Source: Pseudonocardia sp.
GTDB lineage: Bacteria; Actinomycetota; Actinomycetes; Mycobacteriales; Pseudonocardiaceae
DNA: 35,306 nt
Assembly (NCBI GenBank): GCA_016794615.1
Contig: JAEUJO010000012.1
Coordinates: forward strand, 1-35,306
Direction: 5' to 3'
The notes under the pieces are model-generated. The model worked only from the letters and a program-made list of their open reading frames with translations, made no database searches and was not told the DNA's origin. Positions 1 through 35,306 of the stretch are shown here, one piece after another; position 1 is the stretch's first letter, and each line of letters starts with the position of its first letter. The position numbers and the translations under genes are program-made.

Positions 1-48
1 GCGGGGCGGACCCTGTGCGAGCCGCATCGTGGAACGGGGTGAGTGGCC

Positions 49-213
49 GTGATCGTGCTCGTGTGGGTGTGGGTCGGTGTCGCGCTGTGGCTGCCTGCCT
101 CGGTCCTGGTGTCGGTCGTCGTCGGCCGGGTCGTCCGGAGCCGCGACGACCAGGTGCCACAGGCATGCCGGATCAGCCGCTCACCGTCGCTGTCCGGTAG
201 CTCGACCTGGTGA
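49..213 (+). CDS. Small single-pass membrane protein, hypothetical
   Basis: A 54-residue ORF starting GTG. Residues 1-28 are almost all Val/Leu/Trp/Ala/Gly and form one likely membrane segment, followed by a short Arg/Ser-rich tail (VVRSRDDQVPQ...). Nearly every codon ends in G or C, which supports real coding. A purine-rich GGGGTGAG lies just upstream of the GTG. It precedes menE by 228 nt on the same strand. The family is not recognised and no function is proposed. It could be a chance ORF in high-GC DNA. Confidence 0.45.
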   Translation: MIVLVWVWVGVALWLPASVLVSVVVGRVVRSRDDQVPQACRISRSPSLSGSSTW

Positions 214-441
214 GCACCGGCCCGGCGGCCCACCAGGTCGTGGCGGGGTGATCGGCCCTTCCCTGCGGGTCGTGGTCGACGGCGCGGAGTGACGATCGCG
301 ACCTGGCGCGCGGTTTCCCGCGGTGACGCACACCGGCTGAAGCCGACACACCCGCTGCAACACGCGCGCCGGGTGCGCGGAGTGTGCCCCGCCTCGCAGG
401 AGGAGGTGCGGCGACGCGGCCGCACGACGGAGGATGAGCCG

Positions 442-1671
442 GTGCGGATCATCCGGCTCGACGGCTCGCCCACGACGGCGGGCATGCTCGCCGCCGCCGT
501 CGCCGAGGCGCTGGACGGCGGCCCGGCGGTGCTGCCTCTCGAGGCCACCGCGCCTCCGTTCGGGCAAGTCCCCGCGCCCGCGGCAGCCGGTCCGGCCGAT
601 CCCCGGCCGACCGATCCGCTGCCCGGACCCGGGGCCGGGGTGCTCCTCGCGACCTCCGGCTCCACCGGCCTGCCGCGGCTGGTCGTGCTCCCGGCCGCCG
701 CGCTGCGGGCCTCCGCGGAGGCCACCGCCGCGCGCCTCGGCGGGCCCGGACGCTGGCTGCTCACCCTTCCTGCCGACCACGTCGCCGGCGTCCAGGTCGT
801 CGTCAGGGCGCTGCTCGCCGGCGCCGCACCCGTCGTGCAGGACCTGCGGGGCGGGTTCCGGCCGGACGGGTTCGCCGCCGCGACGGCCCGGCTCGGCCCC
901 GGCAGGCGGTACACGAGCCTCGTTCCCACCCAGCTCCTGCGGATTCTCGATGCCGGTGGTTCCGCGCTGGAGGCGCTGCGGGGCTACGACGCCGTGCTCG
1001 TCGGCGGCGCCGCCCTCGACGCCGGGCTGCGGGCGCGCGCCGAGGCGGCCGGGGTGCGGATCGTCACGACGTACGGCATGACCGAGACGGCCGGGGGCTG
1101 CGTCTACGACGGGCTGCCGCTCGGCGGGGTACGGGTCCGTCTGGACGCCGAGGGCTGCGTCGTGATCGGCGGCCCGACGCTGGCGGCCGGCTACCTCGAC
1201 GACCCGGCCGCGACCGCAGCCGCGTTCGTCGAGCACGACGACGGCCCCGAGTTCCGCACCGGCGACCTCGGCCGCTGGGTCGACGGCAGGCTCGAGGTGC
1301 TCGGCCGCGTCGACGACGTCATCGTCACGGGCGGGCAGAAGGTCGCCCCGGCCGCCGTCGAGCGCGTGCTGACCGCACAGCCCGGGGTTCGTGCGGCGTG
1401 CGTCGTCGGCCTGCCCGACCCGGAGTGGGGTGCGGTCGTCGCGGCCGCCCTGGTCGTCGACGCCCCACCGGCCGCGGAGGGCCTGCGGGGGGCGGTGCGC
1501 GCCGTCCTCGGCCGGGCCGCGGTACCGCGCGTCCTGGGCACCGTCGACGCCCTGCCGCTGCGCGGGATCGGCAAGCCGGACCGGGCCGCGGTCGCGCGTC
1601 TGCTCGCCGCGAGCAGCCGGGCCGCGGATGCGCCGACGGCCACGGCGCCGGCCGGCCCCCCGGGCTGCTGA
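442..1671 (+). CDS. menE: o-Succinylbenzoate-CoA ligase MenE
   Basis: Adenylate-forming enzyme that converts o-succinylbenzoate, ATP and CoA to OSB-CoA in menaquinone synthesis. The GTG start at 442 is chosen because GGAGGA at 429-434 sits 7 nt upstream; the frame is open back to 289 but that part has no family character. The protein has 409 residues. The nucleotide loop TSGSTGLPR (about 71-79), the TYGMTE motif, the TGDLGRW motif, the hinge GRVDDVIVTGG and the catalytic lysine in GIGKPDR (about K378) are all present, so it should be active. The protein is short for an acyl-CoA ligase, as compact actinobacterial MenE proteins are. The downstream neighbour menA supports the pathway. Confidence 0.92.
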   Translation: MRIIRLDGSPTTAGMLAAAVAEALDGGPAVLPLEATAPPFGQVPAPAAAGPADPRPTDPLPGPGAGVLLATSGSTGLPRLVVLPAAALRASAEATAARLGGPGRWLLTLPADHVAGVQVVVRALLAGAAPVVQDLRGGFRPDGFAAATARLGPGRRYTSLVPTQLLRILDAGGSALEALRGYDAVLVGGAALDAGLRARAEAAGVRIVTTYGMTETAGGCVYDGLPLGGVRVRLDAEGCVVIGGPTLAAGYLDDPAATAAAFVEHDDGPEFRTGDLGRWVDGRLEVLGRVDDVIVTGGQKVAPAAVERVLTAQPGVRAACVVGLPDPEWGAVVAAALVVDAPPAAEGLRGAVRAVLGRAAVPRVLGTVDALPLRGIGKPDRAAVARLLAASSRAADAPTATAPAGPPGC

Positions 1672-1728
1672 CTCCGCCCGCCCACCGCATGGACGTACCC
1701 GTCGACCACGTCGACACCGTGCTCACCC

Positions 1729-1734
1729 TAGCCT
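1729..1734 (+). promoter_or_regulatory. -10 element of a likely leaderless menA promoter
   Basis: TAGCCT fits TANNNT and ends 6 nt before the menA GTG at 1741, with no Shine-Dalgarno between. A convincing -35 box is not visible. Confidence 0.45.
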
Positions 1735-1740
1735 GGGATC

Positions 1741-2622
1741 GTGGCGAGCGTCGGTGAGTGGGTCGCGGGGGCGCGGCCGCGGACCCTGCCGACCGCGGTC
1801 TCCCCGGTGTTCGTCGGCACCGGCGCGGCGGTCGGGGCGGGGGCGGTGCAACCGGTGCGGGCACTGCTCGCGCTGGTCGTCGCCGTCGCACTGGTGGTCG
1901 GCGTCAACTACGCCAACGACTACTCCGACGGCATCCGCGGCACGGACGACGAGCGGGTCGGACCGATGCGGCTGGTCGGGTCGCGGCTGGCCGCGCCCAC
2001 GGCGGTGCGCAACGCCGCGTTCCTGTGCTTCTCGGTCGCGGCGCTGGCCGGGCTCACGCTGGTGTCGCTGACGCGGCAGTGGTGGCTCGTGGCCGTCGGC
2101 GCCGTGTGCATCGCGGGTGCCTGGTTCTACACCGGCGGGCACCGCCCCTACGGCTATGCCGGACTCGGTGAGGTGGCCGTCTTCGCGTTCTTCGGGCCGG
2201 TCGCGGTACTCGGGACGGCCGTGACGCAGAGCGGCGCGGTGAGCGCGCCCGGGATCGTCGGCGCCGCGGGTGTGGGCCTGCTGGCGTGCGCCGTGCTGGT
2301 GGTCAACAACCTGCGCGACATCCCGAGCGACACGGCCGTGGGCAAGCGGACGCTCGCGGTCGCCCTCGGCGACCGGGACACCCGGCGGCTCTACACCGCC
2401 TGCGTGGTGGTGCCGCTCGGGCTGTCGGCGCTGGCCGGGATCCGCAGCTGGCCGATGCTGCTCGGGCTGCTCCCGCTGCCGTTGGCCGTCGCCGTGACCC
2501 GGCGGGTGCTGGGTGGCGCGGACGGGCGGGGGCTGGTGCGGGTGCTGGGCGACACGGGGCTGCTGTTGCTGGCGTGGTCAGTCACGACGGGCGTCGGGCT
2601 GGCTCTCGGGCCGGTCGCCTGA
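1741..2622 (+). CDS. menA: 1,4-Dihydroxy-2-naphthoate polyprenyltransferase MenA
   Basis: UbiA-family integral membrane prenyltransferase that attaches the polyprenyl chain to 1,4-dihydroxy-2-naphthoate, giving demethylmenaquinone. The 293-residue protein begins MASVGEWVAGARPRTLPTA, typical of MenA. The first Asp-rich motif is NYANDYSDGIRGTDD (about 59-73) and the second is NNLRDIPSDTAVGKRTLA. About eight to nine hydrophobic helices can be seen. The GTG start at 1741 lacks a Shine-Dalgarno and follows a -10-like hexamer by 6 nt. It lies 69 nt after menE and its 3' end overlaps the convergent DUF4229 gene by 45 nt. Confidence 0.95.
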   Translation: MASVGEWVAGARPRTLPTAVSPVFVGTGAAVGAGAVQPVRALLALVVAVALVVGVNYANDYSDGIRGTDDERVGPMRLVGSRLAAPTAVRNAAFLCFSVAALAGLTLVSLTRQWWLVAVGAVCIAGAWFYTGGHRPYGYAGLGEVAVFAFFGPVAVLGTAVTQSGAVSAPGIVGAAGVGLLACAVLVVNNLRDIPSDTAVGKRTLAVALGDRDTRRLYTACVVVPLGLSALAGIRSWPMLLGLLPLPLAVAVTRRVLGGADGRGLVRVLGDTGLLLLAWSVTTGVGLALGPVA

Positions 2623-2970
2623 GCCGTCGCCCGGAGCCTCGGCCCCGGTCTCCGGCGCGGGTGCCGGCTCCTCGGACTCCTCGCCGCGCAGCCGGGCCCG
2701 CAGCGTCGCACGTTCCTCCCCCCGCTGGGCCCGCGATGCGGCCAGCGCGGCGTCCAGCCGGGTCCGCAGCCCACGGAACACGAACATCGACAGGGGCAGC
2801 GCGACGATCAGGGCCACGAGCAGGGCGACGACGAGTGGGGTGCCGGCCACGAGCAGCAGCCCGGCGATCAGTGCGAGCAGGCCGAGACGGGCCAGCGCGT
2901 AGAGGACGACCGTCGCGGCCAGGCCCGGCTCGCGCGCGGAGCGGGCGCGCCGATCGGCGGGAGCACTCAT
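2578..2970 (-). CDS. DUF4229 family small membrane protein
   Basis: A 130-residue protein. A basic N-terminus (MSAPADRRARSAREPGL) is followed by two close membrane helices (about 18-63), then a charged helical stretch RTRLDAALAASRAQRGEERATLR and an acidic Pro/Glu-rich tail. Size, topology and position beside menA/menE fit DUF4229 proteins of actinobacteria, whose function is not known to me. The last 45 nt overlap the 3' end of menA on the other strand. The start ATG is 6 nt from a TACGCT hexamer, so the transcript may be leaderless. Confidence 0.8.
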   Translation of the reverse strand: MSAPADRRARSAREPGLAATVVLYALARLGLLALIAGLLLVAGTPLVVALLVALIVALPLSMFVFRGLRTRLDAALAASRAQRGEERATLRARLRGEESEEPAPAPETGAEAPGDGSGDRPESQPDARRD

Positions 2971-2976
2971 GAGACG

Positions 2977-2982
2977 AGCGTA
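2977..2982 (-). promoter_or_regulatory. -10 element of a likely leaderless DUF4229 gene promoter
   Basis: TACGCT on the minus strand is followed by 6 nt and then the ATG at 2970. No Shine-Dalgarno fits in the gap. Confidence 0.45.
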
Positions 2983-3018
2983 CGGTCGTGGGAAGAGGCT
3001 GGCTCATGCGCCCGATTT

Positions 3019-3031
3019 GCCCTTTAAGGGC
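3019..3031. promoter_or_regulatory. Inverted repeat in the DUF4229/bldC divergent intergenic region
   Basis: GCCCTT-T-AAGGGC is a 13-nt perfect inverted repeat between two divergent genes, in an unusually AT-rich patch for this genome. It could be an operator for either gene. No known consensus is recognised. Confidence 0.3.
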
Positions 3032-3132
3032 TCTTTACCTCTACCCAACCGTTCGAGTACCTGGCATCACCGGTGTCACGATGGCCGGGAACATCCGGGA
3101 TTCCACGGATCGACGCTCTTGGGAGACATGCC

Positions 3133-3357
3133 ATGGCCACCCCCACCCAGTCCGCGGACGCCGCTGAGCACCTGCTCACCCCGGGCGAGGTCGCGAGCCT
3201 CTTCCGGGTCGACCCCAAGACGGTCACCCGCTGGGCGTCGGCCGGCCGCATCGGCTCCATCCGCACCCCGGGTGGTCACCGGCGGTTCCGCGAGTCGGAG
3301 GTCCGCAGCATGCTCGCGAACCTCACGAGCGAGGCGCTGCCGCAGGCTCCGCGCTGA
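3133..3357 (+). CDS. bldC: BldC, MerR-like DNA-binding developmental regulator
   Basis: A 74-residue protein that is essentially one winged HTH domain. The stretch LLTPGEVASLFRVDPKTVTR followed by W-ASAGRIGSIRTPGGHRRF-RESEV (about 14-58) is nearly identical in character to Streptomyces BldC, which binds DNA as head-to-tail oligomers and delays differentiation. The ATG at 3133 is chosen because GGGAGA lies 6 nt upstream and because BldC proteins are about 70 residues; an upstream in-frame start at 3073 would add 20 unrelated residues. A compound hairpin follows the stop, so the gene is probably monocistronic. Confidence 0.95.
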   Translation: MATPTQSADAAEHLLTPGEVASLFRVDPKTVTRWASAGRIGSIRTPGGHRRFRESEVRSMLANLTSEALPQAPR

Positions 3358-3360
3358 GTA

Positions 3361-3410
3361 GCCAACCCCCCTCGACCCCGGCTCACAGCGTTGTGACGGG
3401 CGGGGTTGGC
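3361..3410 (+). terminator. Compound hairpin terminator after bldC
   Basis: The outer arms GCCAACCCC (3361-3369) and GGGGTTGGC (3402-3410) are perfectly complementary. Inside, CCCG pairs with CGGG and TCACA pairs with TGTGA around a GCGT loop. It begins 3 nt after the bldC stop. There is no U-tract, which is common for actinobacterial terminators. Confidence 0.7.
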
Positions 3411-3441
3411 GGACTTCACGCGCCACCCTCGACGCCTCGGC

Positions 3442-3447
3442 TAACCT
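3442..3447 (+). promoter_or_regulatory. Possible -10 element for the small membrane protein gene
   Basis: TAACCT would place transcription start near 3454, just ahead of the GGAGGT ribosome site at 3455-3460. No good -35 box at 16-18 nt spacing. Confidence 0.3.
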
Positions 3448-3467
3448 CGACGGCGGAGGTGGTACCG

Positions 3468-3680
3468 ATGCTGTTCCTCATCGCGTTCGTCGGCGCCGCG
3501 GTCATCGCACTGGTGCTGTGGAAGGCGATGAACTCGTCCCGCAGCGATGTACCCGCCGTCCGGCGGCCGCAGTCGCTCGGCACGGCCCGGCCACGGGTGA
3601 GCGGACCGGACGACGACCCCGACTTCCTGCGTCAGCTCGACGAGAAGGTGAAGCGGCGCGACGACCCGCCGGCTGTCTGA
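3468..3680 (+). CDS. Small single-pass membrane protein, hypothetical
   Basis: A 70-residue protein with one N-terminal membrane helix (MLFLIAFVGAAVIALVLWKAM, about 1-20) and a charged cytoplasmic tail containing DDDPDFLRQLDEKVKRRDD. The ATG at 3468 is supported by GGAGGT 7 nt upstream; the frame is open back to 3393 without a ribosome site. The stop at 3678-3680 abuts the stop of the convergent MinD-like gene at 3682, leaving a 1-nt gap. The acidic/basic tail resembles small actinobacterial membrane proteins of unknown role. Confidence 0.75.
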   Translation: MLFLIAFVGAAVIALVLWKAMNSSRSDVPAVRRPQSLGTARPRVSGPDDDPDFLRQLDEKVKRRDDPPAV

Positions 3681-3681
3681 G

Positions 3682-5070
3682 TCACGACGGGAAGGCGTCC
3701 GCGACCTCGGCTGCCAGCTCCAGCAGGCCCAGCCGGGTGCGCGGATCCAGGCGGTCCAGGTCCACCTCGGCCCCCTCCTGCAGGTGCGGGTCGAACGGGA
3801 CGCGCACCACCGCACGGCACCTCCCCGCGAAGTGCGCCGCCACGCGGTCCAGGTCCACCCCGCCCGCGGACCGGCTGACGCAGTTGATCACTGCGACCGC
3901 ATCGCGGACCAGGTCGCCGTGCCCATGGGCGTCCAGCCAGTCCATCGTCGCCGAGGCGCTGCGCGCGGCGTCGATCGAGCCGGACGAGACCACCACGATC
4001 TGGTCCGCCACGCCCAGCACGCCGTACATCGCCGAGTGCATCAGGCCGGTGCCGCAGTCGGTGAGCACCATGTTGTAGAAGTGCTCGAGCAGGTTCACCG
4101 TGCGCCGGTAGTCGTCTTCGCTGAAGGCCTCGGACACCGCGGGGTCCTGCTCGCTCGCGAGCACCTCCAGCCGCGAGAGGCCCTGCGAGGTGTAGGCGCG
4201 CACGTCGGTGTAGCGGCGGACGCGCTGGGCGTCCCGCAGCAGGTGCCGGACGGTGGCGCTGGTCTCGAGCGGGATCTTCTGGCTCAGCGTTCCCCGGTCC
4301 GGGTTCGCGTCGACGGCCACCACGCGGTCCCCGCGCAGCGACGCGAAGGTGGCGCCCAGCGTCGCCGTCATCGTGGTCTTGCCGACGCCGCCCTTGAGGC
4401 TCAGCAGCGCGATCTTGTGACAGCCCAGCAGCGGCGCGTTGATCCGCGCGACGAGCTCGCGGCGCCGGATGTCGTCCGGGCTCTCCCCCGGGTTGATCAG
4501 CTTGCCGGACAGCGCGTACACCACCCGCCGCCAGCCCGACTGAGGCGGCCGTTTCAGCGGCCGGAGGAGCCGCGCCGACGACAGGTCCGACGGGTTGTCG
4601 CTCAGCGCGCCGGTGCCCGAGCCGACCATGCCGCTGCGCACCCGCTGCGCCTCCTGCGCGGCCACCGCTCCGGGATCGACCCAGCGGCCGACCCCCCGCG
4701 GCGGCGTCAGCGGCGGGCTGCTCCGGTGCGGGGCGGCCGCCTCGCCCTCGATCCGGTGCGGCGCGGCCGGTCCGTACGAAGGACCCCGTGCCTCCGGTGC
4801 GACGGGCGGACCGGCAGCATCCGGCCGGACGATGTCCGGGCCGGCCGCCCGGGACTCCGACACACCGGGTGCGGGATCGGAGTCCGGCGGCGGCACGGCC
4901 TCCAGCCCGGACACCGGAGTGGCGTGCTGGGGCTCGCGACCCGCGGCAGGTGTGGAGAGCCTCGACGACGCCCGGCGGTGGGAGCGGCGCGCCGCCGCGT
5001 CCGCTGTCCACTGCTCTCGCACGTAGCGCCCGACCGACCCGTCGGAGTACTCCGGATCGGGCTCGGTCAC
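3682..5070 (-). CDS. MinD/ParA-like P-loop ATPase with a disordered N-terminal region
   Basis: A 462-residue protein. Residues 1-175 are Pro/Ala/Arg-rich and probably disordered. Residues about 179-200 carry the conserved block GWRRVVYALSGKLINPGESP, and the deviant Walker A KGGVGKTT is at 226-233, followed by VVAVDANPDRGTLS (switch I/A' region) and MVLTDCGTGLMHSAMYG (Walker B region). The layout recalls the EspI-type MinD-like proteins of ESX loci and the Rv0530-like protein next to mycobacterial ccsA. The GTG start at 5070 follows a run of six G. The frame stays open to 6213, but that part is a shadow of ccsB. It lies 140 nt downstream of ccsB and probably closes that operon. Partner and cargo are unknown. 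Confidence 0.8.
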   Translation of the reverse strand: MTEPDPEYSDGSVGRYVREQWTADAAARRSHRRASSRLSTPAAGREPQHATPVSGLEAVPPPDSDPAPGVSESRAAGPDIVRPDAAGPPVAPEARGPSYGPAAPHRIEGEAAAPHRSSPPLTPPRGVGRWVDPGAVAAQEAQRVRSGMVGSGTGALSDNPSDLSSARLLRPLKRPPQSGWRRVVYALSGKLINPGESPDDIRRRELVARINAPLLGCHKIALLSLKGGVGKTTMTATLGATFASLRGDRVVAVDANPDRGTLSQKIPLETSATVRHLLRDAQRVRRYTDVRAYTSQGLSRLEVLASEQDPAVSEAFSEDDYRRTVNLLEHFYNMVLTDCGTGLMHSAMYGVLGVADQIVVVSSGSIDAARSASATMDWLDAHGHGDLVRDAVAVINCVSRSAGGVDLDRVAAHFAGRCRAVVRVPFDPHLQEGAEVDLDRLDPRTRLGLLELAAEVADAFPS

Positions 5071-5210
5071 GATCGGCCCCCCGCTGTGACCATTCCCCTG
5101 GCCAGGACACTGCTCCGCACGGAGTCCGACGGTAGTCGCGTCGTCCCGCTCGGTCGATGGGCTGGACGGGGGCCGATGGTCACGGGCCGCGAGACATACC
5201 GCACCGCCGG

Positions 5211-6173
5211 TCAGAGCCCCGCGTACGAGTGGAGGCCCGCGACGACCATGTTGATGAAGAACAGGTTGAAGAGCACGACCACCAACCCGGCCACGTTGAT
5301 CCAGGCGGCGCGGCCGCTGCGCCAGCCCGCGGTGGACCGTGCGTGCAGGTAGGCGGCGTACACGACCCAGACGACGAACGCGACGGTCTCCTTCGGGTCC
5401 CAGCCCCAGAACCGGCCCCAGGCCGCCTCCGCCCAGATCGCCCCGGCGATGACGCCGAACGTGTACAGCGGGAAGGCGACGATCGTGGTGCGGTAGGCCA
5501 GCCGGTCCAGGGCCGCCGCCGAGGGCAGCCGGTCCACCAGCGCCCCACCCCGGGAGGACCGGCGCAGCAGGTAGAGCAGGCTCGCCATGCCCGGGACGAA
5601 CAGCAGCCCGGACGACACGGTCATCGTGGTGACGTGCACGACCAGCCAGTACGACCGCAGAGCCGGGACGACCGGGGCGGCTCGGGCGTAGAGGACCGTG
5701 CCGGCCAGGAAGAGCAGGATCACGACGGGCAGCAGGACGAACAGCGCGACGGTCCGCACCGCCGGGACGCGGCGCAGCACGACGAGCCAGGTCACGACCG
5801 CGGCGAGGCAGACCGCGGAGGTGAACTCGTACATGTTGCCCAACGGCCAGCGGTCCGCGGCCAGCCCGCGAGTGACGATCGACCCGAGTTGCAGCAGCGC
5901 GGCGAGCACGACCAGGTTCACCGCAGCCCCGCCCAACCGGTCCGCCCGGCTGCGCGCGGGCCGGCCCGGCGCCGGGGCGTCGGGGGGCGGGAGCGCGTCG
6001 GGCTCCCCTCCCGGCGACGCCTCGCCGCCGACGGCCACGGGCACCGCCGCGGGCTCGTACGCCGAGCGCAGCGCCGCGTACTCGGCGGCGTGCAGTGCCA
6101 TGGCCAGCACGTAGACCGCGACCGCCGCCATGAACAACCGGTCGCTGTAGATGGCGAGCACCACGTCGTTCAC
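5211..6173 (-). CDS. ccsB: Cytochrome c maturation protein CcsB (CcsA/ResC family)
   Basis: Membrane heme-handling component of the System II cytochrome c synthase. The 320-residue protein has about eight hydrophobic helices and the heme-binding WWD-family signature WGWDPKE at about 256-262, with candidate axial histidines H180, H277 and H315. A Pro/Gly/Ala-rich loop at 40-75 separates the first helix from the rest. Its ATG overlaps the resB stop by 4 nt (ATGA), so the two synthase subunits are translationally coupled. Confidence 0.93.
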   Translation of the reverse strand: MNDVVLAIYSDRLFMAAVAVYVLAMALHAAEYAALRSAYEPAAVPVAVGGEASPGGEPDALPPPDAPAPGRPARSRADRLGGAAVNLVVLAALLQLGSIVTRGLAADRWPLGNMYEFTSAVCLAAVVTWLVVLRRVPAVRTVALFVLLPVVILLFLAGTVLYARAAPVVPALRSYWLVVHVTTMTVSSGLLFVPGMASLLYLLRRSSRGGALVDRLPSAAALDRLAYRTTIVAFPLYTFGVIAGAIWAEAAWGRFWGWDPKETVAFVVWVVYAAYLHARSTAGWRSGRAAWINVAGLVVVLFNLFFINMVVAGLHSYAGL

Positions 6174-7807
6174 GGGCCGTCCTCCGTCTTCCGGGATTGC
6201 TGAACGTCGTCATCCGGGCACGTGCCGAGCACCGCGGCGGTGAGCCGGTCGAACTCCTCGCCGTAGCCCGCGCGGTCCGTGCGCGCCAGCCCGCCGAGCT
6301 CGACCCGGGTGCCGCCCGCGGCGTCCGGCGTCAGCCGCACCCAGAACCGGCGGCGCCGCACCGCCAGCGACAGCATCAGGCCCGCGAGCAGGAAGACGGC
6401 CGACACGAGCACCCACAGCTGCGCGGGATCGTGGCTGACCTGCAGCGAGACCCAGTCGCGCACACCGTCGAACCGGACCCGGGTGCCGTCGTCCAACGTG
6501 ATCTCGTCGCCGGGCCGCATGTTCTGCCGCGCCACGCGCGTCAGCTCGCCGGTGTCGAGCTTGCTCCGGTCGACAGTGAAGATCGACTGGCCGCGCCCGT
6601 CGTCCAGCCCGAGGTCGCCACGCAGCACGTCCACGGCCACCTCGGGGTCGTCCAGCGCGGGGAACACCGACGTCACCACCTGCCCGCCCGAGCTGGTGGG
6701 CGCGAGCAGACCGGTCACGGCGAGCTGGGTGGTGCGGCGCTGCTGCTCGTCCGTCACGCCGGGGCGGGCGAACTTGGTGGCACCCTCCGACAGCAGCGTG
6801 GTCTGGTCGACCGGGCGCCACTGAACCTCACCCGTCCGCTGCTGACCGTCCGGATAGGTGACCGTGAAGCGCGGGGCGTAGCCGTGCCCGAGCAGGTAGA
6901 GCCTGCTGCCGTCGGTGCGCAGCGGGTGGTTCACCGCAAGCGTCGCCTGCCGCCAGGCGGCCGTGCCCGCGGTGACGTCCGCGGCCGTCTGGAAGCCGAT
7001 CGAGGCGCTGAAGCTCGCGGGCTGCCCGTTCGCCTCGTAGGCGGCGGTGAAGTCGTCCACGCGCACGCAGAACGGCTGCAGGTCCGTGCCGTCCACCCGT
7101 AGGCCGGCGCGGAACGAGTCGTAGCCGAGGATGCCGGTGTTGCAGAACTGCCCGCCCCCGGACAGCACGACGACCTGGCCCTCGTAGCCGAACAGCTTGC
7201 CGAGCGCGAACGCGACGAGCAGGCCGAGCAGGCTCAGGTGGAACACGAGGTTGCCGACCTCGTGCAGGTGGCCGCGTTCGGCCGACCCGGTCCGGACGTC
7301 CCCGGGCTCGTCGGACCACCGCGTCCGCCAGCCCCGCAGCCGGCCGCGGGCCCGCTCCTCGACGTCCGCGATCGGCTCGGCCACCGTCCGCTGCGCCGCG
7401 TGCGGGAGCCGGGCGAGGTTGCGCGGGGTGACCACCGGCGGGGTGCGCAGGCCACGGAGCTGCTCGGCGGTGCGCGGCAGCAGGCAGCCGACCAGCGAGA
7501 CCATCAGCAGCAGGTAGACCGCGGCGAACCAGGGCGCGGCGAAGACGCCGAAGAACTGCAGCCGGTCCAGCAGCGGCGCGAGGGTCGGGTGATCGGCGAA
7601 GTACTGGGTGACGAGGCGCTGGTTGAGCGAGCGCTGCGGCAGCAGTGCGCCCGGCAGGGCGGCGAGGGCGAGCAGGAACAGGAGCACGAGCGCCGTGCGC
7701 ATGCTCGTGAGACCGCGCCAGGTGTTGCGCAGCAACGCCCACGGGGCGCGCGGGAATGCGGGGGTGCTCTCGTCCGGCGGTGTGGCGGGCGGCGCTGTGG
7801 TGGTCAT
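6170..7807 (-). CDS. resB: Cytochrome c biogenesis protein ResB
   Basis: Second subunit of the System II heme ligation complex, which joins heme to CXXCH apocytochromes outside the membrane. The 545-residue protein has the ResB pattern: three N-terminal membrane helices (about 35-55, 90-112 and 190-208), a large extracytoplasmic domain (about 210-455), and a final helix near 465-485. The segment HEVGNLVFHLSLLGLLVAFALGK is typical of the family. It starts 4 nt after the ccdA stop and overlaps ccsB by 4 nt. Confidence 0.93.
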   Translation of the reverse strand: MTTTAPPATPPDESTPAFPRAPWALLRNTWRGLTSMRTALVLLFLLALAALPGALLPQRSLNQRLVTQYFADHPTLAPLLDRLQFFGVFAAPWFAAVYLLLMVSLVGCLLPRTAEQLRGLRTPPVVTPRNLARLPHAAQRTVAEPIADVEERARGRLRGWRTRWSDEPGDVRTGSAERGHLHEVGNLVFHLSLLGLLVAFALGKLFGYEGQVVVLSGGGQFCNTGILGYDSFRAGLRVDGTDLQPFCVRVDDFTAAYEANGQPASFSASIGFQTAADVTAGTAAWRQATLAVNHPLRTDGSRLYLLGHGYAPRFTVTYPDGQQRTGEVQWRPVDQTTLLSEGATKFARPGVTDEQQRRTTQLAVTGLLAPTSSGGQVVTSVFPALDDPEVAVDVLRGDLGLDDGRGQSIFTVDRSKLDTGELTRVARQNMRPGDEITLDDGTRVRFDGVRDWVSLQVSHDPAQLWVLVSAVFLLAGLMLSLAVRRRRFWVRLTPDAAGGTRVELGGLARTDRAGYGEEFDRLTAAVLGTCPDDDVQQSRKTEDGP

Positions 7808-7811
7808 GGCA

Positions 7812-8588
7812 CTAGAGCACCGGGGTGAAGCCGGCGACCGACACCTGCAGCCACGCGAGCAGCCCGCCCCACAGCCCGCTGACCAGCAGCACCCCGACGG
7901 CGATCAGCAGGACGCCGCCGCAGACCTGGATGGCGCGCGCGTGCCGGCGCAACCAGCCGAGCGCACGCACGGCCCGGGACGCACCGAGCGCGATCACGAC
8001 GAACGGCAGGCCGAGGCCCGCGCAGTAGGCGAGGGTGAGCACGACGCCGCGCAGCGAGCCGCCGCCGGTGCCGGCCGCGACGGCGACGACGCCCGCGAGC
8101 GTCGGCCCGACGCACGGCACCCAGCCCAGCCCGAACACCGCGCCGAGCAGCGGCGCACCCCAGATCCCGGCGCGCGGCACCCAGTGCACCCGGCGCTCGC
8201 GCGCCAGGATCGGGACCACCCCGACGAACGCGAACCCCATCATGATCATGACGACTCCACCGGCACGCTGCAGCAGCACCTCGTTGCGCACCAGCGTGTC
8301 CGCCAGCCAGACGACCCCGAAGAGGATCGCGCCGAACACCGCGGTGAACCCCGCGACGAACAGTGCCGCCGCCCCGGCCACCCGCCACCGCCCGGCCCGC
8401 GGGCCACGGGCCTCGTCCGGCGTGGTGGGCGGGGCGTCCGCCCCGACGAGCCCGGCGAGGTACGCGAGGTAGCCGGGGACCAGCGGCACCACGCACGGCG
8501 ACGCGAAGCTGACCGCGCCAGCCAGCACGGCCACGGCCACCGCCGCGAGCAGCGGGCCGCTGACCGCGAGCGTGGTCGAGGGGTCCAT
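7812..8588 (-). CDS. ccdA: CcdA-type cytochrome c biogenesis/disulfide transporter
   Basis: Polytopic membrane protein that passes electrons from cytoplasmic thioredoxin across the membrane to reduce apocytochrome and thioredoxin-like cysteines. The 258-residue protein has six helices and the two conserved Cys-Pro regions: FASPCVVPLVPGY (C32) and GWVPCVGPTL (C159). A 20-residue soluble insert (about 50-70) follows helix 1. The ATG at 8588 is preceded directly by an in-frame GTG at 8591. No Shine-Dalgarno is visible, but a -10-like TACTCT lies 8 nt upstream. It heads the block ccdA-resB-ccsB. Confidence 0.93.
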   Translation of the reverse strand: MDPSTTLAVSGPLLAAVAVAVLAGAVSFASPCVVPLVPGYLAYLAGLVGADAPPTTPDEARGPRAGRWRVAGAAALFVAGFTAVFGAILFGVVWLADTLVRNEVLLQRAGGVVMIMMGFAFVGVVPILARERRVHWVPRAGIWGAPLLGAVFGLGWVPCVGPTLAGVVAVAAGTGGGSLRGVVLTLAYCAGLGLPFVVIALGASRAVRALGWLRRHARAIQVCGGVLLIAVGVLLVSGLWGGLLAWLQVSVAGFTPVL

Positions 8589-8596
8589 CACGGACG

Positions 8597-8602
8597 AGAG
8601 TA
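8597..8602 (-). promoter_or_regulatory. -10 element of a possible leaderless ccdA promoter
   Basis: TACTCT on the minus strand ends 8 nt before the ATG at 8588 (5 nt before the alternative GTG at 8591). It would allow ccdA-resB-ccsB to be transcribed separately from the thioredoxin gene. Confidence 0.4.
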
Positions 8603-8633
8603 AGTGCCGGGACCGACAGTTCGCCTCTCGGGT

Positions 8634-8648
8634 TCTACGCGGCGTAGA
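8634..8648. promoter_or_regulatory. 15-nt perfect inverted repeat upstream of ccdA
   Basis: TCTACGC-G-GCGTAGA lies in the 167-nt gap between the thioredoxin stop and ccdA, about 30 nt upstream of the ccdA -10 hexamer. This is a plausible operator position. The rest of the gap shows nothing recognisable. Confidence 0.35.
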
Positions 8649-8755
8649 TCCGCTCCTGCGCGACGGCGCCGGTGGACGCTCGTTCGGCGGAAGGCCGAGC
8701 CCGCGAGCGAGCGCCGGGCGACCTGCACGCGCCCGGCCCACGCGTGGCCGGACGC

Positions 8756-9346
8756 CTACGGGGCGGGTTCGGCCGCCAGGCGCTGGACCAGCGGGATGAG
8801 TTCGGGCACCCGGATCGACGTCAGGTACACCGCAGCGACGCGGTGCTGCCGGTCGAGCACGATCGTCGACGGCACGGTGTTGCGCGGGTAGCCGCGGAGC
8901 GCGGCCAGCGTCCGGCCCGGGGGGTCGAACACGGAGTCGTAGGTGATGCCGCGGTCGCGGACGAAGTCGGTGGCCGCGGCGCGGTCGTCGCGCACGTCGA
9001 CGCCGAGCACCGAGACGCCGTCCGCGGCCGTCTGCTGCGCGACGAACTGCAGGTCCGGGGCCTCCGCACGGCAGGGGCCGCACCAGGAGCCCCAGATGTT
9101 GAGCACGACGACCCGGCCCGCGAGGTTCTCCAGCCCGACGGTGGAGCCCGGGTCGAGCAGGCTCGCCCCCGACAGCGCCCGCAACGTGCCGCGGCTCTCC
9201 GGCGGGTCGTAGACGATCGTCGTCTGCCCGCCGGGCGCGACGAAGGTGAAGTCCTGGCCGGCCTCGACGGCGTCCTTGCTGGTGCTGCACGCCGTCAGCA
9301 GGAAGGTGACGGCCAGTGCCGCGAGCCGGTATCCGGTGCGGCTCAT
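8756..9346 (-). CDS. TlpA/ResA-like thioredoxin lipoprotein
   Basis: Extracytoplasmic thiol-disulfide oxidoreductase expected to keep apocytochrome cysteines reduced for heme attachment, using electrons from CcdA. The 196-residue protein has a signal peptide with lipobox LLTAC (lipid-modified C20), then a thioredoxin/redoxin fold. The active site is WCGPC (88-92) and the cis-proline is in NTVPSTIVLD. The insert after the first strand is typical of the ResA/TlpA group. Its ATG overlaps the phosphatase stop by 4 nt. Confidence 0.92.
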   Translation of the reverse strand: MSRTGYRLAALAVTFLLTACSTSKDAVEAGQDFTFVAPGGQTTIVYDPPESRGTLRALSGASLLDPGSTVGLENLAGRVVVLNIWGSWCGPCRAEAPDLQFVAQQTAADGVSVLGVDVRDDRAAATDFVRDRGITYDSVFDPPGRTLAALRGYPRNTVPSTIVLDRQHRVAAVYLTSIRVPELIPLVQRLAAEPAP

Positions 9347-9999
9347 GCGCCGGTCTGGGCGGGGTCGCTGCGACCGCCGGGCTCGGTGTAGCGCAGCTGC
9401 ACCAGCTCGCCGTCGTCGAACACCAGCGAGGTCAGTGACGCCAGCGCGCACTGGCGGCGCCGCGGGTCGTGCCACAGGTGCTGACCGGTGACGTACCGGC
9501 GCAGCGTCCAGATCGGTAGCTGGTGGCTGACGCACAGCGCCTCGTGGCCCGACGCCAGCTCGCGGGCGCGGTGCACGACGGCGAGCATCCGCTCGGCGAT
9601 CTCCCGGTACGGCTCGCCCCACGAGGGCGTGAACGGGTCGCGCAGCAGCCACCAGTACCGGGGCCTGCGCAGGGCGCCGTCGCCGACGGCGACCCGCTTG
9701 CCCTCGAAGCTGTTGTCCGCCTCGATCAGCCGGTCGTCGGTGATGACCTCCAGGCCGTGCTGGGCGGCGGCGGGAGCGGCGGTCTCCTGCGCGCGCTGCA
9801 GCGGGGAGGCGAGCACGGCGGTCAGGTCGGCGTCGACGAGCGCCTTCGCGGCGAGGTCGGCCTGGTCGCGGCCGTTCGCCGACAGCCGGAAGCCGGGGAT
9901 CCGGCCGTAGAGGATCCTGTCCGGATTGCGCACCTCACCGTGGCGCAGGAGGTGGACGACGGTGCGGACCGGCGGCGTGCCGACGTCTCCGGTCATCAT
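9343..9999 (-). CDS. Histidine phosphatase (phosphoglycerate mutase-like) family protein
   Basis: A 218-residue protein of the histidine phosphatase superfamily. The catalytic RHGE is at 19-22, the second-site [10 protein letters not shown] lies near residue 75, and the second histidine is in [11 protein letters not shown]. The substrate is not readable from sequence. Members at this position (beside hemL and the cytochrome genes) are conserved in mycobacteria (Rv0525-like), and a metabolic phosphatase role is more likely than glycolytic mutase. The ATG at 9999 overlaps the hemL stop (ATGA); the next codon is a second ATG. Confidence 0.88.
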
Positions 10000-11348
10000 T
10001 GCGCTGCGTCCGTCGGCGAGAGCGCCGTGGCGGCGGCCTTGGCGGCCTGCGGCAGGGCGTCGTCGATCGCCTGCCAGGCGTCGTCGTCCAGGGCCGTCGA
10101 GACGAACCACGCCTCGAAGGCGCTCGGCGGCGGGTAGACCCCGCGGTCCAGCAGCGCGTGGAAGAACGGGGGGAACCGCCACGTCTGCGCGGCCTGGGCT
10201 CCCGCGTAGTCGTGCACGTCGTCGTCGGTGAAGAACACCGACAGCAGGTTCCCGGCGCGCTGTACGCGGTGCGGCACGCCCTGCACCGACAGCGCGTCGC
10301 CCAGCAGCCGCGCCAACCGGTCCGCGTTCGCGTCCAGCGTCGCGTAGACGGCCTCGTCGGCGTTCCGGAGTGTGGCGAGCCCCGCGGCGACCGCGACGGG
10401 GTTCCCGGACAGCGTCCCGGCCTGGTAGACGGGCCCGGCCGGGGCGAGGTGGCTCATCGAGGCCGTCGGCCCGCCGAACGCCGCCGCAGGCAGCCCGCCC
10501 GACATGACCTTGCCGAACGTGTAGAGGTCGCCCGCGACTCCGTCGCGGCCGTACCAGCCGGACCCGGAGACCCGGAAGCCGGTCATCACCTCGTCCATGA
10601 TCAGCAGGGCACCGTGGGCCGAGCAGAGCTCCTTGAGCCCGGCGTTGAAGCCCGGCAGCGGGGCGACGGCCCCCATGTTGCCCGCCGCCGCCTCGGTGAT
10701 CACGCACGCGATCTCGCCGCCGCGTTCGGCGAACACCGCGCGCACGGCGTCGAGGTCGTTGTAGGGCAGCACGACCGTGTCGGCGGCCTGCGCGCCCGTC
10801 ACGCCGGGGCTCGTCGGCAGGCCGAGCGTGGCGACGCCCGAGCCGGCCTGGGCGAGCAGGGCGTCCACGTGCCCGTGGTAGCAGCCGGCGAACTTGACCA
10901 CGGCCTTCCGGCCCGTGATCCCGCGGGCGAGCCGGACGGCGCTCATCGTCGCCTCGGTGCCCGAGTTGACCAGCCGCACCTGCTCGACGGGAGCGACCCG
11001 ACCGATGATCTCCTCGGCGAGCTCGACCTCGGCGGGGGTCGGCGCGCCGAACGACAGCCCGCTGCCCGCGGCCGCCCGCACGGCCTCGACGACGGCGGGG
11101 TGCGCGTGACCGAGGATCATCGGCCCCCAGGAGCAGATGAGGTCCACATAGCGGTGACCGTCGGCGTCGGTGAGCCATGGACCGCGGGCCGAGACCATGA
11201 ACCGGGGTGTGCCGCCCACCGAGGTGAAGGCGCGGACGGGCGAGTTGACCCCGCCCGGGATCGCGGCGGCGGCGCGGGCGAACAGGGTGCGGGAGGCCGC
11301 CGTGTCAGGTTCGGGGGTGCCGAGCTCGGCGACGGAGGGCGTGGTCAC
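9996..11348 (-). CDS. hemL: Glutamate-1-semialdehyde 2,1-aminomutase HemL
   Basis: PLP enzyme that converts glutamate-1-semialdehyde to 5-aminolevulinate, the step after HemA in C5 heme synthesis. The 450-residue protein has the expected blocks: [28 protein letters not shown] (about 128-143), the PLP aspartate in [12 protein letters not shown] (D252) and the Schiff-base lysine in TFGKVMSGG (K280). The start is a GTG at 11348. The frame remains open further upstream, but residues before this GTG are not HemL-like. A GGGG lies close upstream. It lies 45 nt downstream of the stop of the proline-rich membrane protein and leads into the phosphatase and thioredoxin genes. Confidence 0.95.
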
Positions 11349-11392
11349 GGCCCCAGTCTTCCCCAGGACGCGACGGGGCGGGCGCGGGCCCG

Positions 11393-12172
11393 TCAGCGGC
11401 GGCGGGCGAACCAGTCGCGGGCGGCCGGGGCGAACATCAACCCGACGCCCGCGAGCGCCAGTATCAGCGGCGCGGCGAGGACGGCCCCGCTCGCCGCGTC
11501 CAGCGGCAACCCCTGCGAGCCCGCCGCCACCAGCGATGCGACGACCATCAGTGTGAACCCGGCGGCCGTCGCGGCGAGCAGCGCCCGCGCCCACCGGCGC
11601 CCGCCCCACGCCAGCACCCCGAGCAGGAGGAATCCCAGCGCGACCGCGAGTATCACGAATCCCGTGATTCGGATCACCTGCGCGAGGTCCACCCCCAGCT
11701 GTTGGAGCTGGGCCTGGTCCTCCGGAGGCAGCGCGGCCGTGGTCTGCCCCGCACCGACCACTCCGAACAGCCCGATGAGGAGGTACGGCACCGCCGAGAG
11801 GACGACCAGCAGCAGCGCGAGATGCAGCGACCCCGGACGCCGCGGCGGCTGCACCGGCTCGCGGCCCAGCCCCGCCGGGGACATCGGGTAGGAGGCCGGG
11901 TAGGGGTAGTTGCCGTACGGGTTGTAGACGTACGGCGGTTCGGCCGGTCCGCCGGTCGGCCCGTCCCCCGGGGACCGGTCGTACGGCGACCCGGGGTGCG
12001 CGGGCGCACCGTACGGCGGACGCGGGACGTACGGCTGCCCGCCGGGCGGCTGGGACTCGGGCGGCTGGGATCCGGGCGGCTGGGATTCGGGTGCAGGCGC
12101 GTCCGGTTGGGGACGGGCCGGGCTCGGCCCGTCGCGCTCGCCGGGTGCCCGCCCGTCCCCCGGGATAGTCAT
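11393..12172 (-). CDS. Proline-rich multi-pass membrane protein, hypothetical
   Basis: A 259-residue protein. Residues 1-112 are Pro/Gly/Gln/Tyr-rich, with short repeats of the type [10 protein letters not shown] and [14 protein letters not shown], and are likely disordered and cytoplasmic. Residues about 115-250 hold four membrane helices, ending in basic DWFARRR. The ATG is preceded by GAGGGG. The family is not identified. Disordered N-terminus plus four helices is common in actinobacterial DUF4190-like or DUF4064-like proteins. It is 91 nt downstream of the DUF4282 gene, which has a similar plan. Confidence 0.75.
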
Positions 12173-12263
12173 TCGACCCCCTCGATGAGGCTCGTCAGCC
12201 GCTCCTGTGTCGAACGGCCGGCATGCCCGCTCACGCCGCCACGGTACCGCCGCCCACCTCGGG

Positions 12264-12794
12264 TCAGGAGCGGTTGCGCATGGCCCGGATGTCCTCCGAC
12301 ATCCGCACCACCGCGTAGTAGAACTCCAGGGTGATGCGGAACAAGATCACGTAGATCAGCGCCACGATGGCCCCACCGACCAACGCGCCCAGTCCCACCC
12401 CCAGAGAGGTCGCGAACCCCGAGATCACGAGAAACACGTAGGCCAGCCCGATCGCGACCAGACCCAGGATGTACAGCACCTTGATCACGACGGGGGTGGC
12501 GAACGAGTTGAAGCCGAAGTCGAACAGCGCGTTGAAGAAGCTGGGCGACTCGTTCTGCGGGGGGAGCCCACCCGTTCCGGCCGGGTAGCCCGCGTACCGC
12601 TGCTGGCCGGCGGGCTGCTGCCAGGAGGGCTGAGCCTGACCGTAGGCGCCCGACTGCGTGGGCGGCGGCGGATAGGACCCGTAAGCCGGCTGCTCCGGCT
12701 GCTGCGGCTGCTGGCCGTACCCCCCCGGGTAGGGCTGCTGGCCGTGCCAGCCGGGCTGCTGCTCGCCGCCGCCGGATGCCGGATCGTTGCTCAT
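12264..12794 (-). CDS. DUF4282 domain membrane protein
   Basis: A 176-residue protein. Residues 1-80 are Gln/Pro/Gly/Tyr-rich (repeats like GQQP and PQQPEQP). Then comes a domain matching DUF4282 in my recognition: FFNALFDFGFNSFATPVVIKVLY, two membrane helices, and the ending RITLEFYYAVVRMSEDIRAMR. The ATG at 12794 is chosen over upstream starts because GGAGGA lies 8 nt before it and the upstream residues are Arg/Trp-rich and unlike the family. The function of DUF4282 is not known to me. Confidence 0.85.
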   Translation of the reverse strand: MSNDPASGGGEQQPGWHGQQPYPGGYGQQPQQPEQPAYGSYPPPPTQSGAYGQAQPSWQQPAGQQRYAGYPAGTGGLPPQNESPSFFNALFDFGFNSFATPVVIKVLYILGLVAIGLAYVFLVISGFATSLGVGLGALVGGAIVALIYVILFRITLEFYYAVVRMSEDIRAMRNRS

Positions 12795-12954
12795 CGTGCA
12801 CTTCCTCCACCAGATAGATGACCGTGACCGATCCGGCCACGACGCGTCCACCCCGCACTCCGTGCCGGGCGGCCGCCCCGCGCCGGATCACACCGCTCGG
12901 GTATCGGCGGGGCGGGAGCATACCTGCAGGTGAGTCCGCGAACGGCCAGGTGGG

Positions 12955-13935
12955 CTAGTCGCGGTCCAGCCGGGCGGCGACCTCGACGGCCCAGTAGGTG
13001 AGCACGACGTCCGCACCGGCGCGACGGATCGCGGTGAGCGTCTCCAGGATCGTGCGGTCCCGGTCCAGCCAGCCGTTCCCCGCCGCCGCCTCGATCATCG
13101 CGTACTCGCCGGAGACCTGGTACGCCGCGACCGGCACGTCCGCGACCTCGGCGACGGCGCGCAGCACGTCCAGGTAGGCCATTGCGGGCTTGACCATCAC
13201 CAGGTCGGCGCCCTCCTCGAGGTCCAGGGCGAGCTCGCGCAGCGACTCACGGACGTTCGCCGCGTCCTGCTGGTAGGTCTTGCGGTCTCCGCGCAGCTGG
13301 CTGTCCACCGCCTCGCGGAACGGCCCGTAGAACGCCGAGGCGTACTTGGCCGTGTAGGCGAGGATCCCCGTGTCCCGGTGGCCCGCGGCGTCGAGCGCGG
13401 CCCGGATGACGCCCACCTGGCCGTCCATCATCCCGCTCGGCCCCAGTAGGTGCGCCCCCGCGTCGGCCTGTGCCACGGCCATCCGCGCGTAGACGGCGAG
13501 CGTGGCGTCGTTGTCGACCCCGCCGTCGTCGCCGAGCACGCCGCAGTGGCCGTGGTCGGTGAACTCGTCGAGGCAGGTGTCGGCCATGACGACGGTCGCG
13601 TCGCCGACCTCGGACCGCACGTCGTGCAGCGCGACGTTGAGCACGCCGTCCGGGTCGACACCTGCGGTGCCGGTGGCGTCGCGCCGGGCGGGGACGCCGA
13701 AGAGCATGAGCCCGCCGACCCCCGCCGTCACGGCGTCGACGGCGGCCTTGCGCAGGGAGTCGCGGGTGTGCTGTACGACACCGGGCATCGACGCGATCGG
13801 CGTCGGCTCGGTGGCCCCCTCCTTGACGAACATCGGCAGCACGAGCTGGCGCGGGCGCAGGGTGGTCTCGGCGACGAGCCGCCGCAGCGCCGGCGTGGCG
13901 CGCAGCCGGCGGGGCCGGTGGGTCGGGAAGGCCAT
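12955..13935 (-). CDS. hemB: Delta-aminolevulinic acid dehydratase (porphobilinogen synthase) HemB
   Basis: Condenses two 5-aminolevulinate molecules to porphobilinogen. The 326-residue protein has both active-site lysines: [14 protein letters not shown] (K197) and [10 protein letters not shown] (K249). The metal site reads [15 protein letters not shown]121 and C131 are present but the middle cysteine of the zinc enzymes is Asp123, a mixed site. The ATG at 13935 is preferred over the GTG one codon upstream because a TACGCT hexamer ends exactly 6 nt before it, suggesting a leaderless message. It sits after the rex-hemACD operon but is separated from it by the coiled-coil gene. Confidence 0.95.
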
Positions 13936-13941
13936 CACCCC

Positions 13942-13947
13942 AGCGTA
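13942..13947 (-). promoter_or_regulatory. -10 element of a likely leaderless hemB promoter
   Basis: TACGCT on the minus strand is followed by GGGGTG and the ATG at 13935. The G-run could also act as a ribosome site, so leaderless status is not certain. Confidence 0.4.
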
Positions 13948-13967
13948 CGAGGGTACGAAGTCCTTCT

Positions 13968-14486
13968 TCAGGTCCGGTCGGTCGAGTCGTCGCCCTGCCG
14001 GCGGATCAGGACCTCCAGCATGTCCGCGAGCCGCTGGTTCCAGCCCGCTTGACCGTCGAGTACGCCGCGGATCTCCAGGAACCTGTCGTCGATCACACGG
14101 AACCCCTCGTGCATCGTGCGGAACCCCTCGTCCATATCGGTGCGCAGGTCGGTGAGGTCCGCACGCATGGCGCTCAGCACGCGGTTGTTCTGGTCGCGGA
14201 AGCTGCGCATCTCGGCTCGGACGTCGACGAACTCCGATCGCATCTCGGCTCGGACGTCGACGAACTCCGATCGCATCTCGGCTCGGACGTCAACGAACTC
14301 CGATCGCATCTCGGCTCGGACATCGACGAACTCCGATCGCATCTCCGACCGGAGCGCCCGCAGCTCGGTGCGGATCTCGCCGACGTCGCGGTCCGCGCCG
14401 CCTGCCAGGTACCGCGCCGCCCGGGCGTCGTCCTCGGCCCGGCGCAGCCGCGCGCGCAGCTCGTCCATGCCGTCGGGCTCCGTCAC
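13968..14486 (-). CDS. Hendecad-repeat coiled-coil protein, hypothetical
   Basis: A 172-residue, highly charged protein with no membrane segment. Residues 51-94 are four exact copies of [11 protein letters not shown], an 11-residue period that fits a right-handed (hendecad) coiled coil. The flanks continue the same pattern ([12 protein letters not shown] before; [20 protein letters not shown] after). The start is taken as the GTG at 14486, 7 nt after TAGCGT; an ATG at 14468 with GGAG 9 nt upstream is the alternative. It lies between hemD and hemB but shows no enzymatic motif. It may be a structural or scaffolding protein. Confidence 0.75.
14208..14339. repeat. Four tandem 33-bp repeats inside the coiled-coil gene
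   Basis: Units lie at 14208-14240, 14241-14273, 14274-14306 and 14307-14339. They are identical except for one change each in units 3 and 4, and both changes are synonymous. Each unit encodes 11 residues, so copy number can vary without frameshift. Confidence 0.95.
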
Positions 14487-14493
14487 GACGACG

Positions 14494-14499
14494 ACGCTA
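14494..14499 (-). promoter_or_regulatory. -10 element of a possible leaderless coiled-coil gene promoter
   Basis: TAGCGT on the minus strand, 7 nt before the GTG at 14486, in the 104-nt gap after hemD. Confidence 0.35.
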
Positions 14500-14590
14500 C
14501 CGGTGCTCGGCCGTTTCCGAGGCCGTTCGGTGAAGCTCGACGGCGACGCGCCCGCCGGGCTCGCCGGGCGGGCGCGTCGCCGTCGGAACG

Positions 14591-16132
14591 TCAGCGTCGG
14601 CGGATCTTCGCCTTCCGCGGAGGCGGAAGCGCACCCTCGGCGCGCAGCCGCGCCGCGTGCGCTGCCAGCGCGTCGACCAGCACGGACACCCGCGCCTCCT
14701 CCGGCTGCACGTCCACCCGCAGGCCGAACTCGCGTGCGGTCTCGGCCGTCTGCGGGCCGATGCACGCGACGATCGTGCGCGCGTGCGGCTTGCCCGCGAT
14801 CCCGACCAGGTTGCGCACCGTCGACGACGAGGTGAAGCACACCGCGTCGAACCCGCCGGTCTTGATCGCCTCGCGGATCGGGGCGGGCGGCGGCGCGGCA
14901 CGCACCGTGCGGTACGCGGTCACGTCGTCGATCTCCCAGCCGCGCTCCCGCAGGCCGGCGGCCAGCGTCTCGGTCGCGATGTCGGCGCGCGGCAGCAACA
15001 CCCGGTCCACCGGGTCGAGCACGTCGTCGTGCGGCGGGAAGATGGCCAGCAGGCCCTCGGACGACGACTCCTGGGACTCCACGGTGTTCGGCACGAGGTC
15101 CGGCACGATGCCGAAGGCGCGCACGCGCTCGGCCGTTGCCGTGCCGACGCAGGCGATCTTCACACCGGAGAACGCGCGGGCGTCCAGCCCGAACTCGGCG
15201 AACTTCTCCCACACCGCGCGTACGGCGTTCGTCGAGGTGAACACCACCCACTGGTAGCGCCCGTCGACCAGGCCCTTGACGGCGCGTTCCATCTGAGTGG
15301 GCGACCGCGGCGGCTCGACGGCGATGGTCGGCACCTCCTCGGCGGTCGCACCGTGCACCGCGAGCCGGTCGCTCATCACGCCTGCCTGGTCCTTGGTGCG
15401 CGGCACCAGCACCCGCCACCCGTACAGCGCGCGGGACTCCCACCACGACAGCCGCGCGCGTTCCTCGACGGCGTTCCCGACCGTGACGACCAGCGGGCCG
15501 TCGAGGTCCGCACCCTCACCGGCGAGCGTCGCGAGCGTGGTCTGCACGGTCTTCTGTGCGGTGAGCGTGCCGCGGGAGGTCACGGCGACCGGCGTCGTCG
15601 GCGCCAGGCCGTGCGCGGTCAGGCCTGCGACGAGATCGGGCAGATGGGCGGCGGTGGCGTGCAGCACGAGCGGGCCGGGGACCGTGGCGAGCGCCGCCCA
15701 GTCCACCCCCGCACGCACGTCCGCCTCGACGTGCGCGGAGCCGAGCGGGACGCCCGCGTAGGCCGGCACGGCGGTGCCCGGGGCGACGCCGGGGACGATG
15801 TCGAACGGCAGGCCCGCCGCGGCGACGGCGAGGGTCTCGGCCACGACGGCGTCGGCCGTCAGCGGGTCCCCGCCGACCAGCCGCACGACCGATCGGCCCG
15901 CGGACGCCTCGGCGACCAGGTCCGCGGCGACGTCGGCCGGCTCGCCGACCGCAGGCCGGACCTCGGCGCCGTCCGCCACGAGGGCGAGAACGCCGTCGGG
16001 TACGTCGGGGTCGGTGACCACCAGCGGGGCGCTGCCGAGCGCGTCGCGCGCCCGAACGGTGAGCAACCCGGGGTCGCCGGGGCCGCTGCCCACGAAGGCG
16101 ACACGTCCGGGGGTGGACGGTGCGCGGTTCAT
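14591..16132 (-). CDS. hemD: HemD: uroporphyrinogen-III synthase with an N-terminal methyltransferase-like domain
   Basis: The 513-residue protein joins two domains. Residues about 9-245 resemble the uroporphyrinogen-III methyltransferase (SUMT) fold: [15 protein letters not shown] and [18 protein letters not shown]. Residues about 258-500 are uroporphyrinogen-III synthase, which closes hydroxymethylbilane to uroporphyrinogen III ([47 protein letters not shown]). In the first domain the usual KGGDPFxFGRG is [11 protein letters not shown] and the THR motif is absent, so methylation activity is doubtful; as I recall, mycobacterial HemD is similar. A basic tail [11 protein letters not shown] ends the protein. 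ATG overlaps the hemC stop by 4 nt, with AGGAG 8 nt upstream. Confidence 0.93.
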
Positions 16133-17109
16133 CGATCTACTCCTGGTTGAGCGTCTACGGAGGGCGTGCCGGTGAGACCTGCGCCACCCGCCATGTCGAG
16201 CAACTCTGCGGCGAGCGCCGCGCCGAGCTTCTCGACGTCGTCGAGGTTGCCGGTGGCCGACGCGCGCAGCAGCGCACCGTCGCCCGTGCCGACCACCGCA
16301 CGCAGGAACACGCGGTCGACGACCCGGCCGTCGTCGTCGAGGTCGGACACCACGTCGGCCAGTGCACCCACGGGGGCGCTGCAGCCGGCTTCCAGCGTCG
16401 CCAGCACCGCCCGCTCGGCGGTGACGGCCGCCCGCGCGCCCACGTCGTCGAGCACCTGCGCGAGCAGGGCGGCCAACGCGGTGTCGGCCGCGCGGCACTC
16501 GACGGCGAGCGCACCCTGCGCGGGTGCGGGCAACATCTGCAGGGGGTCGAGCAGCTCGCCCGCCTCGTCGATACGGCCGAGCCGGCGCAGGCCCGCCGCG
16601 GCGACCACCACGGCGTCGAGCTCGCCGCTGCGGACCTTGCCGATGCGGGTGTCGACGTTGCCGCGGATCGGCACGGTGCGCAGGCCGAGGCCGAGGGCCT
16701 CGAGCTGGGCGACCCGCCGCGGTGACCCGGTACCGACCGTCGCTCCCGCGGGCAGCTCCCCGAGCACCCGTCCGTCCCGGGCGACCAGCGCGTCGCGCGG
16801 ATCCTCCCGGGGCGGGACCGCGGCGATGACGAGCCGCGGGTCGGCGGCCGTCGGGAGGTCCTTGTAGGAGTGCACGGCGAGATCGACCTCACCGGCCACG
16901 AGCACGTCGCGCAGCTGCGAGACGAACACTCCGACGCCGAGCGTGGCGATCGGGGCGGACGAACGGTCACCGGCGGTGCTGATGGTGACCAGCTCGACGG
17001 TGTGGCCGGCATCGCGCAGCCGCTGCGCGACGACCGTGGACTGGGCGACGGCCAGCGCACTGGGCCGGGTGCCGAGGCGGAGTGCCCCGGTCTGGACTCG
17101 AGCGGTCAC
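16129..17109 (-). CDS. hemC: Hydroxymethylbilane synthase (porphobilinogen deaminase) HemC
   Basis: Polymerises four porphobilinogens to hydroxymethylbilane. The 326-residue protein has the catalytic aspartate in HSYKDLP (D84), substrate arginines in [11 protein letters not shown] and PIRGNVDTR, and the cysteine that carries the dipyrromethane cofactor in [10 protein letters not shown] (C243). The GTG start overlaps the hemA stop as GTGA, and its own stop overlaps hemD as ATGA, so expression is coupled through the rex-hemA-hemC-hemD unit. Confidence 0.96.
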
Positions 17110-18524
17110 CGGCGCTCCTCCCGGAGGCTTCCGGGTGCGGCGAAGGTGACGTCTCCGGGATCCGAGATCTCGCGGACGGCCTGCATCGGTGCCTCCAGTG
17201 CCGCGAGCACGTCGCCGTGGCGCTGCACGGCGACCGCGGCGGGCGTCTGCGGGTCCAGCTCGAACAGCTCGCGCAGAGCGTGCGCGTAGCTGCTGCCGTC
17301 CGGCCCCTCGGCCAGGCGCTTGACCTGCACCGTCGGGGTGTGCAGCAGCTTGTCGACGACGCGGCGAACGGTCTGCCCGAACTCCGCGCGGACCGCCGGG
17401 TCCAGCGCGGGCAGCCGCGCGTCGAGCCGCAGCAGCTCGGCGTCGATGACCTCCGACGCGCGGCGGCGCAGCGCCGTCACCGTCGGGGTCACCTCCGCGG
17501 AGCGCCGAGCGGCCAGATACGCCAGCGCCTCCTCGGCGACCAGCTCCTGGGCCGCCGCGACGGCCTCGCCGTGTGGGCGGGGGGCCAGCCGCACCTGCAG
17601 GGTGACCAGGTCGACGACGGTGACACCGGGCAGCGTGGCCACGTCGGGGTCGACGTCGCGGGGCAGTCCGAGGTCGCAGATGGCGAGCGGGCGCCCGTCG
17701 CGAGCGACCACCGCGGCGGCCACGGTCTCGCGGGCGATGACCGTGCCGACGGCACCGGTGCAGGTCACCAGCAGGTCCGCCGTGGCCAGCTCGTCCGCCA
17801 GGTGCTCGATGGGGGCGGAGCGGGCCGCGGTCCCGGTGCGCCGGGTGTTGTGGGCGAGCCGCTGCGCCCGCTCGGCGGACCGGTTCAGCACGACGATCTC
17901 GGTGGCTCCGGCGCGGCGCAGGTGTGCGGCGGCGAGTGCGGCCATCGCCCCGGCACCGACGACGACCGCCCGCACGCCGGCCAGGCCGCGGCCGAGCGCG
18001 TCCGACGCGGCGGCCAGCGCCTCGGAGACGACCGAGGAACCCGCGGCGTCGATGCCGGTCCGGGCATGTACCCGCTTGCCGACCCGCAGCGCCTGCTGCG
18101 CCAGCTCGTGCAGGCTGCGGCCCACCGTGCCCGCGTCGTCCGCCACGGCGTAGGCGGCGCGCAGCTGGCCGAGGATCTGTGCCTCGCCGATCACCATCGA
18201 GTCCAGCCCGGCGGCGACGGCGAACAGGTGCTGCACGGCCGAGCCCGCGTAGTGGACGTACAGGTGCTCGGTGAGCTCGTGCATCGGCAGCCCGGCATGC
18301 CGGCCGAGCACGCCGGAGACGTCGGTGAGACCGCCGTGGAAGGCGTCGACGACCGCGTAGACCTCGATGCGGTTGCAGGTCGACAGCATCATCACCTCGG
18401 TGACGTGGCTGCCCTGCAGCATCTCGTCCAGCAGCTTGGGGATCTCCTCGACCCCGACGGCGGCGCGTTCCAGCAGCTCCACCGGGGCACTGCGGTGCGA
18501 CAGGCCCACCACCAGCACACTCAC
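17106..18524 (-). CDS. hemA: Glutamyl-tRNA reductase HemA
   Basis: Reduces glutamyl-tRNA with NADPH to glutamate-1-semialdehyde, the first committed step of C5 heme synthesis. The 472-residue protein opens [20 protein letters not shown]. The catalytic cysteine is in [13 protein letters not shown] (C50), the family block [16 protein letters not shown] follows, and the NADPH fold is [16 protein letters not shown]. The C-terminal dimerisation helices are complete. GTG start overlaps the rex stop (GTGA). Control is expected from the Rex operator upstream of rex, linking heme supply to redox state. Confidence 0.96.
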
Positions 18525-19339
18525 GACGTCACCACCGCGTGCCTGTTCACGGTGTCGCGGCCAGGATCCGGTGCGGGGCGGACGCCCCGCAGGGAGTGCT
18601 GAGCGGACCCGTCGTGGCCGGATAGGTCACTGCCGGCGAGGTGCCGGCGAGCGACGTGGAAGGCCAGGATCTGCAGCTCCACGGCAAGGTCCACTTTCCG
18701 CACCTCCACCTGCTCGGGTACCTGGAGGACCACCGGGGCGAAGTTCAAGATGCTGGAGACACCCGCTCGGACCAGCAGGTCGCAGGCGCCCTGCGCCGCA
18801 GGGGCGGGTGTGGCGATCATGCCGATCGTCACGTCGCGTTCGCGACATGTCTGCGGGATGTCCCGCGCATGTTCCACGACGATTCCGTTGATCTTGATGC
18901 CGACCAGGTCCGGGTCGACGTCGAACAACGCCGTCACCGGGAAGCCTCGGCCCCCGAACCCGCCGTAGCCGGCGAGCGCATGCCCGAGGTTGCCGATCCC
19001 GACCAGCGCGACGGGCTGGCGGTGGGTGAGGCCGAGCGCCGACTCCAGGTGCCGCAGCAGCGGCCCGACCTCGTAGCCGACCCCGCGGATGCCGTGCGAG
19101 CCGACGTAGGACAGGTCCTTGCGGAGCATGGCCGAGTTGACCCCGCAGACGGCCGCCAGCTCGTCGCTCGACGCGGTCTCCGTGCCCCGCTCGACGAGCT
19201 CGCCGAGAATGCGCAGGTAGACCGCGAGGCGGGCGACCGTGGCCTGCGGGACGGCCCGCGTGCGTGCCCGGCCGGTGCCCGTGACGCGGGAGGCCCCGAG
19301 GGCGGGGGCACCCTCCGGGCCTGCCTGCGGCGACGTCAC
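18521..19339 (-). CDS. rex: Redox-sensing transcriptional repressor Rex
   Basis: Dimeric repressor that binds DNA when NAD+ is high and lets go when NADH rises. The 272-residue protein has an Arg/Ala-rich N-terminus (1-30), a winged helix domain (about 31-90; [34 protein letters not shown]), then a Rossmann NADH domain starting [14 protein letters not shown] (GxGxxG 114-119) with [13 protein letters not shown] roughly 45-residue tail after the domain-swap helix ([12 protein letters not shown]...) is longer than in minimal Rex proteins. GTG at 19339 is used; the ribosome site is weak. It is first gene of rex-hemA-hemC-hemD. Confidence 0.95.
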
Positions 19340-19440
19340 GCTGACGCACTCCTCGGACGATCGAGATCGGGGTGGTCGCGGTCGAGGTACCCCGCTGCGG
19401 TGAACGCAGGAAAGCCGGGTATTGACGGCGACGCTCCGCC

Positions 19441-19469
19441 ACGGTAGTCGCTCGTGAACGGGCGCACAA
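19441..19469 (-). promoter_or_regulatory. Candidate rex-hemACD promoter
   Basis: On the minus strand a -35-like TTGTGC (19469-19464) and a -10 TACCGT (19446-19441) are separated by 17 nt. Transcription would start near 19434, giving a leader of about 95 nt before rex. The -35 and most of the spacer are covered by the Rex operator match. Confidence 0.6.
19452..19469. promoter_or_regulatory. Rex operator (ROP) candidate
   Basis: The minus strand reads TTGTGCGCCCGTTCACGA. Against the known consensus TTGTGAANNNNTTCACAA the left half matches 5 of 7 and the right half 6 of 7, with the right 4-nt spacing. It overlaps the candidate promoter 113 nt upstream of rex. Autoregulation through such a site is established for Streptomyces rex-hemACD. 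Confidence 0.75.
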
Positions 19470-19615
19470 AGTTGCGATCTTGAGCCGGATCGTGCTCGTG
19501 CGCGGGTGCACCGGTGGGCGCGCGGGGGCTACCGCTGGTCGTGGAAGCCCACGATGCGGTCACCACGACCGCACGCCGGCCGGTCGCGCCGTCGGGATCC
19601 GGTCTCGCCGCGGAG

Positions 19616-19674
19616 ATGTAGCGAAAGCGGCGTTGGGTGCACTGGGCGCACCGAAAGCCGCTTTCGCTACATCC
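19616..19674. repeat. 59-nt long palindromic element (REP-like or terminator)
   Basis: Perfect 17-bp arms, GATGTAGCGAAAGCGGC (19616-19632) and its complement (19658-19674), enclose a 25-nt loop. The loop holds an inner 5-bp stem GGTGC/GCACC with matching 4-nt side loops. It lies 77 nt past the glutaredoxin stop and 147 nt before the rex Rex operator. The rest of 19340-19750 holds the rex promoter region and GC-rich sequence (19675-19750) without a gene. Confidence 0.85.
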
Positions 19675-19750
19675 GGGCCCGGCGGGCCGGGGGTCGGGCG
19701 GGCCGGGTCGAGTCGAGCCGGGGCCGGGCGGGCCCGCGGGCACCGGACGG

Positions 19751-20017
19751 TCAGCCGGAGCCGAGGAGAGCCGTACGGAAGCGCTGCTCCTCGACCTTCC
19801 AGAAGCCGTGCTCGCGGCCGTCGATGTCGATCACCGGAACGCGGTCGCCGTACTCGGCGCGCAGATCCGGATCGGCGTCGACGTCGACGGCGCGCCAGGG
19901 CTTCCCCAGCTCACCGCAGATGCGGGCGACGTCCGCCTCCGCCTTCTCGCACGCGGGACACCCGACCCGGGTGTAGACCGTCACCCCGGACTCCCGGGCC
20001 GCCGTCTCCTCGGACAC
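19751..20017 (-). CDS. Glutaredoxin family protein
   Basis: An 88-residue thioredoxin-fold protein. The redox motif CPAC (C20, C23) follows the first strand VTVYTRVG, and the glutathione-site-like DRVPVIDIDG carries the cis-proline. The GTG start at 20017 is fixed by GGAGGGA 7 nt upstream. The position beside hemA/rex matches mycobacterial Rv0508-like proteins. The partner thiol is not known; actinobacteria use mycothiol, so it could be mycoredoxin-like, though CPAC and the C-terminal end EQRFRTALLGSG are not diagnostic. Confidence 0.88.
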   Translation of the reverse strand: MSEETAARESGVTVYTRVGCPACEKAEADVARICGELGKPWRAVDVDADPDLRAEYGDRVPVIDIDGREHGFWKVEEQRFRTALLGSG

Positions 20018-20042
20018 ACCGTTCTCCCTCCGTTCAGATGCT

Positions 20043-21923
20043 TCAGGCTCGCGGCGGCCGGTCCACCAGCAGGTGCCGGGCCAGGCGTCCCGCCACCGTG
20101 CGCGGCAGTTCGTCGACGAACACCACCTGCGCCGGCACCTTGAACCGGGCCAGCCGGGTGCGGCAGTGCGCCCGCACGGCGTCCGTGTCCAGCTCCGCAC
20201 CGGCCACCCGCACGACGACCGCACGCACCACCTGCCCCGTGCGCTCGTCGGGCACGCCGACCACGGCCGCCTCGGCGACGGCGGGCAGCTCCCCCAACAC
20301 CCGCTCGACCTCGTGCGGGTAGACGGTGAAGCCGCTGACCACCACCAGGTCCGACGACCGGTCGACCAGGTGCAGCGCACCCGAGCCGTCGAGGAGGCCC
20401 ATGTCCGAGGTGACGAACCAGCCGTCGGCGCCGGGGCCTCCGGTGGGACCGGGCCAGTAGCCGGAGAAGAGGTTCGGACCGCGCAGGGCGATGAGCCCGG
20501 CGTCGCTCGCCGGATCGGCGGGGCCCTCGACGTCCTGTGCGTCGTCGATCATGTCGCCGACCGGGTCGCCGGTCCGCACCGCGGCCCGGACCTCGGTGGC
20601 GGCGCGCTCGGCGGCCGCGCGGACCTCGACGGCGGCACGCTCGGCCACGGCGCGGAACTCCGCGACGCCCCGTTCCGCCACCGCGAGGACGTCCGTGGCG
20701 ACGCGGCTCGCGGTGGTGCGGACCTCGATCGCGCCGGTGCCGGGTGCTCCCGCCTCAGGGTGGGTGCCGGTCGCTCCGGATCCGGTCACGGCCGGCTCCG
20801 GAGCGCTGCTGTCGACGGCGTCGGCCCCGGCGACCGCCGGTTCCGGTACCCCCGCGACCTCCTGCTCCCCTGCGGACGGCTCGCCTGCCGACGAAGCCGG
20901 GTCGGCCGCTGCAGCGAGTGCGGCGGGTTGCTGCGTCATCGGCCGGCCGTCGCGGTCCACGAGCCGCAGCTCGATCCCCGGCAGCGGGCGACCCACCGAT
21001 CCCGGGACCGTGACGCCGTCGATCGGCGTGCTCGTCACGACCGGGCCGGCCTCCGTCAGGCCGTAGCCCTCGACGATGCGGTGCCCGGTCGCCTCCCGGA
21101 AGGCCGCCGCCCACGGCCGCGGCAGCGGCACCCCGCCACACGTGCAGAGCCGCAGTCCGGCCAGGGCGGTGCGCAGGCGCTCGGGCGGGAGGTCGAGCAG
21201 CGCCCGATAGGTCGACGGCACGCCGGCGAGTCCGCTGACCCGGTGCCGCGCGACCGTGTCGGCGAGCTCCTCGGCGTCGGGCCGCCCGGGTCCCGGCAGC
21301 ACGGCCGTCGCACCGGCCCAGCAGACCTGGAACAGGCCGGCGGCCAGCCCGTAGGCGTGGAACAGCGGCTGGGCGAGGAGCACGCGGTCCACGGGGGTGA
21401 CGGGAGCCGGGCGGAGCGCCGCTGCCTGCGCCCGGTTGGCCAGCAGGGCCCGGTGCGACAGGCACACGGCCCGCGCCTCGGAGGTGTAGAGCAGCAGCGC
21501 GACGTCCTCCCCGCCGCCGACCGCGGCCAGCGGCGCGCCGCGGTCGGTCAGGTCGGGCGGTCCGACGACCTCGACCTCCGCGGGCGACGCCTCGTCGTCC
21601 ACCAGGAGCCGAGGGGTGCAGTGGGCGACGACGGCGCCGACGTCACCCGGCCCCACGGGCACCGCCACCGCGCCCGCCCGCAGCGCACCGAGCACCGCGA
21701 CCGTGAGGGCGGGGCCGCGCGCGCAGCGGATCACGACGCGGTCGCCTGCCGCGACCCCGGCGCCCGCGAGCCTGCGCGCCTCCGCGGACACCGCGGCGTC
21801 GAGTTCGCCCCACGTGAGCGTGGCGTCACTCGCCGCGTCGATCAGCGCCGGATGGCCGGCCTGGCGGGCGGCGGCCGCCTCGACCAGGTCGGCCAGGTGC
21901 GTCGGGCGATTCGTGCTGTCCAC
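20043..21923 (-). CDS. Divergent AMP-binding (acyl-CoA synthetase-like) protein with large insertion
   Basis: The 626-residue protein has the adenylate-forming fold: WGELDAAV, DRVVIRCARGPAL, LFHAYGLAAGLF, GVPSTYRALL, EGYGLTEAGPVV (285-296) and SGFTVYPHEVE (530-540). Three sites are abnormal. The phosphate-binding loop, normally YTSGTTGxPKxV, is cut down to YTSEARAV (146-153). The hinge region reads DRSSDLVV. The C-terminal catalytic lysine (PRTxxGK) is Arg613. Residues about 331-474 are an insertion: a Pro/Ala/Glu linker, then an amphipathic helical repeat AVAERGVAEFRAVAERAAVEV. GTG start has GGAGGT 7 nt upstream. It is probably a non-catalytic or altered paralogue; a sequencing error cannot explain all three changes. 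Confidence 0.85.
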   Translation of the reverse strand: MDSTNRPTHLADLVEAAAARQAGHPALIDAASDATLTWGELDAAVSAEARRLAGAGVAAGDRVVIRCARGPALTVAVLGALRAGAVAVPVGPGDVGAVVAHCTPRLLVDDEASPAEVEVVGPPDLTDRGAPLAAVGGGEDVALLLYTSEARAVCLSHRALLANRAQAAALRPAPVTPVDRVLLAQPLFHAYGLAAGLFQVCWAGATAVLPGPGRPDAEELADTVARHRVSGLAGVPSTYRALLDLPPERLRTALAGLRLCTCGGVPLPRPWAAAFREATGHRIVEGYGLTEAGPVVTSTPIDGVTVPGSVGRPLPGIELRLVDRDGRPMTQQPAALAAAADPASSAGEPSAGEQEVAGVPEPAVAGADAVDSSAPEPAVTGSGATGTHPEAGAPGTGAIEVRTTASRVATDVLAVAERGVAEFRAVAERAAVEVRAAAERAATEVRAAVRTGDPVGDMIDDAQDVEGPADPASDAGLIALRGPNLFSGYWPGPTGGPGADGWFVTSDMGLLDGSGALHLVDRSSDLVVVSGFTVYPHEVERVLGELPAVAEAAVVGVPDERTGQVVRAVVVRVAGAELDTDAVRAHCRTRLARFKVPAQVVFVDELPRTVAGRLARHLLVDRPPRA

Positions 21924-22601
21924 GGCGGCGACCTCCTCACGCGGGTCCTGGGATCAACGCCGGAGCGCGCGGAGGCGGTGATCCACAGGTGTCTCCCGCC
22001 AGTCTTGCGCGCCCCGCCCGATCCCGGCGACCGCGGTCCGTCAACGAACGCAAAGTGACCGCCTGTCGCACACGACCTCACGCTGAGCGCAGCCCGGGCA
22101 CGCTGCCGGTTCGTCACGGACCGCCGGACGATGCTGACCGATCGTCACTGCCCACTCGGCGGTTGCTGCGGAGGGTGAGCAGGCACGCCGGTCGTGTGCT
22201 CCATCGCCACAGCCGACCCGACGCGCGACCCGAGGGTGTGACGACGCCGCGGATCGTTCCGGCGCCCCGCACCACTCACTCCCGATGTCGACCGGGAGAC
22301 GTGACCCGCCCGATGCGCGTTTCCCGGCTGCTCCGCGGTGATCCCGCTTCCACCGGCGTGGACCGGCCGGCCCCGGTCCCGCGCACCGGCCACCCGTTCC
22401 GGGTGCGACACCCAGCACCGCCGTGCCGGCTGCCGCTGACCCGGCCGGTGCACCCGCCCGCGGATCCGACGGCGGCCGGCGCCCTCGCTCCCCCCGGCCT
22501 GCCCGGGGTGGAGCCGGGCTGACGACCGGGCCGCTCCGCCCGACCGCGCCGAGCGGCGACGTTAGGCTGACGCCACGTTCGCGGTCGAGGCGGAGGCACT
22601 G
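21924..22601. other. Intergenic region without a supported gene
   Basis: 678 nt between the divergent AMP-binding and HAD genes. Open frames here encode Arg/Pro-rich peptides without family character. A -10-like TAGGCT at 22563-22568 could serve the HAD gene. No terminator, RNA or repeat is evident. Confidence 0.5.
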
Positions 22602-23528
22602 GTGGGAGCAGGAGAGCGGGGTCGTCCCGAGGTCGCAGGCATCGCGGAGTCGTCGAGCGTGCTCGACGCCGTGACGGCCCTCGACCCGGCCGTCCGGGCC
22701 GGTGAGGCGGCCGCTGCCGCGGCCGTTGCGGCCGAACGGAGCGTGCTCCCGCTCGCCCCGCCGACGGACCTGACGGCCGCCGCGTTCTTCGACGTCGACA
22801 ACACGATGATGGTCGGTGCGTCGATCTTCCACTTCGCCCGCGGCCTCGCGGCTCGGAAGTTCTTCACGACCTCGGACATGCTGGGCTTCGTCTGGCAGCA
22901 GACGAAGTTCCGGATCGGGGGCCGCGAGCTCAGCTACGGCCACACCACCGGGCGTGACACCGCGCTGTCGTTCGTCGCGGGACGCCCGGTCGCCGACATC
23001 GTCGAGCTCGGCGAGGAGATCTACGACGAGCTGATGGCGGACCGGATCTGGGCAGGCACGCGCGCGCTGGCCCAGATGCACCTCGACGCCGGGCAGCGGG
23101 TCTGGCTGGTCACGGCCACACCCGTGGAGCTGGCACTGATCATCGCGCGGCGGCTGGGGCTGACCGGCGCCCTCGGCACGGTGGCCGAGAGCGTGGACGG
23201 GCACTACACCGGCCGGCTGGTCGGGGAGGTCCTGCACGGCCCGGCGAAGGCGCATGCGGTGCGCGCGCTGGCCGTCACCGAGGGCCTGAACCTGCGCCGC
23301 TGCACGGCGTACTCGGATTCGGTGAACGACGTGCCGATGCTGTCCGCGGTCGGGACGGCCGTCGCGGTCAACCCGGACCGCGACCTGCGCGACATCGCCC
23401 GCGCCCGCGGCTGGCCGATCCGCGACTTCCGCACGGGCCGGCGCGCCACGCGCATCGCGGTCCCCGCACTGCTCGGGGCGGGCGCGGTGGCGGGAGCGGT
23501 GGCCGCAGGCCTGCGCCGCTGGCGGTAG
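22602..23528 (+). CDS. HAD-IB family phosphatase (SerB1-like)
   Basis: Haloacid dehalogenase phosphatase of 308 residues. Motif I is FFDVDNTMM (nucleophile D64, acid D66), motif II is in LVTATP (T171), the motif III region has K217, and the metal aspartates are in [11 protein letters not shown] (D239, D243). The cap is the small helical IB type. The Asn in DVDNT is typical of SerB1/CicA-like proteins, which are not proven serine phosphatases. An Ala-rich N-terminal 55 residues and a C-terminal hydrophobic helix (about 284-304) suggest membrane association. GTG start with GGAGG 5 nt upstream. It is convergent with the acyltransferase gene, which suggests a lipid-phosphate substrate. Confidence 0.9.
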
Positions 23529-23547
23529 CACGCGGGCTCAGCCCCGG

Positions 23548-23600
23548 AAGGCCCTATCCCTCGAAGGCCCTATCCCTCGAAGGCCCTATCCCTCGAAGGC
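23548..23600. repeat. 16-bp tandem repeat (3.3 copies) over the acyltransferase stop codon
   Basis: Unit AAGGCCCTATCCCTCG at 23548-23563, 23564-23579 and 23580-23595, then 5 nt of a fourth. The third unit contains the last codons and the TAG stop of the minus-strand acyltransferase. It fills most of the 57-nt gap between two convergent genes. Confidence 0.95.
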
Positions 23601-24722
23601 ATTGCGGCGTCCGCCGAGCAGGCGGTAGAGCGTGAGCTGGATCGTCTCGCGCACCTGGTCCGCGAGGTTGAACACGAGCATCGGGTCGTCCGCCGCGTCC
23701 GGGCCCAGCTCCGCGGTGGAGACCGGCTCGCCGAACTCGATGTGCCACTTCGTCGGCAGCGGAACGGCGCCGAGCGGACCCAGAAGGGGGAACATCGGCG
23801 TCACCGGGAAGTACGGGAGGTTCAGCAGCCGGGCCAGCACCGGGACGTCCGCGATCTTCGGGTAGATCTCCTCGGCACCGACGATCGAGCACGGGATGAT
23901 CGGCTTGCCGGTGCGCAACGCGGCGGTCACGAACCCGCCGCGGCCGAAGCGCTGCAGCTTGTACCGGTCCGCGAACGGCTTGCCGATCCCCTTGTAACCC
24001 TCCGGCCACACGCCGACCAGCTCACCGGCCGTCAGCAGGCGCTCGGCGTCCGCGGTGCAGGCCAGCGTGCTGCCGTGCTTGCGGCTGAGCTGGCCGACGA
24101 CCGGTAGCCGGAACAGCAGGTCCCCGCCGAGCATGCGCAGGTGCCGGTGTGCCGGATGATCGTCGTGCAGTGCGACCGAGGTCATCAACGCATCGAGCGG
24201 AAGGGTGCCGGAGTGGTTCGCGGCGACCAGCGCGCCACCCTCGGCCGGCACGTGGTGCAGGCCGGTGGCCTCGACCCGGAACCACGTCCGATACAGCGGC
24301 CGGAGCAGCGGGAGGACGACGTTGTCGGTCAGGTCGGCGTCGAAGCCGAACTCGTCCACGGCGTAGTCGCCGGTGAGCCGGCGGCGCAGGAACCCGAGAG
24401 CGTCCGCCAGGGTGGCTTCCCAGCCGGGTGGGAGCTCGCCGGAGTGGGGCAGGCTCGGCGGAGCAGCGGTGGTCGCCTCCGGGGTACGGGCGGCGGCTCG
24501 TGCTCGCTCCGGCGGGGCGTCCGGTACCGCGGGCGCGACCGCGGCCACGTCCGGGGTGACCGGCGCGGGACCGGGCCGGCGGGTCGCCCGGCGGGGTTCG
24601 GCCCGGCGGCGGCTCCGCGTCGGGCGGGCCGGAGCCGGCGCGATGTCGCCGGCGTGGAGGGGGACGACCTGTGCCCCGTCGAGGTCGGGGGCACTGGGGG
24701 CGTCCGGGCCGTCGGCGGTCAT
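23586..24722 (-). CDS. Lysophospholipid/1-acylglycerol-3-phosphate acyltransferase family protein
   Basis: PlsC-like membrane acyltransferase of 378 residues. Residues 1-95 are Pro/Ala/Arg-rich and disordered. The catalytic block is ANHSGTLPLDALM (H170, D177; an H-x6-D spacing, as in this subgroup, rather than H-x4-D). The acceptor-binding motif is VWPEGYKGIGKPF, followed by RGGFVTAALRTGKPIIPCSIVGAEE. The ATG at 24722 overlaps the epimerase stop (ATGA) and GGAGG lies 5 nt upstream, so it is preferred to the GTG at 24728. The stop codon lies in a 16-bp tandem repeat. Mycobacterial Rv0502 is the likely counterpart. Confidence 0.9.
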   Translation of the reverse strand: MTADGPDAPSAPDLDGAQVVPLHAGDIAPAPARPTRSRRRAEPRRATRRPGPAPVTPDVAAVAPAVPDAPPERARAAARTPEATTAAPPSLPHSGELPPGWEATLADALGFLRRRLTGDYAVDEFGFDADLTDNVVLPLLRPLYRTWFRVEATGLHHVPAEGGALVAANHSGTLPLDALMTSVALHDDHPAHRHLRMLGGDLLFRLPVVGQLSRKHGSTLACTADAERLLTAGELVGVWPEGYKGIGKPFADRYKLQRFGRGGFVTAALRTGKPIIPCSIVGAEEIYPKIADVPVLARLLNLPYFPVTPMFPLLGPLGAVPLPTKWHIEFGEPVSTAELGPDAADDPMLVFNLADQVRETIQLTLYRLLGGRRNAFEG

Positions 24723-25783
24723 GCCCACCTCCCGAGCCCGGCGACCACCCGGACGGCCGCGTGCACCCCGCGGTCGACCAGCCGCTCCGCCTCCTCCACC
24801 CGCTCGCGACCGGCCAGCGCGTGGAACGCGCGGCCACGCACGAAGTCGTCGAAGGCCTGAACGGTGGTCCAGCGCGGCGTGAAACCGAATGCGGTGCGCA
24901 GGCGGGTGGTGTCGACGACCCGGCCGAAGTCGAGCAGGCGCAGCTGCTCCGGGGAGAACGCGGCGACCCGGGCCGTGGCGAGCGCCCGACCGACCAACCC
25001 GACGGCGGGCGGCGGTACCGGCAACGGCACCCGCCCCGCCCGCCGGATCGCCTGCGAGAGCAGGAGCACGCCGTCCGCGGCCACGTTGACCACGTCGGGC
25101 GTGTCGTGCGCCACCGCGAGCTCGAGGACGGCGAGGGCGTCTTCCTCGTGGAGCAGCTGCAGGCGGGCGTCATAGCCGAGGACGGTGGGGACCACCGGAA
25201 GCGAGAAGTAGCGCGTGACCACCGTGTCGATCCGCGGGCCGACCAGGCTGGCGAAGCGCAGCACCGTCGTGGAGACATCTGCCCGCCGCCGGGCGAAGCC
25301 GCGCAGACAGCCTTCGATCTCGGCGGCGTCGCGGGCGTACCCGGCGGTCGGAAGGTCGTTCGACGTCATCGTCTCGTCGAACAGCGCCGGGTCCAGCGGG
25401 CTCGCGCCGTACACCGCGGTGGTCGACTCGAGCACGACCCGACGCACCGTCGGCACCGTCTGGCAGGCGGCGAGCAGTCGCATGGTGCCGAGGACGCTCA
25501 TCTCCCGCGCCGCCGACCCCCACCTTCCCGAAGGGTCGGGAGACAGCGCGGCGTGCACCACCGTGTCCACGTCCGCACGCGCGATCACCTCGACGATCGA
25601 GGGGTTGCGGAGGTCCGCCCGGATGAACTCCGCGCGGCCCATGCGGCTGCCCAGGTCCGGTCCCGGCGGGACGGTGTCGACGCCGAGCACCCGCTCGATC
25701 GACGGGTCCGCGGCGAGCCGGGCGGCGAGGTGCCCGCCGAGGAAACGGCTGACACCCGTGACGAGGACGACCGAGGGGGCCAC
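24719..25783 (-). CDS. NAD-dependent epimerase/dehydratase (extended SDR) family protein
   Basis: Rossmann-fold nucleotide-sugar or sterol dehydrogenase-like protein of 354 residues. The cofactor loop is VTGVSRFLGGHLA (TGxxxxxG), then GVDTVPPGP and IRADLRNPSI. The usual YxxxK catalytic motif reads YARDA at the expected place (GYARDAAEIEG), so the lysine is missing and substrate chemistry is uncertain. The GalE2/Rv0501 group in mycobacteria sits at the same place. GTG start 7 nt after TAGGGT, so the message is probably leaderless. It is coupled to the acyltransferase by a 4-nt overlap, pointing to an envelope-lipid role. Confidence 0.88.
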   Translation of the reverse strand: MAPSVVLVTGVSRFLGGHLAARLAADPSIERVLGVDTVPPGPDLGSRMGRAEFIRADLRNPSIVEVIARADVDTVVHAALSPDPSGRWGSAAREMSVLGTMRLLAACQTVPTVRRVVLESTTAVYGASPLDPALFDETMTSNDLPTAGYARDAAEIEGCLRGFARRRADVSTTVLRFASLVGPRIDTVVTRYFSLPVVPTVLGYDARLQLLHEEDALAVLELAVAHDTPDVVNVAADGVLLLSQAIRRAGRVPLPVPPPAVGLVGRALATARVAAFSPEQLRLLDFGRVVDTTRLRTAFGFTPRWTTVQAFDDFVRGRAFHALAGRERVEEAERLVDRGVHAAVRVVAGLGRWA

Positions 25784-25790
25784 GGGCCGA

Positions 25791-25796
25791 ACCCTA
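25791..25796 (-). promoter_or_regulatory. -10 element of a likely leaderless epimerase promoter
   Basis: TAGGGT on the minus strand lies 7 nt before the GTG at 25783. No Shine-Dalgarno is present. Confidence 0.45.
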
Positions 25797-25882
25797 CGAC
25801 CCGAGCGACGCGCTGCCGACCGGCACAGCAGGTCGCGCGCGGTCGACAGTGCGCAGGCCGATCTGTTGAGGTGTGCGCCCGC

Positions 25883-25984
25883 TCACTTGCCGAGCTTGCG
25901 ACGCTGTACACGGGTCTTGCGGAGGAGCTTGCGGTGCTTCTTCTTCGACATCCGCTTGCGACGCTTCTTGATGACCGAACCCAT
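25883..25984 (-). CDS. Small ribosomal subunit protein bS22 (AURKAIP1/COX24 domain)
   Basis: A 33-residue protein, [19 protein letters not shown] followed by [14 protein letters not shown]; more than half the residues are Lys or Arg. This is the bS22 protein described in the mycobacterial small ribosomal subunit, conserved in actinobacteria. AGGAAGGA about 8 nt upstream supports the ATG. The conserved order proC, HTH protein, bS22, epimerase matches the mycobacterial Rv0500-Rv0501 interval. Confidence 0.93.
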
Positions 25985-26072
25985 ACGTCGGTTCCTTCCT
26001 GCTGGACGGGTGGAGCGCCGGCCCGGACACCGTCATGAGGACGTACACCGACCGGACGTCGACTGGTTGCCC

Positions 26073-26078
26073 ACTCTA
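26073..26078 (-). promoter_or_regulatory. Possible -10 element of the bS22 promoter
   Basis: TAGAGT on the minus strand in the 162-nt gap between the HTH gene and bS22. Start of transcription near 26066 would give a leader of about 82 nt. The -35 is not recognisable. Confidence 0.35.
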
Positions 26079-26146
26079 CCGGCGCCGACCGACGGTTCTC
26101 GCACCCGCACCGCCGCGGGATGCCTCGGGGTTGCCTCAGCCTCAGC

Positions 26147-26380
26147 TCAGAGATGCCTGGCGTGACCGCCCGGGCCCACCGCAGACGGTCGGCCGGTCTC
26201 GGACCAGGCGTCGCGCAGGTGGCTCTCCACGGCGCGGCGCGGCACGCGGAACGACCGGCCCACCCGCGCCGCCGGCAGGTCACCCGCGTGCACGAGCCGA
26301 TAGACCGTCATCTTCGACACCCGCATCCGGGCGGCGACCTCGGCCACCGTCAGGAACTGCACCTGGGGAAGGTCGGTCAT
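26147..26380 (-). CDS. Excisionase-type helix-turn-helix DNA-binding protein
   Basis: A 77-residue protein made of one MerR/excisionase-like winged HTH: FLTVAEVAARMRVSKMTVYR then LVHAGDLPAARVGRSFRVPRRAVESHL (about 9-56), with a short Gly/Pro tail. The ATG at 26380 is backed by GGAG 9 nt upstream. It lies between proC and bS22, as the Rv0500A-like protein does in mycobacteria, and no phage genes are near, so it is a chromosomal regulator rather than a true excisionase. It is related in fold to BldC at 3133. Confidence 0.88.
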   Translation of the reverse strand: MTDLPQVQFLTVAEVAARMRVSKMTVYRLVHAGDLPAARVGRSFRVPRRAVESHLRDAWSETGRPSAVGPGGHARHL

Positions 26381-26410
26381 GTCGGACCGCTCCGATCGCA
26401 TCGGATCACC

Positions 26411-26446
26411 GTTTCCTGGTCGCACCGGGTTTCCTGGTCGCACCGG
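26411..26446. repeat. Perfect 18-bp tandem duplication upstream of the HTH gene
   Basis: GTTTCCTGGTCGCACCGG occurs at 26411-26428 and again at 26429-26446, 31 nt upstream of the HTH gene start. Confidence 0.9.
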
Positions 26447-26554
26447 CAGGCACGGCCCTCGCCAGGCGAGCACGGTGTCGGAGGCGGAGCCTAACCAGGT
26501 GCTGGCGCACCCCGTCGGGGGCCCGCACGTGCTGCACCGGGTGCGCCGTTCACC

Positions 26555-26645
26555 GACGGTGTGCGACACCGCAACCGGGGCGCGTCAGCGCGCTCCTCAG
26601 CGATCAGACGGTGTGCGACACCGCAGCCGGGGTGCGTCAGCGCGC
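26555..26645. repeat. 39-bp direct repeat (52-nt period) over the proC stop codon
   Basis: Copies at 26555-26593 and 26607-26645 differ at two positions. The second copy holds the proC TGA and last codons; the first is a non-coding duplicate downstream. Each copy has two hairpins: GGTGT-GCG-ACACC, and one with the stop codon in its loop. They likely act as terminators. Confidence 0.9.
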
Positions 26646-27437
26646 ACCCAGCTCCACCGACCGGTCGCGGGCCGCCTCGATCGCGGCCATCAGCGCCGCA
26701 CGCACCCCGTGGCGTTCCAGCTCGCGCACCGCGGCGATCGTCGTCCCGGCGGGCGAGGTGACGGCCTCCCGCAGGCTCACGGGGTGGTCACCGGACTCGC
26801 GCATCATCACCGCCGCGCCGTAGGCCGACTGGACGATCAGCTCCGCCACCACGGTGCGCGGCAGACCGAGCAGGACCCCCGCGTCGATCATGGCCTCAAC
26901 CAGGTAGAAGAAGTACGCGGGCCCGGAGCCCGACAGCGCCGTCACCGCATCCTGCTGGCTCTCCGGCAGCCGCACCACCCGCCCGACCGAGCCGAGCATC
27001 TTCTCCACGGCGGCGAGGTGCTCGTCGGTCGCGTGTCGGCCGCCCGAGACGGCGCTCATGGCCTCACCGACCAGCATCGGTGTGTTCGGCATGACGCGCA
27101 CCACCGGCGTCCCGGCGGGCAGCGCCTGCTCGTAGAGCGACGTCGGCAGGCCCGCGCACAGCGAGACGACGAGCGTGCCGGAGGCCACCGCGGTAGCCAG
27201 CTCGGCGAGGAGCGGGTCGATGTCCTGCGGCTTGACGGCCACCACCAGCACTTCGGCGCGCACGGCCGCCTCCGCGACGGTGACGGCGGCGACGCCGTGA
27301 CGTGCCGTGAGCTCGCGGGCCCGTTCCGGGTAGCGCTCGGTGAAGCACAGCTCGCCCGCCGGCTGACCCGAGGCGAGCAGCCCCGCCAGCAGCGCCTCGC
27401 CGATCTTGCCCGCCCCGAGAACCGCGATCCGCGTCAT
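26637..27437 (-). CDS. proC: Pyrroline-5-carboxylate reductase ProC
   Basis: Last step of proline synthesis: NAD(P)H-dependent reduction of pyrroline-5-carboxylate. The 266-residue protein starts MTRIAVLGAGKIGEALLAGL (dinucleotide fold), then VVAVKPQDI and VRVMPNTPMLVGEA. The C-terminal signature is TALSGSGPAYFFYLVEAMIDAG, with the later TSPAGTT. The ATG at 27437 is chosen because TACGGT lies 7 nt upstream (leaderless pattern) and the product begins exactly at the Rossmann strand; the frame is open further back. The 3' end lies in a direct repeat. Confidence 0.95.
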   Translation of the reverse strand: MTRIAVLGAGKIGEALLAGLLASGQPAGELCFTERYPERARELTARHGVAAVTVAEAAVRAEVLVVAVKPQDIDPLLAELATAVASGTLVVSLCAGLPTSLYEQALPAGTPVVRVMPNTPMLVGEAMSAVSGGRHATDEHLAAVEKMLGSVGRVVRLPESQQDAVTALSGSGPAYFFYLVEAMIDAGVLLGLPRTVVAELIVQSAYGAAVMMRESGDHPVSLREAVTSPAGTTIAAVRELERHGVRAALMAAIEAARDRSVELGAR

Positions 27438-27444
27438 GGTTCGC

Positions 27445-27450
27445 ACCGTA
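27445..27450 (-). promoter_or_regulatory. -10 element of a likely leaderless proC promoter
   Basis: TACGGT on the minus strand lies 7 nt before the ATG at 27437. The rest of the 205-nt gap to the isomerase gene shows nothing else. Confidence 0.45.
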
Positions 27451-27642
27451 GCCCGCGGCGGCGCACGGATCGGGCGGCAGGTGGCCTCGGCTGCTGGCGC
27501 ACAGCGCGCATCACCGGCACACGCCGTCCAGCACGCGCGACGGCCCGCCCGGACGTGCACCACAGCACACGCGGTGTGCCGCCGCGGGCGATCGGCGGCG
27601 ACCGGCCCAGGGTGCGGGTCACGGAGCGCGACCGGCGGCTGC

Positions 27643-28449
27643 TCAGCCGAGGATCGGCGTGGGCTGCGCCGGGGTGCGCAGGTGCAGGCGCGCGAACAGC
27701 AGCGCCTCGGCCAGGAGCGCCGCCCGGTCGCCCCGGCTGCGGGCGCGCCGCGTGTTGACCTCGAGGACGACCGCGCCGGTGAACCCCGATGCCGCGAGCA
27801 GCCCGCAGACCTGCGCGCACGGCTGGGTCCCGCGCCCGGGCACGAGGTGTTCGTCGCGGGGGGCGCCGCTGCCGTCGGCGAGGTGGACGTGCGCGAGCCC
27901 GTCCCCCATCCGCTCCATCATGGTCAGCGGGTCCGTCCCGGCGACGGCGGTGTGGGACAGGTCGAGCGTGTAGCTCCGGTAGCCGACGTCGGTGGGGTCG
28001 AAGCCCGGGCTGTAGGGCACCGCCCGCACGCCGCCGCGGACGATCGGGAACATGTTCTCCACGGCCACCGCGATGCCCGCGTGTTCCTCGGCCCGGCGCA
28101 CCTCGTCGTCGAACATCGCCGCGTAGCGCCGCTGCCAGCGAAACGGCGGGTGGATGACGACCGTACGCGCACCGAGCTCGTGGGCGGCGCCGACCGCGCG
28201 CCGCAGTCGCTCGACGGGGTCCGCGGTCCACACCCGCTGCGTGACCGCGAGGCACGGCGCGTGCACCGCCAGCACCGGGACACCGGACGCCTCGGCGAGC
28301 CGGCCGACCGCCGCCACGTCCTGGCTCAGCCGCTCGGACCACACCATCAGCTCGACGCCGTCGTAGCCCAGCTCGCGAGCCAGCGCGAACCCGGCATGCA
28401 CCGTCTCCGGGAACACCGAGGCCGTGGAGAGCGCGACAGGCGGACTCAT
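27643..28449 (-). CDS. Sugar phosphate isomerase/epimerase-like TIM-barrel protein
   Basis: Xylose-isomerase-like (AP endonuclease 2 superfamily) protein of 268 residues. The barrel strands and metal residues are visible: YDGVELMVW, VLAVHAPC, TVVIHPPFRWQ, IAVAVENMFP, YTLDLSHTAVAG, LAHVHLADGSGAP, VVLEVNTRR. The Glu, Asp, His and Glu needed for two divalent metals are all present. The substrate is unknown. The ATG overlaps the stop of the upstream membrane protein (ATGA), a linkage also seen as Rv0497-Rv0498 in mycobacteria. Confidence 0.88.
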   Translation of the reverse strand: MSPPVALSTASVFPETVHAGFALARELGYDGVELMVWSERLSQDVAAVGRLAEASGVPVLAVHAPCLAVTQRVWTADPVERLRRAVGAAHELGARTVVIHPPFRWQRRYAAMFDDEVRRAEEHAGIAVAVENMFPIVRGGVRAVPYSPGFDPTDVGYRSYTLDLSHTAVAGTDPLTMMERMGDGLAHVHLADGSGAPRDEHLVPGRGTQPCAQVCGLLAASGFTGAVVLEVNTRRARSRGDRAALLAEALLFARLHLRTPAQPTPILG

Positions 28450-30311
28450 CTGCCCAGTAGTACCAGCACCGCAGGCGACGCCGTCAGCAGCAACCCGACC
28501 AGGAGAGCGAACCCCGTGGTGCGCCGGTCCGCCTGGTGCAGCAACTGCCGTACCAGCAGGATGAGCCCGGCGGTGACGAGCGCGGCGGCGGCGAGCGCCA
28601 CGACGGGGAGCCCGCGCCAGAGGTAGCGGAACAGCACCCACAGCACCGCGCCCGCGACCGCGCCGGCCAGCCACTGCGCGACGACCCCCGCCCAGGCCTG
28701 GGCCGGCCGGCCGGTCCGCTCATCGTGCTCGTCGAACTCGTCGTCCCGGTCGTCGAGGTGCCCGGCGTCGTGCTCGCGCTCGTCCGGGTCCGGCTCGTCG
28801 TCGAACCGCTCGCCGGCGTAGTCGTCGCCGCCGCGCGGGTCGTCCTCGTCGCCCGTGCTGCCCGGGCGCCGCCCGCGGGCAGGCGACGCGAGCAGACGCG
28901 GCGCAGCGACGTCCGTCCGGTCGTCGACGTCACCGCTGAACCAGCCGGAGCCGGCGGCGGCGGGGGCGTCGTCGAAGCCGTCGAGGATGCGGTCGGTCAG
29001 CTCGGTCGGTTCGTCGACGACCTTCCTCGCGAGCGGGCGCACCCGAGGAGGTGGCGCCGCGGCAGGTGCGGGAGCGGCTCCGGCCCGCGGGCCGGAGCCG
29101 AACACCGGCCGGACGGGCGCAGGCGGCGGACCGGCCGCGGGCTCGGCCGGGCCCCGGGGTCCGGGCCGGACGGGGAGGTCGAACGCGGTGACATCGACGT
29201 CGGTGGCCGGTCCCGCGCTCCGGTCCGGCCTGCCGGACCTGCCGACGTCCGTCGTCCCGGCACCCTGCCGGAGCTCCGGGACGTCGAACCGGGTCGCGGC
29301 GTCGTCGGCGCACCGGCGACCGGCCGCGTCGACGTACGTGACCGGGCCGTCCGTGCGGCGTCCCCTACCGAGGTCGAGGTCGGTCGCGGGCCCCTCGAGC
29401 AGGCTCGGGAATGCGGCTCGGCTCGGCAGGCGTGGCCGGTCGGCGACGGCCTCGGGCCCGTCCTCGGCGTCGTCGTCGAACTCGAACGGGTCGTACGCCC
29501 CGGTGTCCGGACCGGGGTCGGGCACCGGAGGCCAGCCCGGCGGCCCGGGAGCGCGCCCGGGGCCCCGGGGCGGCCGGTGCGACGCAGGCGGCGGGACCGC
29601 GGCGGGCAGGTACGGGCGCGCGACGGGCGCGCGCAGCGCGGCGGGCTGCGCGAGCCCCGTCACGGGGGCGGCGCCCGGCACCGGCCGCGCACGGTTCGGG
29701 GTGCCCGCCGGCGTACCGCGATAGGACGCCCAGGGATCCGGCGCGGACGACGGCGCCGCGCGCAGCGGTCCCGATGCCGTCGGCCACCCCTCCCGGTCGG
29801 CGGCCGGCACGGCCCGCACCAGGCCGTACGCCGTCGTGCGCTCAGCACCGCTCGCCAAGCCGTTCACCGTGCCGTTCACCGTGCCGTTCACCGTGCCGTT
29901 CACCGTGCCGTTGTCCGGGACGTTCGGCACCGCCCCGCGGCTCGGGCCGGGACCGTAGGGGCCCTCGGGGAAGCCGGCAGCTACCGGCGGGCGCTGCCGG
30001 TCCCCGATCATCTCGGTCGGCCGGTCACGGCGCCCGGCCACGGGCGGGCCGCCGGGCGCGGGACGCGGGGGCGGGCCACCGCGGTACCCGAGCGGCGCCG
30101 CGTCATGACCTTGGCGCGGACGGCGGCCCGGCCCGGCGTCGGGCGGGTACGGGCGCCCGTCCGGCCCGCGGCGACCGACCGGCGGCGGGCCCTGCCCGTC
30201 CGGGCCCTCACCGCGCCTCCTGCGACGACGCCCGGCCGGGCCGCCTTCACTGTGCTCGGCGAGCAGCTCGGCGACGGTGCGCTGCCGCGTGTGGTCGATC
30301 TCCGGACTCAT
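28446..30311 (-). CDS. Large disordered membrane protein (Rv0497-like)
   Basis: A 621-residue protein. The short N-terminal motif RQRTVAELLAEHSEGG (about 10-24) is followed by about 500 residues of Arg/Pro/Gly/Ala/Asp-rich low complexity, an acidic stretch DDRDDEFDEHDERTG, and three to four closely spaced C-terminal membrane helices (about 538-619). An NGTV repeat is at 134-149. The plan fits conserved actinobacterial membrane proteins near proC, of unknown role. There is no clear ribosome site. The acidic and basic segments could scaffold partners at the membrane. Confidence 0.75.
   Translation of the reverse strand: MSPEIDHTRQRTVAELLAEHSEGGPAGRRRRRRGEGPDGQGPPPVGRRGPDGRPYPPDAGPGRRPRQGHDAAPLGYRGGPPPRPAPGGPPVAGRRDRPTEMIGDRQRPPVAAGFPEGPYGPGPSRGAVPNVPDNGTVNGTVNGTVNGTVNGLASGAERTTAYGLVRAVPAADREGWPTASGPLRAAPSSAPDPWASYRGTPAGTPNRARPVPGAAPVTGLAQPAALRAPVARPYLPAAVPPPASHRPPRGPGRAPGPPGWPPVPDPGPDTGAYDPFEFDDDAEDGPEAVADRPRLPSRAAFPSLLEGPATDLDLGRGRRTDGPVTYVDAAGRRCADDAATRFDVPELRQGAGTTDVGRSGRPDRSAGPATDVDVTAFDLPVRPGPRGPAEPAAGPPPAPVRPVFGSGPRAGAAPAPAAAPPPRVRPLARKVVDEPTELTDRILDGFDDAPAAAGSGWFSGDVDDRTDVAAPRLLASPARGRRPGSTGDEDDPRGGDDYAGERFDDEPDPDEREHDAGHLDDRDDEFDEHDERTGRPAQAWAGVVAQWLAGAVAGAVLWVLFRYLWRGLPVVALAAAALVTAGLILLVRQLLHQADRRTTGFALLVGLLLTASPAVLVLLGR
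29860..29907. repeat. Four perfect 12-bp tandem repeats
   Basis: CCGTTCACCGTG at 29860, 29872, 29884 and 29896, then a degenerate fifth. On the coding (minus) strand it gives repeated Asn-Gly-Thr-Val in the disordered part of the membrane protein. Confidence 0.95.
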
Positions 30312-30412
30312 CGCCTACACCGTGCCTCGTCGGTCGCCGGCGTTCCAGGGCCTCGCCGCGCGCGGTGCGCCGAGCGGTCGGTGGTGCGTGTCCGAGCGTC
30401 GACGCCGCCGCG

Positions 30413-30428
30413 CACCCCCGCGGGGGTG
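30413..30428. promoter_or_regulatory. Perfect 16-nt palindrome between regX3 and the membrane protein gene
   Basis: CACCCCCGCGGGGGTG has no spacer. It is 102 nt upstream of the membrane protein start and about 140 nt downstream of regX3. It may be an operator or part of a terminator. A -10-like TAGCCT is at 30474-30479 on the minus strand. Confidence 0.35.
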
Positions 30429-30499
30429 GACGCGCAGGGCCCCGCGGGATGCCACGGTCGGGTGCACACGGGGAGGCTACTGCCCGCGCGTGACGAGTT

Positions 30500-30518
30500 C
30501 GTGACACGGGCCGTCACG
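30500..30518 (-). terminator. Possible regX3 terminator hairpin
   Basis: CGTGAC (30500-30505) and GTCACG (30513-30518) form a 6-bp stem with a 7-nt loop, 52 nt past the regX3 stop. No U-tract. Confidence 0.35.
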
Positions 30519-30569
30519 CACGGGTACAGGCCGGCTACTGTCCACCATCGGCGATCGGCGGGGGCGAGG

Positions 30570-31256
30570 TCAGGCCTCGAACTTGTACCCCAACCCGCGC
30601 ACGGTGACCAGGTGCCGCGGCACCGACGGGTCCGCCTCCACCTTGGCGCGCAGCCGCTTGATGTGCACGTCGAGCGTCTTCGTGTCGCCCACGTAGTCCG
30701 CGCCCCACACCCGGCCGATCAGCTGGCCCCGGGTGAGCACCCGCCCGACGTTGCGCAGCAGGTACTCCAGCAGGTCGAACTCCTTGAGCGGCACCGCCAC
30801 CTCCCTGCCGTCGACGCTGACGATGTGCCGCTCGACGTCCATCCGCACCGGACCGGCCGTGAGCACGCCCGGTGCCGCGTCGCCGTCCGCCGCCTCGCCG
30901 CCGCGGCGCAGGACGGCCCGGATCCGGGCGATCAGCTCGCGGGCCGAGTAGGGCTTCGTGACGTAGTCGTCGGCGCCCAGCTCGAGGCCGACCACCTTGT
31001 CGATCTCGCTGTCCCGGGCCGTCACCATGATCACCGGTACGGCCGAGCGGACCCGCAGCGCCTTGCAGACATCCGTGCCGCTCATCCCCGGCAGCATGAG
31101 GTCGAGCAGCACGATGTCGGCCCCGTTGCGATCGAACTCCTCGAGGGCGCCCTGCCCGGTGGCCGCGATCGCGGTGCTGAAGCCCTCCTTGCGGAGCAGG
31201 AACTCCAGCGGCTCGGCGAACGACTCCTCGTCCTCGACGATGAGCACCCTTGTCAT
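30570..31256 (-). CDS. regX3: Response regulator RegX3 (OmpR/PhoB family)
   Basis: DNA-binding response regulator for phosphate limitation in actinobacteria. The 228-residue protein has a receiver domain (VLIVEDEESFAEPLEFLL, phosphorylated D52 in VLLDLMLPGMSG, T79 region MVTARDSE, K101 in VTKPYSARE), then a winged helix DNA-binding domain (about 130-226; LKEFDLLEYLLRNVGRVLTR, GDTKTLDVHIKRLRAKVE, LVTVRGLGYKFEA). The ATG at 31256 overlaps the senX3 stop (ATGA) and has GGAGGA 5-6 nt upstream. The pair is cotranscribed. Confidence 0.95.
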   Translation of the reverse strand: MTRVLIVEDEESFAEPLEFLLRKEGFSTAIAATGQGALEEFDRNGADIVLLDLMLPGMSGTDVCKALRVRSAVPVIMVTARDSEIDKVVGLELGADDYVTKPYSARELIARIRAVLRRGGEAADGDAAPGVLTAGPVRMDVERHIVSVDGREVAVPLKEFDLLEYLLRNVGRVLTRGQLIGRVWGADYVGDTKTLDVHIKRLRAKVEADPSVPRHLVTVRGLGYKFEA

Positions 31257-32434
31257 GCACGTCCTCCGGGATCGATTGTGGTCGCAGCCGCATCCGCGTG
31301 GTCGGCCGTGCACACGGGCAGGCACATGGTGAAGGTCGAGCCGGTGCCCGGGCTGCTCCACAGCCGCACGTGGCCGCCGTGGTTGGCCAACACGTGCTTG
31401 ACGATGGCGAGCCCCAGCCCGGTGCCGCCGGTCGCCCGGGAGCGGGCGGGGTCGACCCGGAAGAACCGCTCGAACACGCGCGTCTGGTGCTGGGGTTCGA
31501 TCCCGATGCCGCGGTCCGTCACGGCGATCTCGACGGTGTCGCCGACGCGCCGCCGCGAGACCGAGACCGACGCCTCCGGCGGCGAGTACGCGATGGCGTT
31601 CTCCAGCAGGTTGCTCAGCGCGGTGATCAGCAGTGTGCGGTCGCCGTCGACCGCGAGCCTCGACGGGCGATCCACGCTGACCTCGATGCCGGCGGACTCC
31701 GCGGACAGGCGGCAGCGGGCGAGCGACTCGTTCACCAGCTCGTCCACGTCGACGGCGGAGAGCTCAGGCAGCCGTTCCGCACCCGTCAAGCGCGACAGCG
31801 CGATCAATTCGGTGACGAGCGCAGCCAGCCGCGTCGACTCCTTGAGGATCCGCCCGGCGAAGCGGCGCACCTCGACGGGGTCGTCCGCGGCGTCGAGCAC
31901 GGCCTCGGCCAGCAGCCCCACCGCACCGACGGGCGTCTTCAGCTCGTGGCTGACGTTCGCGACGAAGTCCCGCCGGGTCGCCTCCAGGCGCACGGCGTCC
32001 GAGCTGTCGATGGCCTCGACGACCGTGAACCCGTCGCCGAGCCCACGGACCTGGCCGAGCACCGCGGCAGGCTCCCGGCCGCGGTGCTCCATCGGCGACA
32101 GGTCGACCTCCATCAGCAACGCGTTCGAGGTGCCCGCGACCTGCCGGCACGCCGTCCGGGCGCGCAGGTCGGCCAGGCCGTCGTGGACCAGCCCGAGGTC
32201 GACGGCGCGCGGGTTGTACAGGACCACCTCGCCCGATCCGGTCAGGACGGCGAGCCCCGCCTCGGACGAGCGGAACACGCGCAGCAGGAGATCGGCCAGG
32301 GACAGGCCCGATTCGTCGGCCGGCGCGCCGCGTTCCTCCTGCACCGGCGCGGACCGGTGCCTCAGGGCCATGCCACCGCCGAGCCCGACCAGCAGGGCCA
32401 CCGCAGCCAGGATCAACGACGCCAGCAGGTTCAC
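31253..32434 (-). CDS. senX3: Sensor histidine kinase SenX3 (PhoR-like)
   Basis: Membrane kinase partner of RegX3. The 393-residue protein has one N-terminal membrane helix (about 4-24), a short linker, a PAS-like domain (about 48-145) and no periplasmic sensor, then the kinase core: H-box FVANVSHELKTPVGA (H163), N-box NLLENAIAYSPP, G1 DRGIGI, F-box VFERFFR and G2 GGTGLGLAIVKH. The lack of an extracytoplasmic domain is typical of SenX3. GTG start, 6 nt after TACCAT, suggests a leaderless senX3-regX3 message. Confidence 0.94.
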   Translation of the reverse strand: MNLLASLILAAVALLVGLGGGMALRHRSAPVQEERGAPADESGLSLADLLLRVFRSSEAGLAVLTGSGEVVLYNPRAVDLGLVHDGLADLRARTACRQVAGTSNALLMEVDLSPMEHRGREPAAVLGQVRGLGDGFTVVEAIDSSDAVRLEATRRDFVANVSHELKTPVGAVGLLAEAVLDAADDPVEVRRFAGRILKESTRLAALVTELIALSRLTGAERLPELSAVDVDELVNESLARCRLSAESAGIEVSVDRPSRLAVDGDRTLLITALSNLLENAIAYSPPEASVSVSRRRVGDTVEIAVTDRGIGIEPQHQTRVFERFFRVDPARSRATGGTGLGLAIVKHVLANHGGHVRLWSSPGTGSTFTMCLPVCTADHADAAATTIDPGGRA

Positions 32435-32440
32435 GGTCGC

Positions 32441-32446
32441 ATGGTA
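32441..32446 (-). promoter_or_regulatory. -10 element of a likely leaderless senX3-regX3 promoter
   Basis: TACCAT on the minus strand lies 6 nt before the GTG at 32434. A PHO-box-like repeat is about 70 nt further upstream. Confidence 0.45.
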
Positions 32447-32515
32447 GGCGTGCGCCCCGACCGAACCCGGCCATCAGGACCTCGGTGAGCACCGTGCGGG
32501 GACTTTTCCACCGCC

Positions 32516-32537
32516 GTTCACGGCACGTTCATCCGGT
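32516..32537 (+). promoter_or_regulatory. PHO-box-like direct repeat upstream of senX3
   Basis: GTTCACGGCAC and GTTCATCCGGT are two units with an 11-nt period. Each matches the Streptomyces PhoP unit GTTCACC at 6 of 7 positions. It lies between senX3 (82 nt away) and the VOC gene (84 nt away), so either promoter could be controlled. Confidence 0.5.
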
Positions 32538-32570
32538 CTCTCGTCTGCAGCTCAGGTAGTTGAAGGTTCA

Positions 32571-32586
32571 TGTTTCACGTGGAACA
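32571..32586. promoter_or_regulatory. parS-like ParB binding site
   Basis: The plus strand reads TGTTTCACGTGGAACA. The minus strand, TGTTCCACGTGAAACA, agrees at every defined position with the bacterial parS consensus TGTTNCACGTGAAACA. It lies in the 5' leader of the VOC gene. ParB nucleates on such sites, usually in the origin-proximal part of the chromosome. Confidence 0.8.
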
Positions 32587-32620
32587 CTGGACCCCGAAAC
32601 GACGACCACCGGAGGATCCC

Positions 32621-33127
32621 GTGCCCATCCAGCGCCTCAACCACGCGGTGCTCCATGTCCGCGACGTCGACGCGAGCGTGGCCTTCTACACCGAAGCGCT
32701 CGGCTTCCGGGTCAAGGTCGCGCTACCCGGCGCGGCCTTCCTGCAGGCCGCGGGCTCGACCAACGACCACGACCTCGGCCTGTTCGCCGCCGGCAGCCGG
32801 GCAGGCGCCTCCACGGCCGGGCACGGCACCGTCGGGCTCTACCACCTCGCCTGGGAGGTCGACACCCTCGCCGAGCTGCACCGGATCGCCGACGTTCTGA
32901 CCGAGCGCGGCGCCCTGGTCGGCGCCTCGGACCACGGCACCACCAAGGCCCTCTACGCCCGCGACCCCGACGGCCTGGAGTTCGAGGTGAGCTGGCTGGT
33001 TCCGGCGGAGCTGCTCACCCCGGACCTGACCATGCGGACGTCGCCGCTCGACCTGGACGCGGAGATCGCCCGTTACGGCGCCGACACGCCCGGCGGTATC
33101 GGCGTGTCGGTACCGGTGCCGTCGTAA
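32621..33127 (+). CDS. VOC (glyoxalase/extradiol dioxygenase) family protein
   Basis: A 168-residue protein with two beta-alpha-beta-beta-beta modules of the vicinal oxygen chelate fold. The N-terminal module starts LNHAVLHVRDVDASVAFYTE (H8); the second has GLYHLAWEVDTLAELHRI (H75) and ARDPDGLEFEVSWL (E122), giving a plausible 2-His/1-carboxylate metal site. The reaction is unknown; it resembles catechol-2,3-dioxygenase-like proteins but is single-domain size. The GTG at 32621 with GGAGG 5 nt upstream is chosen over the ATG at 32570, which lies against the parS-like site. Confidence 0.88.
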   Translation: MPIQRLNHAVLHVRDVDASVAFYTEALGFRVKVALPGAAFLQAAGSTNDHDLGLFAAGSRAGASTAGHGTVGLYHLAWEVDTLAELHRIADVLTERGALVGASDHGTTKALYARDPDGLEFEVSWLVPAELLTPDLTMRTSPLDLDAEIARYGADTPGGIGVSVPVPS

Positions 33128-33270
33128 CCCTCCGTCGCGGCTCGCCTACCGTTTGCCGAAGGCGGGCGTCCTTCCGCCAGGTAGATGGCTAGAGTCGCGG
33201 TTGCGATGGTCGGCGGATCGGGCCTGGACATCCGCTGGTGCTGGGGCCCGTGACCCAGGAGGTCCGAAGG

Positions 33271-33294
33271 ATGACGGGGGACACAGTGCCGTGA
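33271..33294 (+). CDS. Possible 7-codon leader ORF coupled to the RsbA-type gene
   Basis: ATG at 33271 encodes MTGDTVP and stops at TGA 33292-33294. GGAGGT at 33258-33263 is 7 nt upstream, a stronger ribosome site than the one before the main gene. The stop overlaps the GTG of the regulator (GTGA), so ribosomes could re-initiate. It could also be chance. Confidence 0.35.
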   Translation: MTGDTVP

Positions 33295-34247
33295 CGGCGA
33301 CGGCGGAGAAGGCCGGCGCGCTGGGCACCTTGGAGCACGACGCGCTGTTCTACGCGGACGACGAGGAGTACGTCGCCGGCGTTCTGGGTTTCGTGCGCGA
33401 AGGGCTGCAGCGCGACGAGCCCGTGCTCGTGGCGGTACCCGGCTGGAACCTCGATCTCCTGCGCGCGGCGCTGACGTCCGACGAGATGGCGCGGGTCCGG
33501 CTGCGCGACATGACCGTGGCGGGCCGCAACCCCGGCCGGATCATCGGCACCGTGCTCAGCGCATTCGTCCGCGAGCACGCCGACCGCCGGGTACGCGTCG
33601 TCAGCGAGCCGATCTGGGCGGAGCGGACGGACGAGGAGTACCCCGCCTGCACCGAGCACGAGGCGCTGATCAATGTCGCACTCGGTGGGTGGCCCGCCTG
33701 CATCCAGTGCCCGTACGACACCACGAAGCTGCCGACGTCGGTCCTCACGGACGCCACCCGCACCCACCCGACGCTGGCTTCCCCGTCCGAGCGCTGGATG
33801 AGCCCCACCTACGCCGACCCCGGCGCGGTCGCCGCGTCGTTCGACGTCCCGTTGAGCCTGACTCCGAGCGACGCCGAGTGCGCCGTCATCGGGCCGGTCA
33901 CCGGTGCACGGTCCGCCCGGCTGCTCGTGCACGACGCCGGCCGGACGCACGGAATGGACGACGATCGGCTCACCGACGTCCGGCTCGTCGTGCAGGAACT
34001 GGCGGTCAACACCCTCACGCACTCGCCGACCGGCCGCGGGGTGCTCGAGGTCTGGACGGCCGACAACCATCTCGTCCTGCAGATCCAGGACGCCGGCCGG
34101 ATCACGGACCAGCTGGTCGGGCGGCGGGCGCCCGAGCCCCCGCACGTCGGCCACGGGCTGTTCGTCGTCCACCAGCTCGCGGATCTCGTCCGCATCCACC
34201 GCGAGTCCACAGGCACCACGGTGCGGGTCTACTTCCGCCTGCCCTGA
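33291..34247 (+). CDS. RsbA-type anti-sigma regulatory protein (MEDS plus HATPase domains)
   Basis: A 318-residue protein. Residues about 12-170 are a MEDS (DcmR sensory) domain: LEHDALFYADDEEYVAGVLGFV, then DEPVLVAVPGWNL. Residues about 200-318 are an RsbW-like HATPase: LVVQELAVNTLTHSPTGRG (N-box, N240), LQIQDAGR and GHGLFVVHQLADLV (G-box). There is no phospho-accepting dimerisation helix, so it probably acts as an anti-sigma or switch kinase in stress signalling. Actinobacterial genomes carry many of these and the partner is not in view. GTG at 33291 is preceded by GGGGGA and by a coupled mini-ORF. Confidence 0.85.
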   Translation: MTATAEKAGALGTLEHDALFYADDEEYVAGVLGFVREGLQRDEPVLVAVPGWNLDLLRAALTSDEMARVRLRDMTVAGRNPGRIIGTVLSAFVREHADRRVRVVSEPIWAERTDEEYPACTEHEALINVALGGWPACIQCPYDTTKLPTSVLTDATRTHPTLASPSERWMSPTYADPGAVAASFDVPLSLTPSDAECAVIGPVTGARSARLLVHDAGRTHGMDDDRLTDVRLVVQELAVNTLTHSPTGRGVLEVWTADNHLVLQIQDAGRITDQLVGRRAPEPPHVGHGLFVVHQLADLVRIHRESTGTTVRVYFRLP

Positions 34248-34419
34248 CCCCGGTGGCCCGTCCGCGTCAGCGAGCGGTCTGACCCCGGTGGCCCATCCGC
34301 GTCAGCGGGCGGTCTGACCCCGGTGACCCATCCGCGTCAGCGGGCGGTCTGACCCCGGTGACCCGTCCGCGTCAGCGGGCGGTCTGACCCCGGTGGCCCG
34401 TCCGCGTCAGCGGGCGGTC
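34245..34419. repeat. Five tandem 35-bp repeats spanning the ends of two convergent genes
   Basis: Units begin at 34245, 34280, 34315, 34350 and 34385, and differ at only a few positions (GTGGCCCG/GTGGCCCA/GTGACCCA/GTGACCCG; one CGAGC for CGGGC). The first unit starts at the TGA of the RsbA-type gene; the last contains the TCA (TGA) of the gntR gene. Each unit can form a GCCCG/CGGGC hairpin with outer GACC/GGTC pairs. Confidence 0.95.
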
Positions 34420-35189
34420 TCGCCCATCCGGTACCCCTCTGCGGGCGAGAACCGCGCCGTCACGCTGAACCGGTCGCCGCGCACGAGGGTGTGCCGCCAC
34501 TCCACGGCCTGCGCGCCCGCGAGCCCGAGTCGGTCGATCGCGAACGCCGCCACCTCCGGGCCCGTGCCGAGCAGCTCGCGCTCCGCGTCGCCCGGTACGA
34601 CGGCGCGCAGGTGCTCGTGGCCGCCGGTCACCCGGATCCCGCATCGAGCCGCGTACTCGTCGTAGAGAGCGGTGCGGGCGAAGTCGGCGTCGAGCAGCGG
34701 GGCGGCCAGCCGCTCGGGCATCCACACCCGGTCGATGGCCAGGGGCTCCTCGTCCGAGAAGCGCAGCCGCTCCAGGTGCACCAGCGGCGTCGACTCCTCC
34801 AGACCCAGCCGCGCGGCCACCACCCCGTCCGCCCGGACGTCCAGCGTGCGCACCACGTTGCGCTGCACCCGCCCGGTCGCCTCGACCGACTGGAACAGGC
34901 TGTACGGGGTGCCCAGCGGCTGCGCGATCTCCGTCGGGGACGCCAGGCGCGGCGGCCGGCCGCGCTCGGCGACGACGAGCCCCTCCTCGCGCAGGCGGCG
35001 CAGCGCCTCCCGCACGGTGTGCCGGCTGACCCGGTACTCGGCGACGAGCGCCAGCTCGCCAGGGAACGCGGTGCTGAACTCCCCCGCACCCAGCCGCCGA
35101 CGCAGGTCCGCGAGCAGCTGCACCCAGAGCGGGGTGGCGCCGCGCCGGTCCAGCTCATGAGCACCGACCGGTTCGACACGTGCGGTCAT
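34407..35189 (-). CDS. GntR family regulator with UTRA ligand-binding domain (HutC subfamily)
   Basis: A 260-residue protein. The winged HTH (about 19-85) contains PLWVQLLADLRRRLGAGE, FPGELALVAEYRVSRHTVREAL and LRREEG-like RLREEGLVV. The UTRA domain (about 95-255) contains LGLEESTPLVHLERLRFSDEEPLAIDRVWMP, YDEYAARCGIRVTGGHEHLRAV and AVEWRHTLVRGDRFSVTARF. The effector is unknown; UTRA domains bind small molecules such as sugar phosphates or histidine-pathway compounds. ATG at 35189; the upstream promoter-like site overlaps the end of the preceding gene. The stop lies in the 35-bp repeat array. Confidence 0.9.
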   Translation of the reverse strand: MTARVEPVGAHELDRRGATPLWVQLLADLRRRLGAGEFSTAFPGELALVAEYRVSRHTVREALRRLREEGLVVAERGRPPRLASPTEIAQPLGTPYSLFQSVEATGRVQRNVVRTLDVRADGVVAARLGLEESTPLVHLERLRFSDEEPLAIDRVWMPERLAAPLLDADFARTALYDEYAARCGIRVTGGHEHLRAVVPGDAERELLGTGPEVAAFAIDRLGLAGAQAVEWRHTLVRGDRFSVTARFSPAEGYRMGETAR

Positions 35190-35204
35190 CGGGTACTCAC
35201 GCGT

Positions 35205-35234
35205 CCAGTCTAGTTAGTCGACGAGCTCGTCCAA
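35205..35234 (-). promoter_or_regulatory. Possible gntR promoter and operator
   Basis: On the minus strand TTGGAC (35234-35229) and TAGACT (35212-35207) are 16 nt apart. The -10 overlaps CTAACTAGACTGG (35217-35205), whose core TCTAG resembles HutC/DasR-type operators, so autoregulation is possible. The -35 lies inside the upstream gene. Confidence 0.35.
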
Positions 35235-35306
35235 CGCCCGCTGCTCCAGGTCCACCCACCGGCGCTCCCGTGCCCGCGCCTCCTCGATCTCCTTCTCGTC
35301 GAGCTG
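35214..35306 (-). CDS. C-terminal end of an unidentified gene (truncated by window edge)
   Basis: The last 30 codons of a minus-strand gene: QLDEKEIEEARARERRWVDL followed by EQRALDELVD and TAA (35214-35216). It is a strongly charged helix, possibly a coiled coil, with normal GC-rich codon use. The stop is 24 nt before the gntR start, so the two genes may form one operon. The family cannot be named from this fragment. Confidence 0.6.
   Translation of the reverse strand, partial: QLDEKEIEEARARERRWVDLEQRALDELVD

Follow-up and report, generated by a model that had tools for sequence, protein, structure and literature searches.

A candidate pseudo-acyl-CoA ligase retained after loss of its ATP-using elements in two sister species of Pseudonocardia

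The window, the whole stretch of 35,306 nt of Pseudonocardia DNA that was analysed, encodes on its reverse strand (20043–21923) a 626-residue AMP-binding protein of the ANL fold which, from its sequence, Pfam matches and a structural model, is predicted to be non-adenylating. We put at roughly 60% the probability that in the window's species (genome G000) and its sister species (G018) this protein is a non-adenylating pseudo-acyl-CoA ligase retained for a non-catalytic role.

The reading frame opens with GTG and has an AGGAGGT ribosome site just 5' of it, and in strand, length, start and ribosome site it is as described in an earlier note on this DNA. Its product matches AMP-binding (PF00501, 4e-59) and AMP-binding_C (PF13193, 1.9e-20) in Pfam, which places it in the ANL superfamily. 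Both fold motifs named in that note, E285-GYGLTEAGP and SGFTVYPHEVE, are real, as are the altered motifs Y146-T-S-E-A-R-A-V153 and G612-R613, and the A5 segment Y287-GLTE291, the A7 Asp507 and the hinge Asp521-Arg522 of competent ligases are kept. An AF2 model based on four sequences (pLDDT 48) was discarded, and the model used, from a 29-sequence alignment, has a mean pLDDT of 81. Its best match in the PDB is feruloyl-CoA synthetase of Amycolatopsis thermoflava (8wev; Z 47.5, 2.3 Å over 456 residues), with MatB (4fut) near the top of the fold matches (Z 46.4), and as the model superposes on both at these scores the ANL fold is predicted to be intact, which is how the structure prediction proposed in the note turned out. 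However, the feruloyl-CoA synthetase depositions (8weu/8wev) describe a CoA synthetase and contain bound AMP, whereas the window protein has lost the elements that use ATP. The top sequence match among solved structures is MatB of R. palustris (RpMatB; 4fuq/4fut, 3e-60), with which the window protein shares the two-domain architecture and adenosine-site residues, although it lacks the A3 loop and A10 lysine, carries a 144-residue loop expansion and has Gly286 in place of MatB Arg299, the residue before the YG of A5. Identity as a malonyl-CoA synthetase MatB was rejected, with a score of 269.8 bits against the NCBIfam NF005702 cut-off of 558 bits.

The A3 phosphate loop, TSGTTGxP(K/R)G in competent ligases, is degenerate in the window protein. 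Alignment shows residues 147–153 (TSEARAV; 21465–21485, reverse strand) to have lost four residues relative to TSGTTGxPRGV, so that the loop, YTS----EARAV, is shorter by four than in every intact orthologue from the genus, and in the model a tight turn joins strands 141–148 and 151–156 at the place of the ATP phosphate loop. Likewise, Arg613 (20085–20087, reverse strand) aligns with the A10 catalytic lysine. The earlier note had claimed the shortening of YTSGTTGxPK to YTSEARAV, the replacement of the PRTxxGK lysine and the loss of both catalytic elements from a retained scaffold, and all three claims hold, with fold and AMP-site residues remaining. Alignment with MatB maps His189, Glu285, Tyr287 and Thr290 to RpMatB H207, E298, Y300 and T303, and Asp507 and Arg522, which from established knowledge of the ANL family we take to be ribose contacts, are also kept.

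The deleted loop positions include the equivalents of RpMatB T166 and T167, which hold ATP by its beta and gamma phosphates (PMC5479551). In that enzyme T166A and T167A weaken ATP binding ~17-fold, T167A leaves AMP binding nearly unchanged, and K488A, at the A10 lysine, blocks adenylation with ATP still bound at 6 µM (PMC5479551), while in FadD13 K487A removes 96% of activity (PMC2793005). As the deleted threonines and lost lysine correspond to these mutated residues, we expect that the window protein does not use ATP, and on the same comparison it could bind AMP or acyl-adenylate. An ATP biosensor engineered from RpMatB K488A is altered at the same lysine, and its ligase fold binds nucleotide but does not adenylate (PMC5479551). 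The biosensor keeps its phosphate loop and so senses ATP, whereas any ligands bound by the window protein would more probably be of the AMP type.

The comparison covered 59 orthologues from the genus, the window's own included, in which 62 genomes were searched, together with five orthologues from outside the family but within the order. Outside G000 and G018 the full-length A3 loop is present in 57 of 57 genus orthologues and the A10 lysine in all 55 that are readable at that site, and both are kept in the five from other families; among the 59, only the two sister species lack both elements. Intact genus orthologues (for example L043 in G077 and L003 in G015) occupy the same glutaredoxin-adjacent locus, have a linker at the position of the expanded loop and are roughly 55–69% identical to the window protein by segment, but differ in their full TSGTTGxPRGV loop, PRTPTGK lysine and short linker of 24–47 residues. 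In G018 the loop reads YSSAT---PRGV, with three residues deleted, followed by GR at the A10 site. Common to both species are the lysine-to-arginine change, N533T in the A8 motif (residues 528–534, VVSGFTV, by alignment; 20322–20342, reverse strand), a homologous insert and other changes at otherwise invariant sites, with departures from genus-invariant positions at 18 (G000) and 21 (G018) sites against a median of one.

The two species are monophyletic (support 1.0), and G077, which branches next, is intact. The alignment suggested in the earlier note thus finds loop loss, lysine-to-arginine change and insert together in both sister species. The note had also set intact orthologues in sister species against its reading; the nearest sister lacks the elements too, although they are present in G077 and the remaining genus members, which indicates a lineage-specific loss and not a family trait. 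Sampled AMP-binding paralogues have a recognisable intact loop in nine of ten cases in G000 and nine of nine in G018, which makes the loss particular to this gene. At a strict threshold, 200 genomes of the family yielded no further close copy, but most intact genus members fell below that threshold too, so the absence carries little weight. On these alignments the simplest history would be a single inactivation in the common ancestor, with the loop trimmed further in the window's species. As the deletions differ (four and three residues), the loop may have been lost in part independently, after the two species separated, with trimming occurring separately after a common loss of the lysine, and G018, which retains more of the loop (AT-PRGV), may have undergone a less complete loss.

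Alignment and model both place an expanded loop at residues 331–474 (20502–20933, reverse strand), between predicted strands 318–322 and 476–481 and ~47 residues before the hinge Asp521-Arg522. The earlier note had put this insert before the C-terminal subdomain, but it lies within the N-terminal domain, where it enlarges a mostly acidic linker present in the other genus orthologues, the length between fixed flanks being 155 aa here and 93 aa in G018 against the 24–47 aa elsewhere in the genus. The amphipathic repeat that the note assigned to the whole of ~331–474 is real but confined to residues ~397–451, composed of 11-mer units such as VRAAAERAATE, and coincides with a predicted 55-residue helix (residues 396–450; 20574–20738, reverse strand; pLDDT ~74–89), whereas residues 336–397 and 452–471 have low model confidence and are probably disordered. 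Autocorrelation at period 11 is 0.50 (0.54 in G018), compared with 0.31 or less for all other periods between 3 and 15, and the amphipathic moment stands out against shuffles (p 0.006, and 0.025 in G018). The helix therefore has the 11-residue period and amphipathic moment of membrane-binding 11-mer helices, with lipid binding itself only putative. Perilipins have an eleven-residue amphipathic repeat likewise (PMC10238389), a likeness in repeat period only; the insert is Ala-rich. A 33-bp tandem repeat occurs in the insert DNA of both species, and the two inserts are homologous (73% identical over 79 aligned residues). No Pfam domain reached cut-off in the insert and its own genome holds no second copy. 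Being amphipathic and, in the model, helical, it permits sensor, membrane or partner roles.

Among other explanations, we think it rather unlikely that the gene is in slow decay towards a pseudogene in a reduced-genome lineage, with the insert a neutral expansion of the 33-bp repeat in a disordered loop. The neighbouring genes hemA (glutamyl-tRNA reductase; 17106–18524, reverse strand) and rex (redox repressor; 18521–19339, reverse strand) were used as rate controls. Four-fold and synonymous sites are near saturation between G000 and G018, which makes exact omega values unreliable, and point estimates from YN00 and GY94 were often undefined for this reason, so only likelihood ratios and NG86 ratios were used. 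The two proteins are 70–73% identical, where a neutral simulation predicts 12–19%. NG86 dN/dS is 0.23 in the N-domain, 0.21 in the insert and 0.36 in the C-domain, compared with 0.26 for hemA and 0.30 for rex, and codon-model likelihood ratios of 252 (N-domain), 60 (insert) and 83 (C-domain) reject omega = 1 in all three segments. The gene is thus under purifying selection, which disfavours simple pseudogene decay, as the earlier note had supposed; the conservation of the aligned insert, frames that are open in both species and a GC3 of 0.92, like that of neighbouring genes, also argue against decay. The catalytic residues have been lost in a gene that is under purifying selection, part of which could predate the loop loss and the inactivation.

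Branch and segment rates speak on both sides. The ratio of AMP-protein to hemA rate is 1.40 in the N-domain, inside the intact-pair range of 1.26–1.87, and 1.55 in the C-domain, above every intact pair (0.72–1.17); judged by these rates the C-domain, bearer of the lost lysine, has relaxed, which would fit slow decay and would also follow from a loss of catalysis. On the stem, the AMP protein has a branch length about 2.4-fold that of hemA and rex combined (0.345 against 0.144), and the G018 tip is still fast (0.312 against 0.167), both in favour of decay, but the G000 tip is no longer than that of the controls (0.199 against 0.234). Rapid change on the stem and later constraint are better explained by a change of function than by decay, though this falls short of proof.

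The locus carries further signs of loss that would suit decay. The orthologous loci have in common genes for an SDR, an acyltransferase and a HAD protein on one side of the AMP gene and rex-hemA on the other. In other genus loci, genes for a BldN-like ECF sigma factor and a DUF5667 (RsbN-like) protein sit between the AMP and HAD genes, and both are gone from the window (21923–22602) and from G018. Of the sequence upstream of the deleted sigma gene, a 43-bp remnant persists at 22293–22335 (forward strand; 86% identity to L053 10335–10377), and a promoter and terminator scan of 21700–22700 found nothing. The best remaining sigma matches are 35–37% identical in G000 and G018 against 72–74% in G077 and G020. 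In Streptomyces, aerial growth is under the control of BldN (PMC4255298), so complex development may have been abandoned in this lineage. Likewise, genes for a SorA-like molybdenum oxidoreductase and a fasciclin-domain protein, which lie between glutaredoxin and rex in other genus members (L053 5632–8093), are absent at window 19339–19751, and the G018 locus has no space for the pair. G000 has 27 AMP-binding domain matches and G018 has 15, against 73 in G077, also counting towards decay and in line with genome sizes of 4.4 and 3.4 Mb, smaller than the 6.1 Mb of G077. Part of a gene for o-succinylbenzoate-CoA ligase (MenE, PRK07824) lies at window 610–1194 (forward strand).

The gene's immediate partner has been kept. 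A glutaredoxin-like (DUF836) gene (19751–20017, reverse strand) lies 25 nt downstream of the AMP gene and is probably co-transcribed with it, and the two adjoin in 44 of 44 loci checked, five other families included. With rex and hemA beyond it, the neighbourhood is the one the earlier note had described.

We regard as doubtful a half-reaction enzyme that no longer adenylates yet moves the acyl group from another enzyme's acyl-AMP to an acceptor, CoA or some other. Adenylation suffers far more than thioester formation when the A10 lysine is lost, and in firefly luciferase and PrpE it is chiefly the first half-reaction that is lost in such mutants (PMC11255334); the retained adenosine-site residues would also suit such an enzyme. 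However, the C-domain, whose rotation thioester formation requires, is the most relaxed segment, N533T alters the A8 motif in both species, and free acyl-AMP would be unusual as a common intermediate. A full acyl-CoA ligase still working with a shortened loop and an arginine is very unlikely: genus orthologues already have Arg and not Lys at the loop end (PRGV), which suggests some tolerance, but loop length and the A10 lysine are kept in all other orthologues, and homologue mutants lose activity or ATP affinity. An assembly or sequencing artefact is hardly credible even though G000 and G018 are both draft assemblies of >300 contigs, since the in-frame deletion, derived substitutions and homologous insert are common to a second, separate genome and so appear inherited as a set.

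If the protein is a pseudo-acyl-CoA ligase, as we favour, then an old actinobacterial acyl-CoA-ligase-like enzyme would have lost acyl-adenylate formation from ATP in two small-genome sister species. By analogy with the homologue mutants, the beta and gamma phosphates of ATP would no longer be held once the loop threonines are gone, and absence of the A10 lysine would block adenylation, while with His189, Glu285, Tyr287, Thr290, Asp507 and Arg522 in place the N-domain may still bind AMP, acyl-adenylate or the acid. The long amphipathic helix may tether the protein to a membrane or partner, and ligand binding and tether together could serve in regulation or as a scaffold together with the glutaredoxin encoded next to it. 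More speculatively, loss of loop and lysine might have made the protein an AMP- or acyl-adenylate-responsive switch or scaffold, with domain movement relayed via the 11-mer helix to the membrane or glutaredoxin. The pseudoenzyme reading draws on a set of changes known from two species only, of a shrunken-genome lineage that has lost neighbouring genes. Our literature search found no natural pseudo-ANL enzyme on point, and published cases may still exist.

Acyl-CoA ligases and their relatives are very common in bacteria and usually annotated as active from a fold match, and from such a match alone the window protein too would be annotated as active. In at least six actinobacterial families (L002–L045) an acyl-CoA-ligase-like gene and a DUF836 glutaredoxin gene behind it form a conserved pair. 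Within this pair the window protein would offer a polarised case, in which the chemistry appears lost in two sister species and the protein kept by selection. An intact orthologue stands just one node away, so that the transition from enzyme to non-enzyme could be tested by comparing two purified proteins.
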